From a virus, in the IMG/VR virus record IMGVR_UViG_3300044797_000098, positions 186,001 through 250,000 of that record: 64,000 nt of DNA. One strand, written 5' to 3'. Below, piece after piece: positions 1 through 64,000 of the stretch. Within the stretch, counting starts at the first letter, position 1; each line of letters opens with the position of its first letter. Both the position numbers and the translations under genes were made by a program. The notes under the pieces were generated by a model. The model searched no databases. It was given only the letters and a program-made list of their open reading frames with translations, and was not told where the DNA came from.

Positions 1-692
1 TTTTTACCACGTATAGAATTAGAATTATTACTAATTATTTCTGGCTCTTCTTGTTGTCCAGTAACTATATCATTAGATTGTTGCATTGTTTCTTTTTTAA
101 TAGATTCAATAATTGGTTGTTTAGCAGTTTCTTTCTTGATTTCACCAGGTGGTTTATATTGAGCATATATTTGCTTGTGCAATAATTTCTCATCTCTATT
201 GAGAATAATACCTTTTAATTCATTTTCACTTAATTTATTTATATCGTCTTTATTTATTCTATAACGAAGATACAACATTTCATTTAAATAATCCATTTGA
301 GGTTGAAAAAAATCCATATCCTTTTGCTCAACACGAAGCGTTCTATCTAATGCAGAACTTAATATTCTACAATAACTTGTATGCCAGTCTGGATCTCCGA
401 GAAAATCTTCTTTGATGGAATCAACTGCTGTTTTTAATTTGAAAAAAGTTTTTATTTGTTCACCAGCATCTTTTGTGATGAACGGTGTGCTTCGCTGATA
501 GTATTGTAGATTTTGACGAGGATTATAGTCCGTTTCTTGATTTATTCTACGCGTATCGAATGCAACTTTTGTTAATGGTTGCGATAGATTTTTTAGAGAA
601 TTAACTCGTAATTCCTGTCCATCAACACGATCTTCAATCGAAGAATGCACCTGTTTTACATTATTTAGAATTAACTTAAATATGTTGTTCAT
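1..692 (-). CDS. Hypothetical protein, 3' end outside the window
   Basis: A minus-strand frame starts with ATG at 692 and stays open to the window edge, giving 230 visible residues; its stop lies outside. The start MNNIFKLILNNVKQ and most of the visible part look helical and charged. Roughly residues 180-225 are rich in Q, E and K and read like a flexible linker. No signal peptide, membrane segment or catalytic motif is visible. It lies 30 bp downstream of the homing endonuclease gene and continues the virion gene direction, so a structural or assembly role is possible, but that is inference from position only. I do not recognise the family. Confidence 0.7.
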   Translation of the reverse strand, partial: MNNIFKLILNNVKQVHSSIEDRVDGQELRVNSLKNLSQPLTKVAFDTRRINQETDYNPRQNLQYYQRSTPFITKDAGEQIKTFFKLKTAVDSIKEDFLGDPDWHTSYCRILSSALDRTLRVEQKDMDFFQPQMDYLNEMLYLRYRINKDDINKLSENELKGIILNRDEKLLHKQIYAQYKPPGEIKKETAKQPIIESIKKETMQQSNDIVTGQQEEPEIISNNSNSIRGK

Positions 693-722
693 TATATGTA
701 TATGTGAGATTATTGGCGGTGG

Positions 723-1778
723 TTAGAATTTTAGTGATGAAGTTTTAGGTAAATTAGATTTACGATACCCTTGTGTTCCCGCCTGTGTTTTTTCGTCTAT
801 AATACGCATCTTTTCACTGAAACGAAGATATGCATCATATTTACGTTGGAGATATATTGTGGCACCTGAATATACCCAATGTAAAAATAACCATTGATTT
901 CGATTACCGGAATAATATAGTTCGTAGGTATTTTTGTCATTTGACTTATCTACTTTGTATATGCTACAATCTATATTAGCAATTGTTTTCATACCCTCTA
1001 AAAATTGAAGCGTTGATACTATTTTACAACCAGATACCATCTCTGTTTCTCTATTTATTGTACCGTCGCCATCAAAATACCCACGAATAAAATGACGATG
1101 TAAATTTTCTGGCATCCATTTAGGATATTCCAATATGAATGTTTTGCGTGATACACACCCCAATTTTTGCATTTGTTGACATATATGCTTACTGTTTATA
1201 CTTAATGTTGCCTCTATTCCTTTCCCTTCGTGCTCTCTATTCGATAGTCTTACTTGTGATTTTGCATCATTTTCGTCTTTATAGATAAGTTTGGAAAACA
1301 CGTGAAGTATTTCTTCATCTATGACATCTAATGATATTACTGTTGACCAATGGTGTGCCATCTGATTACAGCCGTCAGCATATAGGAAGCCAAGAAAATA
1401 CGCCTTCTCTTCAGTATCTATATTGTCGAAAAAATCCTCGTTGATTGGATATTTTCGGTGTGCTTCTTCGGCACTACGTGTTGGAACGTTATACTCTTCC
1501 ATATACATTAGAACGGCAGCAGCACTCAATCCATCTGGCTTACCAGCAGCTTCCAATGAAAGCCCTGTTTTATATCTTTCAATACACCTTTCTTTCATTT
1601 CCTTTGATGTGATTTTACGTGGTCGAATTGGAACGTTATGCTTCTTCAACATTTGAAGAATCGAATTGTCGCTAACCTGATGAATTTTAGCGAGTTTTGT
1701 CGTTGACCATTCTAATGTAGAATATTCGTGAATGATTTGGTTTTCTTTACCTGCCAGCTTGCCCTGATTTTTAGCCAT
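723..1778 (-). CDS. LAGLIDADG homing endonuclease with tandem N-terminal HTH modules
   Basis: A 351-residue protein with two LAGLIDADG-type motifs, AYFLGFLYADGC (126-137) and FIRGYFDGDGTI (230-241). This is the layout of a monomeric homing endonuclease that cleaves a long asymmetric DNA site. The acidic residues at the motif ends (D135, D238) would bind the catalytic metals. The N-terminus holds two helix-turn-helix-like units (about 22-52 and 69-101), each ending in NVP(I/T)R, probably for DNA binding. ATG at 1778 is preceded by AGGAGAAACGGAG. It is free-standing, not inside an intron or intein that I can see. It has its own sigma70-like promoter and sits next to the capsid gene behind that gene's terminator. 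Its base use is more GC-rich than that of most neighbours, which fits recent mobility. The family call is firm; the target site is unknown. Confidence 0.93.
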   Translation of the reverse strand: MAKNQGKLAGKENQIIHEYSTLEWSTTKLAKIHQVSDNSILQMLKKHNVPIRPRKITSKEMKERCIERYKTGLSLEAAGKPDGLSAAAVLMYMEEYNVPTRSAEEAHRKYPINEDFFDNIDTEEKAYFLGFLYADGCNQMAHHWSTVISLDVIDEEILHVFSKLIYKDENDAKSQVRLSNREHEGKGIEATLSINSKHICQQMQKLGCVSRKTFILEYPKWMPENLHRHFIRGYFDGDGTINRETEMVSGCKIVSTLQFLEGMKTIANIDCSIYKVDKSNDKNTYELYYSGNRNQWLFLHWVYSGATIYLQRKYDAYLRFSEKMRIIDEKTQAGTQGYRKSNLPKTSSLKF

Positions 1779-1800
1779 AGTGATCTCCGTTTCTCCTTAC

Positions 1801-1828
1801 AATATAGCCACTTGTGTGGGTTTGTCAA
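1801..1828 (-). promoter_or_regulatory. Sigma70-like promoter of the homing endonuclease gene
   Basis: On the minus strand TTGACA (1828-1823) is followed by a 16-base spacer and TATATT (1806-1801), 23 bases before the ATG at 1778. The -35 is a perfect consensus hexamer, which is striking in an AT-rich phage. An imperfect inverted repeat (GCCAC..GGG / CCC..GTGGC, about 1806-1838) overlaps it and could be an operator. The promoter call rests on sequence only. Confidence 0.7.
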
Positions 1829-1870
1829 GCCCGTGTGGCAAGTAAATGACGTAATAGGCGTAGATCAACG

Positions 1871-1911
1871 AACAAAAAGAAACGGCGTCGAGGTTTTATT
1901 TCGACGCCGTT
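1871..1911 (-). terminator. Rho-independent terminator after the major capsid gene
   Basis: AACGGCGTCGA (1881-1891) and TCGACGCCGTT (1901-1911) form a perfect 11-bp GC-rich stem with a 9-base loop. Read on the minus strand the stem is followed by TTTCTTTTTG. It lies 33 bp beyond the capsid gene stop and separates that gene from the homing endonuclease. Confidence 0.92.
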
Positions 1912-1943
1912 AAGCTAACTGCTTGATTTATTGAAGGAAACTA

Positions 1944-2960
1944 TTAGGCTCCGACGATTACTGATTTATTACCTTTTGCAACGCCACGTGGATTCACTAT
2001 GCCAATTCCAATTATTTCATTGACTACCCAGCCCAATTTCAATTGTTTTGGTTCGTCAGCAGGAAGAACTTCGATATCCTGACGAATTGGCATGACCCCA
2101 ACGAACTCGGGATCGCTGCATCCATATACGGTTCCTGCTGGAACGATCTTAGACACGAGAATGTCTGCGCCCCAGATGTGTGCGTAGAGACCGGTTTGTA
2201 GAATTTCACGTTGTGTAACGGGGTCTACTTCGCCACCGCCAACACCTTGTCCACCGCCTGAACCCCAACCGAGAATATCATTAAACTCGTTGATGTTCAT
2301 GAAGAACTTGGTTGTTACTAAGTCCCAACGATCAACTTGAACTTTGATTTCACGAAGGTCACGTTTTAGAAGACCAGCATCGCTGATATCCATTACGGTG
2401 TTTTCTTCTGAAGCAGCTGCATCAATGGCTGCGAAAACGTTGCTGTCTTCTTGTGCCATGATTTCTTGGCGAGCCTTTTGGACGGCGCGGTCAATGACGT
2501 TGAATCTGCGTCGTTTAACTTCTGCGATACGAACAGTTGGATTCGAATACACTTCGAATTCTGGAACTGTTACGCGATCACCGAATACGCGTGATTCTGG
2601 GCCGGTTCCGTTTGAAGAGATTACTACTGCTGCAACATCGATATCGCGATCGTATGTTGGGAGAGCGCCTTGTGGAAGAGGATCAACCACTAGTGCACGA
2701 CGTGCAATTCCATGATAGTCCAAGTTCCTACGAATTGGATTTGCCATTGCTTGTGCAAGAGCTAGTTTACCTTCATTAGTTAAAATGGCCCTGGAAATAA
2801 GCTCATCTCGTTTATTGTCTGATACTGATGGTGAGGTTAGTCCTGTATTGGTTGGATAACCTGATTCCATGGTTTGCGCAAATTTTGCAATTAGTGCGAA
2901 TGCGTCTTTTACGTTAGAGGCGTTAATTTCGCCTTTTGAGTCGAACATTGAATTTGACAT
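1944..2960 (-). CDS. Major capsid protein (HK97-like fold, probable)
   Basis: A 338-residue protein without membrane segments. Its composition fits a shell subunit: an N-terminal helical part (1-90), then a mixed alpha/beta body with segments such as VDPLPQGALPTYDRDIDVA and a conserved-looking C-terminal half ending in a Gly/Val-rich strand. Size, the position in the packaging/head block (portal, protease and terminase all upstream in the same direction), GC-richer and more biased codons, a private promoter-like box, a leader and a strong terminator all point to a very abundant virion protein. The start ATG at 2960 has CGGAGAT upstream. No protease site is obvious, although the long N-terminal part could be trimmed. 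The identity rests on context and general resemblance to large-phage capsid proteins, not on a single diagnostic motif. Confidence 0.75.
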   Translation of the reverse strand: MSNSMFDSKGEINASNVKDAFALIAKFAQTMESGYPTNTGLTSPSVSDNKRDELISRAILTNEGKLALAQAMANPIRRNLDYHGIARRALVVDPLPQGALPTYDRDIDVAAVVISSNGTGPESRVFGDRVTVPEFEVYSNPTVRIAEVKRRRFNVIDRAVQKARQEIMAQEDSNVFAAIDAAASEENTVMDISDAGLLKRDLREIKVQVDRWDLVTTKFFMNINEFNDILGWGSGGGQGVGGGEVDPVTQREILQTGLYAHIWGADILVSKIVPAGTVYGCSDPEFVGVMPIRQDIEVLPADEPKQLKLGWVVNEIIGIGIVNPRGVAKGNKSVIVGA

Positions 2961-3004
2961 ATGAGATCTCCGTTTTTGGTTGAATTATTTGCCAGTTACC
3001 CAGC

Positions 3005-3019
3005 AGGAATTAAATTCCT
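3005..3019. repeat. Palindrome in the capsid gene leader
   Basis: AGGAATT-A-AATTCCT is a perfect 7+1+7 inverted repeat between the promoter-like box (3031-3050) and the capsid gene start at 2960. In the mRNA it would form a short 5' hairpin, which may stabilise the transcript or act as an operator. The leader of 3147-3854 has a comparable palindrome at a similar place. Confidence 0.5.
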
Positions 3020-3030
3020 TTGATCTTATG

Positions 3031-3050
3031 TCCTGATATTCCTATGTATT
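3031..3050 (-). promoter_or_regulatory. Promoter-like box upstream of the major capsid gene
   Basis: The minus strand carries TAATACATAGGAATAT followed closely by CAGG, 80-90 bases before the capsid ATG. Nearly the same string (TAATTATATAGGAATAT, then TTAGG) lies the same distance before the gene at 3147-3854. A shared position and 10 identical core bases (ATAGGAATAT) at two isolated high-expression genes suggest a phage-specific late promoter or activator site. Confidence 0.5.
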
Positions 3051-3080
3051 AGATTTTTTTTAAAAAAATAATTTAAAAAC

Positions 3081-3110
3081 AAAAAGCTCAGTATTCCTAC
3101 TGAGCTTTTT
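3081..3110 (-). terminator. Strong rho-independent terminator after 3147-3854
   Basis: AAAAAGCTCAGTA (3081-3093) and TACTGAGCTTTTT (3098-3110) pair perfectly over 13 bp with a TTCC loop, giving a U-tract on either strand. It ends the transcript of the structural gene 3147-3854 and insulates the capsid gene that follows. Confidence 0.92.
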
Positions 3111-3146
3111 GAAACTATCTAATAACTATTTCTAGTTACTTATTTA

Positions 3147-3854
3147 TTATGCACCAGCTTGTGCGCCTGCGAACCAGTACACAGCTTGTGTGAAACGTAG
3201 TTGTTGTAGGCTTGATACATCACCTGATGGGCTGTTTAGAGCTGCAACTAGTGATTGTGGTGTGGTTACGAGTGAACCGTTATTTTCGAATGATGAGAGA
3301 CGTGCAACGACTGGTGCACCAGCGAGAGCATTTGCGCTACCGACTGGAGTTAGAAGACCAGTTGCTGTATAGGTTAGACCTGTACCGACTGTTAGTGTGG
3401 TGTTTGTTGGAACTAGACCGGTTGCAGCTGTATCAACTGCATCTAGAGTTGTTCCGTATAAACCTTGTTTGTCCCATACTGTTACTTTACCTGAACCAGT
3501 TGCGGTGTGTGGACCGAGAACTGCTCCAGTATAAGAGTATGGACTATTCGATTGCTGACCAACCATACCACCGACTACTGCACCGAATAGTGTACCGTAA
3601 TGAGCGATACCTTCGTCGGATAGGAATAATGGTTTGCTTGATGATGTTAGGAGAGCGCGTGAGATACCTGGAACTGCTTTACCCATTGCTGTGACAACAT
3701 AGCCGTCGTCATCAACATCAGCTGCACCGGCTGCTGGGAATGCCATAGCTGCCCATGTGCATACTTCACCGCCGTTGAAGTTTAGAGTCTCACCAAAATA
3801 ACCGTCGAATTGACCTAGTGGATTTGCACCAGGATTATGTAGAATTAAAGCCAT
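3147..3854 (-). CDS. Probable abundant virion protein (decoration/shell-type candidate)
   Basis: A 235-residue, Gly/Ala/Thr-rich, beta-prone protein with no charged low-complexity tail, unlike most neighbours. It begins MALILHNPGANPLGQFDGYF and contains repeated short TG/TAT turns typical of virion beta-proteins. It sits directly upstream of the capsid gene as a single-gene transcription unit: promoter-like box at 3935-3955, palindromic leader, SD-like AAGGA, own terminator. Codons are as GC-biased as those of the capsid gene. Those features suggest high copy number in the particle. A head decoration protein is the simplest guess, and a tail tube or second shell protein is the alternative. 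I cannot assign a family from sequence. Confidence 0.7.
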   Translation of the reverse strand: MALILHNPGANPLGQFDGYFGETLNFNGGEVCTWAAMAFPAAGAADVDDDGYVVTAMGKAVPGISRALLTSSSKPLFLSDEGIAHYGTLFGAVVGGMVGQQSNSPYSYTGAVLGPHTATGSGKVTVWDKQGLYGTTLDAVDTAATGLVPTNTTLTVGTGLTYTATGLLTPVGSANALAGAPVVARLSSFENNGSLVTTPQSLVAALNSPSGDVSSLQQLRFTQAVYWFAGAQAGA

Positions 3855-3875
3855 TTTATTATCCTTTTATTTTGC

Positions 3876-3891
3876 TATTCAATATTGAATA
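3876..3891. repeat. Perfect 16-bp palindrome in the leader of 3147-3854
   Basis: TATTCAATATTGAATA reads the same on both strands and lies 22 bases before the ATG at 3854, downstream of the promoter-like box. It could form a 5' mRNA hairpin or be bound by a dimeric regulator. A comparable palindrome occurs in the capsid gene leader. Confidence 0.5.
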
Positions 3892-3934
3892 ACGAGTCTT
3901 TCATCTTGATCTTACAAAAGTTCTTAATTTATAT

Positions 3935-3955
3935 ACCTAAATATTCCTATATAAT
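3935..3955 (-). promoter_or_regulatory. Promoter-like box upstream of 3147-3854
   Basis: Minus-strand TAATTATATAGGAATAT followed by TTAGG matches the box before the capsid gene (ATAGGAATAT identical). It is placed 87-96 bases before the ATG. TATAAATT just downstream loosely resembles a T4-type late promoter, and TAAGATCAA follows in both leaders. No start site is known. Confidence 0.5.
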
Positions 3956-3961
3956 TAAATT

Positions 3962-5278
3962 TTATGTTAGACTTGCTAAAAATCTTTTTTCTTCTTCACT
4001 TGGCTCATGCCCAAGCTCTTTAGCAATATTAGACCAATCTACATTATCACTTGGTGTATTCTGATTAGATACCGGTTTAACTTGTGTTCCTTGCTGAGAT
4101 TGCGCTACTTCATTTGCTGTTGATTTAACATCACCATGAAGTGTTTTTTCGAACTTATCAATAGCAGACAATAATGAAACCAGTGATTGTTGTATATCTT
4201 CAACATCCGTATTCATCATATTATATAATGGATCTAATACTTTACTGTGGCTATCTGCCTCATTGAAAATACCAAGTTTTACATCTTGATTAAATTTTTG
4301 TGCATATTCTTTTACTGTATTATTGGCTTCAACTAATGATGCTGCTATCTTTTTTGATCTATCAGCATCTTCTACGTTGCTTGGATTAGTTTGTAATGAT
4401 GTTATTAACTCATTATATTGTTCAGAAAAATATGCTGTTGATTTTAATATTTGATTAAATGTTGTTAGAAACGTTCTTTCTTTATTATCTGCTGGCAGTT
4501 TATTTATTAGATCATTCATTTGATCCATTGCGTCTTTTGCGTTAGCAGATATACTAACTACGTGCGGTGCTGTTTTAGCAAGTGATGCTATTAATGCTGT
4601 TGCTCCACCACCAAGAAAACCACCTGCTTTCATACCAGCCCAAGCACCGGGTAGACCACCGAATAGCCCTCCTAAAATACCACCAATAGCAGAACCAATA
4701 AGCGCGTTTTCGCCAGCGCCTGTTCCAACGCCCAGCCACTCTTTACCTTTTTCTACGAGGTCATCATACCACTCTTTAGCGTTTTTTTTTAATGCTAATT
4801 TTTCTATGCACGCGTCTGCAAGCACACGTATATCTTCATTACCTGCATTATCCATATCATTTGCAACACGAACTAATTGCATTAGCAATTCTTTTTCAGC
4901 ATACCGATGCATTGACGTAATACTATCATTTTGTTTCAGCGCAATATCACACATAATATTATTGCGTTCAATATTATTTTCTACGAGAGCATTTAATCTA
5001 TCGTATGCTGGCGCAATAACAACTGGGGTTTTGTGCGCTGCTTCCATAATATTATTTTCATAATCAATGGAATTATCTGGTTTAACGCCATATAATGCCT
5101 GTATGACTTCGATAGTGTCTGAACCCATTCTTGGATATGGGCTCTTCTTATATCGTTTCATTTTTGCAGATTCTTTTGGTTTATCTGGCTGAGTTTTTAC
5201 CTCTTCTTCTGAAAGAGAGATCAGCCCCTTTTCTTCTGCAATTTTAGCATAGTCATTAAAAATATCACTATTTCGCAT
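3962..5278 (-). CDS. Virion-associated protein with glycine-zipper hydrophobic region
   Basis: 438 residues. The N-terminal 190 are helical and charged and include NDMDNAGNEDIRVLADACIEKLA, a helical-hairpin motif found in several neighbours. Residues about 190-235 form a Gly/Ala-rich hydrophobic stretch with repeated GGxLGG/GGxxGA spacing, like glycine-zipper membrane segments. The C-terminal half is a long helical region ending in a Gln/Ser linker and the short tail HEPSEEEKRFLASLT. The zipper suggests membrane insertion, as in proteins ejected with DNA, but this is inference. It is the last gene of a run of five mid-sized helical proteins (3962-9703) and is followed by the promoter-like box of the next unit. 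Family not recognised. Confidence 0.75.
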   Translation of the reverse strand: MRNSDIFNDYAKIAEEKGLISLSEEEVKTQPDKPKESAKMKRYKKSPYPRMGSDTIEVIQALYGVKPDNSIDYENNIMEAAHKTPVVIAPAYDRLNALVENNIERNNIMCDIALKQNDSITSMHRYAEKELLMQLVRVANDMDNAGNEDIRVLADACIEKLALKKNAKEWYDDLVEKGKEWLGVGTGAGENALIGSAIGGILGGLFGGLPGAWAGMKAGGFLGGGATALIASLAKTAPHVVSISANAKDAMDQMNDLINKLPADNKERTFLTTFNQILKSTAYFSEQYNELITSLQTNPSNVEDADRSKKIAASLVEANNTVKEYAQKFNQDVKLGIFNEADSHSKVLDPLYNMMNTDVEDIQQSLVSLLSAIDKFEKTLHGDVKSTANEVAQSQQGTQVKPVSNQNTPSDNVDWSNIAKELGHEPSEEEKRFLASLT

Positions 5279-5311
5279 CGTTAGTTCCTAATATATATTG
5301 TTAATTATGCG

Positions 5312-6361
5312 CTATATATTCATTCCTCGTGGTTTATTTTGATCTGTTGAGCTTGCCGGGATACTATGATATTGAGATGAAAATCCGCGAATAAATGGCC
5401 CAACTATCGCAGAAACTATATCAATTTTTCTTTGATATGGTCTTGGAACGGATATCATATTTAATCCGCCAGCAAGTTTATTTCTGTCTTTAAATTTTTG
5501 AACCATTGAATCAAAACCAGATGAGTTTTTCAACTGAGATTCATATTGTTCTAATTGAGGATATGCTGAAAAAACCCATTCTAATAAAATAGAATCTACA
5601 TTCTCTATTTCACCATGTTCAATCCATATTGATGACATATTATTTCTATGAAGTGAAAAAAGATCCTGCGGGGCATCTGGTGATATTTTTATTAATTTAC
5701 CAATTCCTTGCGCTTGCTCTGTTGATTCTTCTGATTTTTTTGAGTCTTTATCTGAAAGAACTTTACCTAATTCTGAAAGACCAATCATACCAAGAACTGT
5801 TACTATTAGCCATCCAACAATTTTAATTAAAACTCCTGCTAATTTGCTTTTCATATCAGCAGTTTTAATTAAATTTTTATTATTAACTGTATTTAATGAT
5901 TGTAAAATACCTTGTTGATTCATTTCATTTAATTTTTCTTTATCAACATCTCCTGAAAAACTTGACGATACTGCATTTGAAACCATTTCACTTACTTTTG
6001 AGTGTGTTGTATTGGCGTCTGCTGGTTTTCTTGAAGATATTATTTCCTTTACAAAATCAGTAATACTTGCGCCAAGAGAGCTCCAAAAGGCTTTCCAATC
6101 AAAACCAAGAGCACCAGCGAGCGTATATAAAATTGCAAGTTTTTTGGATTTTAGACTCCATAAAAGACTATTGGTAAAAAGGGAAGCTATACTGGATATC
6201 GGACGATTTTTATCAAAAACCGAAGATATATAAGATTTTAATCCACTAAGAATTGTAGAACCGATAGAATTATCCTGAGCAATAGCTATTTTCATATAAT
6301 CTTCTCTTAGAAAAGATTCTACAAAAATTGTATCAGCTATGTATTGCAATTCTGGACGCAT
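5312..6361 (-). CDS. Hypothetical virion-block protein with hydrophobic segments
   Basis: 349 residues with two clear hydrophobic stretches: about 70-90 (around LAILYTLAGALGF) and about 175-195 (around LIKIVGWLIVTVLGMIGL). These suggest membrane contact. The rest is polar and helical, ending PRGMNI. Its ATG overlaps the stop of the upstream gene in a TAATG junction (6361-6363), so translation is probably coupled. It shares the pattern of its neighbours 3962-9703 (similar length, helical, low complexity), which suggests a related structural or ejected-protein role. No family is recognised and no catalytic motif is visible. Confidence 0.72.
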   Translation of the reverse strand: MRPELQYIADTIFVESFLREDYMKIAIAQDNSIGSTILSGLKSYISSVFDKNRPISSIASLFTNSLLWSLKSKKLAILYTLAGALGFDWKAFWSSLGASITDFVKEIISSRKPADANTTHSKVSEMVSNAVSSSFSGDVDKEKLNEMNQQGILQSLNTVNNKNLIKTADMKSKLAGVLIKIVGWLIVTVLGMIGLSELGKVLSDKDSKKSEESTEQAQGIGKLIKISPDAPQDLFSLHRNNMSSIWIEHGEIENVDSILLEWVFSAYPQLEQYESQLKNSSGFDSMVQKFKDRNKLAGGLNMISVPRPYQRKIDIVSAIVGPFIRGFSSQYHSIPASSTDQNKPRGMNI

Positions 6362-7497
6362 TATCTTCTCGCATTATTTGTGAGGACGGTATCTATTCGT
6401 GATGTCATATGCTGAGCCCAACTAACCGTTTCTTGTGCTCTTGATGCTTGATTTGATATATTACCAACACCCCGAAACATTTCAACATATACCGGACTTG
6501 CTAATAATGTTTTTAATAAATTACCAACACCTTGAAGCAGTGGTATTAAATTATTTAACATTGCTCGGGCTTTGGTAAAATCTTTATTAGCATATGTATT
6601 CACGAATGCATCTATATCTGTATTTACATTTAATTCAAAACCACCTTCTCTTGCTTCTGGTGTTGCAACCGCGTTCCAACCATTGATAGCATTTGATATC
6701 TGTTGCACCTGAGAATATATTATACCCCATTTATTTTGTGCTATTGCTGTTTTAAAAGTAAAAGATATTTGTCTATTGAAGTCATTTATATCACCAATAC
6801 TTAATTGATTAGTATCGACATCGAATGGTAAATTAATACTGTCAGTGCCAGTATTTTGTTTTAATACTTCTTTTGTTTGATATACTGCTTTTTGTATCGC
6901 AGAACCTTGATTTTGTTGAGTTTGATCTTGTTGATCGATTTGCTGGCCTTGTTGTGCTTGTTGATTTTCTTTTGTTTCATCTGCTGGCTTTGCAGTTTCT
7001 TCTGCTATTCCGGCTTGCAATTTATTATTAGCATCAGATATTAATCCATTAACGTGTTGTATAAATAAATTATTACCGCTATCTTTTGCTTGATTTTGTA
7101 AATCTTTTAGAAAGGCAATTAATCCATCTTTCCATACATATGTTGGTGGAGCATCATTACTGAACTCTATATACGGTATTGTTTTATTTAATTGAAACTT
7201 ATCACTCATCACAATCGGATGGCCATTATAGCTAACTTTGTTATCCAACATCCACATCGTCAACTCATTTAAATTTTGTGCATTTCTTGAAAACAACTGA
7301 GCGTTATTTGGAACCTCTATTGGTGAATAGCTTGTTTTTATATTATTTAATAGTTTTAATGCAACATCTTGCATCTGTGCTGGAGAAAAAGCTTGTTGCT
7401 GTGGAGCTTGCTGTGCAACCTTAGGTTCCAACAATTTGGAAAACTCTTTTAATATTTGTTCATCATATAAAAAACTCATATTAATATCCGGGCTCAT
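6361..7497 (-). CDS. Hypothetical helical protein of the virion block, Gln-rich centre
   Basis: 378 residues. The N-terminus includes LEPKVAQQAPQQQAFSPAQ and a central stretch (about 160-205) is dominated by Gln with Lys, Ala and Asp, a likely flexible linker between two helical domains. The C-terminal part (about 215-378) looks like a compact helical domain. Start ATG at 7497 lies 17 bp inside the preceding gene and the stop forms a TAATG junction with the next. Nothing suggests enzymatic activity. The position in an uninterrupted run of similar-sized genes downstream of the protease suggests a head-interior or tail-related structural role, but this is unproven. Confidence 0.7.
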   Translation of the reverse strand: MSPDINMSFLYDEQILKEFSKLLEPKVAQQAPQQQAFSPAQMQDVALKLLNNIKTSYSPIEVPNNAQLFSRNAQNLNELTMWMLDNKVSYNGHPIVMSDKFQLNKTIPYIEFSNDAPPTYVWKDGLIAFLKDLQNQAKDSGNNLFIQHVNGLISDANNKLQAGIAEETAKPADETKENQQAQQGQQIDQQDQTQQNQGSAIQKAVYQTKEVLKQNTGTDSINLPFDVDTNQLSIGDINDFNRQISFTFKTAIAQNKWGIIYSQVQQISNAINGWNAVATPEAREGGFELNVNTDIDAFVNTYANKDFTKARAMLNNLIPLLQGVGNLLKTLLASPVYVEMFRGVGNISNQASRAQETVSWAQHMTSRIDTVLTNNARR

Positions 7498-8578
7498 TTG
7501 TTGCTGGTGTTTTAGTATTTACTGTTTTAATTTTATTTTCAATTGTTTCAATAATTTTATTCATTGATTCTTTATCTGATGGTTTTTTATGATCAACCAT
7601 TATACCTGATTTATTTACGAACTCTTTAAAATCTTGCGGAGTTGCAAGATTGCCTAACAATAATGGCACCGTTCCTTGTTCGGGATGCATTGGATCTCGT
7701 GGGACTTGTATATTTAAAACCGGAACTTGTGATTGTGAAACATTATATCCAACAAGAGATCTCGAATCTACCGGTTTTTTATTAAAAGTTGTTTCGAACG
7801 GTTTCTGTTGATTTATATATGGCGCAAGCTTACTGTTTTCACCAACCGTAGCATTCACAAAACTTCCAAGTAACATTTTTACTTTTGCTATATTTTTTGT
7901 TATTGCTGTTGCGGAAGCGTCTGCATCTTGTATTTTTTTGGGGTCTTCTGGTATATTTTCTTTTAATTCTTCTAAGTCTTTATTTGTATATACATCTTGT
8001 CTTACATTTAAATTAGATAGCACACCAAGCATTGCTTGTGTTATAGCATATAGATTTTTTAACGCATTATTTGTATATGGACCCCAAGCACCATCTGGTT
8101 TATTTAAACCTTTGCCGAATGTTTTTAGTGATTCTAATAATTTTATTAGATCAAAAGACTTGCCTTCTTTGGCATCCTGAACTGACATGTCTGGTGTGCC
8201 AACCATATCTGCTTTATTCACATGTCTATTCATCATTGTTGTTAGGAATGAATCACTGCCGTGCTCGAAGCTTTCGGTGTATTCAGCGCCTTTTTGACCT
8301 TTATCTTCTTCTCTATAATTTGGTTTCTTGTTGAACATTGGATAGTTCTTGAAAGCACCATATAGAGATTGTAGAGCCGTTTGCATTTGTTGAATGGCTG
8401 TGGAACGAGGATATTGTGATGGAGCACTGGCTCGTGGTGCAGTTGGTGTTTTATTGACTGGTGTTTCCATTCCAGGATCGCCAGTATATTCGACTGGCTG
8501 TGCTGATGGATCTTCAGTAGGTTTGGTAACATCAACACCAGGTGGTGGTGAAAATCTATCTGATTTTTTGTGTATCAT
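7481..8578 (-). CDS. Hypothetical virion-block protein with a PG-binding-like patch
   Basis: 365 residues with a Pro/Thr-rich N-terminal 60 (PPPGVDVTKPTEDP, TPTAPRASAPSQYPRS) that is probably disordered. A helical region follows. About residues 157-185 read KPDGAWGPYTNNALKNLYA, which resembles the core of peptidoglycan-binding-1 repeats (D-G-x-WGPxTxxAL). The match is short and could be chance. C-terminal residues 240-365 contain PVLNIQVPRDPMHPEQGTV and a Lys-rich helix. It overlaps the next gene by 17 bp. The block position favours a structural protein, and a cell-wall-binding role is only a hint. Confidence 0.7.
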   Translation of the reverse strand: MIHKKSDRFSPPPGVDVTKPTEDPSAQPVEYTGDPGMETPVNKTPTAPRASAPSQYPRSTAIQQMQTALQSLYGAFKNYPMFNKKPNYREEDKGQKGAEYTESFEHGSDSFLTTMMNRHVNKADMVGTPDMSVQDAKEGKSFDLIKLLESLKTFGKGLNKPDGAWGPYTNNALKNLYAITQAMLGVLSNLNVRQDVYTNKDLEELKENIPEDPKKIQDADASATAITKNIAKVKMLLGSFVNATVGENSKLAPYINQQKPFETTFNKKPVDSRSLVGYNVSQSQVPVLNIQVPRDPMHPEQGTVPLLLGNLATPQDFKEFVNKSGIMVDHKKPSDKESMNKIIETIENKIKTVNTKTPATNEPGY

Positions 8579-8581
8579 AAT

Positions 8582-9703
8582 TTATATGTTCCATTTTTTC
8601 TGGGCAGCATCTAAATAACTATTAAGTTGATTTAATTCATTTGTATATGCTTTAGTAATTTTTTCATCGTCTTTGTTTTCATTAGCACTAAACTCTTTAA
8701 ATACTTCATCTAATTTTCCGTTAGTCTCATTTAACCATCTTATGATTTCATTTGCATTAACTGGTTTTGTTGCCTTAGTTCGATTGATTAAGAGCTGAAC
8801 TCGTTTCATGGCTTTACTAAAACTATTTGCTAATTGAGATGATTGATTATTTTCATTTTTTTTATTAGCAAGATTAGGATCATATTGTTGTCTTGTGTTT
8901 AATGTTTTCGCATTGGTTTCAGCGGAACGTATCTGATTAACTACATCTTTGTAATCATTTGCATATCTGTATGCAATTTCGAACATTGGTAATATTTCAT
9001 TTTTCCAAGTTGTGTGCTCTTCACTATTTGAAAAAAAACCTGGTTCCTTATCACTTTTCAATCCATCCAATGCTTGATTCAGGAAGTTTTCGATATTTTG
9101 TATATTATACACATTTTTTTTATTCAATGTATTTTGAATCATATTAAAAAAATTTAAATTATGATCGGAATCTTCTCCAAGTTTTAATGCCATAGCACTA
9201 TATAACTTCATAACTTCTTTTAAATCGCCTTGTGCTTTATTATATAATACATCAGTATCTTCCTGAGACATTCCTTGACCAAGCGCAATTTTGCATTGTT
9301 TAACATATGAGGCTAATTTTCCAGTTGGTTGTTTATTTACAACATCAACAATTTTTTTATGTTTAGACACAATTGTTTCAACATCACCATTATTATCTGA
9401 TACATCGGAAACTATTTTATTATCACCGTCTGGATGAGCCTGATCTACTAAATCTTCGCCTGTTTCTTTATGTGCCTGATAGAGATGAACACCCGCTGCT
9501 TTGTAATTAACGAACTTGTTTTCTATCGATTCTGCATATTTATTATACCCTTCTGCACGAAGTTTATTGCAGAGCTTCAATAATGTTGCTGTAAGCGATG
9601 TATTTTCTGCTTGTGTAAAAATAGGTTTAGACTGTTCAGTTTCTTTATTTTGAAGATCTGCAATAGTCTCTAAATGTTTTATATCTTCTAATGTATATAC
9701 CAT
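8582..9703 (-). CDS. Hypothetical helical virion-block protein
   Basis: 373 residues, almost all predicted helix, with many Lys/Asn/Gln residues. Near the N-terminus (about 38-70) it carries TLLKLCNKLRAEGYNKYAES, one copy of the helical-hairpin motif (L-x2-A/C-x2-L-x3-G-F/Y-x-K-x-A) shared with other proteins of this block. There are no Cys clusters, membrane segments or catalytic motifs. It is the first gene of the five-gene run down to 3962, 3 bp from the next gene, with a possible weak terminator upstream. Probably structural, function unknown. Confidence 0.72.
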   Translation of the reverse strand: MVYTLEDIKHLETIADLQNKETEQSKPIFTQAENTSLTATLLKLCNKLRAEGYNKYAESIENKFVNYKAAGVHLYQAHKETGEDLVDQAHPDGDNKIVSDVSDNNGDVETIVSKHKKIVDVVNKQPTGKLASYVKQCKIALGQGMSQEDTDVLYNKAQGDLKEVMKLYSAMALKLGEDSDHNLNFFNMIQNTLNKKNVYNIQNIENFLNQALDGLKSDKEPGFFSNSEEHTTWKNEILPMFEIAYRYANDYKDVVNQIRSAETNAKTLNTRQQYDPNLANKKNENNQSSQLANSFSKAMKRVQLLINRTKATKPVNANEIIRWLNETNGKLDEVFKEFSANENKDDEKITKAYTNELNQLNSYLDAAQKKWNI

Positions 9704-9742
9704 TTACGCTCCGAGTATGTGGGCTAATTATATGGGAAAATA

Positions 9743-9773
9743 ATGGCATATATCAATTATATATTATAGCCAT
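9743..9773 (-). terminator. Possible weak terminator overlapping the end of 9764-10456
   Basis: ATGGC..ATAT (9743-9753) and ATAT..GCCAT (ending 9773) form an imperfect, AT-rich stem. On the minus strand TTATTTT follows. It overlaps the stop codon of 9764-10456. The stem is weak, so this is tentative. Confidence 0.35.
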
Positions 9774-10456
9774 AAAAATTGAAGAGTTGATGATAGTGGG
9801 GTGGGCGGGGCAGTTACTATTGCCATAGCAGGGTAATTTGGTGCTGGCTGTCTTGTTGTTAATAGCCCCAATTCACTAACGAATAAATTAGCGTTAACTT
9901 GATATACCTGATTGGTTTCAAACATATTTGTTTCTGCAAGCATTCTTCCAAACCAAACTGTAACACGCTGTGATGCAAACGTGCTATCATCACCAATTAT
10001 ATTCGGTATTTGGTATGAATATCTTACATTTGTTTTTATAGCGTTAGGTATTCCCGTGCCTAATAAATCATAATTTAATACCGTTCCAGCTGGGAATACA
10101 ACAACACCGTTTCTTGGTATTAATTGAACCTCTACTGGAATAGATATAAAACTATTAGGAACAACATTGGGATTATTTAATTCCCATTTTATATCAACTG
10201 GTGTAACAATTGTATTATTTGGACCAGCTACACCGGTGGTTGGAATAACAATAGTTTCGTCCCACGCATTACTGGTGAATGCCTTTGTTTTCTGATCATC
10301 TATAATACCAATTGGCGCACTACCATTACTGACCGTGACCATAACTTGATTTCCAATTACTGTTAATTGGGCTATCATACCAGCTTCAAACTCTGATGAT
10401 TCATCGACCAACCAACTATATGGTAATTGATTACTTTCTTGAATTAATCTTAACAT
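9764..10456 (-). CDS. Beta-rich structural protein (hypothetical)
   Basis: 230 residues, Val/Ile/Asn/Thr/Pro-rich and beta-prone, with no long helices, unlike the adjacent genes. I place the start at ATG 10456 (MLRLIQESNQL) because GAAAGGA lies 7-8 bases upstream; a longer frame upstream begins only at a TTG inside that ribosome binding site. It has an upstream terminator (10507-10540) and its own AT-rich upstream region containing TATAAT, so it may be an independent transcription unit. Composition and context suggest a virion surface or assembly protein. I do not recognise a family. Confidence 0.75.
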   Translation of the reverse strand: MLRLIQESNQLPYSWLVDESSEFEAGMIAQLTVIGNQVMVTVSNGSAPIGIIDDQKTKAFTSNAWDETIVIPTTGVAGPNNTIVTPVDIKWELNNPNVVPNSFISIPVEVQLIPRNGVVVFPAGTVLNYDLLGTGIPNAIKTNVRYSYQIPNIIGDDSTFASQRVTVWFGRMLAETNMFETNQVYQVNANLFVSELGLLTTRQPAPNYPAMAIVTAPPTPLSSTLQFLWL

Positions 10457-10506
10457 TATATTTCCTTTCAAAAATTATATATCAACATAAAATAAAATTG
10501 TAAATA

Positions 10507-10540
10507 GCAAAAAGCGAGGAAACTCTAAAAGTCCCTCGCT
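10507..10540 (-). terminator. Rho-independent terminator after 10567-11229
   Basis: AGCGAGG (10513-10519) pairs with CCTCGCT (10534-10540), with partial inner pairing. On the minus strand the stem is followed by TTTTTGC. It lies 27 bp past the stop of 10567-11229. Confidence 0.85.
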
Positions 10541-10566
10541 CTCCATATTTTTATTGTCCCTAATTA

Positions 10567-11229
10567 TTAAACTTCATCTTCAAAATCGTTATTAAATTGC
10601 TTGAACATTTCGGCATAATTTATATCATCATCTGAATGATTTCTATCGATTGATGTGTCATCAAAATTGAATGGTTCGCTTTCTTCTATATCTATATGAC
10701 AATTATCATCATCTCTATCTATATGGTATCCTGCATCTTCTTCTGTATCGAAGTGATCATTTTTATCATCTTTCATACATATCGAGCACACACAATCATC
10801 ACCATGTCGAATATCATTTACATCCATGCACATTGAGCACATGCATCCGTCTGTATGATCATTTGCATCATTATGATCTTCTGCGTTGAAAACCCAGCCC
10901 TTATGTTTTAAGTTTTCAACCATCTTTTCACCAGTTAATCCTTTTGTAGCAGGATCGCTTTTCTTTGATTTCGATGGTTTTTTCTTTGATTTACTTGGCT
11001 TGGATTTTTTCTTTGTTTTTTTACCGGCTATGATTTCTAAAAACGTTGTCAGAGCTTCTGCTTCTTTATTCATACCAAGATTATCAAAAGTTTCTGCTGC
11101 ATCATTAAGATGATCGATTGCAGTTGCTAATTTATTTAGACCTTCGGCTTTTTTCTCAATGGTATTACCAACGAGATTATTTGCCATTGATTCAGCTAAT
11201 TCTGATGATATATCTTTTTTATTGAACAT
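10567..11229 (-). CDS. Lys-rich and Cys/His/Asp-rich putative metal-binding protein
   Basis: 220 residues in three parts. Residues 1-70 carry the helical-hairpin motif (AETFDNLGMNKEAEALTTFL). About 70-97 are a Lys/Ser stretch of KPSKSKKKPSKSKK type. From about 98 the protein is rich in Asp, His and Cys, with two near-identical knuckles, GCMCSMCMD and DCVCSICMK, each with a C-x-C-x2-C pattern, and many DH/HxD pairs. Metal binding, probably Zn, is likely from this pattern, but it matches no zinc-finger type I know. It lies 9 bp after a paralogue-like gene (11239-11787) and ends at a strong terminator. Virion or scaffold association is inferred from position. Confidence 0.78.
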   Translation of the reverse strand: MFNKKDISSELAESMANNLVGNTIEKKAEGLNKLATAIDHLNDAAETFDNLGMNKEAEALTTFLEIIAGKKTKKKSKPSKSKKKPSKSKKSDPATKGLTGEKMVENLKHKGWVFNAEDHNDANDHTDGCMCSMCMDVNDIRHGDDCVCSICMKDDKNDHFDTEEDAGYHIDRDDDNCHIDIEESEPFNFDDTSIDRNHSDDDINYAEMFKQFNNDFEDEV

Positions 11230-11238
11230 TTGATCCGA

Positions 11239-11787
11239 TTATTTAGAGGATTTCTTTGAGTCTTTTTTATCTTCTTTTTTAGAATCTTTTTTGTCTTTTT
11301 TACCTTTTTGCATTTCACGCATTTTCTTCATGCGCTCTTTCATATCCATTTTTTTATCAGACTTTTTCTTATCTGATTTTTTGTCGGATTTTTTATCAGA
11401 CTTTGCTTTTGATTCAACTATTAGTTTATCAGCAATTTGAGCGCTGTAGGAAGCCAGTTTATCAAAACCAAGAGTGTCAAGATCTTCTGATGCTTGTAAT
11501 AGCATAGCAATTACATCATCTTCCGATGCTTCAGATTTTTTCTCTTCATGACAATCACATTTACATTCGTGACCTTTTTTATCACCACATTCACAACATG
11601 AGGCATTTTTTGTTAGAGCGTTTTCTAACTCAACCTCAACTTCTGTTGCTTTATCGTCTTCTGATACTTTTTTGAATGCTAATTTTTCTAGCACTGATGC
11701 GGTGGAGAATAGTTGTTTATTCTCATCGCTATTCAATACTTTGTCCATATCAGCAGCAATACTATTAGATAGATTTACGTTTTTCAT
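11239..11787 (-). CDS. Small protein with Cys cluster, helical hairpin and Lys-rich repeat tail
   Basis: 182 residues. An N-terminal helical part is followed by a Cys/His cluster at about 63-80 (CCECGDKKGHECKCDCH), a likely metal site. Then comes a helical-hairpin motif (LLQASEDLDTLGFDKLASYS, about 92-111) and a C-terminal tail from about 125 made of repeats of KSDKK and KKDSKK. The tail is encoded by short tandem repeats around 11255-11400. The layout parallels the next gene (10567-11229), suggesting the two are distant paralogues with reshuffled parts. The tail could bind DNA or the acidic region of the protease polyprotein just upstream; both are guesses. Confidence 0.75.
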   Translation of the reverse strand: MKNVNLSNSIAADMDKVLNSDENKQLFSTASVLEKLAFKKVSEDDKATEVEVELENALTKNASCCECGDKKGHECKCDCHEEKKSEASEDDVIAMLLQASEDLDTLGFDKLASYSAQIADKLIVESKAKSDKKSDKKSDKKKSDKKMDMKERMKKMREMQKGKKDKKDSKKEDKKDSKKSSK

Positions 11788-11807
11788 TTGTTTATCCTTT
11801 TAACCGT

Positions 11808-14800
11808 TTAGTATTTTCTGCCTGAGAATGCATTTGCTAATTCATCTTGGAAACCAGATGTTGCTGTTTCTGAGGAAAACATTTCTTCTGATTGAAGACC
11901 GACGACTGGCATTGCTTGTTTCTTTAGTGATTTTGGTGCATGTTTTGCGATTACTCGTTTCATGCTTTCAAAACCTTCATCATTCCATGTCATGATTTGA
12001 TCAACTTGCCCTGCAATAGCAGCTCGTTCATCTTCACATAGACCACGACGAACCATTTCATTTGCTAGTTCATATGCACGACCTAGTTTGACTTTGTAAG
12101 CAGCAACTTCTTCTTGTGCTTTTGCTTTCATGGTTTCAGTTGTTAGGAGTTTACCGAACTCTGAACCTTCTTTGCCAGCTTGGCCGTAGTATTGTCTCCA
12201 GTATTTGACAACCTCTGAATCTAGACCTTGTGCAATTAGCGCGTCTAGATTTTCAGTTTTGACTTTACCTTCTGCAATAAGTTGATTTAGACGTTCAGCT
12301 TCTTTGCGAACTTTTGGTTCTGCACGAGCTACTTCTAGATCTGCTTTTTGTTGTTCTGGTTTAGTTTCAATTAGTCCAAGGCTATCTGATGGTTTGACAT
12401 CAAGTTGTGTCTGACCGTCGGTTAGTTTGTTCGCCTCATCAAGCATATCACTATGCTTCATGGATTCAACTGATTGAATCTCACCATCTTCTTCTTTACC
12501 AGTTGCATCAGCAGCTAGTTTTGCACGATATGCGGTTCGCCCTTCTTTTGTTGTTAAATCGAATGCCATCTTGTTCTCCACTGCTTTAGCCCCAGCTGGA
12601 ACTGCTGCTCCGGCAGGAAGGTCAACCATTGTATCATTTTGATCATCAGATTTTAGATCATCGTGTTCATCTGTTGGAAGATCAAGATCTTCTAGACCGA
12701 CATCTTTATCATCATCATAATCACCTTTATCACCGGCGCCTGGCATTTCCCAAGAATCATCACCTGGTTTTGTATGATCTAGTTTATCGGCTTGTTCGAA
12801 TGTATCGCCCATGAACGCATTAGTATCATCTGCATCGGACTTATCTTCATCCTCATCTTCTTTTTCTTCCTTTTCAGCCTCTTCTTTTTCTTCTTTTTCG
12901 GCTTTTTCTTTTGCAGCCTTTTCTTCCTTGTCTTTCTTTGCTTTTTTACGAGCATCGTTCATATCATCATCTGCGAATGAAAATAATGATGCCTGTTTAG
13001 CTTCTTCAGCTCGTTTGGCAAGACCCGCAACACCGCGAACATAAGCAGCGAATGATTTTAGAACTGTTTCTGCATCACTACATGCTTTCTTTGCGTCTTC
13101 AAAAGCATCATCAACAACCGTATCAGCATAATCTTTATTTGCTTCTGACACGTTTTCAATTATGCTTGCGATTAGTTTTAGTTCATCATGATGCTCTTTT
13201 AGTTCTGCAAGTGATTTCTTTGCACCAGAAAGGAGGGCAGCGTTTAATTCTCGACGTGATTTATACATTGGAGCAAGAAGTTCACTCGCTGCTTTTGGCA
13301 TAGCTTCGAGACCTTGTTCCATATCACCCATTTGTGATTGTTCACCTGTTAGTGAACGAATTGCTTCCAATAAATCCGAAGCCTTATCTCTTACTGATTC
13401 AGCTAGTTTCATAGCTGTATCTTTTGGATCACCTTTGCCACCTTGATCTTCTGGTTTGGCATCAGCTGGAGGAGCACCCGCAACTGCTGGTGCGCCCATA
13501 TCTGGCATTGCTGGTGTTGCACCTGCACCACCAACATCGGCTGCACCTGGCTGACCACCTGGTGCTGCTACTGCTTGACCTTTTTTGTAAATTGCAGTTG
13601 CTTGTTCGAAACCAACTGTCCTGATTTTTTCTAGCATCTTTGTTCCGAACTCTTTGGTTGCAACAACATCAAAAAGAACATCACTACGACCACCAGTGAT
13701 TTCATCAACTGATGCCGTAAATACTAGTTTTTCACCATCTTCACTCTTTGCGAATACTTGCCATGCACTATTGCCAAGATCATTTGTTCCATCTGTATTG
13801 GCAGTGCGAACAAAACGGGCTTTTAGTGATGCACGTTGTAGGAGCTTTTTACGAGCAAGCTCATCCTTTTGATCGGCTGATAGAGGTGATGGATGTAGAC
13901 CTTCAACATCACCAACACCTGGGAATGGTTTTTGACCAACCATTTGCTTATCTTCTTTTTCACGAAGTTCATATTCGAGATTATCAACTGGATATTTTTG
14001 TTTACCGGGTGTTGGTTCATTTACGCCACCACCACCATTCCAATAAGCCTCTTTTGTTTTCATTACATTCTCCTTAGCCTTTTGTAGGGCAGCATTACGT
14101 CGTTCAGCACGAGCTAACATTTTTTTGCGTTCGAGTTCATCTTTTTGATCAGCTGACTCGGGGGAAGGATGTAGACCATCAACTGCGCCAACCTCAGGGA
14201 ATGGTGGTTCGCCTTTCATATGCTTATCTTCCATACGAAGTTTTTCATTCGCTGGATCAACTGGATATTTCTTTTGACCTGGGGTTGGTTCATTGACTCC
14301 ACCAGCACCTTGAAAATAAGCTTCTTTTTTGTTCATTGCATCCTTTGACATAGTATCCTCTTTGTTAGTTAGTGTATTTAATGCGTTTTCCATATTGTTA
14401 AGTCTTCCTTCCACCGAAGACATTAAATTCTTTACCTGATCTAATAATATATTATTATTAGATGCTAGCCTTTGTGGAAAATTTAATCCAAAAGATTCTT
14501 GATTAGTTTCATCTACTGGACTTGACTCAGTTCCACAAGATTGATGATCTGTTGCGGTATTTGTGTCTGGTGCTTCCGCATACATTTTTTCGAGTTCAGC
14601 TATTTCTTTTTTTAATTTATGATATTCAGCCATTAATGCATCTATCTTAGCTTTTAGTGCTGGCTTACTAACCTCTTCACCAATCATCTGATTAATTTTA
14701 TTGGATGGATTAATTTCCTCACTAATCATCTGATTTATCTTTGCACCACTATCATCTAGTGCATTATTAATTTCTTGTGCATGAGCAAGAATGGTTCTTA

Positions 14801-15521
14801 TTTTTGCTTGTGGATCAGCACCATTGACAACAATAGATAGCTCTATTGGTTGTAAATCACAATTGATTTCACCATAACAAGACTTAGAACGCATATGCGA
14901 ACAAAAGTCATGTTCGGTTCGAGCGACGGTTCCACAATCAGTGCATATTGCACGACCAACTGCTGTGCCCATTGATACGCTTGTCTTATAGCCAGTTGAT
15001 ATACCACGAGCCAATTCAGGATATGAAACCTTATCGAGAGCACATAGACCAATTACACGCTTAAATGTTCGATCATAATAGGTATCTAAAATAACTCCAC
15101 GAATAGCATCTACCTGACTTGATTTATGATCAACACATAACGGTTTTCCAATCCATAATTTATATGCTCTTAGTAATTCTTCTTCCGGAAAGATATCACC
15201 ATTTGAATTTTTGAGGGGACGCACATGTGCATCTGAACATACCCATTTCCAGCTATCACCTTTTTTCTCCCAATGAGCTTTTACTTGCTCACCACGAGCA
15301 TTAAGTTTTGGTGTTCCATCTGGATTTACTAATGCAGCCTCTGCGCTGTGAAGCATAACTGCCGAAAAATATAGAAAGTCATTAGCCTTTGGAGCTACTC
15401 TGCGAAGCTCACCTGCAAACTTTTTAAATCTCTCATCTACTGATGGATCAGAAAATACTGATTCTTCTGATTGAATACTCGACCCATCTATCGACGCCAA
15501 CTCTCCAATTTTAGTAAACAT
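11808..15521 (-). CDS. Prohead protease fused to a long scaffold-type region
   Basis: 1237 residues. The N-terminal 240 look like a capsid maturation serine protease: KPLCVDHKSS supplies a candidate catalytic His132, and KTSVSMGT a candidate nucleophile Ser181/183, in the order and spacing of assemblin-fold prohead proteases. A Cys/His insertion (C193, C196, H204, C207, H209, C215) follows the Ser and looks like a zinc site. Residues 262-310 are coiled coil. Residues 400-570 hold two copies of a 91-residue repeat. About 650-700 is a Gly/Pro/Ala linker, 840-970 a highly charged K/E then D-rich stretch, and 985-1237 a helical end. Such length and charge suit a protease-scaffold fusion that directs shell assembly and is later cleaved. 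The protease assignment is by motif; the scaffold role is inferred. ATG at 15521 abuts a 52-residue gene. Confidence 0.75.
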   Translation of the reverse strand: MFTKIGELASIDGSSIQSEESVFSDPSVDERFKKFAGELRRVAPKANDFLYFSAVMLHSAEAALVNPDGTPKLNARGEQVKAHWEKKGDSWKWVCSDAHVRPLKNSNGDIFPEEELLRAYKLWIGKPLCVDHKSSQVDAIRGVILDTYYDRTFKRVIGLCALDKVSYPELARGISTGYKTSVSMGTAVGRAICTDCGTVARTEHDFCSHMRSKSCYGEINCDLQPIELSIVVNGADPQAKIRTILAHAQEINNALDDSGAKINQMISEEINPSNKINQMIGEEVSKPALKAKIDALMAEYHKLKKEIAELEKMYAEAPDTNTATDHQSCGTESSPVDETNQESFGLNFPQRLASNNNILLDQVKNLMSSVEGRLNNMENALNTLTNKEDTMSKDAMNKKEAYFQGAGGVNEPTPGQKKYPVDPANEKLRMEDKHMKGEPPFPEVGAVDGLHPSPESADQKDELERKKMLARAERRNAALQKAKENVMKTKEAYWNGGGGVNEPTPGKQKYPVDNLEYELREKEDKQMVGQKPFPGVGDVEGLHPSPLSADQKDELARKKLLQRASLKARFVRTANTDGTNDLGNSAWQVFAKSEDGEKLVFTASVDEITGGRSDVLFDVVATKEFGTKMLEKIRTVGFEQATAIYKKGQAVAAPGGQPGAADVGGAGATPAMPDMGAPAVAGAPPADAKPEDQGGKGDPKDTAMKLAESVRDKASDLLEAIRSLTGEQSQMGDMEQGLEAMPKAASELLAPMYKSRRELNAALLSGAKKSLAELKEHHDELKLIASIIENVSEANKDYADTVVDDAFEDAKKACSDAETVLKSFAAYVRGVAGLAKRAEEAKQASLFSFADDDMNDARKKAKKDKEEKAAKEKAEKEEKEEAEKEEKEDEDEDKSDADDTNAFMGDTFEQADKLDHTKPGDDSWEMPGAGDKGDYDDDKDVGLEDLDLPTDEHDDLKSDDQNDTMVDLPAGAAVPAGAKAVENKMAFDLTTKEGRTAYRAKLAADATGKEEDGEIQSVESMKHSDMLDEANKLTDGQTQLDVKPSDSLGLIETKPEQQKADLEVARAEPKVRKEAERLNQLIAEGKVKTENLDALIAQGLDSEVVKYWRQYYGQAGKEGSEFGKLLTTETMKAKAQEEVAAYKVKLGRAYELANEMVRRGLCEDERAAIAGQVDQIMTWNDEGFESMKRVIAKHAPKSLKKQAMPVVGLQSEEMFSSETATSGFQDELANAFSGRKY
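13812..14324 (-). repeat. In-gene tandem duplication (91-codon unit) in the protease polyprotein
   Basis: Residues 400-490 (14324-14052) and 491 to about 570 (14051-13812) align from start to end. Both begin EAY(F/W)xGxGGVNEPTPG, continue KYPVD, K(H/Q)MxGxxPFPxVG, GLHPSP, SADQKDEL, and end in RKK(M/L)Lxx. The DNA copies have diverged, so the duplication is old but clear. Confidence 0.9.
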
Positions 15522-15680
15522 TTATTTTTTACTTTCTTTTGAGTTATTTTTTAATACTTCTGGTTCTTCTTTTTCTGCTTCACTCAATACTTTTTTTAAT
15601 TGTTGTTTTGCATTTTTCTCATCAATATCTGATGGCTCAATAATTGATATAGGTTGTAAATCACCATTTTTTATGAACAT
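15522..15680 (-). CDS. Small acidic/basic peptide, 52 residues
   Basis: ATG at 15680 is preceded by AGGAATAAA, a good ribosome binding site, and the frame ends in TAA directly against the ATG of the protease gene at 15521. The product starts MFIKNGDLQPISIIEPSDID and ends in a Lys/Glu-rich helix (KEEPEVLKNNSKESKK). The tight packing and RBS make it a credible gene although it is short. A head-assembly partner of the protease is possible from position. No family recognised. Confidence 0.7.
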   Translation of the reverse strand: MFIKNGDLQPISIIEPSDIDEKNAKQQLKKVLSEAEKEEPEVLKNNSKESKK

Positions 15681-15738
15681 TTTATTCCTATGTCTAAATT
15701 AAATAACTTATTATGCGCATATTTATGCAGAATTATTC

Positions 15739-16089
15739 CTAACAAGTAACCGTTAAATAATAAATTGGCATTATTGGCGACGGATTTGTTCCCCATGGTG
15801 ATATTGGGGTAATCCATATTGGCGTTGTTGGGTAGTATGGAATTGATGGGTTTGTTGGTGCATATGGGTTCCATGGCACACATGGAATATATGTATAACC
15901 ACTTGGAGCACAATCACACTCTTTTACATCTGGCGAAAGACTTTTATTACATTTTGGACATATCCAGCCTTGTCTATTACATGAATAATAATTATTGCAT
16001 GAACATATTTTTATTACTGCGGTGCTGTTCATATTTATAGCACCAGACTGATATCCACCACACTCACAACACATTTGTGTATTATTCAT
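15739..16089 (-). CDS. Zinc-ribbon protein with Pro/Tyr/Trp-rich tail
   Basis: 116 residues. The first 60 have many Cys: CCECGG near residue 7, CSCNNYYSC, then CPKC and CDC, consistent with one or two zinc ribbons. The last 50 residues are rich in Pro, Tyr, Trp and Ile (PWNPYAPTNPSIPYYP), a repetitive extended tail. It lies 1 bp after the upstream gene and 58 bp before the 52-residue gene. Role unknown. The combination of zinc ribbon and Pro-rich tail in the head gene cluster suggests a small structural or assembly factor. Confidence 0.72.
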   Translation of the reverse strand: MNNTQMCCECGGYQSGAINMNSTAVIKICSCNNYYSCNRQGWICPKCNKSLSPDVKECDCAPSGYTYIPCVPWNPYAPTNPSIPYYPTTPIWITPISPWGTNPSPIMPIYYLTVTC

Positions 16090-16090
16090 A

Positions 16091-16711
16091 TTACTTATCC
16101 TTATTTCTTTTTTCTACTAATTCAATAGATAGTGGTATTTTTTTCTCAACTTTTTCTTGTAGTTCATCACTAACTGTATCGACCCAGCTTCTTGCCAATA
16201 TATTATTTCGTATGTGCTCTTTCATTCTATCTTCAATTATCTGTTCTATTTGTGCTAATTCTTTTTTAATATTATCTATCGCTTTTACCACCGTTGTCCC
16301 AAAATCCTTGGATTCTAAATCACTAAATAGATCAATAAATCTATTGACTTGTTTTTCTATATCTGATATGGATAAAACAAAAGACTTACTTAATTTCAAC
16401 ATTTGAGAGTCTGATGCGAATGGCTGAAACAAAACAAAACACTTAAACGCTTGACGTTTAAATATATTAAAATTATCTGCTACTTTATCTCTATATCGTC
16501 TCAACGCTGCTCTTGCAGCAAAAGTTTGTTCTGGTGTTATATTTTGATTATCTTTGAATGGGGTATAGATTAAATTTAAATGTTCTTCACATACTTTTAA
16601 TATCTTTAAAAGATGATCTAAATGTAAAATTATTTTAGTTCCTTTATCTTTTTCGGAATCTGGAACATCATATGTCAGATCTACTGCATATATTTTACGC
16701 TTATTTACCAT
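16091..16711 (-). CDS. Hypothetical helical protein
   Basis: 206 residues, starting with a short beta-like stretch (KRKIYAVDLTYDVP) and then mostly long amphipathic helices with coiled-coil character, especially about 135-200 (FGTTVVKAIDNIKKELAQIE). A conserved-looking patch LARSWVDTVSDELQ lies near the C-terminus. There are no catalytic, metal-binding or membrane motifs. It is packed between the phosphatase-like gene and the zinc-ribbon gene in the head operon. Function unknown. Confidence 0.72.
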   Translation of the reverse strand: MVNKRKIYAVDLTYDVPDSEKDKGTKIILHLDHLLKILKVCEEHLNLIYTPFKDNQNITPEQTFAARAALRRYRDKVADNFNIFKRQAFKCFVLFQPFASDSQMLKLSKSFVLSISDIEKQVNRFIDLFSDLESKDFGTTVVKAIDNIKKELAQIEQIIEDRMKEHIRNNILARSWVDTVSDELQEKVEKKIPLSIELVEKRNKDK

Positions 16712-16721
16712 AGATTTATAC

Positions 16722-17486
16722 CTAAATAATAGTGCCCGACCCCATCATGCTGGGACCAGCACCAGATATTCCTTGTGTGTTCTGGTCGAACTGGCCCACT
16801 TGTGGAACGTCAATGTTTTCTACATTCAATGCATCGCTATCATCCAAACCAAAATCTTCTCTCGATGGATATTGATCACCAGCATTAGGATATGTATCTG
16901 CATACGGAAACTCACGAACTCTATAATCTTCGTATGGACCCCAAGATTGTTGTTCCCAAGCACCAAGACTATAATCTGCATAATCACTGGGATATTCTCT
17001 TTGATTGCTAACTATATCATATGCAAAACTCATATCTTCATCTTTGCATCCACATGATTGTGCGATTAATTTTTTATATAGTTTAATTACTTTTGGATCA
17101 ACACCCATTCCAAAACCATATTTTTTTGCTTCTTTTAACGCTTTTCCACAAGACCAATGATCATGTTCGCAACGATACATAGCAACCGCTAATCCCGTGC
17201 GGTCCTTTCCCTGCATGCATCCAACAAAAACTTTTTCACCACCAAGCAGATTTTTTATACCATAATGTAAAAACTTTATTAATGAACTTTTTTTACCTAT
17301 ATCTATTGGTATTTTTACATGTTTAATATTTAATAATTTACAAGCACGATCTATTCTCTTAGCCACCTCAGCATCTAATGAAACTATTTTTTCAATACCA
17401 TATTTTTCTTTTAAATGTAAAACATCCTGCGGAGTTAAGCTTCCACCACGATATAGGTGCTCATTCACTTTATGAAAATTAATCAT
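16722..17486 (-). CDS. Tyrosine/dual-specificity phosphatase-like protein
   Basis: 254 residues. Residues 1-125 follow the cysteine-phosphatase plan: NEHLYRGGSLTP at the start, a strand-helix core, and the P-loop VFVGCMQGKDRTG with C90 and R96 in the C-x5-R signature. The usual His before the Cys is replaced by Gly89. A general-acid Asp may be D62 in PIDIGKKS. The family removes phosphate from Tyr, Ser/Thr or nucleotide-type substrates through a Cys-phosphate intermediate. Residues 150-254 are an Asp/Tyr/Gly-rich tail without known domain (DYADYSLGAWEQQSWGPYED). It is embedded in the head/packaging operon, 2 bp from neighbours, so a virion target or a packaged enzyme is possible. Activity is unproven. 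Confidence 0.85.
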   Translation of the reverse strand: MINFHKVNEHLYRGGSLTPQDVLHLKEKYGIEKIVSLDAEVAKRIDRACKLLNIKHVKIPIDIGKKSSLIKFLHYGIKNLLGGEKVFVGCMQGKDRTGLAVAMYRCEHDHWSCGKALKEAKKYGFGMGVDPKVIKLYKKLIAQSCGCKDEDMSFAYDIVSNQREYPSDYADYSLGAWEQQSWGPYEDYRVREFPYADTYPNAGDQYPSREDFGLDDSDALNVENIDVPQVGQFDQNTQGISGAGPSMMGSGTII

Positions 17487-17487
17487 A

Positions 17488-18186
17488 TTATAGATGCTTT
17501 ACTATTGAATTTAATACACCTCTAATATATTGAGGTTCATGTTCTAATAATATAGTTTTCAAAAGCGTAATTGATTGCCCCATGCTGCTCGAAGGGGGAG
17601 TCTTTTTTTGTGCGATTTGATATTCATTTATATAATATATCTTTCTTTTAAGACTTTCCAATGCACGAGGTCGTCTTTCTGCTGATATCCTACGTGTTAA
17701 AAATTTAATAAGATCTGCAAGATATTTACCGGCGGTCTCCGCGTCTCCGAGATTAATTGCTGATGCAGCCTTCTCCATCAACTCATTTTCATCTCGTATA
17801 TTTTCCATAGCTTTTTCTAACGCTGCTTTTTCTGGCTCTTCGTCGCCATCTATCATTGCTTGATCGAATGCTTTTTTAAATTCTTCCTGAAAACATTTTA
17901 TTGTATCTTCATCCGAGGATTTTCGTAAATCCCGCATAATACTGGAATAACTGTCTTCTTTTGATGCTTTCTTTTTCTTGTGTGCCTTAAACCATTCAAT
18001 TTGTTTTAATCTCTTAACCGCTGACTCTTTTGTATCATAAGTTCCTAATACTTTACCTTTTTCGGATAATATAACCCACTTACCATCTCTCTTTTTAATA
18101 TATGCAGTTTTAATTAATGCATCATTGCAGAAACCAGCGAATTCTTCTGCATAATTAGCAATTTTTGACACATTATTATTTGACAT
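17488..18186 (-). CDS. Hypothetical phage protein with KWVILSE/GTYDTKESA module
   Basis: 232 residues. Residues about 28-72 (KRDGKWVILSEKGKVLGTYDT followed by KESAVKRLKQIEWFK) form a small beta-beta-alpha module. I have seen this pattern (W-x-V/I-x-SE-x-GK-x-LG-x-Y-x-T-K-x-E-A) appended to phage virion or capsid-gate proteins; its role is not established. A basic KKKK stretch follows, then helical regions to the end. Start at 18186 overlaps the previous stop as TAATG. Context is head or connector assembly. Confidence 0.72.
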   Translation of the reverse strand: MSNNNVSKIANYAEEFAGFCNDALIKTAYIKKRDGKWVILSEKGKVLGTYDTKESAVKRLKQIEWFKAHKKKKASKEDSYSSIMRDLRKSSDEDTIKCFQEEFKKAFDQAMIDGDEEPEKAALEKAMENIRDENELMEKAASAINLGDAETAGKYLADLIKFLTRRISAERRPRALESLKRKIYYINEYQIAQKKTPPSSSMGQSITLLKTILLEHEPQYIRGVLNSIVKHL

Positions 18187-18587
18187 TATTTACCTGCTAA
18201 AATTAGTTTTCTTATTGCCTTTGCATCATCAACGCTTAAAAATATATCACCCAGTGATCCTTTGCCATTTACCTCTGTCATCGCTCTAATTTGAAAAAGA
18301 TTTATATATACATAATTTTCTGATTTTAATTGTTTTGTCTGTGGGTCAATATAAAAACAATTAAAAATAACAAAACGATCTAATACATCCACTAACCTGC
18401 CGAATATACTACAATTTTTTGGAACTGAATAATCATCATAATTTATTGTCTCGCTCTGATCTCCGATATATATTTCTAATGTTTTTCCTTTAAATTTTGT
18501 CAATAATTCATCGGAAAACTTTCGCAGATCTCCGCTTAATACATTATATGACTCAAACGGATTTTCTATTTGCGGTGTATCGCTCAT
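18186..18587 (-). CDS. Hypothetical small beta-barrel-like protein
   Basis: 133 residues with alternating strands (KGKTLEIYIGD, RLVDVLDRFVIFNCFYID, SENYVYINLFQIRAMTEV), a pattern like an SH3/Sm-type or OB-type small barrel, and a short C-terminal helix (SVDDAKAIRKLIL). Both ends make TAATG junctions with neighbours, so it is translationally coupled to the lytic transglycosylase upstream. A connector or tail-completion role is possible; unrecognised. Confidence 0.7.
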   Translation of the reverse strand: MSDTPQIENPFESYNVLSGDLRKFSDELLTKFKGKTLEIYIGDQSETINYDDYSVPKNCSIFGRLVDVLDRFVIFNCFYIDPQTKQLKSENYVYINLFQIRAMTEVNGKGSLGDIFLSVDDAKAIRKLILAGK

Positions 18588-19600
18588 TATTTCCCTATTG
18601 CGAATTTAAGATGAAACTTTCTGTAATTTATCTCTGCTAATTTTATATCTAATTCTTGATATGATGGCGGAATGTTTTGTGTAATTTTTGTATTTATTTT
18701 TATATTACCAATTTTTTTGGTTGCATCTAAAAATACATCAGATACTGCTGAACATAACTCTTTTATTGCTGACTGACAATTTTCATTTATTATACATTGA
18801 ACCTGTATGTTTTTGCCATCTGTAAAAATATCTGATTTTACTTTCAATTCTTCTTTTAATGCTGATGATAGTATTCTTGCATATTCTAATTTAGATATAA
18901 AATCATTATCTGAACTAATTGATATTAGATATGTATTATCTATGTGATTTGCGAAACTATCGAGAAACCTATTTACTTGATCTTCTAATGGCATTGGTGC
19001 ATTTTTTTGCATATTTGATTTTTCTGAAACCGTTCCATTACCGGCTACCGCATTAAATTGATTTAGATTTTTTTGAAAACCAGATGAGTTTTCCATTCTC
19101 ATTAAAACTGATGTTATATCTCCAACTGTTATTTTACCATCTTTATTTGCATCTAATATAGGATTTTGTTTATATGCCATTCTTTCATATTTATTTGGTG
19201 AATTACCGTCTACTACAACCACATTAGCGTTTTTGACGGGGTCATCTCCATTCCATTTTTTCAATGCTATTGGGAAAAAGTTAGCAACATAATACTGTGT
19301 TGCTGATGTAAATGGTTTTCCACCTATTAATCCTCTGTGGCTCTGAACATATTTTTTTACATAATCCAACTGATCTTCTGCTGATTTTTGTCCGAATGTT
19401 TTTATCTCTTGATCCGATAGCCCCATACCTTTTAACGTTGATGGCATAAATTGTATCAATCCTGTTGCACCGCTACTACGATTTGTTATTGATGGATTTG
19501 CACCGGATTCGAGATACATGACTAATAAAAGATCTCTTGGATTCATACCAAGCTCTTCGCTAATATCGTTCAGTTTGGTGGAAAAAGATGATGATATCAT
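18587..19600 (-). CDS. Lytic transglycosylase (SLT) with EF-hand/dockerin-like loop
   Basis: 337 residues. The N-terminal 110 match the soluble lytic transglycosylase fold: MYLESGANPS carries the catalytic Glu31, GATGLIQFMPST (44-55) is the family signature, and TSATQYYVANFFP is the Tyr/Asn motif. The enzyme cleaves peptidoglycan between MurNAc and GlcNAc, probably to open the wall at infection. Residues 150-161 (DANKDGKITVGD) form a Ca-binding EF-hand loop of dockerin type. Residues 215-337 are a separate alpha/beta domain with no known match. No signal peptide is present and the position in the structural operon suggests a virion-borne enzyme rather than a lysis endolysin. Confidence 0.9.
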   Translation of the reverse strand: MISSSFSTKLNDISEELGMNPRDLLLVMYLESGANPSITNRSSGATGLIQFMPSTLKGMGLSDQEIKTFGQKSAEDQLDYVKKYVQSHRGLIGGKPFTSATQYYVANFFPIALKKWNGDDPVKNANVVVVDGNSPNKYERMAYKQNPILDANKDGKITVGDITSVLMRMENSSGFQKNLNQFNAVAGNGTVSEKSNMQKNAPMPLEDQVNRFLDSFANHIDNTYLISISSDNDFISKLEYARILSSALKEELKVKSDIFTDGKNIQVQCIINENCQSAIKELCSAVSDVFLDATKKIGNIKINTKITQNIPPSYQELDIKLAEINYRKFHLKFAIGK

Positions 19601-20809
19601 TTATTTTAGATCTTGGCTTATTCCCTCAGCAATAGCTAATAATTTTAGACTTGCTTGTGGATTTGTATCTTCTAATTCAGATGAAAACTTCAATATGGCA
19701 AGCATTAATTCTTTTGGATTATTTTTTGCAGCAATTTTTTCTATTTTAGCAATAAACTTGGCAGATTTAGGCGGTGGAACTTCGAATGTTTCATCTGGAA
19801 CTGGTAATGGCTTTAATGGCTCTGGATTTGCCACTTCTGTTGTTGGTGTTTTTGGTTGTTTAGCATACCAATCGAGATTATTTAAAGCTTTATTTTTTGT
19901 GCTTTGTGATGGTTGCGGGTTGGTAAGATTAATTGGTTGTTTTTCTGGCGCAACTTCATTACTTAAATTACCCGGTTGAGGACTCATCATTGATGACCAT
20001 TGTTGATTTTCTTGTGCCTTCGCCTGTTCTTCTGCTTGCTTTTTATCAGCAAGCATTTTTTCGTGTTGTTGTTTTAATGGTTTTATGTTTTTTTCATAAA
20101 AATTAACGAATAACTTATGATATTGATCAAACTTTGATATAAAACTTTTTGCAATACTTATGTATATACTTGGCTTACCTCTTGCTAATGCTGTTGCTAA
20201 TTTCTTAAATGTCGTTAGCAAAAACTGTAAAAATCTTTGACTATCGTTAAATATATTGATCGAGTTATTTTTTAAGTCTTTTAGAAAAGATATTGAAAAT
20301 CGTTTTTCTAATTGTCTCATAGCTGTTGCACGTTCATTAGTTAAATTATGCCACCAATCAGAAAGACCGGCTTGTTTTTGTAATGATGCCATAACTTCCA
20401 TATCATTTACGAAAGACACTTCATTTAAATTTAATTCTTTATTAGGATCATAACCGAATATACGTTCTTTTTGCTCATCATCGAATTGTCCTAAAAGGAC
20501 TTCATAACTATCCATATCTACATTTTTTATGAACCTATCGAGTTCAGCAGCAATGTATCTACACTTTTCGTGGAATGCAGACATAGTCGATGCAGCAGAA
20601 AGATAGTCTTTTCGATTGACCAATGATTTTGCCGATTTTATTAAATCTTTTGATTGCGCAGAATATCCGCGAATCTTCTCGTCAGTTTTTCGGAGGTCTT
20701 CCATCATTTTTTTAAACTTAGGATTTATACCCTCTAACAATTTACTTGTTATATTGGCGTGCTCACGAAGTTTATTTAATAGCCCACGTTCTTGTGCAAT
20801 CTTATCCAT
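19601..20809 (-). CDS. Hypothetical virion-operon protein with Pro-rich linker
   Basis: 402 residues. The first 250 are helical (coiled-coil-like start ERGLLNKLREHANITSKLLE). Residues about 255-345 are a Gln/Pro/Asn-rich disordered linker (QKQAEEQAKAQENQQ, NLTNPQPSQSTKN, PKTPTTEVANPEPLKPLPVP). The last 50 form a short helical domain, KIEKIAAKNNPKELMLAILK, which recalls the hairpin motif of other virion proteins. It starts 52 bp after the portal gene and ends 1 bp before the transglycosylase. A portal-adjacent structural or ejection role is likely, family unknown. Confidence 0.72.
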   Translation of the reverse strand: MDKIAQERGLLNKLREHANITSKLLEGINPKFKKMMEDLRKTDEKIRGYSAQSKDLIKSAKSLVNRKDYLSAASTMSAFHEKCRYIAAELDRFIKNVDMDSYEVLLGQFDDEQKERIFGYDPNKELNLNEVSFVNDMEVMASLQKQAGLSDWWHNLTNERATAMRQLEKRFSISFLKDLKNNSINIFNDSQRFLQFLLTTFKKLATALARGKPSIYISIAKSFISKFDQYHKLFVNFYEKNIKPLKQQHEKMLADKKQAEEQAKAQENQQWSSMMSPQPGNLSNEVAPEKQPINLTNPQPSQSTKNKALNNLDWYAKQPKTPTTEVANPEPLKPLPVPDETFEVPPPKSAKFIAKIEKIAAKNNPKELMLAILKFSSELEDTNPQASLKLLAIAEGISQDLK

Positions 20810-20861
20810 TTATATCTCCTAGATATAGTTCAAGAATATGTTGTATTATGCGGTGATTGGG

Positions 20862-22736
20862 TTATTTTGGAGGAGCTGTTGGCGTTGGTGTAGGTGCTCC
20901 GCCTCCTGGTGCTCCACCTGGTCCGCCAGCTGGACCGCTTGTTGGTGGCGGTGGTGGTAATCCGAGATCTGCTGGCGGTGCTCCTCCACCACCTCCTGAT
21001 GGAGAACCGAGACCTGGAAGTGGCGGGAGTCCTCCGCCAGCTCCACCAGCGCCGGTTTCTCCGCCTGGTTGTTGTCCTGCTGCGTCAGCATACGGACTCT
21101 GACCAGGTAGCGCGCTTGGAGCAATTTCTGGTATATCACTATCCTCATCCAAGCCTCTTAACTCGTTCAATGCCATTGCTTCCAGTGAGGCCAGCTCTTT
21201 CTTCCTAACCGCTTCCTGAATATCTTCTTTCTTCATCTTTCTACGCTCTTCATCATATTCTAATCCGAGCGAACGATACAATGTTTGTTGAGAAACTCGT
21301 TTTTGATCACCAGTTGATAGTGCAACTAATTGTTGAATGTAGTCCATAGTATCAAAAATACTCATATGACTCCATTCTACTGTTGGAATTATCAATTTTT
21401 TCTCACCATCTTCATATTCATAAAACTCATTTAATTTTGATATGGGTGCGAATATTTTATTCTTTAACCAATTACTCATCATATTACGGAATGCCATATA
21501 TCTTTGACGAAGAACATCTAATGATACGCCTCCATTGGAATAGGTTATATCTCCACCGCCATCCATTAATACTTGCGGAACCATCAATCCCATAAATATC
21601 TCTTTTAATAATTGAGTTATATCTCCTGATATATCTATAATTCCAGAATTATATCCTACACGCTCTACTGTAACTGCCTCATGTGTAAATATTTTAAAAT
21701 CCTGATCATATTGTGCTTCCGCGAATGCATTACGCCAGATATCGAGATCTGCTGGTTGTGGTTTGTAATCAGCAGATCCTATCTTAACAAGAGTTAAAGG
21801 ATTAATCATATTTTGAGCCTGTGCGAACTTTGCTTCCCTTAACTGATCGAAGAGCATTAATTGACGAAAACAACTGACTGGTAATCCTGTTCCCCTAACT
21901 TCATAAGGACTTATTCTTCTCGCTAAGTGAGAAACATAAAAATTATCTAATGGAATATTTTCTCCACGCTTAACGTGCTCTATTATTGTTTCATTAAGCT
22001 GACTTCTTTGCTCAATATCTGATGGCTTATTAGAAAATACAATTCTACGAAGATTATCATCAGGACGCATCATAATTAACGGTTCATTAGCAATAACTGA
22101 TTTTTTTACAACCATATAATCTGGATTCTGAATTACAAGCCTACTCCATACCGCATTATTTTGATCTAACTCTCCATACACGAATGTTTCACCTAAAAGC
22201 CAATATTCCTGTGCTACCTGTATGCATACATTCAATAAATCTATATTTTCAATCATAGTATTGAAAAAGCTTTCAACCTTTCTATTCGAACATCGTATTG
22301 TTAGTTTTGATATCGGATATGTTGAATGAAGGTTTATTGCGTTTTGAATAAACGGTTCGAGAGCATAGAAAGATCTGCACCAACTATTAATTGTTGCTCG
22401 ATCGCGTGGAAGATTTAAATTTGATGAAAGCCATAATGGTGAATAAACGGCTGGCGCTTGTCGTGTCGCTTCACCGCTTCCTCCCCGCCAATTAGCACCT
22501 GATGCTTGACCACTGCTCAATACTTGAGCATTTTTTCTCATATTACCATTTAATGTGCTAACAAACGACGCAGGACTCAATTCACTTTTTGTAAGCCCTG
22601 ACCCATCTCTATATAAACCTCTTTCTACTTCTTTTTCCAATTCTGCTTTTCGCCATTGCGAAACATTTTTGGCCATAGAATTAGATATTATTGGTGGAGG
22701 ACCCTGTTTTTGTAAAAACTTTCCTGAATTAGACAT
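20862..22736 (-). CDS. Portal protein
   Basis: 624 residues. The central region follows the phage portal pattern: a helical wing (SWCRSFYALEPFIQNAINLHS), strands with GETFVYGEL, the crown/clip region, and the stem-helix segment KEIFMGLMVPQVLMDGGG followed by SLDVLRQRYMAFRNMMSNWL and the C-terminal helix. The dodecameric portal sits at one vertex, docks the terminase and lets DNA through. The last 90 residues are an unusual Gly/Pro-rich tail (GGAGGGLPPLPG, PPPPPTSGPAGGPGGA), encoded by the most GC-rich stretch of the window (20862-21100). It lies 45 bp downstream of the large terminase gene, the classic order. Confidence 0.93.
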   Translation of the reverse strand: MSNSGKFLQKQGPPPIISNSMAKNVSQWRKAELEKEVERGLYRDGSGLTKSELSPASFVSTLNGNMRKNAQVLSSGQASGANWRGGSGEATRQAPAVYSPLWLSSNLNLPRDRATINSWCRSFYALEPFIQNAINLHSTYPISKLTIRCSNRKVESFFNTMIENIDLLNVCIQVAQEYWLLGETFVYGELDQNNAVWSRLVIQNPDYMVVKKSVIANEPLIMMRPDDNLRRIVFSNKPSDIEQRSQLNETIIEHVKRGENIPLDNFYVSHLARRISPYEVRGTGLPVSCFRQLMLFDQLREAKFAQAQNMINPLTLVKIGSADYKPQPADLDIWRNAFAEAQYDQDFKIFTHEAVTVERVGYNSGIIDISGDITQLLKEIFMGLMVPQVLMDGGGDITYSNGGVSLDVLRQRYMAFRNMMSNWLKNKIFAPISKLNEFYEYEDGEKKLIIPTVEWSHMSIFDTMDYIQQLVALSTGDQKRVSQQTLYRSLGLEYDEERRKMKKEDIQEAVRKKELASLEAMALNELRGLDEDSDIPEIAPSALPGQSPYADAAGQQPGGETGAGGAGGGLPPLPGLGSPSGGGGGAPPADLGLPPPPPTSGPAGGPGGAPGGGAPTPTPTAPPK

Positions 22737-22781
22737 TAAGTTCCTTGATATACTATATCATAATATTAATTATTTACTATA

Positions 22782-24635
22782 TTATCTCATTTTTGGTAAA
22801 TACGCTACTAACACTGGTGGCCTATCTTTTGCAGGATCTCTCATCATTGATTGCATTTTTATTTTAAATCCCTGACTAATATAAAACTTATACGCAATAT
22901 ACGCGTTAAGCATTGCCATAAAAAAATCATTGGGCGAACTACCTTTTACGTAATGTGGAGTTATATCTCCAGCTCTGCTTATACTTGGTTTTATTTCCAT
23001 ACTACATATATGTTGAATCAACATTACTATTTGTTCATAACTTCCCATTGGTATTCTAACATTACCCTTTTTCATTTGTTCATATAAATCTGCTATCCAA
23101 AAATCTCTCTCGAATCTTATTATACGAGGAAAAGTTTCTGAATCATATTTAATATGATCTTTTACTTTATTAGTTGCTTCAGATGAAAGAAACTTTTCGC
23201 CATATTCTGTTTGCAATATTTCATTTAAATCATGAGCATAACCAAAATCGCAAACTGCTAAATTAATCGAATATTTTCTAATTATTTCTTCAATTATTCC
23301 TTTTTTACTTGCTAAATCATTTCTTTTAAATGATGTTGCAAACTCTATTGACATTCTTTGCGGACCAGTCATTGCAATAACAACCGCTGTGCTAAAACTT
23401 TGACCACCTGTTTTAATTTTATTAGAATCAACCAATTGCTCTAAATCATTTTTTCCACCAATATCAATTCCTAAAAATACTGGTAATTCTTCATCTGGTG
23501 ATATACTTGATCTAAACTTTCTGCCAGGGTCTCCACATAATTCTCTAACCTGATCTTGTGTTATTATTGTTGCTTCACCATGGTAAAACTCACCAAGAAC
23601 TTCATTTTGATATCCTTTTTCGGTACTTACCGGATTATTTTCTGGTTTTTCTGATATTATCTTTTCTTTTGTATATGTTGGAACATATAATTGATTAATA
23701 TGAAAACCTATATACTTAGCATCATTTTGATCGTTTAATGCTACCCATTTTCCTCTTTCAACCGCTTCTCTTTTATCTTGCTCAAAACCACAATGAGGAC
23801 AACGAACTATAAATCCATAAATCCATATAGTTTCCCAATCATTAGTTCCAGGCGTATATAATGGAAAATATTCTTTACATTTTTCACATCCTAAATGATA
23901 GTATTGTTGTGATGATGCGTTCCACATATTCCAATATGTGGAACCTCGTTGAAGCGGTGTTCCGAAAAATATCTGAACTCCTTGGCCAGGCTCTCCATAT
24001 TTAGATTGGGTCAATACTTTAAGAGAATTATTTATAGCAGATGCATACATAAGCTGAACTTCATCAAAAAATATAACATCTATGGTTTTACCTCTTAAAC
24101 GATTGCCATCCTCACCACAACTATCTATCCATAAATGATTGCCACCAATAAATTGTTTAAATTGAAGTGAATTATTACTTTCTGATGTAGTATCAATTAA
24201 TGATTGCATATATGATTTTGTTTTACCAACTTTTTTAATTTCACTATTATCAATAATAACCGATGAATTAATCATTGAACTTAATTTTACTTTGGAATAG
24301 TCGTATGCTAATGAGAGCTGCGGGAACGCGTGAATTATACGAATAGGAGGATTTTTGCTATTACCGAATAGACCACTGCCCATAAAATACATTTCAAGAG
24401 CGGACGCCATAGTCGTTTTACCTACTTGTCTCCCCGCAACTATAACAACTGGTTTACTTCCTTTTTCAATGGCTTTTATACCAACATATCTATAAATATC
24501 TGCAAACGGTTTCCAACCACCATCTTGCAACCTGAATCTTTCGCCATCAATTGTCAGATATTTTTGAGCAAAATGAACCGGATCAAAATTTAATAATTTA
24601 TCTTTTATTTTTTCTAATAGTAAATCTTCCGACAT
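22782..24635 (-). CDS. terL: Terminase large subunit
   Basis: 617 residues. The ATPase domain has Walker A AGRQVGKTT (67-75) and Walker B DVIFFDE (186-192) with catalytic Glu192. The motif III-like GTP lies near 225. A CxxC...CxxC zinc ribbon (C250, C253, C279, C282) is inserted between ATPase and nuclease domains, as in the GpA-like branch of terminases. The RNase-H-like nuclease domain starts at FLGIDIGG (Asp391), with a second acidic site at VCDFGYAHD (Asp463) and a third probably in SPNDFF near the end. It cuts concatemers and pumps DNA into the prohead through the portal encoded next. The ATG at 24635 follows a short spacer from 24654-25259. Confidence 0.95.
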   Translation of the reverse strand: MSEDLLLEKIKDKLLNFDPVHFAQKYLTIDGERFRLQDGGWKPFADIYRYVGIKAIEKGSKPVVIVAGRQVGKTTMASALEMYFMGSGLFGNSKNPPIRIIHAFPQLSLAYDYSKVKLSSMINSSVIIDNSEIKKVGKTKSYMQSLIDTTSESNNSLQFKQFIGGNHLWIDSCGEDGNRLRGKTIDVIFFDEVQLMYASAINNSLKVLTQSKYGEPGQGVQIFFGTPLQRGSTYWNMWNASSQQYYHLGCEKCKEYFPLYTPGTNDWETIWIYGFIVRCPHCGFEQDKREAVERGKWVALNDQNDAKYIGFHINQLYVPTYTKEKIISEKPENNPVSTEKGYQNEVLGEFYHGEATIITQDQVRELCGDPGRKFRSSISPDEELPVFLGIDIGGKNDLEQLVDSNKIKTGGQSFSTAVVIAMTGPQRMSIEFATSFKRNDLASKKGIIEEIIRKYSINLAVCDFGYAHDLNEILQTEYGEKFLSSEATNKVKDHIKYDSETFPRIIRFERDFWIADLYEQMKKGNVRIPMGSYEQIVMLIQHICSMEIKPSISRAGDITPHYVKGSSPNDFFMAMLNAYIAYKFYISQGFKIKMQSMMRDPAKDRPPVLVAYLPKMR

Positions 24636-24653
24636 TAATATCTTTCAATATAA

Positions 24654-25259
24654 TTATTTGGCTCCGTTATTCGGCTCACATCCACCCAACGGATCATCCA
24701 CGACTGATGTATCTTCGGATAGGTCTAACTTACCTAATTCAAAATTATCATTATCATTTTTTTGAATAGATTTATTTACTTCCATTATTTTATCATTAAT
24801 ATATTTTTTTACTTCTAACGGCACATCATCTGATTGGGGAAGTTTTTCTTTTATTGTTTTTATTTTTAATAAATCATGTATAACTGCTTCAACCGAGGTG
24901 CCAGGACGATCATCAATATAATTATCTATATAAGTTTTTAATACTGGTATATCTTTAAAGATTTGTATATTGCTATAATGACTGGCGCTTGCTTGTTTTC
25001 TTTGTAAAATATCATATAGACCGGTGCGTTTTTGCATATCTTCTACCGCTTCCGCCACTGTCGAATATTTTGATTTATTACCGAGAATACTATTAATCTG
25101 ATCGAATAATGAATAATCCTGACTTTTTGGTTTAGCTGACTCTTTTTCTAAATTCTTTGCAAAATCATTGAACCAAGACGGAGTTCTATCACCACGATCG
25201 AAAGAGCTTTCATCGCGTGATATTATTGATGAATTACGTGTGAAGTATTTATTTGACAT
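24654..25259 (-). CDS. Conserved-looking phage protein upstream of terL
   Basis: 201 residues. The N-terminal 55 are polar (MSNKYFTRNSSIISRDESSF). About 60-100 holds KYSTVAEAVEDMQKRTGLYD, ending in a helix rich in Gln/Ala. This pattern (V-x-x-A-V-x-x-M-x-x-R-T-G-L) recurs in large-phage proteins of unknown function. About 105-150 contains IPVLKTYIDNYIDDRPGTSV, a helical segment. The C-terminus is acidic. ATG at 25259 overlaps the last codons of the HNH reading frame; the AGG in that overlap is the only RBS-like element. A small terminase or connector role is possible but unsupported. Confidence 0.7.
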   Translation of the reverse strand: MSNKYFTRNSSIISRDESSFDRGDRTPSWFNDFAKNLEKESAKPKSQDYSLFDQINSILGNKSKYSTVAEAVEDMQKRTGLYDILQRKQASASHYSNIQIFKDIPVLKTYIDNYIDDRPGTSVEAVIHDLLKIKTIKEKLPQSDDVPLEVKKYINDKIMEVNKSIQKNDNDNFELGKLDLSEDTSVVDDPLGGCEPNNGAK

Positions 25260-25710
25260 TAGGACCTATACTATTATTGCGTATTATTGCCTTATAGTCT
25301 TCTATACTAACGGTGGCGGTATCATATCCACTTCTTCTAATAATATATTCTTTATATGAATTACAATTATAACACAATACCTGATACCCTGGTGGAAAAT
25401 CATTTTTAATTAAATATCTATAAAACTCTCGACCAAAACCTATATTTTTTCTTTCCACCGATCCATTATTATGGATATGGTCAATAGTCAAAAACTCCAA
25501 TACATTTTCTTTGCATTCGATACATTGCTTGCCATATTGATCAATAACCGTATTTTTTAATTTTAAAACTTGTTTTCTGGAGCCAAGATTAATACATTTT
25601 TTACATATATTTCTACCATCTTTTTTCTTACATGCATACCAATTTTCATTAGTTAATTCAGTACCACATGATCTACATACATCATGTTGTCCTAATTTAT
25701 TAAAAAAATT
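25249..25710 (-). pseudogene. Second HNH module in a frame without start codon (frameshifted continuation)
   Basis: A 153-codon open frame runs from a TGA at 25711-25713 to the stop at 25249 but has no ATG or GTG; the first TTG is at 25500, inside the HNH core. It encodes a Cys ribbon (DVCRSCG ... CKKCIN), then a full HNH core: QCIEC, FLTIDHIHNNG, FYRYLIKNDFPPGYQVLCYNCN. This mirrors the complete HNH of 25700-26020 just upstream, whose stop is reached right after a run of seven T. A +1 shift there would fuse the two into one 256-residue two-module nuclease. Alternatives are a decayed gene or a base-count error in the T run. The last codons overlap the start of 24654-25259. Confidence 0.6.
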
Positions 25711-26020
25711 TCATATTAGTATTTATTATCTGAGTTTGTTTATGAGGGCAATATCCATTATGTCCTAATGAGCAATTGCAATTATAGCATAAAACTCTAA
25801 AACCAGCAGGATAGTTATTATTTATTAGCCATGTATAAAAATTGCCACCGGCGCTTACACCAATATCTTTTCTATGTTTATTTCCATTGCCATTAATATG
25901 ATCTATAGACAAAAGATCAATATCTGATATACCGCAACACTCACACACATTGCCATATGTGCTAATTACTAATTTTTTCTGCTTTGCCCTATATTTTCGT
26001 GCTCTATCTATTTTATCCAT
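25700..26020 (-). CDS. HNH endonuclease
   Basis: 106 residues from ATG 26020 (MDKIDRARKYRAKQKK); a longer frame upstream would overlap the previous gene by 77 bp, so I prefer this start, although its RBS is weak. The core has VCECCG, LSIDHINGNGNKHRKDIG with the catalytic D-H pair, and FRVLCYNCN supplying the second Cys pair. This is the HNH/beta-beta-alpha-metal fold of free-standing phage endonucleases, which nick or cut DNA and often spread by homing. It ends NTNMKFF followed by TAA at a seven-T run, and a second HNH module continues in the +1 frame. Both modules are inserted between the genes 26034-26915 and 24654-25259. Confidence 0.88.
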   Translation of the reverse strand: MDKIDRARKYRAKQKKLVISTYGNVCECCGISDIDLLSIDHINGNGNKHRKDIGVSAGGNFYTWLINNNYPAGFRVLCYNCNCSLGHNGYCPHKQTQIINTNMKFF

Positions 26021-26033
26021 CTTTACTGTTTTA

Positions 26034-26915
26034 TTATGACGGAAAATTAGCTCCGAAGTCGAAGTTATCCGAAGTTTTGTATTCCATATGATGGTTTGCC
26101 GGATATCCACGATCTCTACGTACTTGAGCGTACCCCATGTTATCTAATAATTCCATTAATTCAGCCTGTTCTCGTTTGTCAAGGCTCCATTCATTAACTT
26201 GTGCCTCGAACATTAATTCGATGTCATGCCCACCTGATACCATTCCATTTATTAATGTTTTTGCAATTCTTGATATCAAAATTGGAACGGTAATAATGAT
26301 TCCACCAATACGATCTTGTTTAGCTTCTTTTACTAACCCGTCCTCATCAAGATCTGCTTTCTTATTTTTATATCCACCATCAATTTTTTTGATGGCTTGT
26401 TCAAGACGACTAATACCATCCAAGATTTCTCTACGGGCTTGTTCGAGTTTCCCGATATCAACTTTACCATCATAGTCATCAACTATTGCTTTTGATATTG
26501 CAGAATTAATTCGTTTAAGAGCAGATATGGTTCGTTCCATACCGGTAGTTTCTGTGCCGGTGTGTTTTGGTAGATTTTGTAGGCGATCATGAACCCATTG
26601 TAAGATGCCAGCAGGAGGAGGTGGTTTCCAAGGATCTTGAACTTCTAATTCCTCAACTTTGTTATCATCCTTATCTTTTTTGCCATCACTCTCAACTTCG
26701 ACTGGGTCTTCGGTAGACACTTCTAATGGCATATCTGCATCTGACCCTGGAAGAGGAGGGAGTTTGAACGTGATTTCCATGGCATCATTTGGCTGATGGA
26801 GTTCGACAACGTCTTCCATTGAAGGCTTTTCTTCGTATAAAACGACCTCATCTTCGTCTCCGAAGTTCTCAAAATCGTTTGCATCTAGGAACTGGGCTTG
26901 TTTATACAATGACAT
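26034..26915 (-). CDS. Conserved-looking phage protein, helical
   Basis: 293 residues. The acidic N-terminal 90 (FENFGDEDEVVLYEEKP) and a PWKPPPP motif precede a helical domain (TGMERTISALKRINSAISKA, KLEQARREILDGISRLEQAI). The C-terminal part contains a hydrophobic run GIIITVPILISRIAKTLING and NEWSLDKREQAELMELLDNMG and ends NFDFGANFPS. I have the impression that this architecture recurs in large phages next to terminase genes, but its function is not established. No catalytic residues are evident. It is 7 bp from the next gene upstream. Confidence 0.7.
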   Translation of the reverse strand: MSLYKQAQFLDANDFENFGDEDEVVLYEEKPSMEDVVELHQPNDAMEITFKLPPLPGSDADMPLEVSTEDPVEVESDGKKDKDDNKVEELEVQDPWKPPPPAGILQWVHDRLQNLPKHTGTETTGMERTISALKRINSAISKAIVDDYDGKVDIGKLEQARREILDGISRLEQAIKKIDGGYKNKKADLDEDGLVKEAKQDRIGGIIITVPILISRIAKTLINGMVSGGHDIELMFEAQVNEWSLDKREQAELMELLDNMGYAQVRRDRGYPANHHMEYKTSDNFDFGANFPS

Positions 26916-26922
26916 TTTTACC

Positions 26923-27699
26923 TCAAAATAGGGATATATCGTATGCTAAATTATGTATAGATTTAGGAGTATTAGGATTAATTGCTACATACTCACGCAA
27001 TTTCGGATCACTATCTTTTGCCATTTCAGCTAACGTATCTGGCGGGGTATTATAGTTTGTTGCTACACTATAACGAACACTGTTATCTTTATCTTTTGCT
27101 AACTCAATTAATGTTGATTGAGGTGTATTACGATTTCTTGCAACATTAAAGCGCACACCATTGTAATGATCTTTTGCTAATTCAACTAATACACTTTGTG
27201 GTGTCTTAGAATTATCCGCAATACTACATCGTATGTGATTAGTTTTATTATCTGTATTGTTTTTATTTGCCTTATAATACTGTAAAATCTCTTCCGAAGT
27301 CGCTTTATTGTATTTTATTTTCAATAAAATTGTCATTGGTCTATTTTCTGCATCCTTAGTAATTTTATTTTTAATCGAATTATCAATATCTAATTCTGTT
27401 TCATCTATTTGATTATCTAATGAATCAAAACATTCTACTTTAATAATTTGATTATATTCATTTCTATGAACTGCCAATGCAACTTTACTGAATAAATCAT
27501 CTGGATCTTTATTTTTTGATATTATAAAATAAAATATAACATTTTCATCAGTATATTGTTCATAATAACTGGTATTTTCCATTGTAATACACCATTTTGT
27601 TCCGGCGCCATATGCCATACAAGCCTGTTTATTTTTTATAAATAAAACTACATAGTTATTATCTTCATATATTTTTTCCGCACCTTCTGTTTTTATTTG
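26923..27699 (-). CDS. GTKWC-type domain plus variant-Leu-rich repeats, likely made by -1 frameshift
   Basis: The first in-frame ATG (27618) falls inside a conserved domain, and the frame is open further upstream with no start codon. Read from 27699 it gives QIKTEGAEKIYEDNNYVV, then ACMAYGAGTKWCIT, the pattern of a phage domain that normally begins with (G-A-x-x-I/V-Y-E-D). So the true N-terminus lies upstream, and the frame joins 27693-28484 exactly at an A AAA AAC heptamer. The second half (about 165-258 from 27699) has four repeats of the type VRxxVAxNxNTPxxxLxxLAKD, as in variant-Leu-rich/HEAT-like repeat proteins, suited to protein binding. The product would be a 520-residue fusion. Function of the family is unknown to me. 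Confidence 0.8.
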   Translation of the reverse strand, partial: QIKTEGAEKIYEDNNYVVLFIKNKQACMAYGAGTKWCITMENTSYYEQYTDENVIFYFIISKNKDPDDLFSKVALAVHRNEYNQIIKVECFDSLDNQIDETELDIDNSIKNKITKDAENRPMTILLKIKYNKATSEEILQYYKANKNNTDNKTNHIRCSIADNSKTPQSVLVELAKDHYNGVRFNVARNRNTPQSTLIELAKDKDNSVRYSVATNYNTPPDTLAEMAKDSDPKLREYVAINPNTPKSIHNLAYDISLF

Positions 27700-28484
27700 T
27701 TTTTTTCTTGCGTTTTTGATTGTTGTTTTGGTAGATTTTTAATTGCCTCTTCTAATGATATTCCGTCATACCTATTGATATCTTTTTCCTTGAATTTATG
27801 AATATTATTGTGAAAATATTCTATACTGGGGTATAAATTATTAGGATTGATACCAAGATCTAATTGTTTTACCATCCATCTTAAATATTTATTCGTATGC
27901 GAAGGATCTCGTTGAGAGATCTCTTTTATATTTAATTTTGGATATTTTGCTTGTAAATCTTCTATTACGCCAGCGGTTTTTACAAAATTATTGAAAAACA
28001 ATGAACGGAGTTTTACCCGTTCTTGTATTGTATTTGATGCTGATTGGTAAATATTATTCCAAGGATTTAATACTGCATCAGGATTATCTGCAATATATGC
28101 AGAATAATATGCAGTTGGATAGGCATTAAGTCCTTCAACTCCCGTTAAACTACCATATTCTGATGCATAGTATGGTGCTGGATCAAGGACGGTATTTTTC
28201 TTTTCTTGCATTAATTTTCGTAATAATTTCAATCGTTTTAGTCTTTTATTTTTTCGTTTTCTAAATTCAGAAAACTCAGGAAACTCTTCTCCGTCTTTAC
28301 CGATATTTTCCATTCTATCTAAATCTCGTGGTCTTTCCATCATTTCTTGACCAAACGGCATATATTGATTATATGGATATTGCTCATCGCCAATATGAAA
28401 ATATGGAGATCCCTCGAACCCGAACTGACTTTCGTATGGTTCGTTGTAGCAATACTTTTGAAGGAGTTGATCGAGTTTGGTCAT
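27693..28484 (-). CDS. N-terminal part of the GTKWC/repeat protein (zero-frame product)
   Basis: 263 residues. The start MTKLDQLLQKYCYNEPYESQ is polar, followed by a Lys/Arg helix (about 75-95) and a Tyr/Ala/Asn-rich middle. The C-terminal 90 contain QRDPSHTNKYLRWMVKQLD, a pattern (D-P-x-x-x-x-K-Y-L-x-W-M) that in phages is usually found in the same protein as the GTKWC domain encoded in the next frame. The last codons are GAA AAA AAC AAA TAA, so a -1 slip on A AAA AAC would bypass the stop and append the downstream domain. Without slippage a 263-residue short form is made. ATG at 28484 overlaps nothing and follows the nucleotidyltransferase by 1 bp. Confidence 0.8.
   Translation of the reverse strand: MTKLDQLLQKYCYNEPYESQFGFEGSPYFHIGDEQYPYNQYMPFGQEMMERPRDLDRMENIGKDGEEFPEFSEFRKRKNKRLKRLKLLRKLMQEKKNTVLDPAPYYASEYGSLTGVEGLNAYPTAYYSAYIADNPDAVLNPWNNIYQSASNTIQERVKLRSLFFNNFVKTAGVIEDLQAKYPKLNIKEISQRDPSHTNKYLRWMVKQLDLGINPNNLYPSIEYFHNNIHKFKEKDINRYDGISLEEAIKNLPKQQSKTQEKNK
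27699..27705 (-). promoter_or_regulatory. Candidate -1 ribosomal frameshift heptamer A AAA AAC
   Basis: On the coding (minus) strand the zero frame reads GAA AAA AAC AAA TAA, so A AAA AAC is in the X XXY YYZ phase needed for tandem -1 slippage. The stop follows one codon later, and the -1 frame continues for 258 residues into the GTKWC domain. I see no strong downstream stem and no upstream SD-like stimulator. Confidence 0.65.
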
Positions 28485-28485
28485 T

Positions 28486-29403
28486 TTATTTAAGTTTCAT
28501 ATCCTTTAATTTTTGCAATATCTTCTTACGCTTGTTTCTGCGTTTCTTGCGAAAATCAGCAACGCTATCGTATTTATCAAGATTCATATATAAACCTTCA
28601 CCATAATCGTAATTGCGTTTTAACTGTGAAGATTTCACTACCGAAGTTCTCTTTGCATAATATGGCTGTAATTCCTCCGTTATTGGAATAGCATCCCATA
28701 AATTAGTTTTATTTATTATTGCTACGGCTCGTTCAGGATTTTTCTTCATTGCCTTATCAAGATTCTTTTTTAGATATCCATCTGGTGATAGTCTAACCAT
28801 ATCTTTATTCTGTGATATCCATTTGATTATATCTGGATCGACATCGAAGTCAAGTTTTGCTGATAGATATACTACACGAATAATACGATTAGTATTATAC
28901 CTAAATGTTGTATCTGGATCAAGACAAGTTCGTATTATTTTATTTTTTATATCTTTTATGCCTTGGTGAGTGGGGTCTTTGATTTTTTTAAGATCTAATG
29001 TCATTAGTAATGTATTACAATAAAAATCACGAGAAAACATCTCACGATCTAAATCTGTTGGGTTTTTTATACCAAGTTGATGGAGATGAAGATTAATTTT
29101 TGGTATAATGAAGTTTGATGAAAAATCAAGTTTAAATTGATTTCCCGGAAAAATTATACTACGGTGCCCATCATCACCCTGTGATGTTTTAATATTGTAA
29201 TGTTTTTTAAGTTCTATACCTAATTCTTCTGCAAGATTATGGACGAGTTTATTACCGGTGGTTAAATCAAGATCATTCAATTCATTTGGTTTAATAATAC
29301 CAAGCATTTTGTCGCGTGGAGTTCCGCCAACAATCCAACAATTTGGAATGTTGTTTTCATCACCGACTTTCTTGATTAAACTTAAAAGGTCGCGAAGTTT
29401 CAT
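28486..29403 (-). CDS. CCA-adding enzyme/poly(A) polymerase-family nucleotidyltransferase
   Basis: 305 residues. The head domain has WIVGGTPRD (23-31; the GG and RD of the family), NDLDLTTG with the metal-binding D44-x-D46, a hydrophobic strand, and FSRDFYCNTLLM, the conserved RRDFxxNA-like motif. It is followed by ATP-base-binding DPDTTFRYNTNRIIRVVYLS (the D-P-x-x-x-x-x-D/N-x-x-R-x-x-R motif). The class II family adds CCA to tRNA 3' ends or A tails to RNA. The C-terminal 80 residues are basic (FRKKRRNKRKKILQKLKD), suiting RNA binding. No tRNA gene is visible in the window, so the substrate may be host tRNA or another RNA. It sits among virion genes, which is unusual. Confidence 0.88.
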   Translation of the reverse strand: MKLRDLLSLIKKVGDENNIPNCWIVGGTPRDKMLGIIKPNELNDLDLTTGNKLVHNLAEELGIELKKHYNIKTSQGDDGHRSIIFPGNQFKLDFSSNFIIPKINLHLHQLGIKNPTDLDREMFSRDFYCNTLLMTLDLKKIKDPTHQGIKDIKNKIIRTCLDPDTTFRYNTNRIIRVVYLSAKLDFDVDPDIIKWISQNKDMVRLSPDGYLKKNLDKAMKKNPERAVAIINKTNLWDAIPITEELQPYYAKRTSVVKSSQLKRNYDYGEGLYMNLDKYDSVADFRKKRRNKRKKILQKLKDMKLK

Positions 29404-29412
29404 TCACTTCCT

Positions 29413-31059
29413 TTATACCGCTGGTGCCGGGGCTGGTTTTGGTGCCGGTGAAACCGGTGCTGGATTTTCTACTTCTATTGGCTGAGCAGCAAGTTCACCT
29501 TGTGGATTTTCAACGGTTCCTTCTGGTTTCGTTGCTTTTTCCATATCTGTTTGATCTTGAAGTTGTTTTTTAACTTCTTTTCGTTGCTTCTCTTTTTGAT
29601 CCATTTGTTCTAAATTTGATTTAATGGCTTGTGCTCCCGGTGGAGTTTTTTGATTGTCTCCTTCGAGATCGATATTTTTTGATTTAACCGAGCCTCTTAA
29701 TTTAGATAGTATCTCATCTATACGCACGAGAGCATATTGGCCAGAATCGAGACTCTTATTGATACTTTCACCGAGTTGTGGAAAGAATTGTGCCAATCCA
29801 AGTCTTGACAACATTAAATCACATACCGCTAATTGGCGCGCAATTTCTCTCGTTCGAAAAATATTATTGACCTGTTCTAATTTATTAATAACATCTTGAA
29901 CCGTTAAATTAGCAAAAGCACTATCTAATATAGTATCAATATCAGTTTTAGGCGCTTCAACGCTTGGTGGTTTATCTACATTTTCTGGTGTTATGCCAGG
30001 CGCTTCCGGTTTAGGTTGATCAGTTTTTAAATCAGGTTTAGGATCAGGAGCATCAGGAGGTATTGCTTGTGCCTCAACAACTAAATCATTTTTACCTTCT
30101 GGAATAATTTCTTGATCCATCAGCACATCATTATCAATTTCGACTTCATTAATATCGTCAACCTGTGCTTGATCAGTTTTTTCTTCATCAGGTGTTTCAG
30201 TAATACCGGCATCCTCTAAATTATCTATGAACTTACCTACTGCACTATCCTCTGTTATGCCCTTATCTTTTACTGTTCCAGGTGGAGGAGCTTGTAAAAT
30301 ATCAGGAGTATTATTTGGTATACTACCACCGCCTTGTGGCTGACTACCACCAGCAGGAATATCTCCAAGATTTATACTCATATCACCAGGAGTTTGTTGA
30401 GCGAGTTTTACCATAAAACTACTTGCATCAGTGAATCCTTCTTTTTGTAAAATATTAGCTTGGCGAATAATTAAATCTACAACTGTTTGTAATGAAGCAG
30501 TTGATATTTTATTTACTATCTGTATTTGTTTCTTTAATTCAAAAATTGCCGAAAGCAATCTTTCAAAATCACCACCGGCGAACATATGTCCTTGCTGCGA
30601 ACTTAAAAGTTTTTCGGCTGAATTAAGTCTTCCAAGTATTTTTCTACGAAGATCTTCTATCGTTTGTCTTTTTTCTTCTTCACTTTTTTGTTTTGCAGCA
30701 GCATTGGCTGCTTCTTGTGGTGCATTTGATATTTGATCACTTACCGTGCGGAGAGGATTTGGTATATTTTGTTTTGGATTTGGGAGAAAGTAATTAGTAT
30801 CCTCATTTATATAGTATGAGGCATTCTGAGCCTTTTTATATTTTTTAAAATCTCCGGATTCATAATACTTCATCCAGTTAATAAAATCTAATTTTTCTAT
30901 TGGATTCCAGTCAGCAGTAATAGAATCTATTGCGCTATTTTTATTTATACCAAAATGCATTTTTATATATACATTTTTCATAGATTCCATCCATCTACTT
31001 AAATTATAGATAGGTTTGGTCGACATGGAATCAGACAACATAGGAAAAGCTTGCTTCAT
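29413..31059 (-). CDS. Large virion-operon protein with Pro/Asp-rich centre
   Basis: 548 residues. Residues 1-110 are a structured start (SRWMESMKNVYIKMHFGI), 120-220 helical with QANILQKEGFTDASSFMVKL, a helical-hairpin motif shared with other virion proteins here. About 225-365 is a long disordered acidic/Pro-rich linker (QAIPPDAPDPKPDLKTDQPK). About 370-470 is a helical domain (REIARQLAVCDLMLSRLGLA, QFFPQLGESINKSLDSGQYA) that I associate with a widespread large-phage virion protein. The end is a Pro/Ala repeat tail (PAPVSPAPKPAPAPAV). Structural role inferred from context; no enzyme motif. Confidence 0.75.
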   Translation of the reverse strand: MKQAFPMLSDSMSTKPIYNLSRWMESMKNVYIKMHFGINKNSAIDSITADWNPIEKLDFINWMKYYESGDFKKYKKAQNASYYINEDTNYFLPNPKQNIPNPLRTVSDQISNAPQEAANAAAKQKSEEEKRQTIEDLRRKILGRLNSAEKLLSSQQGHMFAGGDFERLLSAIFELKKQIQIVNKISTASLQTVVDLIIRQANILQKEGFTDASSFMVKLAQQTPGDMSINLGDIPAGGSQPQGGGSIPNNTPDILQAPPPGTVKDKGITEDSAVGKFIDNLEDAGITETPDEEKTDQAQVDDINEVEIDNDVLMDQEIIPEGKNDLVVEAQAIPPDAPDPKPDLKTDQPKPEAPGITPENVDKPPSVEAPKTDIDTILDSAFANLTVQDVINKLEQVNNIFRTREIARQLAVCDLMLSRLGLAQFFPQLGESINKSLDSGQYALVRIDEILSKLRGSVKSKNIDLEGDNQKTPPGAQAIKSNLEQMDQKEKQRKEVKKQLQDQTDMEKATKPEGTVENPQGELAAQPIEVENPAPVSPAPKPAPAPAV

Positions 31060-31082
31060 AGTGATATGCTGAATAATGGCTA

Positions 31083-31832
31083 TTAATCTAATTTTTGGCT
31101 AATAGTTTCACTCAATAATGTCGCTTCTTTCAATCTTGTTTCAACTGGGAGAGGAGTTATATCTTTTGGTTTTAATTTTTTCATTTCATCATTAAACATT
31201 TCAATAAATAACAAAGAGGTATCATAATCTAATTTTGTTAGTATTTCTTTTATTATATTAAATACAACATTTATATGATCATCAACTACCTGAATATTAA
31301 TATTATTTTGTATATTTATTTGATCTGATGGACCATTGAGGATGGTATCATATTTCTCAGTAATAGCCAATAATGTATTAAACCATTCAATAAGAGCTCT
31401 ATCTGGACGAAAGTTGGCTGGATCTTCTTGCATAATATCGAACATCTGAGAAAGACGAAGTTCAGCATTTACAACTAATTTTTTTATTATTGATTTTATA
31501 TCGACTTCTTTATCTGCATATTTTTCTAATGCCGTGTGATATGCTGATGTTCCCTGTATTTCAGTCTGTAATTGTTGTGAAGCAGTTATATTTGATTTAG
31601 TTTTTTCTAAATCTTCTCTCATTATTGTATAAAAATCGAGATATTCATCTTTAAATGATGTGATATATCTTTCTGAAAAAATAAACGCTTTTTCAGTATC
31701 AGGATTATATTTTGCTTTAAGCCATTCAGCTATATCAGCGCTCGATATACCAGCTAAAAGTTTGCTAACTATTTCATCTTTATCAGGATGTTTTAAAAAC
31801 CTTTTAGCTATATTTTCTTTATTTTTTGCCAT
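31083..31832 (-). CDS. Possible small terminase subunit
   Basis: 249 residues. The N-terminus has a DNA-binding-like helix-turn-helix (HPDKDEIVSKLLAGISSADI, then AEWLKAKYN) followed by a helix. The central region, about 80-170, is helical and could form an oligomer, and about 170-200 contains NIQNNINIQVVDDHINVVFN, a pattern common near the C-terminal region of small terminases. The family recognises phage DNA and regulates the large subunit. It lies in the packaging region about 6 kb upstream of terL in the transcription direction. Assignment is by pattern and position, moderately supported; another HTH regulator is the alternative. Confidence 0.55.
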   Translation of the reverse strand: MAKNKENIAKRFLKHPDKDEIVSKLLAGISSADIAEWLKAKYNPDTEKAFIFSERYITSFKDEYLDFYTIMREDLEKTKSNITASQQLQTEIQGTSAYHTALEKYADKEVDIKSIIKKLVVNAELRLSQMFDIMQEDPANFRPDRALIEWFNTLLAITEKYDTILNGPSDQINIQNNINIQVVDDHINVVFNIIKEILTKLDYDTSLLFIEMFNDEMKKLKPKDITPLPVETRLKEATLLSETISQKLD

Positions 31833-31855
31833 CTTTACTGTTTATTATGTAGTAA

Positions 31856-32566
31856 TTATTCTTGACCCAATCTTTGGCTTCTTGTATCAAACACTGTATG
31901 CGCATTTTCGTGTTGCATTATTTTTGTTTGCTCACTGACATCACCACCGGGAACTTTATTCCCATCTAATGTTGAAAAACCCGTTTCAAAATCATATACT
32001 TTATGATCCATGCAACATTGCCATCTGTGTTCACCTACACGAGCTAATTGTGCTCCAGCATGATCTGGACATGTTCTGGCACTTAATGGTGCCTCTAATA
32101 TACGATATTTTTTATAATTAGGACTTTTTTCGATATCTTTTATCGAGTCACTAACTTTATTCATTTCGTCTTGTTTTACTTTTGGATCCTTATACTTTTT
32201 TTTTAATTGCTCAATTCTATCATCTTCCATTTGTTTAGCAGCTGCAACTGCATTTTTTGGTGCAGCGAATGTCAATAAGATTTCATCAAGCACGCTTGCT
32301 TGTTTCATTAGTAATTCATCACCGCTTTCATCAAAAGCAGCAGCAACGGCAGCTAATTCATCAAGTTTTTCTGATGTTATTACCGGTTCTTCTGGTTCAA
32401 TTTTACTAACTTCTTCTGCACCTTCTCGTATCATCTCTGATGCTTTTACCAATGAACTTGCAACGATATTTAGACAATCTTCGTCGCCTTCGGCATTAAC
32501 CAAAAGATCATTTTCTGAACTTTCGAGCCAACTTGCAACTAGTAATAGTTTCTCTGATAGTTTCAT
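31856..32566 (-). CDS. Phage protein with C-terminal Cys/His (zinc-type) domain
   Basis: 236 residues. A helical N-terminal half (KLLLVASWLESSENDLL near the start, then alanine-rich helices) is followed, from about 150, by YRILEAPLSARTCPDHAGAQ, LARVGEHRWQCCMDHKVYDF, then GNKVPGGDVSEQT. The pairs CPDH and CCMDH would give a C/H metal site. I recall this C-terminal pattern in several large-phage proteins of unknown role. ATG at 32566 has AGGAAACAA upstream. It lies between two other virion-operon genes at spacings of 9 and 23 bp. Function unknown. Confidence 0.72.
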   Translation of the reverse strand: MKLSEKLLLVASWLESSENDLLVNAEGDEDCLNIVASSLVKASEMIREGAEEVSKIEPEEPVITSEKLDELAAVAAAFDESGDELLMKQASVLDEILLTFAAPKNAVAAAKQMEDDRIEQLKKKYKDPKVKQDEMNKVSDSIKDIEKSPNYKKYRILEAPLSARTCPDHAGAQLARVGEHRWQCCMDHKVYDFETGFSTLDGNKVPGGDVSEQTKIMQHENAHTVFDTRSQRLGQE

Positions 32567-32575
32567 TTGTTTCCT

Positions 32576-34198
32576 CTAAAAAAATATCTTCGAGTTTTGT
32601 AAATATGCACCTTCATATGTGTCATCCATTCCGCGACGATAGTTAGGATGGCAATCTCCGTTCTTATCCTGATACACTTTATGTAACGGAAGCCCGGTAT
32701 GACCACATAATTCGTGTTTGCTGGAAGCGTTTTTCACTACCATCTTACAAGTGGTTGGTGTTGCAATTTTATTTGCACCGAGCCCGTTAGTATATTCTGC
32801 GAAAGCTGTTTGATATGCTTTATCATCACCTGATTCAGACAAAACATTTAGCGCATCTTCTGCTTTATCGAGATTTTCCTCTGCTACTGCTTGGCGAACA
32901 AGCTGAACAAGCTCACTTGCTTTCAAACCATATAATGGTGAAGCGACTGCTGCTGTCCTATAATCCTTGGCTTCTTTATTATTTAAAGAATTAATTCCAT
33001 CTTTGGAAAAAGACTCAATCATTCCTGATGCAATCATAATATCTGGATCAATAATTTTACCATTTTCAACACTAACTGGAACACGGAAAGCTAATCTGCC
33101 ATTATTTATTGATACCGCATATGTTATTGACTTATTATCACTATTAAATACTGATACTTGATGATTTTTTAACCCAAAACTATTTAATTTATTAATAATA
33201 GCATTTCTACCAGCATTTACTTTATCTTTACCAATTGAAAAGTTCGCAACACCAACCGCTGAATCGAAAGATTTAGCGAATGATTCCATTTCTTTATCTT
33301 GATATTTTGGAGTATTTACAACTAAGTTCTTATCTTCTGCTTCAACATTTTGGAAAAATACGCCACCAGCAAAATAATCTGATTTTGTATCTTTTTCTGA
33401 ATTTAATTTTATTAGTGCCATATCGACATTACTAATTTTTTCGATACCATTTTCCTTAATATTTTTCATCGCTTGAAGCACTAATTTATCTGAAACTGTT
33501 AATTTTTTGCCAGCATTGACTGTTATATATGATTCTAAATTAGATTTGGAAAAATCTTCTGGCCCAGCATTTCCTACGAAAACTGACGGTAATAATGCTT
33601 TTCCTGCGACTATTTCTATTGGAATAAATACCGATGTCATTCCTTTTGGAGTTTCAAAAGATGCTTGACAAGTTATGAAACTATTATCACCATTAACAAC
33701 ACTAATATTTGATGCTAATTTTATATTCGCACACGCGCGCGCGCATGCATTTTGAGCAATTTTTGCCGAGGATTCCGTATTACCACGCACTGGATTACCA
33801 AAAATACTATCTAATGCATTGGCTAATGTTGGATCAACAACTTTCTCAAAAGCTTCTTTGACTAATGAAAGATTTTCTATATTATCTCTATTATATGTTT
33901 TTGGTGCAGCAAGTTTTTCTATTTGGCCCAATTCTTGGGAAAATATTTCTGCGAACTTTGTATTTCTTGAATATAATCTTTTATATAAATCTTTTATTTC
34001 CGCTCTTGTTATGAATAATTTATTACTACCAGTCATTCTTGATACTACGTTGGCCATCACTCCAATTGTCTGATCTTCTGGATATGCTTCGGAAGCTTGC
34101 GAAAGTTTTTCTGCAAAAGATGATATAAGCACTTTTTCATTATCATCTATTGATTTTGATAGCGAGGAAGCAATATTTTTAATTTGATTAAAATCCAT
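32576..34198 (-). CDS. Large phage protein of unknown function with Cys/His C-terminus
   Basis: 540 residues of mixed alpha/beta, with three similar modules that alternate strands and KIDP/FVGN-type turns (about 170-230, 255-300, 330-400). The last 60 carry TTCKMVVKNASSKHELCGHT, GLPLHKVYQDKNGDC and a terminal KIFF, a possible C/H metal site. Residues 148-160 (ACARACANIK) are encoded by an alternating purine/pyrimidine tract (33728-33750). Family not known to me beyond an impression of recurrence in large phages. Context is virion or packaging. ATG at 34198 with AGGCAAACAA upstream. Confidence 0.7.
   Translation of the reverse strand: MDFNQIKNIASSLSKSIDDNEKVLISSFAEKLSQASEAYPEDQTIGVMANVVSRMTGSNKLFITRAEIKDLYKRLYSRNTKFAEIFSQELGQIEKLAAPKTYNRDNIENLSLVKEAFEKVVDPTLANALDSIFGNPVRGNTESSAKIAQNACARACANIKLASNISVVNGDNSFITCQASFETPKGMTSVFIPIEIVAGKALLPSVFVGNAGPEDFSKSNLESYITVNAGKKLTVSDKLVLQAMKNIKENGIEKISNVDMALIKLNSEKDTKSDYFAGGVFFQNVEAEDKNLVVNTPKYQDKEMESFAKSFDSAVGVANFSIGKDKVNAGRNAIINKLNSFGLKNHQVSVFNSDNKSITYAVSINNGRLAFRVPVSVENGKIIDPDIMIASGMIESFSKDGINSLNNKEAKDYRTAAVASPLYGLKASELVQLVRQAVAEENLDKAEDALNVLSESGDDKAYQTAFAEYTNGLGANKIATPTTCKMVVKNASSKHELCGHTGLPLHKVYQDKNGDCHPNYRRGMDDTYEGAYLQNSKIFF
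33728..33750. other. 23-bp alternating pyrimidine-purine tract (Z-DNA-prone)
   Basis: CGCACACGCGCGCGCGCATG and three more bases alternate strictly, with five consecutive CG steps, inside the coding region of 32576-34198. In a genome of roughly one-third GC this is rare. It also contains GCGCGC restriction-type sites. Function unknown; it may simply reflect an ACARACA codon choice. Confidence 0.5.
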
Positions 34199-34209
34199 TT
34201 GTTTGCCTG

Positions 34210-34683
34210 TTATTGAAGTATCTCTGGGTGTGTTGCAAGAATGTTTTGTTCTTCGCTTTTATTCAATGTCGACAAAAGAGCTTTTATAAAAGTTTTATCC
34301 GTTGCTAATTTTTGTGGAAGAAAACGCTTGACTGTTGAAAGATCTTCTAATGATAGCCCAAGATCTGATGCTGCAAACTTGGCAAAAGGAGTGCCACAAT
34401 AATAGATATTTACATATCCTGATTGTGATATCAATACATCCCAAGTTTTGTCGTCTGATGCTTTTTTTGTATCGATAGACGGTTCCTCGTTATATTTTGC
34501 AACTATATAAGATCCATCATCTGCGCTTTGTATTTGCCACAACTCATCGATATCATTACTATCTTTAAATCTAACTATATCGAATGCAACTTTTTCTAAC
34601 CTGTGCTTTACCTCATCTAAACGGTAAGTTTTAGTGCTAACGGTTTTATGAAGACTATTATAATCAATAGAAAAATTAGCCAT
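34210..34683 (-). CDS. Hypothetical protein
   Basis: 157 residues with a beta-rich centre (ELWQIQSADDGSYIVAKYNE, WDVLISQSGYVNIYYCGTPF) and a helical C-terminus with LPQKLATDKTFIKALLSTLN. The tryptophan-plus-strand pattern looks like a small globular domain. It abuts the larger virion-operon protein 32576-34198. RBS AAGGAACCGC precedes ATG at 34683. No catalytic or metal motif; function unknown. Confidence 0.68.
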   Translation of the reverse strand: MANFSIDYNSLHKTVSTKTYRLDEVKHRLEKVAFDIVRFKDSNDIDELWQIQSADDGSYIVAKYNEEPSIDTKKASDDKTWDVLISQSGYVNIYYCGTPFAKFAASDLGLSLEDLSTVKRFLPQKLATDKTFIKALLSTLNKSEEQNILATHPEILQ

Positions 34684-34751
34684 TTTTGCGGTTCCTTAAA
34701 AGGTATACTAAAATAATAGTGGATTATTAGTGGGTTATCTTATAAATGATA

Positions 34752-35225
34752 TTATTTGGTCCACGTTTCTTCACGAAGATCAGCTATCTGTTTCAATATT
34801 TCTATGATTTTTTCATCTTCTTGGCATAATTTACGTAAACGCCTTAAGCTCCCGCCATATACTATTTTAGTTTTTTTATTATTTTCATCCTTCTTTGAGT
34901 AATCTACGTTGCCATTTAATGATTTAGTTATACTACTTTGATTAACTCCAAGTATTTTGGCTGCTTCTTGTTGGGTCATTTTTTTTATTGATATTAGTTC
35001 AATAACCTGTTTTTGTCTTTTTGTTAGATTATCATCTACCAATCGCCAAAACTCGATTTTTAATCGTTCTTCAAGCTCTGCCACCGCTTCATTGTATTCG
35101 TGTGGATTGAGACGCTTATATATTGATGCATCTTCATTAAAAGATTCTAACATCTCTGTTGCTACTGATATCTCTCCAAAAAGAAACTGATACTTATTAC
35201 TTCTGTTCGTTCGTTTCTCGCTCAT
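34752..35225 (-). CDS. Helix-turn-helix protein resembling sigma region 4
   Basis: 157 residues. A Glu-rich helical N-terminus (VATEMLESFNEDASIYKRLN) is followed at 67-105 by LTKRQKQVIELISIKKMTQQ and EAAKILGVNQSSITKSLNG, the L-T-x-R-Q-x-x-V-I-x-L plus helix-turn-helix of sigma70 region 4 and LuxR-type regulators. The C-terminus is Lys-rich and then acidic. It is the first gene after the terminator at 35242-35275, which separates replication genes from virion genes, an attractive place for a late-gene regulator. A terminase-type DNA-recognition role is the alternative. Function inferred. Confidence 0.7.
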   Translation of the reverse strand: MSEKRTNRSNKYQFLFGEISVATEMLESFNEDASIYKRLNPHEYNEAVAELEERLKIEFWRLVDDNLTKRQKQVIELISIKKMTQQEAAKILGVNQSSITKSLNGNVDYSKKDENNKKTKIVYGGSLRRLRKLCQEDEKIIEILKQIADLREETWTK

Positions 35226-35241
35226 GCTTTACTCCAAAATG

Positions 35242-35275
35242 AAAAAAGATGATTAATCAATTTGACTAACCATCT
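35242..35275 (-). terminator. Strong rho-independent terminator at the early/late boundary
   Basis: On the minus strand AGATGGTTAGTCA (35275-35263) pairs with TGATTAATCATCT (35259-35247) over 13 bp, counting two G-U pairs, with a three-base loop, followed by TTTTTC. It lies about 55 bp past the primase stop and before the virion-side HTH gene, and probably closes the replication transcript. Confidence 0.88.
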
Positions 35276-35329
35276 AATATATATCACTAATTATGTATAT
35301 CAGTTTTATTTTTCTACTAAAAATATCCC

Positions 35330-36073
35330 CTAAATCACCAAACTAAAATCTTCAAGCTTGTTCTCACTGAAAAATTGATCTAGATCTTTAAACCCATCAG
35401 GTAAATAAGCCTTTTTTATATTAGCATATTTTGAATAATTTTTTATTATTTTTTGCTCACCATCTTTTCCAGCATCATCACTATCGAGTATCAAAAATAT
35501 ATTATTCGTGTATCTTGTAAGTAATGCTATTTGCTCAAAAGACATATTAGATGATCCGAGCGCGACAACATTTTGTAAGCCTTTGCTATGTGCCTGTATA
35601 ACATCTAACTGGCCTTCCACTAAAATTACTAAATTATTTTTAATAATAGATTTTTTTGCCTTGTCTAATCCGAATAGATTAGATTTTTTTGAAAAGTGAG
35701 TATTTTTGTATTTTGATATATCTCTTAGATTTCTCTGATCATCTGAAAGAATACTCCTACCAACAATCCCAATAATTTCGCCATATACATTTTTATATGG
35801 TAAAACTAAATTATAATCCGACATAGTGCTGCATCTATGTTTTTGTCCATTGTAAATCTTATCATAAATCAGATCACAAGACTTTAATGTATCATTGCCA
35901 ACCATTGATGCCAATACTTCAAGATTTTGATTATTTGGAAAATATCCAAACTGCCATTCTTTTATTGCATCCCGTGAGAGACGATCACTTATGTATGTAT
36001 AAGTATCTTTGGCGGGAGCAAAATTATATAATAAGTCCGTACAACAATTTATTATTGTATCGAATATTGTCAT
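35330..36073 (-). CDS. dnaG: DnaG-type primase catalytic core (TOPRIM), lacking zinc domain
   Basis: 247 residues. Residues 20-60 (TYISDRLSRDAIKEWQFGYF) match the start of the DnaG RNA-polymerase domain. The TOPRIM fold follows: ILVEGQLDVIQAHSKG with Glu153 and Asp157, and FLILDSDDAGKDG with Asp197/199/200 binding metal. It would make RNA primers. The N-terminal CHC2 zinc domain and the C-terminal helicase-binding domain of full DnaG (about 580 residues) are both missing. A zinc-domain protein is encoded separately at 59292-59900, 23 kb upstream in the same direction, so the primase appears to be split. It is the last gene of the replication block, overlapping the previous gene by 4 bp (ATGA). 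Confidence 0.88.
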   Translation of the reverse strand: MTIFDTIINCCTDLLYNFAPAKDTYTYISDRLSRDAIKEWQFGYFPNNQNLEVLASMVGNDTLKSCDLIYDKIYNGQKHRCSTMSDYNLVLPYKNVYGEIIGIVGRSILSDDQRNLRDISKYKNTHFSKKSNLFGLDKAKKSIIKNNLVILVEGQLDVIQAHSKGLQNVVALGSSNMSFEQIALLTRYTNNIFLILDSDDAGKDGEQKIIKNYSKYANIKKAYLPDGFKDLDQFFSENKLEDFSLVI

Positions 36074-36297
36074 TTTAGTAAAGCCTTGGCATTTTTTATA
36101 CTAATAAAAATATTATGATACTGTGGATATTTATATAAAATAATATACTCTAATATATTCTGTGATTTATCGTCATATTGTTTCATAAAATATTTAATAA
36201 TTTCTCGCGCATCATTCTTATTAAGGGAATCTAATTTTGATAGATCCCAGTTTTTTACTATATTTTCAACTATATCATCAATAATTTTATTATTCAT
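36070..36297 (-). CDS. Small helical protein, paralogue of 36294-36590
   Basis: 75 residues, all helical. Its core NDAREIIKYFMKQYDDKSQN, then EYIILYKYPQYHNIF, aligns with EAKQLLSDFVVNHNIKSCEA and LIIEELYPHYLELI of the next gene upstream, so the two look like tandem duplicates; this copy lacks about 25 N-terminal residues. ATGA overlaps link both to each other and to the primase gene, so the three are probably co-translated. A primase or helicase accessory role is possible by position only. Confidence 0.68.
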   Translation of the reverse strand: MNNKIIDDIVENIVKNWDLSKLDSLNKNDAREIIKYFMKQYDDKSQNILEYIILYKYPQYHNIFISIKNAKALLK

Positions 36298-36590
36298 TTT
36301 AATAATAATAACTTATTTATCAGCTCTAAATAGTGGGGATATAACTCTTCAATAATAAGCCTCATTGCTTCACATGATTTAATATTATGATTTACAACAA
36401 AATCTGACAATAACTGTTTAGCTTCAATTTCTGAAACCTCACTAATGTTTGACATACCATATCCTTTTAGGATACCCATGGATAGCTGTTTAATAACATT
36501 CTTTTTATGCTCACCTTTTAAAATAGCACTAGTGCCCTTTTGATTTTTCAACCACTCAATAGTATCTGAAAAATCCTGTGCTTTACTCAT
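36294..36590 (-). CDS. Small helical protein, paralogue of 36070-36297
   Basis: 98 residues, helical, with HKKNVIKQLSMGILKGYGMS and a C-terminal half matching its downstream neighbour (YPHY/YPQY and preceding acidic-hydrophobic helix). There are no Cys, metal or nucleotide motifs. It overlaps the upstream zinc-ribbon gene by 4 bp and the downstream gene by 4 bp, a tight operon. Unknown function; paralogy is visible by eye but modest. Confidence 0.68.
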   Translation of the reverse strand: MSKAQDFSDTIEWLKNQKGTSAILKGEHKKNVIKQLSMGILKGYGMSNISEVSEIEAKQLLSDFVVNHNIKSCEAMRLIIEELYPHYLELINKLLLLK

Positions 36591-36925
36591 AGATCTTTAT
36601 GGCCACCATTCTTAATTATTTCTCTAATTTGGTTTTCATATATTTTCGAGATATTTAATGCATTACCGCAACTTACGCACACTAATTTATTATTAGCATC
36701 TACCTTGGGTAATGCATCGGCTTTACATTTCGCACACTTAACTCCAAAAGCTACCTTGGCTGATTTTTTAACTTGATTTTGACTCTTCATTAAATTTTTG
36801 GTAAACACCGGGATATTAGATATCGGGGCATCACACTCTGAACAATGAACTTCCATTGTTATGGGATTTAGATATGGTTGCATTTCCTTACGGCAACCTT
36901 TTGTAGTACAATTAGTTATAAACAT
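36587..36925 (-). CDS. Double zinc-ribbon protein
   Basis: 112 residues with two zinc-ribbon-like sites: CTTKGCRKEM .. HCSECDAP (about 6-38) and VKCAKCKA .. LVCVSCGN (about 63-90). Each has paired CxxC or CxxxxC knuckles. Similar small ribbons act as nucleic-acid or protein adaptors in transcription, replication or translation. It is one base after the DnaJ gene and overlaps the next, so it may belong functionally to this replication/chaperone cluster. Exact role unknown. Confidence 0.78.
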   Translation of the reverse strand: MFITNCTTKGCRKEMQPYLNPITMEVHCSECDAPISNIPVFTKNLMKSQNQVKKSAKVAFGVKCAKCKADALPKVDANNKLVCVSCGNALNISKIYENQIREIIKNGGHKDL

Positions 36926-36926
36926 A

Positions 36927-37898
36927 TTATTTTCCTTCTTGTTTTAGAAACTCTATTAATTTATCGGTATCACCATAATCAATATCTAATATAACACGCT
37001 CATTTCCTTTTGCTTGCTTTACACCACAACCCTCAATAATTATTTCTTCTTTATTTTTAGATTTAGCAGGAATGATTATTGTTCGTGTGTCATAAATAGT
37101 TTTAACTTCTTTTTCACATCCAATTAATGCATCGATTAGCGGTAAATTTAACTTGAAAATAACATCTGTTCCAACCAACGTTAAATCAGGGTCTGGTTCT
37201 ACTTCAACTTTTAAAAATACATCTGAATATACATCACCCATTATTCCAGCTGATCCGCCATAATTTCCAGCTCCTTGTATTCTCAATGTTGTAGAATTAC
37301 CCGACGGTATATTTATTTTTGCATTTACTTCAACTTCCGTAATCCCTTTTGCATTGCATTTTATGCAATCTTTAAATTTTACGTTTCTGCCATGGCATTT
37401 ACTGCACCCCGTTGAATAATGCATATTGCCTTGTTGTTGAATGACACGACCGAATCCATTACAAGATTTACATCCATTAGATTGTGGCTCTTTTCCATTA
37501 CCATCACAATCACTACATTTTATATTCTTTTTATATGATATCTCTTTTTCAACCCCCAACACGCTTTCTTTAAAAGATATTTTTGTATTTAAATTTATTG
37601 GTGATGCATTTATATTAGTTTGTTGCGAACGACCGAATCCATTAAAAATATCATTTAGATTTATATTAAATCCACCACCACTAAAAGGACTACGCGATTG
37701 TGGATTATATTTTTCAGGATTTTTACGATAGTCGATTATCAACTGATATGCTTCATTTATTTTTTTAAATTTATCAGTATCAGTTTTATATACATCTGGA
37801 TGAAACTGTTTTGCTAATTTTTTATATGTAGATTTTAAATCAGTATCAGATATACTATCTTGAACCTCTAATACATTATATGCTTCTTGAATATTCAT
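36927..37898 (-). CDS. dnaJ: DnaJ-type co-chaperone
   Basis: 323 residues. The J domain (about 4-64) has YNVLEVQDSISDTDLKSTYK and HPD at 33-35, which stimulates Hsp70 ATPase. A Gly/Phe-type linker (PFSGGGFNINLNDIFNGFGR) follows, then four zinc knuckles: CSDCDGNG (128), CKSCNGFG (143), CSKCHGRN (165), CIKCNAKG (178), the DnaJ zinc centre, though the last two depart from CxxCxGxG. The C-terminal substrate domain is shorter than that of cellular DnaJ (about 375). It probably works with host DnaK. It overlaps the RuvC-like gene by 23 bp and lies next to the double-ribbon gene. A phage-encoded DnaJ is unusual. Confidence 0.93.
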   Translation of the reverse strand: MNIQEAYNVLEVQDSISDTDLKSTYKKLAKQFHPDVYKTDTDKFKKINEAYQLIIDYRKNPEKYNPQSRSPFSGGGFNINLNDIFNGFGRSQQTNINASPINLNTKISFKESVLGVEKEISYKKNIKCSDCDGNGKEPQSNGCKSCNGFGRVIQQQGNMHYSTGCSKCHGRNVKFKDCIKCNAKGITEVEVNAKINIPSGNSTTLRIQGAGNYGGSAGIMGDVYSDVFLKVEVEPDPDLTLVGTDVIFKLNLPLIDALIGCEKEVKTIYDTRTIIIPAKSKNKEEIIIEGCGVKQAKGNERVILDIDYGDTDKLIEFLKQEGK

Positions 37899-38442
37899 TC
37901 ATCTTACCGCTTTCTAACATTAATGAACAATAATATGCGACGCACATAGCATCACTTACATCATAACTTTCTATTTTAATTTTACCTTTTTTATCTTTTA
38001 TCCAAGGATATTCGATATCTAATAATGCAGATATATGTTGTGGGAGTTCTTCTTTTGCAGGAAGTTTTTTTTCACCAATTTCTCGACGAATACCATGTCT
38101 AATAGACATAACATTGAATAGATCTGGTGGTCTTCCTAAAAAATCATATGCCATCAATCCAATCATTCTATTAAATACTGAAAGATTAATTATTGTTGTG
38201 GCGCTACTTTTACCTTTCATAAACTTAATTAAATCCTCTATGGCAATATAGTCAGGATTATATTTTTCCACAATCTGTCGAATATCTTTTCGAGTTTGGT
38301 CTAGTCTTTCAAAAAGATTTCCTTTTTTCGAAGGTTTATAAAACGAATGATTTATAAGTTTTGGTTTTTGCCCACGAGCATAACTTAATATACACCATCC
38401 TATTGTAGTCGTCGAAACATCAATACCCATTATTATAGCCAT
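37876..38442 (-). CDS. RuvC-like Holliday junction resolvase
   Basis: 188 residues with the RNase-H-like fold and RuvC acidic residues: GIDVSTTTIGW (D8), YIAIED (E69) and ESYDVSDAMCVAYY (D161, D164). Ruv-type nucleases cut four-way junctions symmetrically, which in a phage resolves branched replication intermediates before packaging. Size is close to bacterial RuvC (about 170). It overlaps the start of DnaJ by 23 bp, and a terminator upstream (38481-38512) separates it from SSB, so it may have its own promoter in the about 30-bp gap. Confidence 0.88.
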   Translation of the reverse strand: MAIIMGIDVSTTTIGWCILSYARGQKPKLINHSFYKPSKKGNLFERLDQTRKDIRQIVEKYNPDYIAIEDLIKFMKGKSSATTIINLSVFNRMIGLMAYDFLGRPPDLFNVMSIRHGIRREIGEKKLPAKEELPQHISALLDIEYPWIKDKKGKIKIESYDVSDAMCVAYYCSLMLESGKMNEYSRSI

Positions 38443-38480
38443 AGCACTGACTATATCGTTATATTACATAATTAAAATAA

Positions 38481-38512
38481 ATAGGGTAAAACCATTTCTG
38501 ATCCTACCCTAT
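38481..38512 (-). terminator. Rho-independent terminator after SSB
   Basis: ATAGGGTA (38481-38488) and TACCCTAT (38505-38512) form a perfect 8-bp stem; on the minus strand TTATTTTAA follows. It is 35 bp past the SSB stop, as expected for a highly expressed gene. Confidence 0.8.
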
Positions 38513-38546
38513 AAATATATCAATTTATGCGTGTTTTTACGCTAAA

Positions 38547-39227
38547 TTAAGCTGATTTTTTCTTAGAATCATAATCTTTGAAAAAATTACTCGAATCATC
38601 ATCTTCATCATCTGATTGATTTGATGAATCAGATCCGCCACCATTACCACCAATCTCTTCTGTTATTTTAGCAAGACGAGCTTGAACCTGTTCATATGTT
38701 GGAGGTGTTGTTCTACGAACCAATGCATCTGTGCCATTTTCTGCTTGAATAGCAAGATCTGATGCAGACAATGGTTTCTTTGGTTTAGCAACCGCAGAAT
38801 ATCTCGTTGGGCCAGCTTGATCACCAGCATTTATAATCGATATATCGTATGTTGATGGATCGCCCCAATCTGGATCATCATTAAGGTTTTTAATTCCCTT
38901 AAAAACTGTAAAACTGGCATCTAATATTTTATACATATTAGTTTCACGATCTATAACACCAATTAACCAACGTCGTTTTGGTTTATTGTCTTGCTCACAT
39001 AATGGACATCCTGTTTCTTTCGTGCTTGAACAATTAACACGATATCCGTATTTTTTGCCACCTTCTGGTGCATATGTGTGCTGTGAATATTGATGTGGAA
39101 GTGTTAATACACGAATAAGATTCGTGCCTTCTTTAAGACGCATCCATTCATCTTTCTTGCCGTTACTTTTATTTGGGTCGAATAATACTGTATCTGACCA
39201 ATTTACTTCACCACTTTTATTTGCCAT
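38547..39227 (-). CDS. gp32-like single-stranded DNA-binding protein
   Basis: 226 residues. The N-terminal two thirds match the T4 gp32-type OB fold with its zinc site: candidate ligands His50, Cys66, Cys74 and Cys77 in YSQHTYAPEGG ... NCSSTKETGCPLC. Aromatic/basic RRWLIGVIDRETNMYKILDA follows, with LNDDPDWGDPSTYDISI. The last 40 residues are Gly/Ser then strongly acidic (SDDEDDDSSNFFKDYDS), the usual protein-docking tail of SSBs. It coats ssDNA for replication and recombination and binds partners such as the recombinase. It is shorter than T4 gp32 (301). It has its own terminator and a palindromic upstream region. Confidence 0.9.
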   Translation of the reverse strand: MANKSGEVNWSDTVLFDPNKSNGKKDEWMRLKEGTNLIRVLTLPHQYSQHTYAPEGGKKYGYRVNCSSTKETGCPLCEQDNKPKRRWLIGVIDRETNMYKILDASFTVFKGIKNLNDDPDWGDPSTYDISIINAGDQAGPTRYSAVAKPKKPLSASDLAIQAENGTDALVRRTTPPTYEQVQARLAKITEEIGGNGGGSDSSNQSDDEDDDSSNFFKDYDSKKKSA

Positions 39228-39250
39228 TTTATTTTCCTATTATCTATTCA

Positions 39251-39265
39251 ATCTAACTATTAGAT
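39251..39265. repeat. Perfect inverted repeat upstream of SSB
   Basis: ATCTAA-CTA-TTAGAT lies 24 bases before the SSB ATG at 39227. It could be an operator or a short hairpin in the 5' leader. T4 gp32 represses its own mRNA through a leader structure, so autoregulation is conceivable here but untested. Confidence 0.4.
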
Positions 39266-39287
39266 TTACTGTTTTTATAACCGATTT

Positions 39288-39309
39288 TTAGCATCTTTTA
39301 CGATGCTAA
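39288..39309. repeat. Hairpin between 39356-39679 and SSB
   Basis: TTAGCATC (39288-39295) and GATGCTAA (39302-39309) form a perfect 8-bp stem with a six-base loop. Neither strand has a clear T-run after it, so it is not a classic terminator. It may be an mRNA-stabilising or processing hairpin. Confidence 0.45.
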
Positions 39310-39355
39310 TTTCCTAATTAATATGCTATTTTATTACCCGTTTTAATACTTATTT

Positions 39356-39679
39356 TTAGCCTGCAATGAAACGAACATAACGTGTTCGAGAATGATCTGT
39401 TGTGCGACCAAAACGAACGCTAACACCAGCATTACGAATTGATGGAACTATAACGTTTAGAACACGACGAAAATAACTTGGTGAACGAATGCCAGTGCGG
39501 ATTTTACCACTTAGATCTGTCATTGTTCCAATCCATTGACCATTTTTTGTCGAGTTAAGTAAATCAATTACTTGTTGTTTGATGTTGTTAACAACGGCGC
39601 GATCAACATTGATTGATCGTGTTGTTGTGCTGCTGCTTGTCTTGCGACCTGTTCGGGTTGTTTTTGCTGTTTTACTCAT
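39356..39679 (-). CDS. Small basic, probably DNA-binding protein
   Basis: 107 residues, strongly basic. The N-terminal 25 are a Thr/Ser/Lys/Arg-rich tail (KTAKTTRTGRKTSSS). The remainder (about 27-107) reads like a winged-helix-type fold: VVNNIKQQVIDLLNSTKNGQ, WIGTMTDLSGKIRTG, RRVLNVIVPSIRNAG and a basic beta end (SRTRYVRFIAG). Codons are GC-richer than in neighbours, suggesting strong expression. It lies alone between flanking gaps of about 60 and 128 bp. A nucleoid- or DNA-packing-type protein or a regulator is plausible; no family recognised. Confidence 0.72.
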   Translation of the reverse strand: MSKTAKTTRTGRKTSSSTTTRSINVDRAVVNNIKQQVIDLLNSTKNGQWIGTMTDLSGKIRTGIRSPSYFRRVLNVIVPSIRNAGVSVRFGRTTDHSRTRYVRFIAG

Positions 39680-39738
39680 TTTGATTTCTCCTATTTTTAT
39701 TTTCTGTTTTTTGTTTGATTGTTTATTAAGGTAAGTTT

Positions 39739-40092
39739 TTACTTTGTTTGTTGTTTATGTCTATAAATTAGATTCTGAATATCAATTATTCGATTCCAAG
39801 GAATCTGAACCTCTACGAATTGTGATACATCTGTTTCTTTTATTCTTTCATTATACTCTGTTCTAACCGAATCAGATGGACAATAAAATCCTACGAACTT
39901 TGCACAATGAACGAAACTATCGTCATATTTTACTGCCAAAAAATATGGCATCTTTTGTTGTTTGGTAACTTCTAATGTTATTAGATATGTTGGAAGTGTT
40001 CGTTGTGGTGCTTTGTATGAATCTAAAATCGAAGGCTGACCCGGTGTTTCTTCAATTTGTCTATTTTTTTGTGGAACTAATATATCTGGCAT
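39739..40092 (-). CDS. Hypothetical protein upstream of the small basic protein
   Basis: 117 residues, beta-rich with a central Cys pair (DDSFVHCAKFVGFYCPSDSV) but no CxxC. The start MPDILVPQKNRQIEETPGQP is Pro/Gln-rich and probably flexible. It abuts the recombinase gene by 1 bp, so it is probably co-translated with it. No known motif; role in recombination possible by position only. Confidence 0.65.
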   Translation of the reverse strand: MPDILVPQKNRQIEETPGQPSILDSYKAPQRTLPTYLITLEVTKQQKMPYFLAVKYDDSFVHCAKFVGFYCPSDSVRTEYNERIKETDVSQFVEVQIPWNRIIDIQNLIYRHKQQTK

Positions 40093-40093
40093 A

Positions 40094-41236
40094 TTATACT
40101 GCTACTTTCTTTGACTTCTTTTCTGATTTTATCTCAACAACGTTTTCTGTATTTGGTTTTCTATTAAACTTTGAGTCTCTTGCAATCTCAATCTTATCTG
40201 ATATTTCTTGTAATAGGAGCGGATTTTCTGACAATGCTTCGCAGAACTTTGGAAAACCTACCCATTTATAATCACCATATTGGTGTGATACTGATGTTGG
40301 TTTTTCTACAACATTATAGTCTAATGCAAGTTTAGCAATTTCTTCGTGTTTATCCACTACACCTTTGGAAAAATCTACCTTGAACTCACAATCTCTTGGG
40401 GTAGGTCCGAACTTACTCTTTTCAATTTTAGCTCGCATTGTATGACCAATCTTTTGGTCTTTATCATCTAAAATTTGCGCATCTTTTCTTTGAACTGCTT
40501 GAAAATACACATTGCAAGATAGGAAGTGTCCATATGTATTACCACCTGAGAATGTATGGTCTGGGCCATACGGATCAAAACCATCTCTTTTGTGATTAAT
40601 CATAATAAAAGGAAGATTTGCTTTTTTCACTTCCAATGAAACTTTCTTCATTGTTGTTGAAAGGAAACGTGCAAGCAATGACATATTCATTTTACCAACT
40701 GCTGAAACATCTTCTCCGGGTGGAATTACTGCTCCAATCGAATCTAACACCACTAAATTAAAATTCATTTCTTTTTTCGCAACCTTATCAAAAAAACCTT
40801 CTTTTGATTTTCCCACAAGAATATGCTTGCTATCTTCTTTTGGTGTTCCAAGCAACGATTCGAACAATCTACGACCATTTACCGCGAGATCACCACTAAT
40901 ACGTAATACTCGTTTTAGATCTATTCCAAGCGTTTCTGCCCATATTGCAGAAAACGTTCCTTCCGCATCTATAAATAATTGCTTGGCTGTTGGATCTGCT
41001 TTTTGTGCTTCGAGTATTCCAAGCATTGCCATAAGTGTTTTACCACTATGTTGTGGTCCATATAACTGAATAATGCGACCGAATGGATATCCGCCTGATG
41101 ATAGCGCGTCATCAAGGCTTGGACTACCAGTTTTAATTACTGGAACTTTACCACCGTATTCATTTGCATATCCGATATCTAATTCTTCATCTGCATCTGC
41201 GAATGCTCTAAAAAAATCTGCTTCGTTTGAACTCAT
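40094..41236 (-). CDS. uvsX: RecA/UvsX-family recombinase
   Basis: 380 residues from ATG 41236, which overlaps the upstream stop as TAATG; a second ATG at 41245 is also possible. Walker A YGPQHSGKT (about 59-67) follows EYGGKVPVIKTGSPSLDDAL, a pattern shared by UvsX and RecA. Walker B-like NLVVLDSIGAV, loop-1-type region, and FIMINHKRDG with the family's Gln/His/Arg turn follow. It forms ATP-dependent filaments on ssDNA for strand exchange, with SSB and the SbcCD-like nuclease as partners. The C-terminus is Lys-rich (KSEKKSKKVAV). Length is close to UvsX (391). It is coupled to a helical gene of unknown function. Confidence 0.92.
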   Translation of the reverse strand: MSSNEADFFRAFADADEELDIGYANEYGGKVPVIKTGSPSLDDALSSGGYPFGRIIQLYGPQHSGKTLMAMLGILEAQKADPTAKQLFIDAEGTFSAIWAETLGIDLKRVLRISGDLAVNGRRLFESLLGTPKEDSKHILVGKSKEGFFDKVAKKEMNFNLVVLDSIGAVIPPGEDVSAVGKMNMSLLARFLSTTMKKVSLEVKKANLPFIMINHKRDGFDPYGPDHTFSGGNTYGHFLSCNVYFQAVQRKDAQILDDKDQKIGHTMRAKIEKSKFGPTPRDCEFKVDFSKGVVDKHEEIAKLALDYNVVEKPTSVSHQYGDYKWVGFPKFCEALSENPLLLQEISDKIEIARDSKFNRKPNTENVVEIKSEKKSKKVAV

Positions 41237-41733
41237 TATTTCCATCCTATCATATCATTGTTATTATTTGATGAGACTATACCTTTGCGCATTCCAATAC
41301 CAACATCTTTATAGTAATGGTGTGCTTTGATTAGTATTTCATACTTTCTCTCTAAAAAAGTTTTACTTCCTTTTGCTTTTGCGAGCAAGGCATTTAATTT
41401 CTCAACATCCGTTGAGGATTCACCTGCTTGTTTTTTCATATCAGCGGTAGTTTTTCCATCCGCTGCTTTATATTCAAGAGCAACTTTATTTTTTATTGAA
41501 TTGACTTTTGTTTCTAAAAAAGAAACTGTTTTTACCAGTTTTGCGATATAACCAATTAATATATCTGCTCCGTATAACGTTTTTTGTTGAAGCATTTCGG
41601 CGTGAGCGATATCGATGGCATTTTCTGATGCCAGAACCGAAAGCACCTGTTGTATTTCAGTTAAATCGAAGTCTGAAAAATTATCGTCGAAACTTTCGCC
41701 AACCGCCTGACCAAGTGTGATTTTTTCTTTCAT
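41236..41733 (-). CDS. Hypothetical coiled-coil protein coupled to the recombinase
   Basis: 165 residues. An acidic start (SFDDNFSDFDLTEIQQVLSV) is followed by a long coiled coil (about 60-140) that ends in ERKYEILIKAHHYYKDVGIG. The stop overlaps the recombinase ATG (TAATG). Such a neighbour could be a recombination mediator, as UvsY is for UvsX, but I see no sequence support for that. Family unknown. Confidence 0.7.
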   Translation of the reverse strand: MKEKITLGQAVGESFDDNFSDFDLTEIQQVLSVLASENAIDIAHAEMLQQKTLYGADILIGYIAKLVKTVSFLETKVNSIKNKVALEYKAADGKTTADMKKQAGESSTDVEKLNALLAKAKGSKTFLERKYEILIKAHHYYKDVGIGMRKGIVSSNNNNDMIGWK

Positions 41734-41784
41734 ACATCTAATTTACTCACTGTCTGATTTATTCGCAACATCTTTATTTTTAAT

Positions 41785-42120
41785 TTATTTTTTAAGGTCT
41801 GACTTTATTTCTTCGAAGATTTTAGAAGCCTGAGATTTTATGTCAACACATAAATCATCAACTTGCTTGCGCATTAGCCTTAACTGTTGATTTTGCATTA
41901 TAGAACATATAAATAAAAATACTTCCATTGAAGTCTGTCTAGTTGATGGTGGCTTAATATATGTTATATATCCATTATTATCTGAAACAATAAGATCCTG
42001 AAACAAGTCCGATCCCTTCATTGAAGGGGGACGATCATATGATGCACAAATATCTTTATACATTTGATACTCATCATCTGTTAAAAGAACCATTTGATTT
42101 GCAATTATTCGTTTTTGCAT
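41785..42120 (-). CDS. Hypothetical helical protein
   Basis: 111 residues. It starts MQKRIIANQMVLLTDDEYQM, with ICASYDRPPSMKGSDLFQDL and a Tyr/Pro-rich centre (DNNGYITYIKPPSTRQTSME), and ends in a helix. It is 1 bp from the HNH gene 42122-43138 and 51 bp before the coiled-coil gene. No catalytic or metal motif. Function unknown; my impression is that similar sequences occur in other phages. Confidence 0.68.
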   Translation of the reverse strand: MQKRIIANQMVLLTDDEYQMYKDICASYDRPPSMKGSDLFQDLIVSDNNGYITYIKPPSTRQTSMEVFLFICSIMQNQQLRLMRKQVDDLCVDIKSQASKIFEEIKSDLKK

Positions 42121-42121
42121 A

Positions 42122-43138
42122 TTATCTATTATCTCTTTCTTCTATATTTTTCTTGGCTGAGTACGGACGAAGATTTTCTAACGACCAGCACTTTAAAAAA
42201 TTAGGATGTTCGAAACTATTAAATATTAATTTTGATTGCGGAACTATGTGATCTATTTGCCAAGTCCAAGTCGACGGATCTTTTTCATTCCAGCTTTTAG
42301 GATTATATACACCATGATTATTTAACGTCATCCATGCTTTGCCATCTGGTGTTAAATTTTCTGAATCATTAAATTTACTAACTAAGTGCTCTAATAACTC
42401 TTCTCCTGTAAATGGAAGATTATATTTACATGATACTTTCTTTTTTAATCCCATTTGACTTTTGATCATTCTACGAATAAAATTAGAAACATATATCATA
42501 TATTTATATGTTGGATCAATTTTTCTTTTCTTTTTATTTGTTTCATTTTTCTTTTTATTTATTGCGGACTTATTATTATAATAATAGTCTCTACCATATT
42601 TTTGCCTTTCTTCTTTATTTTCTTCATAGTATTCACTTGCTTTTTCTAAAATATCTTCCTTATTATCTTTATAATAATTTTGGGAGTATTCTATTTTTTC
42701 TTGCTGATGACTATCATAATACGTTTTTGCTTTAACTGCATCTTTTTTCTTTTCATCACACGTTCTGTTTTCTCTTTTTTCTTTTGATTTTTGTGCTATT
42801 TCTTCCTTGTTTTCTTTTCTATATTCTTTACTATATTCTAACCTTGCTTCTTTATTATTTTTATAGTAATCTATGGATCTACCTATCTCTCGTTCTTTAT
42901 TTTCTTTATAATAATTTATATTATATTCTGATTTTTCTTCTTTATGTTCTGCACCATATGAATTTATTCGTTCTAACTCTTGTTCTCTATTATCTTCAAA
43001 ATATTTTTTATTATATTTTGTTTTACATATTTTACACATATATTCTAGTCCGTCTTTATTATTTTTATTTTTAGAAAAAAATGAAAGATCCCTTTCTTGT
43101 TCACATTTTGTGCAAGTCTTTTTCTCAACATTTTCCAT
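42122..43138 (-). CDS. HNH endonuclease with repeated YYKENKE helices
   Basis: 338 residues in three parts. Residues 9-40 are a zinc ribbon (CTKCEQERDLSFFS ... YMCKIC). About 42-195 consists of repeats of about 14-17 residues with consensus (Y-Y-K-E/D-N-K-E-x-x-x-E-x-S-x-x), extended Lys/Glu helices. The C-terminal part has the HNH core: TWTWQIDHIVPQSKLIFNSF, FLKCWSLENLRPYSAKKN, the His-Asn pattern used by phage homing endonucleases. It is clearly paralogous to 50200-51114. The repeats may span the DNA target. Codon use is very AT-rich. Insertions of this sort commonly spread between phages; target unknown. Confidence 0.9.
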   Translation of the reverse strand: MENVEKKTCTKCEQERDLSFFSKNKNNKDGLEYMCKICKTKYNKKYFEDNREQELERINSYGAEHKEEKSEYNINYYKENKEREIGRSIDYYKNNKEARLEYSKEYRKENKEEIAQKSKEKRENRTCDEKKKDAVKAKTYYDSHQQEKIEYSQNYYKDNKEDILEKASEYYEENKEERQKYGRDYYYNNKSAINKKKNETNKKKRKIDPTYKYMIYVSNFIRRMIKSQMGLKKKVSCKYNLPFTGEELLEHLVSKFNDSENLTPDGKAWMTLNNHGVYNPKSWNEKDPSTWTWQIDHIVPQSKLIFNSFEHPNFLKCWSLENLRPYSAKKNIEERDNR

Positions 43139-43188
43139 ACCTAAAATCTCCTATAACTATACCAATTTATTAGCATTTTTATAGTATT

Positions 43189-43782
43189 TTATCCTCGTCG
43201 CAAACTCTTTAATTTTTGTAAGTGAGCATCAGCACGAGCACTCTCTTTTGGATCTATTTGCATTCCATCTCCAAAAAGATTTGTCATTTGACCCAATTCA
43301 TTTCTATTTAAACCATCACCTGCTTCCGATGCAAGATCTATCTCATTACCCTCATCATCAGTGCCTACGTATAGGGACGGATCTGCCAGCCCTCCTGCCC
43401 CGCCTTTCTTTATAAACTCTATGGCATTTTTAGGATTTATCTGTCCAGTTCCAACACCCTCTTCTACATCACCGTTTGCTCTACGAAGTGGTTTCGGCTT
43501 ACCGCCACCTTGGCGCTCTTCGTCTCTAACTGTTGCAGGGAGTTCATTTTTATTAATTACAATTTCATCCTCTTTTAATTTACGAAGTTGAAAATTAGTA
43601 AATAACCAATCTTCTATTTGATCCATGTGTTCGCTTGCTTTATTGAGAACTGCTTTTAGATCATTGATTATAATCTGAACATTTGGATCTACTATATGCT
43701 CACCACATAATGGACACGAATTAATCGAGATCGCATGCTGAAACTTAGCCGGAACATCTTCACTACAAGAATTACATTTCAT
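43189..43782 (-). CDS. Zinc-ribbon protein, otherwise unknown
   Basis: 197 residues. Residues 3-26 have CNSCSEDVP ... NSCPLCGEHI, a four-Cys zinc ribbon at the N-terminus. A helix (about 35-75) and an Arg/Gly/Lys-rich loop follow (DEERQGGGKPKPLRRANGDV), then a Gly/Asp-rich C-terminal half. Could be an adaptor in replication/transcription. It is 2 bp from 43785-44990. Family not recognised. Confidence 0.72.
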   Translation of the reverse strand: MKCNSCSEDVPAKFQHAISINSCPLCGEHIVDPNVQIIINDLKAVLNKASEHMDQIEDWLFTNFQLRKLKEDEIVINKNELPATVRDEERQGGGKPKPLRRANGDVEEGVGTGQINPKNAIEFIKKGGAGGLADPSLYVGTDDEGNEIDLASEAGDGLNRNELGQMTNLFGDGMQIDPKESARADAHLQKLKSLRRG

Positions 43783-43784
43783 AA

Positions 43785-44990
43785 TTATACTTTCTTAGAT
43801 TTTGATTTACTGGATTTCTTAGTTTTCTTTGCTGGTGATTTGGTTTTAGTGGTTTTTGATTTTTGTTTATTTGATAGTTTAAATTTACTAACATTTGGTG
43901 ATAGCGTTGCTTGCTGATGCATTTCTTTAAATTTTCGCAATGCCTCTTCTTGTTCTTTTTTCATATTAGATTCATACTTTAAATCTATATCATACTCGTC
44001 GCGCTCATATAATTTTTGACTAACACTCGAAACAATTACATCAAGTGCAGTTTTAAGATTATTATCATACAATTTTCCACTAACGCTCGAAGCAATTACA
44101 TTAAATGCATCACTAACATCATTAACGGATGCGGGTTTATGATTTTCCGCATTAGCTAAAAGAACATCTGGAATATCCTTGTTTTTAAAAAACTCTTCAT
44201 CGCTAACATTTTCGAGAACTTCTAATGGGAGATTTACACCATATCCACCATTATCTGGTCTCTCTGAAACTGCATGCAAAACATCTCTATTTTCATAATC
44301 AGATATTTTATTATTTAAATCAAGCAACCATTTATTACAATGCGTAAGTTTTTCACTTAAATCAGATATGATACTTTTTATTTCAGAAAGATCGTTTTTT
44401 TGTAAATCATTTGCAATATTAATTAATTCGTCCATTGAGTTAGCCGTTTCATCCGGATTATAATGATTAAGTTTGGAAAAATCTATTTTGCCAGCCTTTA
44501 TCTCTTTTTTCATATCTGCGAACGTGTAGGTTTCATAACCTAACTCATTCATTTGTTTTGTAATATAATCTGTATTATTACGTATTTCTTGCTGAAAATC
44601 TTCGGATACTTTTTCGATTACAACTTCCGGAATATCTAAATCTTTATTTCCATACATTCTATCGAAAATAGTGCCAACTGATTTATCAGCTGATTCAATA
44701 CATTCTTGTAATTGCTCTGTTAAACACTGATCTGTTTTAACATCAGTAATTTTTTTATTAAAAATACTTTTATCTGGAACTCTGGAAGAACCTATGATTA
44801 CATTTTTCTGATCAGGATCAGACCCATGTGCATAAACTCTAAAATCAGGATCCTTGGAAGCCTCAGCAAAAACTTCTTTAAAAGATTCGATATCTTTTTT
44901 TGATGGTTCATTTATACTATAATCATTATCAAAATCATCATTAATAAAACTCTTTACAACACCAACAATATTTTTTATAAATTTAATCAT
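43785..44990 (-). CDS. Hypothetical protein with Lys/Ser-rich C-terminal tail
   Basis: 401 residues, helical and acidic, with an internal duplication near 300-340 (AFNVIASSVSGKLYD and ALDVIVSSVSQKLYE). The C-terminal 30 residues are a Lys/Ser/Thr tail (KTTKTKSPAKKTKKSSKSK), closely like the free 27-residue peptide at 62118-62201. Such tails recall histone-H1-like, DNA- or RNA-binding extensions. It is 9 bp from dnaE, so a replisome role is possible. No other motif. Confidence 0.7.
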   Translation of the reverse strand: MIKFIKNIVGVVKSFINDDFDNDYSINEPSKKDIESFKEVFAEASKDPDFRVYAHGSDPDQKNVIIGSSRVPDKSIFNKKITDVKTDQCLTEQLQECIESADKSVGTIFDRMYGNKDLDIPEVVIEKVSEDFQQEIRNNTDYITKQMNELGYETYTFADMKKEIKAGKIDFSKLNHYNPDETANSMDELINIANDLQKNDLSEIKSIISDLSEKLTHCNKWLLDLNNKISDYENRDVLHAVSERPDNGGYGVNLPLEVLENVSDEEFFKNKDIPDVLLANAENHKPASVNDVSDAFNVIASSVSGKLYDNNLKTALDVIVSSVSQKLYERDEYDIDLKYESNMKKEQEEALRKFKEMHQQATLSPNVSKFKLSNKQKSKTTKTKSPAKKTKKSSKSKSKKV

Positions 44991-44999
44991 TGTATTCCT

Positions 45000-47900
45000 T
45001 TAATTATCGTTTTCTTCATCATCCAGATCGATTAATCCCTCATCAAAAAGATCATCTTCAATATCGCTAATCATACCATCAATATCATTCACATCTTCTT
45101 TTTTATCTACTATATCGGTCGTTAAAACTTTTTTCACAACTTTTTTTGCTTTTAAATTTTTAGGTGCTATTGGCGGTGGACAAAACTCATGTAAATTATC
45201 TAAAACTACACCGATCTCATCACCATAATGATTCACGGAACCAGAAAAATGTATTGCAATTCCTTCCTGAAACTTATACCTACCACCACTTAGATATCGC
45301 ATACGATCTTTTACCTCCTCCCAGCCATCAGGGAAGATTGTAAGACTTAACTGTTCGCCGGTTTCATCCTCCACTGTAATTTTAGCCATATCTTTACCCA
45401 GATGCTTGGATCCTTCTTTTTTAACTTTTAACATAAAAATATCTTTTACTTCTGCTTTTATAGAACCTACCCTTGTTTTATTTTCTAATTTCTTAATTTC
45501 ATTGACTTTTGCTGATTTTCCATCAAAAAATCCAACATATGCTTTATCTTTTCCACATATGAACGCTTCACCCATACACTGAACCTCCAATGCATATAAT
45601 TCTGGCATTCCCCATTCCTTTTCCACCGGCCAAGGATATTCAAACTTTTCAGTTTTTGGATCGTGTTTTTTTAACCATGTCTGTAATTTCTTTTTATAAT
45701 CACTACAATATAAAAATATTAAATGTCTTGGAATACCAAACTCATCTAAACAACCACTAACCGCCAATGCTTGAACCGTATTAGATCTCATCTTTGATGA
45801 ATCAGATAGAAGCATAAAATCATCAAAACTCGTGAATGGTCGTTTTACCATTATATCTTTTATGGCGTCATCACCTACATTTTTTAGTGCCTCAAACCCA
45901 GTTAGCAACGATCCGTCTTTTTGTATTTGATATGTTATACCAGATTTATTTATATTTGGCTTATCAATACGAATACCAGATTTTCTAATTTCTTGTTTTA
46001 TTTTTTCTATATTCTTTTTTGCTACCTTTGCATTTGTTGAACGAACCTCATACATTAAGTTAGCAAGCAAAAACTCTGTTGGAAAATGTGCTTTTAGATA
46101 TGCTGTATGAAAAGATATCATTGAGTATAAAACTGCGTGAGAACAATTAAAACTATATTTACCGAATGGCTCAATAATCTCGTGCCATATTTTTATGGCA
46201 GTTTTATTCGGTATTTTGTTTTTCTCTGCTCCTGCAATAAACTCTTGTCTCCATTTTTCAGCCTTCTCTGGATTTTTACCTTTTTCTTTTGTTAGCTTTC
46301 TTAATTTATCGGCTTCATCAAGTTCCCAACCAGCAACATCCTTTGCAAGAATCAATAAGCTTTCATCATACAATGGAAACCCATACGTATGTTTCAATGC
46401 ATTTTCAAGGCTTGGGTGCAATAATTTTTTCTCTTTCTTACCCTCTCTAACCTGAATAAAATCTTCTCTAATTTCTTTCGACGCTGGACGAGCAAGCGTT
46501 GTTATGATTGCAAGATCATCTATACTTTTTGGCTTTATTTTTTTACATAAATCTATTGTTCCAGCAGAAGTTCCAAACTGGAATACACCGAATGTATTAC
46601 CAGATGTTATTAGATCATATGTTTTTTTATCATACACCTCGTAATCTACTTTTGGAACCTGCTTACCACCTTGTTTTATTAACTCATTAGTTTTTTCTAT
46701 AATATCCAATGTTTCCAATCCAAGAATATCTATTTTGACAATACCAGCTTCTTCTGCCCTATCTTTGTCCAACTGTATTGATGTAATATTATCTTTATCT
46801 ACCCTTATTGGAACAACCTGTGATACTGGTCGATTCGATATTACGATACCAGAAGCATGAACACCATTTGCGCGAGGCTTTTCGCATATAACTTTATATT
46901 CTTCTATTTGAGGGTATTTTTTTATATATTCGGACAATACTGGCGCGTGTTTCATTGCATCTTTCCAATATCTCAATGGAACATTATCAATTTTATCTGG
47001 AATAATAGCAGATATGTCTGCTCCAAGCTTTACTGCATTCTTACGATCCCCACCTAATTCTAATGATCTGCATAAATCTTTTACATATACTTTTGGAGTA
47101 ATATAAATAAAATTATTTACTTGTGCAAACTTATCTTTACCATATTTTTTTATAATATAATTGATTACAAGCTCTCGCTTTTCTTTTGATATATCGTTAT
47201 CGATATCTGCAAACGAGGTTCGTTTTTTACTAAAAAATCTTTCGAATACTAATTTATACTTTATAGGATCAGCTATATGAATACCAAGGAGATATGCTAC
47301 GAGGGAACCACCTGCACTACCACGACCAGGCCCAACGGAAACGCCATTATTTCTCGCCCAATCCATAAAATCTGCTGTAATCAACATGTATGAGCTGGTT
47401 CCACAATAATATAAAACATCTAATTCTTCTTCGAATCGTTTTACATATTCTTCTTTATATTTTAATCCTGTTCTAATAAGTTCTTTTTCACATCTAAATC
47501 TAAGGAAGTTTTTATCTTCATCTAACGCCCTTCTTTCATTTGATTGTTTTTGCAGCCATTCACAAAACTCAGGATAGTCTTTTTCATCTTTTACTGGAAA
47601 AACCGGAAGCTCTTTGCCACCTGGATTAGAAAACTTCGGTTCAATCCAATCTGGCTTCTCACATAAATCTGAAAAATAAATCGTATTTTCACATATTTTA
47701 TTAGCAAAATCTTCATTATAATTTCTCGAAAAAAACGACTTTACTTCATCATATGATTTTAGATACATATCGCTTGTGTCAAACTTCAATCGTGCATTAG
47801 AGTATGTTGGCTGCATTGAACCAATTGCAAGCAATGCGTCTTCAATTTTAGATTGTTCTCGTTTTAAATACCTTGCTGAGTTCGTTGGCACAACTCTTAA

Positions 47901-48518
47901 TTTCAGTTTTTCTGCAAGCCTTATGGCATGTGCATTTGTAAATTGTTGATTTACACCTATTGTATAATTATTTGGCTGACGAACTAAATTATGTGTCTGA
48001 ACTTCAACACCGAGATTATCACCGTAAATATTTACTAATTTTTTTAGTGTATCTTCTGCTTCGTCGAAGCATTTATTATTAATCAGTTGTCCTACAATAC
48101 CATTAGCGCATCCAGTTAGACATATAATACCATATGAATATTTCTTCAAAAGATTCCAATCTAAACACGGGAACACTTTTTTTGTAATAACTACGGGGTT
48201 ATCAAAACCCTCTTTATTTAAATTAAGAATATTTTGATATCCGACGTAGTTCTTTGCTATAAGAACAATAAATCTTGAACGCTGTTCTTTGTTTTCATTA
48301 GAATCACGAAAATAAAACTCACATCCAATTATAAGCTTTATACCCGTCTCCCTTGATGCTTTTAATGCATCCCAACTTGCAGCTAACGAACCACTGTCAG
48401 TTATAGCTACTGCTGATTGACCGAGCTCTTTTGCTCGTGTAAATAAATCTTTTGGAGATATTAATGATTGAAGAAGACTGAAGTGAGAATAATTATGGAG
48501 GCTGCAGAACTTACTCAT
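45000..48518 (-). CDS. dnaE: DNA polymerase III alpha-type replicative polymerase (DnaE)
   Basis: 1172 residues, the length of bacterial DnaE. A PHP-type domain (1-270) precedes the C-family palm: VSVGPGRGSAGGSLVAYLLG (393-412) and the catalytic Asp pair in FADIDNDIS (438, 440), with a third Asp in VKIDILGLETL. Fingers, the helix-hairpin-helix region (GFEALKNVGDDAI), and an OB fold (GSIKAEVKDIFMLKVKKEGS) follow. The PHP metal-site residues are degenerate: motif I is SLHNYS instead of HLHxHS, and TDSGS replaces TDHGx. It therefore probably has no PHP exonuclease, and no DnaQ-like gene is seen in the window. Expected to copy the phage genome with the split primase and SSB. Confidence 0.95.
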   Translation of the reverse strand: MSKFCSLHNYSHFSLLQSLISPKDLFTRAKELGQSAVAITDSGSLAASWDALKASRETGIKLIIGCEFYFRDSNENKEQRSRFIVLIAKNYVGYQNILNLNKEGFDNPVVITKKVFPCLDWNLLKKYSYGIICLTGCANGIVGQLINNKCFDEAEDTLKKLVNIYGDNLGVEVQTHNLVRQPNNYTIGVNQQFTNAHAIRLAEKLKLRVVPTNSARYLKREQSKIEDALLAIGSMQPTYSNARLKFDTSDMYLKSYDEVKSFFSRNYNEDFANKICENTIYFSDLCEKPDWIEPKFSNPGGKELPVFPVKDEKDYPEFCEWLQKQSNERRALDEDKNFLRFRCEKELIRTGLKYKEEYVKRFEEELDVLYYCGTSSYMLITADFMDWARNNGVSVGPGRGSAGGSLVAYLLGIHIADPIKYKLVFERFFSKKRTSFADIDNDISKEKRELVINYIIKKYGKDKFAQVNNFIYITPKVYVKDLCRSLELGGDRKNAVKLGADISAIIPDKIDNVPLRYWKDAMKHAPVLSEYIKKYPQIEEYKVICEKPRANGVHASGIVISNRPVSQVVPIRVDKDNITSIQLDKDRAEEAGIVKIDILGLETLDIIEKTNELIKQGGKQVPKVDYEVYDKKTYDLITSGNTFGVFQFGTSAGTIDLCKKIKPKSIDDLAIITTLARPASKEIREDFIQVREGKKEKKLLHPSLENALKHTYGFPLYDESLLILAKDVAGWELDEADKLRKLTKEKGKNPEKAEKWRQEFIAGAEKNKIPNKTAIKIWHEIIEPFGKYSFNCSHAVLYSMISFHTAYLKAHFPTEFLLANLMYEVRSTNAKVAKKNIEKIKQEIRKSGIRIDKPNINKSGITYQIQKDGSLLTGFEALKNVGDDAIKDIMVKRPFTSFDDFMLLSDSSKMRSNTVQALAVSGCLDEFGIPRHLIFLYCSDYKKKLQTWLKKHDPKTEKFEYPWPVEKEWGMPELYALEVQCMGEAFICGKDKAYVGFFDGKSAKVNEIKKLENKTRVGSIKAEVKDIFMLKVKKEGSKHLGKDMAKITVEDETGEQLSLTIFPDGWEEVKDRMRYLSGGRYKFQEGIAIHFSGSVNHYGDEIGVVLDNLHEFCPPPIAPKNLKAKKVVKKVLTTDIVDKKEDVNDIDGMISDIEDDLFDEGLIDLDDEENDN

Positions 48519-48568
48519 ACTCTTTCCTTTTTTATTTTTAGCACCAATAACTGCCTACGAAGGGACTG

Positions 48569-48589
48569 TGTTTCTAACTTGTAGAAACA
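48569..48589. repeat. Hairpin in the leader of dnaE
   Basis: TGTTTCTA (48569-48576) and TAGAAACA (48582-48589) pair perfectly with a five-base loop, about 50 bases before the dnaE ATG. No T-run follows on the minus strand. It may be a leader hairpin or operator. Confidence 0.4.
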
Positions 48590-48602
48590 TGTATTTGTGC
48601 AT

Positions 48603-49253
48603 TTATTTATCTAATATAATTTTTTTAATAACATCTTCTGGCGGATGATTATCACCATCATATATGTATATACGTTCTATTTTTGAAAACCTGTCTTTCC
48701 AAAAATCTTTTTCACTTATTTTTTTTGTTAATAACTGCTTAAGCTCATTAAAATTAAGTTTTCTTTTCTTATGAAGGGTATGAGCAATCAATCTCACCTC
48801 TTCCCAATGTTCTAAAAGTATTTTTTCAGTTTTTTTCTGAATATTTTTTTTAAAATTAGCTGTGTCTTTGCCAGGTTCAGCTAAATTATTATTTCTAATA
48901 ATATTGGATGCATTCTTTATATCAAAAGACAACCCTACACGAAGATTTATAGGAAGTTTATGAGATCCCGTTATATCTTTATATAATATCCTTTCTCCTA
49001 ATAAACCAGCATACATAGATTGTAATTCGAATATTAACATAGTTCGTTTTAATTCTGTATCATTAACATACAATGTGGAATACCAGTTGGTAGCCCCATC
49101 TTTTTCCTCACGCGTCTTAGCGTCTATTGCGCGAACATTGACATTAAAGACTTGAAAAAAATTATGCAGAGCGCATATTGCATGCGCAGATTCATGAAAA
49201 CTGGTAAATATAAGCTCATAATCTAAGGCATCTTTGATTTTTAAGCCCTTCAT
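48603..49253 (-). CDS. M41/FtsH-like metalloprotease domain without AAA module
   Basis: 216 residues. HESAHAIC at 20-27 is a H-E-x-x-H zinc site of the FtsH type, near the N-terminus. LQSMYAGLLGERILYKDIT resembles the FtsH segment (M/L-x-x-x-x-x-G-x-x-A/G-E), and SFDIKNASNIIRNN resembles the region that carries the third zinc ligand Asp. FtsH itself degrades membrane and regulatory proteins with ATP. Here the AAA ATPase and membrane parts are missing, so it would act as a free peptidase or partner of another factor. Fold call from motifs; activity and substrate unknown. It lies directly upstream of dnaE in the transcription direction. Confidence 0.75.
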   Translation of the reverse strand: MKGLKIKDALDYELIFTSFHESAHAICALHNFFQVFNVNVRAIDAKTREEKDGATNWYSTLYVNDTELKRTMLIFELQSMYAGLLGERILYKDITGSHKLPINLRVGLSFDIKNASNIIRNNNLAEPGKDTANFKKNIQKKTEKILLEHWEEVRLIAHTLHKKRKLNFNELKQLLTKKISEKDFWKDRFSKIERIYIYDGDNHPPEDVIKKIILDK

Positions 49254-49267
49254 ATGAACTCCTTTAT

Positions 49268-49558
49268 CTATATTTTAATAAGAATATGTTCTAACTCTAT
49301 GATATTATTCTCACAATTATCTGTTTTACACTTTATATTTAATCTATTGGAGCCAAACGGCCCTATCGCAGTAAGATCTATGCTTTCCATATAGAATAGT
49401 CCAAGATTAGTATAGGTTTTATTTTCCATAAACTTTGAGCCAGTGAAAAACTTTATATGGTCTTTATCCAATGGAATACCCAATTCAATTATTAATTGGC
49501 CTTTATTGCATTTGCTACAAGAGGCAGTGTTGAGTATGGTTTTTTTAATTGTTGTCAT
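49268..49558 (-). CDS. Small Cys-containing protein
   Basis: 96 residues. ASCSKCNKG (about 13-19) and CKTDNCENN (near 79-85) would supply a four-Cys site bridging a beta-rich centre (HIKFFTGSKFMENKTYTNLG, IDLTAIGPFGSNRLN). It abuts its neighbours within 14 bp on one side and 1 bp on the other. No known family; a small metal-bound fold seems likely. Confidence 0.65.
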   Translation of the reverse strand: MTTIKKTILNTASCSKCNKGQLIIELGIPLDKDHIKFFTGSKFMENKTYTNLGLFYMESIDLTAIGPFGSNRLNIKCKTDNCENNIIELEHILIKI

Positions 49559-49559
49559 A

Positions 49560-49904
49560 CTATACCAATATTATATATTTATCTTTATTTTCCCATAAAC
49601 ATTTAAATTCTGAAAAATCTTTTATTATTGTATCTATGGTTGATATTAATAGACACCTATACTCATTTATATTTTGTTTAACATCATCTACTACTATAAA
49701 ATAATCGTTATAATCACCGTTTTCAATAACAACCGTTCCTATATGGTTTTGCATCTCTTCTGTATTCATTGTTATAAACATAACAATGGTTTTAAACAAT
49801 GCTAAACTTGATAGATTTGCATTATTAACTTTATTCCAATTTAATACACTAATAATTAGTGGAATGAATCTTTTATCAATTAATGATTTTCTATCTATAC
49901 CCAT
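49560..49904 (-). CDS. Hypothetical protein
   Basis: 114 residues, mixed alpha/beta (ALFKTIVMFITMNTEEMQNH, GTVVIENGDYNDYFIVVDDV). No metal or catalytic motif and no signal peptide. Packed between two small genes (1 bp and 3 bp). Function unknown. Confidence 0.62.
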   Translation of the reverse strand: MGIDRKSLIDKRFIPLIISVLNWNKVNNANLSSLALFKTIVMFITMNTEEMQNHIGTVVIENGDYNDYFIVVDDVKQNINEYRCLLISTIDTIIKDFSEFKCLWENKDKYIILV

Positions 49905-49907
49905 AGA

Positions 49908-50198
49908 CTAATTTAAATTAATTCCACGACTTTCGAGTGTAAAAATAGCGAATTGTATTTTTGCATTTTCGCTTGCTTTACTTTCAGAATATGGCTTAGA
50001 AAGATCTTTTACAATCTCTTTTGCTGCATTCAATTTTTCATCGTTTTCTTTGGCAGCAGCAATCTCGTATAAATTACCTTCACACGTTAGAATGCGGGCT
50101 TTTATCTCATCGTCTGACATAGCGTTGATTGCATCAACGAACTCTGGCGACAATTTTTTTAACAACTTGACCGGGAACTCTTTATCATCTTTACTCAT
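49908..50198 (-). CDS. Small conserved-looking phage protein
   Basis: 96 residues. The phrases MSDDEIKARILTCEGNLYEI and NAAKEIVKDLSKPYSESKA form an all-helical protein; IFTLESRGINLN closes it. I have the impression that this pattern recurs in large phages near replication genes, but no function is assigned. It is 1 bp from the HNH gene 50200-51114, which was probably inserted next to it. Confidence 0.7.
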   Translation of the reverse strand: MSKDDKEFPVKLLKKLSPEFVDAINAMSDDEIKARILTCEGNLYEIAAAKENDEKLNAAKEIVKDLSKPYSESKASENAKIQFAIFTLESRGINLN

Positions 50199-50199
50199 T

Positions 50200-51114
50200 T
50201 TATTTACCTGTGTCTTTCTTTTTGTTGTTTCTATTTCTTTTAGTTTTATGTCTTAATTCTTGATTACCCTCTTCTACATTTCTTTTAGCTGAATACGGTC
50301 GAAGATTTTTTAATGACCAACATTTTAGAAAATTTGGATGGTCATAACTATCGAATAATAAATCTGCCTGTGGCTCTATGTGATCAATTTGCCACTTCCA
50401 AGTCGCAGGATCTTTTTCATCCCACGTATCAATATTATATACACCCTGATTATTTTTCGTCATCCATACCTCACCATTCGGGCCTAGACTATCCGGGTGA
50501 TCGAATAACCTAATAAGATGTTCCCATAATTCTATTTCTGTATATGGTAATTTTAATTTGCACGATATTCCATTTTTAGATCCTCCTTGACTTTTTAACA
50601 TTCTAAAAATAGATGATGATATGTTTTTCATACATTTCCATATTGGATCATTTTTTCTTCTATTAGCAGAATATTTATTATGATTTTTTGTTAACTTTTT
50701 TCTATTTTCTTTTCTAAATACTTTGGCTTTTTCAGCTATTTCTTCTTTATGTTCTTCTCTATATTTTATTTGATATTCGGTTATTTCTTCTTTATTTTCT
50801 AAATAATATTCTTTTTTCTTTTCTTTATTATTTTCATAATATAACTTGTGAGTTTCATCTACTTGATTTTTATGTTCTTTATAATACTGTTTACCATATT
50901 CCGAGGATTTTTCCTTATTATCATTATACCATTCTAATGATTTTTTAGCAACACAAACTTTACAATCATTTTTAAATTTATTTGTATCTTTACGAAAAGA
51001 AAAATTCTCTAAATTTTCTTCTTTTTCTTCACCGCATTTAATGCATATTTTTGTTGTATTTTCACTCACCTTATATCCCACTAATAATATGATTTTATTA
51101 GCAATTTTACTCAA
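50200..51114 (-). CDS. HNH endonuclease with repeated YYKE/YYENNKE helices (paralogue)
   Basis: 304 residues with the same layout as 42122-43138: N-terminal ribbon (CIKCGEEKEENLENF ... CKVC), a Lys/Glu helix array (about 55-145; YYKEHKNQ, YYENNKEKK, YYLENKEE), and an HNH core (WKWQIDHIEPQADLLFDSYD, LKCWSLKNLRPYSAKRN). The two differ mainly in repeat number and flanks, so they arose by duplication or by repeated homing. Residues near the start overlap the end of the trigger factor gene by 8 bp. Target unknown. Confidence 0.9.
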   Translation of the reverse strand: MSKIANKIILLVGYKVSENTTKICIKCGEEKEENLENFSFRKDTNKFKNDCKVCVAKKSLEWYNDNKEKSSEYGKQYYKEHKNQVDETHKLYYENNKEKKKEYYLENKEEITEYQIKYREEHKEEIAEKAKVFRKENRKKLTKNHNKYSANRRKNDPIWKCMKNISSSIFRMLKSQGGSKNGISCKLKLPYTEIELWEHLIRLFDHPDSLGPNGEVWMTKNNQGVYNIDTWDEKDPATWKWQIDHIEPQADLLFDSYDHPNFLKCWSLKNLRPYSAKRNVEEGNQELRHKTKRNRNNKKKDTGK

Positions 51115-52348
51115 TTATTTTACAGTTTTTAACTAAAAATTCGAGCGTGAATTCATCACGAATACGATTCAAAAATAAACCTAATTGACCATTTTTATAC
51201 AACTCTTCAAACACCTTTTGAGGTTCCCGCGTATGTTGTTGTAGATTCGCTTGGGCTATTTTCAATAATTCATCCTGACTTAATTGTGCTTCGGGCTCTT
51301 TCTCACGAACCTTCTCTAATACGAGCGATAGCTTGACATTATCTTCCGATGATTTAATGAATGCCTCTTTTTCATTATCACTTATCGTATTCCAATCTTT
51401 TTTATTATTACGAGCATTTACTTGTGCTTCTGCTGTTGATATCCATGTCGGAATAACGAAGTCATGTTCTGCAACCAATCGTTTTGCGATTTGATCAATA
51501 ATGCCAGCCTTTTCTAATTCTTTAATTCGATTACCAGCCATTCCATTAACGTTTTCAATTAATGAATTTAATGTTTCTAATCCTACCGCTTTTGCTAAAT
51601 CATCATTAAGTTCCGCTGGTGTTATTTTACTACCCATATGTAATTTTACCTCAAACTTAAGTATTTGATTATTATATTCTGGTTTAATTTTTGCATCGAA
51701 TAATAATTCGAACTCTCTTGTTTCTCCTACTTTCATACCAAGTATATTTTCACTGAACCCCGGAATATCAATTTTACCAACACTAACTAATTCACCAGCA
51801 TTTTTAAAACCTTCAATAGCAACTCCATCTTTGAATACCTGGTAATCAATAATTACATTATCGCCCATCTGAACAACGTCGTTTTCACCGTATGCCGTTG
51901 TTGTTCCATTGCGTTCTCGTAATTCTTGAAGCATCTTTGCCCCAAGATCATCTGCTGTCATACCAACTGCTGGTTTTGGTATCTCAAAATCTCTATATGT
52001 TCTCAATTCAAAATCTGGCTGCTTATGAAGAGAAAACTCACAACTAAACTTTGTATTTTCGAGTTTTGCATATGTAAATTGAGGACGACCAAAAGGTTTT
52101 ACATCTTTTTCGAATAATGTATTTTGAACTGCTGCATCGGCAAGTTCTTGTGTAAGTGCATTTTGTATTTCTTTTTTAAAGTGAGTTTTGATTGCTTCTG
52201 GTGTAGCTTTATTTTTACGGAAGCCTGGAACTTTATATTTACGGAACTTATTAATTACCTCTGATCGTTTTTCATTGATTTCATTTTGATCTGCTTCAAC
52301 TTGAACGAGGATTTTGCAGTATTCGGTTTCATTACACGTTATATTCAT
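51107..52348 (-). CDS. tig: Trigger-factor-like chaperone/prolyl isomerase
   Basis: 413 residues, close to bacterial trigger factor (about 430). Residues 1-110 are the ribosome-binding domain with the signature KVPGFRKNKATP (39-50). About 150-235 is the FKBP-type PPIase domain (VVQMGDNVIIDYQVFKDG, VSVGKIDIPGFSENILGMKV, GETREFELLF). The rest is the helical chaperone arms (DFVIPTWISTAEAQVNARN). It should bind ribosomes near the exit tunnel and protect nascent chains. A complete phage-borne copy is rare. It may favour folding of abundant virion proteins, or replace host factor during infection. Start ATG at 52348 overlaps the upstream stop by 4 bp (ATGA). Confidence 0.93.
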   Translation of the reverse strand: MNITCNETEYCKILVQVEADQNEINEKRSEVINKFRKYKVPGFRKNKATPEAIKTHFKKEIQNALTQELADAAVQNTLFEKDVKPFGRPQFTYAKLENTKFSCEFSLHKQPDFELRTYRDFEIPKPAVGMTADDLGAKMLQELRERNGTTTAYGENDVVQMGDNVIIDYQVFKDGVAIEGFKNAGELVSVGKIDIPGFSENILGMKVGETREFELLFDAKIKPEYNNQILKFEVKLHMGSKITPAELNDDLAKAVGLETLNSLIENVNGMAGNRIKELEKAGIIDQIAKRLVAEHDFVIPTWISTAEAQVNARNNKKDWNTISDNEKEAFIKSSEDNVKLSLVLEKVREKEPEAQLSQDELLKIAQANLQQHTREPQKVFEELYKNGQLGLFLNRIRDEFTLEFLVKNCKIIE

Positions 52349-52827
52349 TTTGATTTTCCTGTATTAACTAATTGTTTAATCAATCTTGCTAACTCATCTG
52401 GCTTAATTGTATAAAACTTATTTGATGCAAGTTTTTCCTTAGCCCGCTGCTTCTCTTGTTTTATCTTTTCTTTTTCTTTTTTAAGCATCTCGGTATTTTT
52501 TATATATTTTTGTATTAAATACGCATCTGTTTGTTTAGCATAACCATTTATACAAACCCGCGCTCTTCTGCCATAATTACTATCTACGTAATAGTATGGT
52601 TCAATTAAATCTTTACTAAATGCCTCGGCTAATTTTAATGCTTCAATAAAACTATTGAGTATTAAAATATTATCATTAGATGATCCTGTGAATGGAAACG
52701 ATTTATATATTTGTTTAGAATATAAACGAATTAATACTGATCTTTCATTATCTGTTAATTTTGATGGAATCTTGTTAGATTTTATCTGCTTATTTAACTC
52801 ACTAAAAACTTTTCTTTGACTTACCAT
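52345..52827 (-). CDS. Hypothetical protein with C-terminal coiled coil
   Basis: 160 residues. The N-terminal 105 are compact with LTDNERSVLIRLYSKQIYKS and a Tyr-rich patch (DLIEPYYYVDSNYGRRARVC); about 107-140 is a Lys/Glu coiled coil (KKEKEKIKQEKQRAKEK). It overlaps the RecB-like nuclease gene by 7 bp and the trigger factor gene by 4 bp, so it is probably co-translated with both. No known motif. Confidence 0.65.
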   Translation of the reverse strand: MVSQRKVFSELNKQIKSNKIPSKLTDNERSVLIRLYSKQIYKSFPFTGSSNDNILILNSFIEALKLAEAFSKDLIEPYYYVDSNYGRRARVCINGYAKQTDAYLIQKYIKNTEMLKKEKEKIKQEKQRAKEKLASNKFYTIKPDELARLIKQLVNTGKSK

Positions 52828-53648
52828 TTTATTTCACCGTGATCTGTATTATTAAACGTATTCATACCTCTACTACTCTTATTCATAAACTCTGTTCCCT
52901 CTTTACATATCGCTAAATGATCGCAATAGCCACACAAACGTGTGGGGCTCGCTTCCCATAATTGTTCGTCTTCTATGTCTTTTGCGTAAGTCTCGAATTG
53001 ATCTTTGATTTCCATAATCTCGTCTATATTAAAAACTTTTTCAATACGCTCAAAATTATGACGAACCAATATGTATGAACCACGTATTTGTTTTATCGCC
53101 GGATCCTCGGTCGCAAGCACGTATGCATACGTCTGTAATTGAAGCCAGTCGTCTTGAAGATATCTTTTATCTTTCGTTGTCTTATAGTCTCCAACATTTA
53201 ATATACCATCATGATCGATCTGGATCTTATCAATCATACCATTTAATATAATACGATCTGTTATTGGAAAACTGAAGTTTTTTTCTACTGCAATTACATC
53301 TTTTAATGTATGTTTTTCATTAGTTATTTTTTGTAAATAAGCATCTATCATACTAAACGCTTCTTTTTTACTGTCTTCGGACATTGATTTTCCGAACTCT
53401 TTCATTGCAATTTTATACGCTTTACCCATAACTATATGTAATGGATGATCTGATCCATTAATATAAGTTTTATGAAACTCTTCCAATGTTAAATGAACAA
53501 ACTTACCAAGCGTGTGGAATGCCCAGGTCTTTCTTGGCAACCTCATTTCATACGTATAATAATACTTTTTCTTACATTGATCGAACGTTTTAACTTTACT
53601 TACTGATAGTTTTAATTTTTTAATTATATTATTTTGTTCTTCTGACAT
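52821..53648 (-). CDS. RecB/Cas4-like PD-(D/E)XK nuclease with Fe-S-type Cys set
   Basis: 275 residues. Motif set: GMIDKIQ (Asp140), NVGDYKTTK (Asp154, Lys156), and the Q-x3-Y helix WLQLQTYAYVL, all typical of the RecB/Cas4 nuclease fold. Cys25 near the N-terminus and a C-terminal trio C239, C242, C248 in LCGYCDHLAICKEG match the four-Cys Fe-S cluster of AddB/Cas4-type enzymes. The family degrades DNA ends, often 5'-3'. In the recombination gene set it could act in end resection. No CRISPR genes are near, so Cas4 function is not implied. Confidence 0.85.
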   Translation of the reverse strand: MSEEQNNIIKKLKLSVSKVKTFDQCKKKYYYTYEMRLPRKTWAFHTLGKFVHLTLEEFHKTYINGSDHPLHIVMGKAYKIAMKEFGKSMSEDSKKEAFSMIDAYLQKITNEKHTLKDVIAVEKNFSFPITDRIILNGMIDKIQIDHDGILNVGDYKTTKDKRYLQDDWLQLQTYAYVLATEDPAIKQIRGSYILVRHNFERIEKVFNIDEIMEIKDQFETYAKDIEDEQLWEASPTRLCGYCDHLAICKEGTEFMNKSSRGMNTFNNTDHGEIKW

Positions 53649-53698
53649 CTTTATGATTATATATCAGCATAATTTACGTTGTAGTGGTCGAGTAAAAA

Positions 53699-54325
53699 TT
53701 ATATTACTACGCTTGGTGTTTTATTCATTTTAATGCGTGGGACATCTAATTTATCCACCGATACACAAAAATTACTTTTTGCCCACGCCCTTGATTGTAT
53801 TGTACGCGGTATTATATCCCCCTCATTAAGGATGATACATACACCTTTTTTACAAAAATTGGTATGATTAATTATACCAATATCATAAAATACGCGCCTA
53901 CTTTTTACATATTTTTCATCGTCGATTCTAACAAAAACATGGTAATCGATTTTATCGAGCGCTCCTAATCCGTTTTGAGTAAAACTATCACGTGTTATTA
54001 GCAAGTTTTTTGCATTTGGTTTTGATGTATTAACGCTGTATTTTTTTCCATCATTATCAATTAAATCAATCCCATCGTCATGATTTTTATCTACATAGAT
54101 CTCAAAATCTGGCTTATTTGTGCCGAGTAAAAGATATGCTATAATTTCTGCAAGTTTGCCGAAAAATAAATCTCTTTTTCTCTCACTAACTGTTCTAAAT
54201 CTGGATCCTCTCTGCAATCTCGGATCAATAGTTTCTGATTTTTTATTAGCAAACTTTATCGCTTCGTTAATTAGATCTTTTGATATTTTGATTTCAACAC
54301 CTTTAAAATTTAAATCCATCCTCAT
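53699..54325 (-). CDS. Possible restriction-endonuclease-fold protein
   Basis: 208 residues from ATG 54325, which follows AGAAAGGTATTT; upstream in-frame codons would overlap the previous gene. FFGKLAEIIAYLLLG followed by DDGIDLIDNDGKKYSVNTSK resembles the E ... GxD ... V-K core of PD-(D/E)XK nucleases. The usual catalytic Lys position reads Asn in YSVNTSK, so it may be altered or use the next Lys. A lone endonuclease or an inactive relative is the best reading. No methyltransferase is adjacent. Confidence 0.5.
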   Translation of the reverse strand: MRMDLNFKGVEIKISKDLINEAIKFANKKSETIDPRLQRGSRFRTVSERKRDLFFGKLAEIIAYLLLGTNKPDFEIYVDKNHDDGIDLIDNDGKKYSVNTSKPNAKNLLITRDSFTQNGLGALDKIDYHVFVRIDDEKYVKSRRVFYDIGIINHTNFCKKGVCIILNEGDIIPRTIQSRAWAKSNFCVSVDKLDVPRIKMNKTPSVVI

Positions 54326-54335
54326 AAATACCTTT

Positions 54336-55358
54336 CTAATGTAATACCACTCTCTGATTCCAAACCCATTTAAAAACCATACCAACACCCTGATCCCTCG
54401 GAAAAACCATCTGATACAAGGCACCAACATCTTGTTTTGTTGGCTGATACGGATATGTAGATATTATCCATCTATTGACCGTATTATCTCTATAATAACA
54501 TGTAAAACTGTTGGTGCGAGCATTATATTCTCGACGAACAAAAGATCCCTGTGTTGGAGGACTATCGAGCGCCGTATTCATTAATAGATTTCCATCTCTT
54601 ACAATTTCTGTATTTTCCAATGAAAAATCTCCACGATTAATTATTACTGGATTTGTTGGGTCTTCTGTTGTAGCATCCTGATATACAACTAATGCTCGTG
54701 GATTAAATATCTTATCTGATGTTGATGATTGTTCTTGCACATATTCTACTGGCGTAGATTTGCCAATTATTCTGGTTGTTGATGGAAGATTTCCTACACC
54801 CGGATAGACTTCACCTTCCGAGTTTTCGGTTGAATATATTTGTTTAAATTTATTATTAACCGACGATGGGTCATTTACGAACCCAGCAGGATTACCATTA
54901 GCATCAAAACCACTTGGAATGGCTGGCTGAGATTCATTATACACTGTAACACCAGCATTCTGCGTTCCAAGATATCTAAAATTAGGATTTGGGCTATCTG
55001 TCCCGAATGGATATAGACTATTCACCGAACTTGCATTATTTAGATTTGTTGTTGCTGAACGAGATACTCTTGCTCCGACTGCATATGCCGGTAATTGTTC
55101 TGGCGTTGTTGAATATGTTTGAGTAATTATTGCTGAATTATCTACACCATTTGTAGCGAATACATTTAATATAACTGTTAAAAGTGTTTGTGGCATAGTT
55201 ATTGGAACTATATAGATTGGTGAAGAAAGATCTGGTGTTGATCCGTCAAGTGTAAAAAATATAGTGGAAGGCTCACTCGTAGATATGGCAATAGTATCCG
55301 GGATACCGGGAATAGTTTGCGTTGCACTTGCTGTTATTGTGATATTGATTACGCCCAT
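54336..55358 (-). CDS. Virion-like protein with chitobiase-C-terminal-type domain
   Basis: 340 residues. Residues about 16-75 (IPGIPDTIAISTSEPSTIFF, TLDGSTPDLSSPIY) match the CHB_HEX_C pattern (FYTxDGSxPxxxS-x-x-Y), a beta-sandwich often found in surface and virion proteins. The rest is beta-prone and Asn/Thr/Pro-rich, with no catalytic residues, and ends RDQGVGMVFKWVWNQRVVLH. It is a structural-type protein but lies alone among replication genes (between the endonuclease-like gene and dNMP kinase), 20 kb from the virion block. It may be a receptor-binding or head-surface accessory protein. Role inferred. Confidence 0.7.
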   Translation of the reverse strand: MGVINITITASATQTIPGIPDTIAISTSEPSTIFFTLDGSTPDLSSPIYIVPITMPQTLLTVILNVFATNGVDNSAIITQTYSTTPEQLPAYAVGARVSRSATTNLNNASSVNSLYPFGTDSPNPNFRYLGTQNAGVTVYNESQPAIPSGFDANGNPAGFVNDPSSVNNKFKQIYSTENSEGEVYPGVGNLPSTTRIIGKSTPVEYVQEQSSTSDKIFNPRALVVYQDATTEDPTNPVIINRGDFSLENTEIVRDGNLLMNTALDSPPTQGSFVRREYNARTNSFTCYYRDNTVNRWIISTYPYQPTKQDVGALYQMVFPRDQGVGMVFKWVWNQRVVLH

Positions 55359-55367
55359 TATATTATG

Positions 55368-55961
55368 CTATTTTATACGCAACTCATCTACTATCTGCTT
55401 TACCTCTTCTGACAACTGATCAATAGAATAATCATTATGAATTACTTTATTAAAAACACTATCTGGTATAGTGTCCTGTTCAGTTTCAGATACATCTTTT
55501 CCAATATCTGTTCCATTTCGTAAGACTCTAATTAAATAAAATCCTCTATCTTTCAGATATTCTATTTCATTTAAAAATCTTGCGTCAGAACACACATATG
55601 CACGCGCGTGTGCATTCTTCTTAAGATCATAATCAAAATTATGTATCCATATATTCTTATTATATTTACGCGCCTGTTTTCCTAAATCAGTTAGGACTTT
55701 TCTATATGTTAGATATCGAGCATCTTCATCATGATAAATCATATCTATGATCTCGGATCTTAATTGACTTGCTCCATATAGACACTCATCATCAGCACAA
55801 GGAAACATAATCTTCACAATTTCCTTCATCGGATCAGCGAATGCTCTTATTCTGTATTCATTTTGACTTAATTTAAGATGTTCTATAAGTAATTCAGCAA
55901 TTAAATTTTTCCCTGAGCGGGCTTTACCAGATATAGCCACCCGTATTTGATTACCAGTCAT
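55368..55961 (-). CDS. Deoxynucleoside monophosphate kinase-like protein
   Basis: 197 residues. The P-loop is ISGKARSGKN (10-19), followed by NMP-binding helices (RIRAFADPMKEIVKIMFP, LTYRKVLTDLGKQARKYNKN) and a LID-type Arg region near VSETEQDTIPDS. This matches the T4 gp1-type family that phosphorylates dNMPs to dNDPs, feeding phage DNA synthesis. It overlaps the SbcC-like gene by 11 bp. Length is close to T4 gp1 (241) but shorter. Confidence 0.83.
   Translation of the reverse strand: MTGNQIRVAISGKARSGKNLIAELLIEHLKLSQNEYRIRAFADPMKEIVKIMFPCADDECLYGASQLRSEIIDMIYHDEDARYLTYRKVLTDLGKQARKYNKNIWIHNFDYDLKKNAHARAYVCSDARFLNEIEYLKDRGFYLIRVLRNGTDIGKDVSETEQDTIPDSVFNKVIHNDYSIDQLSEEVKQIVDELRIK
55591..55615. 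other. 25-bp alternating pyrimidine-purine tract (Z-DNA-prone)
   Basis: CACACATATGCACGCGCGTG plus TGCAT alternates strictly, with the palindrome CACGCGCGTG in the middle, inside the coding region of the dNMP kinase. It resembles the tract at 33728-33750. Function unknown. Confidence 0.5.
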
Positions 55962-58107
55962 TTGCTACCTTTGCTGTCGATACGAAGTTTTCATCCTGTT
56001 CTACTACTATAACACTATTAAACTTTGTTTTTAAATCTTTATTATGAGTGATGACCAAAATCTTCATATCCTGACTTAATTTTTTGATCGCTTCCTCGAA
56101 CAACTCAACATTAATATCATCAAGGCACTGATCCACCTCATCAATTAATAACATCTGCATTTTTACCCCGAGTCGCTTCGTTAACACGGATGCAAGCCCA
56201 AGTCTTAATGACAATGCAACAATTAATTTCTGTGCTCCGCTTAATTGCTGATACTCAAAAGTATCATTGTTCATCAAAAACTCTATATCGAGTGTATCAT
56301 CGATATCACCATCAGATCGCTCTTTGGAAACCAAAAATTGCATAACAATTCCGGGATGAAGTTTTGATATAAATTGATTTGTTTCATACATAAAATCATC
56401 AAGGATCGTTTGAGTTATTAATGCCGGAATGCCTTTACTACCGAAGGCTGAAACAACTTTACTATGAACAATATATTTTTTCTCTAATATCTCTATATTT
56501 GCCTTATACTCTTTTATCTTTTCTATATCCAATGTTCTTTGTTCTATTTTGTGATTTAAAATTGCTATTTTATTAGATATTAAAACTATTTCTTTATTTA
56601 TATTTTCAGTTTCCAACATTGTTGCTTGAAGTTTATATTTCATATCTGATATTTCAGATTTTATATTATTTATTAACTGTGATTTATCTTCTGGTTTATT
56701 TAATTTCAATAACTCTAACTGTTGTTTTTTGTTATCAAAATCTATTTTTGACTTCTCTAAAAGATCATTGAACTCTATAAATACTGATTTCTTCGTTTCT
56801 ACTTCTTTTTCTTTATTTTGTAATAATTGTTTTTTATTTTCTAATTTTGCTATTATGGTTTCTAATTGTTGAAGTTCATCTTTTAAATTTTTATCTTTGT
56901 TATTTAACAATAATATATTCTCTTGTGCTGATTTAATCAAAATTGTATGTTGTTTGATTTCTTGATCAATGGCCTCTTGACAAGATTTTACCTCTATATC
57001 TGTAATTATTCTTCGACAATGTTTGCAACTTCCACCAGATGGAAGTGGTATTTTTAATTCTATTAACTTAGCATTTGATGAACTAATTAGCGCTTTTCTT
57101 TCAATAATTTCTTTTGTGATATTTTCTATATCTTGTTTTATTAAATTTTTTGATCGTAAATTAGAAAGATCTATTTTTGATATTTCTAATTTTAGATCTT
57201 TTATCTCTTTCAATGCTACTGATGCTGTATCTTTTATTAATGATATTTTTTTATCATACTCTTTAACTGAATTAGAAAGTTTATTGGTTTCATTTTCTAA
57301 AAGTTTATATTTCGATGCATACTCTAAAATATCTTTTTCTATTGCTTCTAACTCTTTAATTGATTGATTATATCGATTAGAATATGTATCGTGTGTTTCC
57401 TTTAATATTGAAAATGAATTATTTTTATTTTCAGTTAATGTAGAAAACTCCAACAATTCATTATTATATTGAATAATATCAACTTCTGGGAAACCGATTG
57501 TTGAAAGAATTGTTTTAGTTTTTTCAATTTCTTTTAGTAAATCCGATGTTCGTTTTTTTGCTGATGCTTCATATTTTGAATAAATATCTAACTGTAAAAT
57601 TGATTTAAGCATCTTCTTTCGTTCTGATGGACGAAGCGATGCTAATCCTGTCATATCTGACTGCCCAAAAAACGCTGAATTGCAAAAAGTCTTATAGTTT
57701 ATTTTTAATATTTTCTGTATTTCTTGTTCTGTCTGGGAGTTTGTTCTCGCAGTTTTGTCTATAAATTGCCCGTTTTCTTGAATGAAAAGACGAACCTCTC
57801 CTCCAAGTTTGATATGACGGGAACGAACTATACGATAGACATTATTATCGAACGATGAAACAAAATCGAATGAAACTTTGCAAGATTGTGTTTTCTTACG
57901 AATTAACTCATCGAGACTCGAATAATCTGTTTCATTAAAAAGAACAAAACGAATGGAAGAAAAAATCGTGCTTTTACCAGCAGCATTAGAACCTCGTTCG
58001 TTTCCTCGTATTTTTCCAATGATTAATGCAAGATTAAAATCATCAAAATTAATAATACTTTCTGAATGACCACAAAAATCTTGCATATGTAAAAGTAATG
58101 GTCTCAT
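55951..58107 (-). CDS. sbcC: SbcC/Rad50-like ATPase (T4 gp46 type)
   Basis: 718 residues from ATG 58107, which overlaps the upstream stop as ATGA; a GTG at 58113 is also open. Walker A is NERGSNAAGKST (about 36-47). Two long coiled coils flank a zinc hook GGSCKHCRRII (about 359-369). The ABC signature LSGAQKLIVALSLRLGLAS and Walker B MLLIDEVDQCLDD follow. Together with the SbcD-like nuclease encoded just upstream it would form a DNA-end-processing complex for recombination-dependent replication, as T4 gp46/47 do. It is shorter than E. coli SbcC (1048) and longer than gp46 (560). Confidence 0.93.
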   Translation of the reverse strand: MRPLLLHMQDFCGHSESIINFDDFNLALIIGKIRGNERGSNAAGKSTIFSSIRFVLFNETDYSSLDELIRKKTQSCKVSFDFVSSFDNNVYRIVRSRHIKLGGEVRLFIQENGQFIDKTARTNSQTEQEIQKILKINYKTFCNSAFFGQSDMTGLASLRPSERKKMLKSILQLDIYSKYEASAKKRTSDLLKEIEKTKTILSTIGFPEVDIIQYNNELLEFSTLTENKNNSFSILKETHDTYSNRYNQSIKELEAIEKDILEYASKYKLLENETNKLSNSVKEYDKKISLIKDTASVALKEIKDLKLEISKIDLSNLRSKNLIKQDIENITKEIIERKALISSSNAKLIELKIPLPSGGSCKHCRRIITDIEVKSCQEAIDQEIKQHTILIKSAQENILLLNNKDKNLKDELQQLETIIAKLENKKQLLQNKEKEVETKKSVFIEFNDLLEKSKIDFDNKKQQLELLKLNKPEDKSQLINNIKSEISDMKYKLQATMLETENINKEIVLISNKIAILNHKIEQRTLDIEKIKEYKANIEILEKKYIVHSKVVSAFGSKGIPALITQTILDDFMYETNQFISKLHPGIVMQFLVSKERSDGDIDDTLDIEFLMNNDTFEYQQLSGAQKLIVALSLRLGLASVLTKRLGVKMQMLLIDEVDQCLDDINVELFEEAIKKLSQDMKILVITHNKDLKTKFNSVIVVEQDENFVSTAKVANDW

Positions 58108-59291
58108 GCACACTCTTTCACTATATTATTTGCCAACTGTATAAAATCATCTTTTATTTCTTCTTCAACATTCTCGTCCGCGTATAACTTTATAGCCATT
58201 GCTTCATTTACCGTATTATCAATACTATTGTCTAATGTATTTTTTCTAATCGTAGCAACCCGTCGCTCTTCACTTACTCTTGCTGTGTGATATACACCAA
58301 TATCATTGGTTAAATAATTTTCTATCGCAGTTCGATCAATTTTAACAACATCAGGGCTATCCAATGTTATATTAAGTTTTACGATTGATTTAGCCAAGCC
58401 GTCTTTATTATTTTCTAATTCTTTTAGCACATAAGCCGTTGCATCTATTATATTTTCTGGCACGGATATTGAAACTTGATTTAATGAACGGGTGGGTATT
58501 TTTATATATTCATATGGTGTAGATTTGCTCGGATCTATAATGGCTATTAATTTATCTTGATCGGTTTCACCAAAATTACTTATATCCAATGATCCAATAT
58601 GTGAAACATAAGGAGATCTATTTAATATCTGATGTTTATGGATATGACCAAAAAATGTATAATCATAATCTTTGAACATCTCTATCGGACAAAATAACTC
58701 ATTGATAGTATCATCAATCTCATTCAAGGCCGGTATTGAACCTTCTATTGCAAGATGCCCGATCATACATTTCATATTATTGCGATTTATTTCTGCCAAT
58801 TCGTAAGGAAGCCTACTTTGCAATATACTTATTGCTTCATCATGACTATTTGTATTAAAAGATCGTCTATCTCGGAATGGCATCAATGTAAATGAAACAT
58901 CGTCTATGTGAATAGTGTTTATGGTTTTATAGACGAAAATATTTTCTATCTCCGCTGCTGTTATTATATCCAACGAACTAAACTGTTGCTGACCGGATCT
59001 TAAAAGATCATGATTGCCAAGAATTATATGAACCGATATATTTGCATCTGAACATCTTTTTAACCACTCAATTAGCAATACAACTATTTCTGATGGTGGT
59101 TTGGGATGATCGAACACATCGCCAGTTATTATTATTGTTGATACTTCATGATCGATTGCTTGATGTAAAATCCATTCTAAAATATTAAACTGATCCACCA
59201 CTCTTGAATTTAATTGGCTTCCAATTACTGGTTTTCCAATAACTGACATTCCACCAAGATGTGGGTCTCCAACAATCATCGTTTTATTCAT
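58104..59291 (-). CDS. sbcD: SbcD/Mre11-like nuclease (T4 gp47 type)
   Basis: 395 residues with the calcineurin-like phosphoesterase motifs: VGDPHLGG (Asp9, His11), TGDVFDH (about 61-67), LGNHDLL (about 95-101), and GHIHKHQ near 215. These bind two Mn ions and cut DNA ends with the SbcC-type ATPase. The C-terminal 150 residues carry a capping-type region. The stop overlaps the sbcC start by 4 bp and the start abuts the primase zinc-domain gene, a classic pair order (nuclease then ATPase). Confidence 0.93.
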   Translation of the reverse strand: MNKTMIVGDPHLGGMSVIGKPVIGSQLNSRVVDQFNILEWILHQAIDHEVSTIIITGDVFDHPKPPSEIVVLLIEWLKRCSDANISVHIILGNHDLLRSGQQQFSSLDIITAAEIENIFVYKTINTIHIDDVSFTLMPFRDRRSFNTNSHDEAISILQSRLPYELAEINRNNMKCMIGHLAIEGSIPALNEIDDTINELFCPIEMFKDYDYTFFGHIHKHQILNRSPYVSHIGSLDISNFGETDQDKLIAIIDPSKSTPYEYIKIPTRSLNQVSISVPENIIDATAYVLKELENNKDGLAKSIVKLNITLDSPDVVKIDRTAIENYLTNDIGVYHTARVSEERRVATIRKNTLDNSIDNTVNEAMAIKLYADENVEEEIKDDFIQLANNIVKECA

Positions 59292-59900
59292 TTAATATTT
59301 TTCCAGTTTATTAAAAAGTTTATTTATTAATTTCTTTAAACCATCTACTTCTAATGTATGTTTAGATGTCATAGTATCATACACAAGCGTCAATTTTTCT
59401 GCGTATGCTATCGCATCATCATCATTTGAATTATCTAATATAAACGATCTTATCTTGGATGAAAACTCTAAAATTGCATTTTGTCGATCAAAAAAATCTT
59501 TTTGATTATTGATTTCTACGCTATTATCAATATAATAGTTATCTACTATTTTTCGTGCTGCCTGTTCAGCAGTTAAATTTTCCATGTGTGAAACTAATTG
59601 AACTGCACGACCTCCGCGGTGGCATCCGAAACAATTGAATGATTTTGTTTCGCTATAATAATAAAATGATGGACTACGATCATTATGCCCTGGTAATGGG
59701 CAACATATTTTAGTCAATGTGTTGCCACTATATCCGTCTATATTTACTCCATATGCTTTTAATATTGTCATTAAATCAGCAGTGTTTGCCTGCTGAATAA
59801 GCAATTTTATAGCATCGCGATCATTTGTTCCAGTATTCCAACCTTCGTTTTGTGTTGCGCTGTTGCTATCTCGTTTGGGATTATATTGTATTTTTGGCAT
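59292..59900 (-). CDS. Separate DnaG-type CHC2 zinc-binding primase subunit
   Basis: 202 residues. KICCPLPGHNDRSPSFYYYS (63-82) and SFNCFGCHRGGRAVQLVSHM (87-107) give Cys66/67, His72, Cys90 and Cys93, the CHC2 zinc ribbon that reads the template in DnaG. EQAARKIVDNYY continues the family. The rest is a helical C-terminus without the TOPRIM core. The core is encoded separately at 35330-36073, so the primase looks split. The N-terminal 50 are polar and unusual; a shorter start at ATG 59771 is possible. The start at 59900 overlaps a 54-residue frame (59807-59971). It abuts the SbcD gene. Confidence 0.88.
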   Translation of the reverse strand: MPKIQYNPKRDSNSATQNEGWNTGTNDRDAIKLLIQQANTADLMTILKAYGVNIDGYSGNTLTKICCPLPGHNDRSPSFYYYSETKSFNCFGCHRGGRAVQLVSHMENLTAEQAARKIVDNYYIDNSVEINNQKDFFDRQNAILEFSSKIRSFILDNSNDDDAIAYAEKLTLVYDTMTSKHTLEVDGLKKLINKLFNKLEKY

Positions 59901-59971
59901 AACGACACATAACTGCTATATTGATCTTTTTCTTCAATAATTAAATTGAGCAACTTTTCTTTTGTGATCAT
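59807..59971 (-). CDS. Short helical open frame, uncertain gene
   Basis: 54 residues from ATG 59971 (MITKEKLLNLIIEEKDQYSS) to 59807, all helical. It overlaps the start of the zinc-domain primase gene by 94 bp in a different frame. If the primase subunit starts internally at 59771, the two would not overlap and this would be a normal small gene filling the 78-bp gap after 59979. No good RBS for either. Function unknown. Confidence 0.4.
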   Translation of the reverse strand: MITKEKLLNLIIEEKDQYSSYVSLCQKYNIIPNEIATAQHKTKVGILEQMIAML

Positions 59972-59978
59972 AGGATCA

Positions 59979-60428
59979 TTATATTGCTTTATTTGTTTTG
60001 ACTTCCGAAGCCAACACATCTAATGCTTTCTCTATTTTTTCTAATTTATACTCTATATTGTTCATATTATCACGCTGAATTAATAACATTTTCATAAGCA
60101 ACATTGCTAATGCGGTTCCACCAGCACCTTCTGGCTGGTTTTCATCGGTATTTAATTCATTTGCAAGGGCAATTAGTTTCTGTAATATCTCTAACTCAAT
60201 ATCTTTATTGATTTGTGTTTTATTGATTACAAGTCTTTTGTCCTCAATAATTGCTTTAAACTTACTACCTAAATCAAAACTTCTCTGTTTATATTCTTCT
60301 ATTTTAGAAAATACCTTTTCTGCTTGTTCATTGAACGCAGCACTGGTATCCGGTTTCGGTTTAGGAATAGTTGAGGCCTGATTATTAATCTTAAGGCCTT
60401 TCTTTTTTGGATTATTGTCCGATGACAT
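59979..60428 (-). CDS. Conserved-looking helical phage protein
   Basis: 149 residues. A polar N-terminus with PKPKPD is followed by helices, GAGGTALAMLLMKMLLIQRD and NNIEYKLEKIEKALDVLASE. This pattern (G-x-A-L-x-x-L-L-M-K-x-L-L-x-Q-R-D-x-x-N) I associate with large phages near replication genes; no function is known. The start overlaps the previous stop by 17 bp. It may be a coiled-coil accessory factor. Confidence 0.68.
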   Translation of the reverse strand: MSSDNNPKKKGLKINNQASTIPKPKPDTSAAFNEQAEKVFSKIEEYKQRSFDLGSKFKAIIEDKRLVINKTQINKDIELEILQKLIALANELNTDENQPEGAGGTALAMLLMKMLLIQRDNMNNIEYKLEKIEKALDVLASEVKTNKAI

Positions 60429-60720
60429 GATTTCGACTAATAATGATTAGATCTTTTTGAACTTCGAGATTATATTTTGAACCATCTTTATTTGCACCAA
60501 TGGCTTCTTCTAATGCTGGAATGAATGCAGATACCTTATATCGTAGAAAACATTTTGACGGATCGAGTGGAACCGGATTACAATACTGCGAAACGAATTG
60601 ATTTGGTATTGCAAACATTAATACTTCTTTGTTTTTAATTTCATTCCAGATTTTATCGCCTTCTGTTAGAAGTGCTGTTGGCTGGGCTGCTTGTTGTGGG
60701 TGTGATTTATTTGTTGTCAT
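60412..60720 (-). CDS. Hypothetical protein
   Basis: 102 residues from ATG 60720 (MTTNKSHPQQAAQ); AAGGATAATAAA just upstream supports this start over an ATG at 60744, which would overlap the previous gene by 11 bp. A Gln/Ala/Pro-rich leader is followed by a compact domain with EVLMFAIPNQFVSQYCNPVP and KVSAFIPALEEAI. No known motif. Overlaps the next gene by 17 bp. Confidence 0.65.
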   Translation of the reverse strand: MTTNKSHPQQAAQPTALLTEGDKIWNEIKNKEVLMFAIPNQFVSQYCNPVPLDPSKCFLRYKVSAFIPALEEAIGANKDGSKYNLEVQKDLIIISRNHVIGQ

Positions 60721-60733
60721 TTTATTATCCTTT

Positions 60734-61042
60734 TTAGTTTTCATTTGTCTGTATCCCTGTTAAAATTACATCTAAATCTTTTTTTAGCAAGTTTCCTATA
60801 AATCTTTGTTTTTCTCTTGCATTTTTTATTAAAATTGTTGTAGGTATTTCAGTAATCCCGAACCTTCTACCTATGTTATCAAAATAGTGAATATCAATAC
60901 ATAATATGTATATATTATTATCTAATTTAGAAACTGATGAAAATAACATATCTTTTATTGGATTACATAAATCCGATGAATAAAAACACAATAACATATC
61001 TTGTTTAATACTAAAATCTTGTTCGGAAGTAAGAAACTGCAT
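60734..61042 (-). CDS. Thioredoxin-fold protein lacking the second active Cys
   Basis: 102 residues. CFYSSDLCNPIKDML occupies the place of the WCGPC loop, keeping one Cys (Cys26) followed by Asn-Pro, so no CxxC disulfide. The cis-Pro motif EIPTTILIKN and the strand-helix order (IYILCIDI, IGRRFGITEIPTTI, KQRFIGNLLKKDLDVIL) match thioredoxins. It is probably a binding or structural relative, for example a processivity factor partner as for T7 polymerase, rather than a reductase. TAATG overlap with the gene before it. Confidence 0.7.
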   Translation of the reverse strand: MQFLTSEQDFSIKQDMLLCFYSSDLCNPIKDMLFSSVSKLDNNIYILCIDIHYFDNIGRRFGITEIPTTILIKNAREKQRFIGNLLKKDLDVILTGIQTNEN

Positions 61043-61248
61043 TAGTTTTTATTTTGCTCTTTATTTTGCTCTTTATTTTGTAAAAATTTAATTACCCCCT
61101 CTGATATTACCTTAATCTCTTTTACGAGATCATCGGAAGTTAATATATTTTTATTTACGAGCACACGTTCGAGCGCCGATACTCGAATTATTAAATCTGC
61201 TACAAGCAAGTCTTGTTCTTTTTGTTTATTTTCGTTGTTATCGCTCAT
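61042..61248 (-). CDS. Small helical protein with NKEQ repeat tail
   Basis: 68 residues: a helical protein LLVADLIIRVSALERVLVNK, with ISEGVIKFL and a C-terminal NKEQNKEQNKN tail encoded by a 12-bp tandem repeat (61051-61080). Overlaps the thioredoxin-like gene start (TAATG). No known motif. Confidence 0.65.
   Translation of the reverse strand: MSDNNENKQKEQDLLVADLIIRVSALERVLVNKNILTSDDLVKEIKVISEGVIKFLQNKEQNKEQNKN
61051..61080 (-). repeat. 12-bp tandem repeat, 2.5 copies
   Basis: ATTTTGCTCTTT repeats twice and then partly (ATTTTG) within the coding end of 61042-61248, giving NKEQ repeats. Such repeats can change copy number by slippage without breaking the frame. Confidence 0.7.
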
Positions 61249-61257
61249 TAATTTTCC

Positions 61258-61773
61258 TTATTTTCCGCAACATTTTTTAAATTTTTTACCACTACCACAT
61301 ATACATATATCATTCGGTCTAACTTTTTTAGGTTTTTCTTTCGGTAAAATAAAATCAGGCAATAGACGGTTATTCCAATGATCAATCTCATGTTGGGCAA
61401 CAACACCCATGAGACCCGTCAGTATCATTCCATGAGGATATACTAAATTATCTGAAATATGGACTTCATTATATCTGATCGTATCACCTACTAAATTAGG
61501 ATATGAAAGACATCCTTCTCCGATGAACTTAAATTGATCATATTTATTCTGTATTTTACAATTTACTAAATTGACTTTATGATTATTATCTATACGAATA
61601 ATAGCAACATTTTTATATATTCCGCATTGTATTGCGGATAGCCCTACACCCGGACGACCCATACGCCCAGAATACTCCAATTCACGTTCCAACTGCTCTA
61701 CAATGGCTCCTACTTCATTTTCAGGAACATCGGTGCAAGGCGTGCGTAAAACTGCTTCGTCTGTTATTATCAT
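61258..61773 (-). CDS. def: Peptide deformylase with C-terminal SEC-C zinc motif
   Basis: 171 residues. All three deformylase motifs are present: GVGLSAIQ (42-49), EGCLS (86-90) and QHEIDH (127-132), giving the metal ligands Cys88, His128 and His132 and the catalytic Glu129. It removes formyl from new N-terminal Met. After residue 145 a SEC-C motif follows (RPNDICICGSGKKFKKCCGK), the CXCX8CC zinc tail known from SecA and some other proteins. A deformylase with a SEC-C tail is uncommon and could tether the enzyme to a ribosome or partner. Gap of 10 bp to the next gene. Confidence 0.95.
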   Translation of the reverse strand: MIITDEAVLRTPCTDVPENEVGAIVEQLERELEYSGRMGRPGVGLSAIQCGIYKNVAIIRIDNNHKVNLVNCKIQNKYDQFKFIGEGCLSYPNLVGDTIRYNEVHISDNLVYPHGMILTGLMGVVAQHEIDHWNNRLLPDFILPKEKPKKVRPNDICICGSGKKFKKCCGK

Positions 61774-61826
61774 CTTACAACTAATTTAGTTATTACCTTT
61801 AATTTACGCAACCAACGAAAAATCAT

Positions 61827-62048
61827 TTATTTTCCGCCACCACAAGCACGGCAACCTTTTTTATACACATACTTATTATTAGCGTCCATAGGAAACGATA
61901 TACGCTTTAAACATATTGAACACATATTTTGTTCTTTTGAACAATTATCACATATACAAGAAAGATTATTAAGTATCTTACCTTGACAACGAAGACAAGT
62001 TCTCTGTGTTGCTAATACGGCGAGTTTGGAACATGATGGACAAAACAT
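61827..62048 (-). CDS. Small multi-zinc-ribbon protein
   Basis: 73 residues with 12 Cys in a dense pattern: MFCPSCSKL, CLRCQGK, CICDNC, MCSICLK, GCRACGGGK, three probable zinc sites. Similar tiny ribbon proteins occur widely in phages. ATG at 62048 has AGGTCATAAT upstream. Its gene follows the strong terminator (62061-62102) and so probably starts a new unit. Function unknown. Confidence 0.78.
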   Translation of the reverse strand: MFCPSCSKLAVLATQRTCLRCQGKILNNLSCICDNCSKEQNMCSICLKRISFPMDANNKYVYKKGCRACGGGK

Positions 62049-62060
62049 ATTATGACCTAT

Positions 62061-62102
62061 ATAAAAAAAATAGGACGCAACATTTTACTATTGCGTCCTA
62101 TT
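62061..62102 (-). terminator. Strong terminator after the 27-residue basic peptide gene
   Basis: AATAGGACGCAA (62069-62080) and TTGCGTCCTATT (62091-62102) form a perfect 12-bp stem with a 10-base loop; on the minus strand a run of eight T follows directly. It ends the transcript of 62118-62201. Confidence 0.93.
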
Positions 62103-62117
62103 CACGTTATCGAGCAA

Positions 62118-62201
62118 TTACTTGCTTGATTTTTTTCCCTTTTTAGGGCTGCTTTTTGACTTTGTCTTTGTAGACTTTGTCGATTTACTTTTCTTTGCCA
62201 T
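62118..62201 (-). CDS. 27-residue Lys/Ser-rich basic peptide
   Basis: ATG 62201 to TAA 62118 encodes a peptide starting MAKKSKSTKSTKTKSKSS and ending PKKGKKSSK: 13 Lys, no acidic residue. The ATG follows AAGGAGGTGATC, a 12-base match to the 16S anti-SD, spaced ideally, and a perfect terminator lies 16 bp past the stop. So this tiny gene is an isolated, strongly translated unit. Its sequence is close to the Lys/Ser tail of 43785-44990. It could be a DNA-condensing, SPP1/T4-alc-like or ribosome-targeted peptide; unknown. Too short for routine gene finding. Confidence 0.82.
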   Translation of the reverse strand: MAKKSKSTKSTKTKSKSSPKKGKKSSK

Positions 62202-62213
62202 GATCACCTCCTT
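62202..62213 (-). promoter_or_regulatory. Perfect extended Shine-Dalgarno of the 27-residue peptide
   Basis: AAGGAGGTGATC pairs with the last 12 bases of bacterial 16S rRNA, 5 bases from GGAGG to ATG. No other gene in the window has such a match. A nearby CCTC (62216-62219) could pair with its GAGG and hide it. Confidence 0.85.
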
Positions 62214-62230
62214 CATGAGGGCTGTTATTA

Positions 62231-62253
62231 GCCATCAATTATACATTGATGGC
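62231..62253. repeat. Leader hairpin before the 27-residue peptide gene
   Basis: GCCATCAAT (62231-62239) and ATTGATGGC (62245-62253) form a perfect 9-bp stem with a five-base loop. GGCTAATAACAGCC just downstream on the minus strand would form a competing small stem. No T-run, so it may be regulatory rather than a terminator of the HNH gene 62286-62795. Confidence 0.5.
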
Positions 62254-62285
62254 ATATTATTGGTTTATTAAGTTAAGTTTTTTCT

Positions 62286-62795
62286 TTATTTTGTAATATA
62301 TTTACTCCAAGTTTCATGCCAGCCATCTTCTACGGACATGTAATGCATATGCTCATTTGGTATGAATGGCTGTTTAATTAATTTCATTCCTGACTCTTCT
62401 AATGTTTTATTACTTTTCTTAGAATTACATTTTTTACAAGCAACAACACAATTTTCGAATGTTGATTGACCGCCTAATGCCTTTGGTAAAACATGATCTA
62501 TTGTCGCCTGTGTTGATTTTAAGGCTTTTCCACAATATTGACAATTATATTTATCTCTTTTTAATACATTAAGTCTCGAAAAAACTATTTTTTTAGAAAA
62601 CTTACGATACACATAATATTTTAATTTTATTACTGCCGGTAAGTGCATTACACCACTGCTAACAAAAAACTTGATATTATCCCATACTGATATAACATCC
62701 GCCTTACCTTTATATACTAATCTTAATGCTTTCTTTTCCTTTATGAAAGCAATAATTTCATCTGTATAATTTAGTAAAAGAGTTTTATTATGCAT
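62286..62795 (-). CDS. HNH endonuclease (McrA/phage type)
   Basis: 169 residues. The C-terminal 100 hold NCQYCGKAL (Cys85, Cys88), TIDHVLPKALGGQSTFEN with the Asp100-His101 pair, and VACKKCNSKKSN (Cys120, Cys123), an HNH nuclease. The N-terminal 65 have a hydrophobic Lys/Tyr-rich segment with no known match. It overlaps the methyltransferase gene by 8 bp, so restriction/modification-style pairing is possible, but HNH genes of this type also occur alone. Confidence 0.88.
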   Translation of the reverse strand: MHNKTLLLNYTDEIIAFIKEKKALRLVYKGKADVISVWDNIKFFVSSGVMHLPAVIKLKYYVYRKFSKKIVFSRLNVLKRDKYNCQYCGKALKSTQATIDHVLPKALGGQSTFENCVVACKKCNSKKSNKTLEESGMKLIKQPFIPNEHMHYMSVEDGWHETWSKYITK

Positions 62796-63438
62796 TGATT
62801 AATTTTTCTAATGATACTTTTACATCTTCATGCATTGTTGCAGGTGCTTCATTTCCAATACATACCCAATCTTTTCGTTGCCTACGGGCGAACATTTCCA
62901 GTTTATTTCCTTTAAACATTAAATCGAGTGAATCTTGTAAATGTTCTGGCTTGGCTGAATGTTTTAGATTTTGTCCGAATGAAACCGAACGCTGGGAACG
63001 GTTTTCTAATTGTTTATATATTTCCGTATTATTTATTCCAATAAGACATATCTCGTGTGATTGTCTAAATAATCTACCCATACCGAATGACAATAGATTT
63101 TCCATTATATATTTTACTTTATCGCGGAACCCTGCAACATTTAATAATTCATATATTGAGGTCTCTTTTTTTGATTTACACCATACATATGTTTGCTTTT
63201 GCTTAAATCCCCATGCATTCATAACGTCCATACCATCTTGTAAAATTGATGACGGAACCCATAATGCGAGAATACATCCGTTTGGATCAGCAATTTGACT
63301 AACTGGAAGATTACATATACTATTAGTTTTCATGGTGCCATTGTAATTTGCCTCGGCGCCACGTTTAACGTCTGACATTTTTAATTTATCTTTGAACGCA
63401 CCCCACGGCGGGTCTGAAACTATAACTTGAAACTTCAT
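62788..63438 (-). CDS. MT-A70-type adenine methyltransferase
   Basis: 216 residues. VIVSDPPWGAF has the DPPW catalytic motif of MT-A70 N6-adenine methyltransferases. GCILALWVPSS, QTYVWCKS, QSHEICLIGIN and the S/K-rich HSAKPEHLQDSLD are the family's other marks. It would methylate adenine in DNA or RNA with SAM, as phage anti-restriction modification or regulation. It overlaps the HNH gene by 8 bp. Target motif unknown. Residues 1-7 form the first strand, so the start is probably right. Confidence 0.92.
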   Translation of the reverse strand: MKFQVIVSDPPWGAFKDKLKMSDVKRGAEANYNGTMKTNSICNLPVSQIADPNGCILALWVPSSILQDGMDVMNAWGFKQKQTYVWCKSKKETSIYELLNVAGFRDKVKYIMENLLSFGMGRLFRQSHEICLIGINNTEIYKQLENRSQRSVSFGQNLKHSAKPEHLQDSLDLMFKGNKLEMFARRQRKDWVCIGNEAPATMHEDVKVSLEKLINA

Positions 63439-63439
63439 A

Positions 63440-63691
63440 TTAATTATGGCTCACTTTTTCTTTATATACACATACTGCTGATGGGTTAAATATCCCAACA
63501 CCATACTGATTTTTATTATTTTTACATATAATTCCAAAAGACTGACCATTCGGCAAAATTATAGCGCAATCATCTAAATATTTAGAATTAAATATATTTT
63601 TATATTCATTGCCTAATAAAGCATAACCATTAATTCTATTGCTAATTTTCCCATTTTCTGGAATTATAGCACTTTCAATTCTAATAAGGTT
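63440..63691 (-). pseudogene. Orphan frame, probably frameshifted end of 63664-63972
   Basis: An 83-codon open frame lacks ATG and GTG near its start; the only TTG is in the middle. Its product (IESAIIPENGKISNRINGYA, AIILPNGQSFGIICKN) reads like real protein. It overlaps the end of 63664-63972 in the -1 frame, so a one-base shift near 63680-63690 would extend that protein by about 80 residues. A decayed gene, an assembly error or an unusual start are alternatives. No slippery heptamer is visible here. Confidence 0.45.
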
Positions 63692-63972
63692 CTATCTTTC
63701 ATAAATTGACGCAAAACACTATAATCGTCAATTTCTGATGGCATAATTTTAGATGCAAAAATTAATATATCAATTATTGATTTTTCAATAACATCACTAC
63801 TTATACTGTTATCAATAACATATGGTATAATCATCTTACCTTGACTAATTTCTGGTTCTAATTTATTGTTCAAAACAATATAACGAACACTTTCATGTGT
63901 ATCATATACTGGCTGCATACCACCTAAATTTTCAAACAAAAAACATTTACTTAAATTACAATTTTCTATCAT
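63664..63972 (-). CDS. Hypothetical protein
   Basis: 102 residues, with FLFENLGGMQPVYDTHESVR and ISQGKMIIPYVIDNSISSD, mixed alpha/beta. No metal or catalytic motif. The stop comes just after RTLLELKVL, whereas the -1 frame continues for about 80 plausible residues, so the annotated end may be premature. ATG at 63972 overlaps an upstream stop (ATGA) of a gene that lies outside the window. Confidence 0.62.
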   Translation of the reverse strand: MIENCNLSKCFLFENLGGMQPVYDTHESVRYIVLNNKLEPEISQGKMIIPYVIDNSISSDVIEKSIIDILIFASKIMPSEIDDYSVLRQFMKDRTLLELKVL

Positions 63973-64000
63973 TTTCCTAATATCTCATTTATTCTATCAA
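63969..64000 (-). CDS. C-terminal fragment of a gene outside the window
   Basis: The minus strand reads ...DRINEILGK then TGA, overlapping the ATG at 63972 in the ATGA manner used elsewhere. Only about 9 codons are visible, so this rests on the junction pattern. Confidence 0.35.
   Translation of the reverse strand, partial: DRINEILGK

Follow-up and report, generated by a model that had tools for sequence, protein, structure and literature searches.

Two half-genes meet at an in-phase A-rich heptamer

The window analyzed here is a 64,000-nucleotide stretch (bases 186001 to 250000) of the 406,470-base virus record IMGVR_UViG_3300044797_000098, which has a G+C content of 36% and comes from an uncultivated jumbo phage. 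A pair of adjoining half-genes lies on the minus strand, some 2.3 kb upstream of the large terminase gene (22782-24635). One is an open reading frame (ORF) of 263 amino acids (aa) (28484-27693) that closes with GAA AAA AAC AAA TAA. In phase with this ORF, two codons before its stop, stands the heptamer A AAA AAC (27705-27699), whose six A's lie within an A7 run (27706-27700), exactly as the initial annotation had described. The other is a -1 frame (27738-26923) of 271 codons without a stop, encoding a GTKWC domain and C-terminal LRV/HEAT-like repeats (Pfam LRV PF01816, E=1e-10; LRV_2 PF25591, E=3.9e-08). No ATG, GTG, or TTG occurs upstream of codon 40 in this frame. The first start, ATG 27618 at codon 40, lies inside MAYGAGTKWC, just before the GTKWC core, so the GTKWC part does begin upstream of any ATG, as had been claimed. 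A -1 shift at the heptamer would yield a predicted fusion of 520 aa (262 + 258), which agrees with the sizes previously given for the fusion and the 263-residue short form.

The 263-aa ORF is itself composite. Its N-terminal ~169 aa correspond to a 173-aa gene of the relatives L003, L004, and L006, and its last ~92 aa, carrying DPSHTNKYLRWM, are the helical first part of a module that continues into the -1 frame.

The halves belong to a family encoded in single frames

Homologues show how the two halves fit together. One of them is L001 (IMGVR_UViG_3300032893_000190), in which the module is present twice inside a single 1004-aa frame and which is 45% identical to the window sequence. Aligned with the joined halves, L001 shows no gap where they meet (KSKRQEKLEIKTEGGRKIYED against QSKTQEKNQIKTEGAEKIYED), a check that the initial annotation had proposed, and it puts the shift of frame no more than a few codons away from the A7 run (QEK / IKTEG). 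An alignment-based scan returned 182 relatives in viral contigs, of which 79 loci were retained, and one weak relative in bacterial genome contigs. All 48 distinct homologous junctions that were examined are single-frame. The homologues hold DPSGNNKYLxW and GTKWC within one frame, which confirms the earlier suggestion that the DPSHTNKYLRWM motif and the GTKWC domain belong to one family, and the family's motif order (DPxxxxKYL, KDIN.Y, IYED, GTKWC) is kept in the window only when both frames are joined. These comparisons support reading the window halves as two parts of one ancestral gene with the transition at the A7 run. The initial annotation had held that single-frame homologues without the heptamer in close relatives would refute frameshifting; the homologues are indeed all single-frame, but none comes from a close relative. 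Searches of phage records and viral contigs gave no near-identical copy of the module and no close relative with the module in which conservation of the heptamer could be tested. The module has no paralogues in its own genome, where it is single-copy. The contig that carries L001 and L016 has at least four GTKWC modules arrayed in neighboring ORFs, and it also distantly matches the window's large terminase gene.

The module belongs to a widespread, uncharacterized phage family. PHROG 17056 was matched by 37 of the 39 aligned homologues and PHROG 28193 by 34 (E<=1e-3). The separate window halves matched neither, whereas L001 does. The window sequence has the four motifs of these PHROG families, although its copy is split between frames and is joined to the C-terminal side of an unrelated 169-aa protein; in most members a short leader comes first instead. 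Among named phages, the homologues EST35_0205 of PA5oct and Paride_0002 (Wroclawvirus) have the same two-part domain at ~23% identity. Unlike the window copy, each is a standalone gene in one frame, with a C-terminal half unlike the window's. The annotation of EST35_0205 as a structural protein rests on ESI-MS/MS, and Paride_0002 comes after the large terminase gene. The structural annotation, together with the late-region position of the module, suggests a possible association with the virion. A relationship to PcfJ-like proteins (PF14284) is hinted at by profile matches of 5 of 39 family members and by fold matches to PcfJ-like viral models, all of them weak, but L001 scores 18.7 bits against a Pfam gathering cutoff of 25, below membership, and a Pfam search of the window halves gave no match to PF14284.

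The AlphaFold2 model of the L001 module has a mean pLDDT of 86.9 and a pTM of 0.55, with most parts confident. A helical part comes first, followed by a linker (residues 111-120) of low confidence (mean pLDDT, 54) and then by an alpha/beta part that contains the GTKWC motif. The break in the window maps onto this interdomain linker, so the 263-aa product would hold the whole helical subdomain. A fold search of the PDB with the L001 model gave no match (best E, 1.1), and a sequence search of solved structures gave no credible one. Among viral models, the fold matches were uncharacterized phage proteins, giant-virus proteins, a PA5oct structural protein, and, weakly, the PcfJ-like proteins.

The module occupies a site that is empty in four relatives

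Four related contigs (L003 to L006, the same places as L007 to L010) do not have the module. There the 173-aa gene, which in L003 closes with ...NNFVKNAML*, has a stop that overlaps the mini-ORF MNNLAYDISLF*, and the next gene, MSLYKQAQ, follows. The mini-ORF is conserved in L003, L004, and L006. In the window, the same flanks surround ~1.02 kb (26955-27977, minus strand; boundaries approximate to a few bases) that is in frame on both sides, NNFVK[TAGVIED...TPKSIH]NLAYDISLF*. The module ends in the LRV-type repeats, and the 3' tail common to the relatives and the window (26923-26954, minus strand) corresponds to the mini-ORF of the relatives, whose counterpart in the window spans 26923-26957. 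Since the module is patchily present, it was probably gained in the window rather than lost from the four relatives. The locus records a widespread phage-family module as an in-frame insertion whose empty site is known. It is also a hotspot for gene gain and loss: a DnaJ-like gene of 169-170 aa lies upstream of the 173-aa gene in L003 (923-1432) and L004 (2475-2987) and is missing from the window and L006.

The heptamer is an ordinary feature of this genome

The 463 non-overlapping ORFs of the genome contain A_AAA_AAC in phase 40 times, against 31.4 +/- 5.4 expected from codon shuffles, and a one-base change within such an A-run would give this phase about one-third of the time. The heptamer is therefore unremarkable in itself; the remarkable feature is the presence of two collinear half-genes. 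In-phase A_AAA_AAA is avoided (82 observed versus 195 by codon shuffles). Across the whole record, in-phase heptamers of the AAA TTT type also fall strongly below the codon-shuffle expectation (A_AAT_TTC, 3 versus 30.5; A_AAT_TTT, 23 versus 73; A_AAT_TTA, 50 versus 89). The junction stretch is a lysine-rich linker, and within the 42 codons around the junction, 26 of the 48 homologues have an A-run of at least 6 and 12 have one of at least 7, and the frame is intact in every case. L021, for example, has an A8 run at the corresponding position (SKRQQKK). Runs of this kind thus occur in the lysine-rich linkers of intact homologues as well, so a slippery heptamer that lies in phase between two half-genes is weak evidence for recoding in an A-rich phage.

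A stimulator is usual, although not obligatory, for -1 frameshifting. The RNA that follows the heptamer folds no more stably than shuffled sequences (z, -0.22 and -0.10), and inspection by eye revealed no Shine-Dalgarno-like stretch upstream at a dnaX-like distance. In E. coli, A_AAA_AAC supports a shift of more than 0.10% when no stimulator is present, and one insertion sequence (IS) cluster relies on it with no stimulator established (PMC4066793). Trace amounts of a fusion protein made by slippage are accordingly plausible; a functional level is unproven. The IS elements use the same in-phase A_AAA_AAC as the window, but their split is conserved across the family (PMC4066793), whereas the homologues found for the window module are all in one frame. 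Among conserved frame transitions in prokaryotes, 4010 pseudogene clusters were counted versus 146 recoding clusters (PMC3711429).

Other split genes in the record are mobile or accessory

Next to the half-genes lies a second split gene (25249-26110, minus strand), named HNH-like endonuclease on the basis of DHIxNG-type motifs; a Pfam search with its separate halves gave no match. It is a single 286-aa ORF in L007 (IMGVR_UViG_3300035696_000119) but in the window an additional T in a T-run (T7/T6, alignment position 25708) breaks it in two. Apart from this T, a block of 984 bp (26282-25298) with the gene and flank is identical to L007, and the sequences on either side of the block diverge by ~10%. 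The sharpness of the block looks like recent homing with co-conversion, with the endonuclease already frameshifted. In a GIY-YIG gene at ~297.7-298.7 kb of the record (L107), the catalytic half and the helix-turn-helix half are likewise separated by a change to the -1 frame. Only three genes are clearly split in 406 kb. When 205 ORFs from the four related contigs (a redundant set that includes overlapping frames) were compared with the genome, the HNH gene was the one clear case of a one-base frame change. Widespread long-read error was rejected, as the ORFs common to the relatives are colinear except for HNH.

A probable natural length change, and its alternatives

The module is present in the window and missing from four relatives, its homologues are single-frame, and the break in what was one frame lies at the A-run. 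We consider it probable that a recent natural one-base change in the length of the linker A-run split an accessory fusion gene. The initial annotation had offered a one-base indel in the A7 run as an alternative to frameshifting; we favor it, given the single-frame homologues and the frequency of A-runs in intact linkers. According to this model, a module made up of the helical DPxxxxKYL part, the lysine-rich linker, the GTKWC beta domain, and LRV-type repeats would have been joined in frame to the 3' end of the 173-aa late-region gene of a jumbo phage, and a natural one-base change in the linker A-run would later have split the fused gene. The main product now would be the 263-aa form, that is, the old protein with the helical subdomain, and the GTKWC/repeat part would either be unmade or arise in traces by spontaneous ribosomal or polymerase slippage on A7. 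The break is presumably recent, as no stop has appeared through 259 codons of the -1 frame. Some observations sit less easily with a natural length change: the break falls exactly at a recognized slippery heptamer and in a low-confidence interdomain linker, and there is no other copy of this module variant in which the unbroken state could be seen directly.

The leading alternative is an assembly or consensus error in the A-run, with the gene intact in the real phage. The HNH gene 2 kb away likewise differs from L007 by homopolymer length alone over 984 bp, and the -1 frame retains every family motif without a stop. With two homopolymer changes only 2 kb apart, an error stays a candidate, albeit an unlikely one. 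Random mistakes should strike core genes more than accessory ones, yet only three genes are clearly split in the record and HNH alone among the ORFs shared with relatives. That the shared ORFs are otherwise unbroken speaks for genuine mutation of dispensable genes rather than random error. With breaks in mobile or accessory genes and a mostly sound consensus, we infer that the change is probably a real mutation under weak selection. Switching of the fusion between an on and an off state in the population, through A-run length, would be consistent with a homopolymer in the right place and two intact halves. We regard such phase variation as very unlikely, however, since A7 is short for a contingency tract, the genome has 216 A/T runs of exactly 7, and no variation was found among the relatives, none of which is close. 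Least probable of all is that these are two separate genes. An ATG-started ORF of 231 aa is present, but a start at ATG 27618 would remove the upstream strands and the IYED-like motif of the homologues.

The initial annotation had preferred programmed -1 ribosomal frameshifting at A_AAA_AAC, giving a 520-aa fusion and a 263-aa short form; in the version weighed here, both would be functional. An interdomain linker, where the break lies, would be a sensible site for a programmed short/long pair. The heptamer is in phase exactly at the transition, with the zero-frame stop two codons later; both halves are well preserved, and in E. coli the motif has a weak tendency to shift even with no stimulator (PMC4066793). 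The proposal is nevertheless not supported by our analysis: no split homologue was found among the 48 junctions, downstream RNA structure is absent, no suitably spaced Shine-Dalgarno stretch was seen by eye, the frequency of the motif is ordinary (40 versus 31 expected), and the other split genes of the record require another cause. We therefore consider programmed frameshifting doubtful, and less probable than a consensus error. A narrower, slightly less probable version is a lineage-specific programmed frameshift that arose after the domain insertion and places an optional GTKWC/LRV tail on a few copies of the late-region protein. If true, it would parallel the minor forms of virion proteins that are made by recoding.
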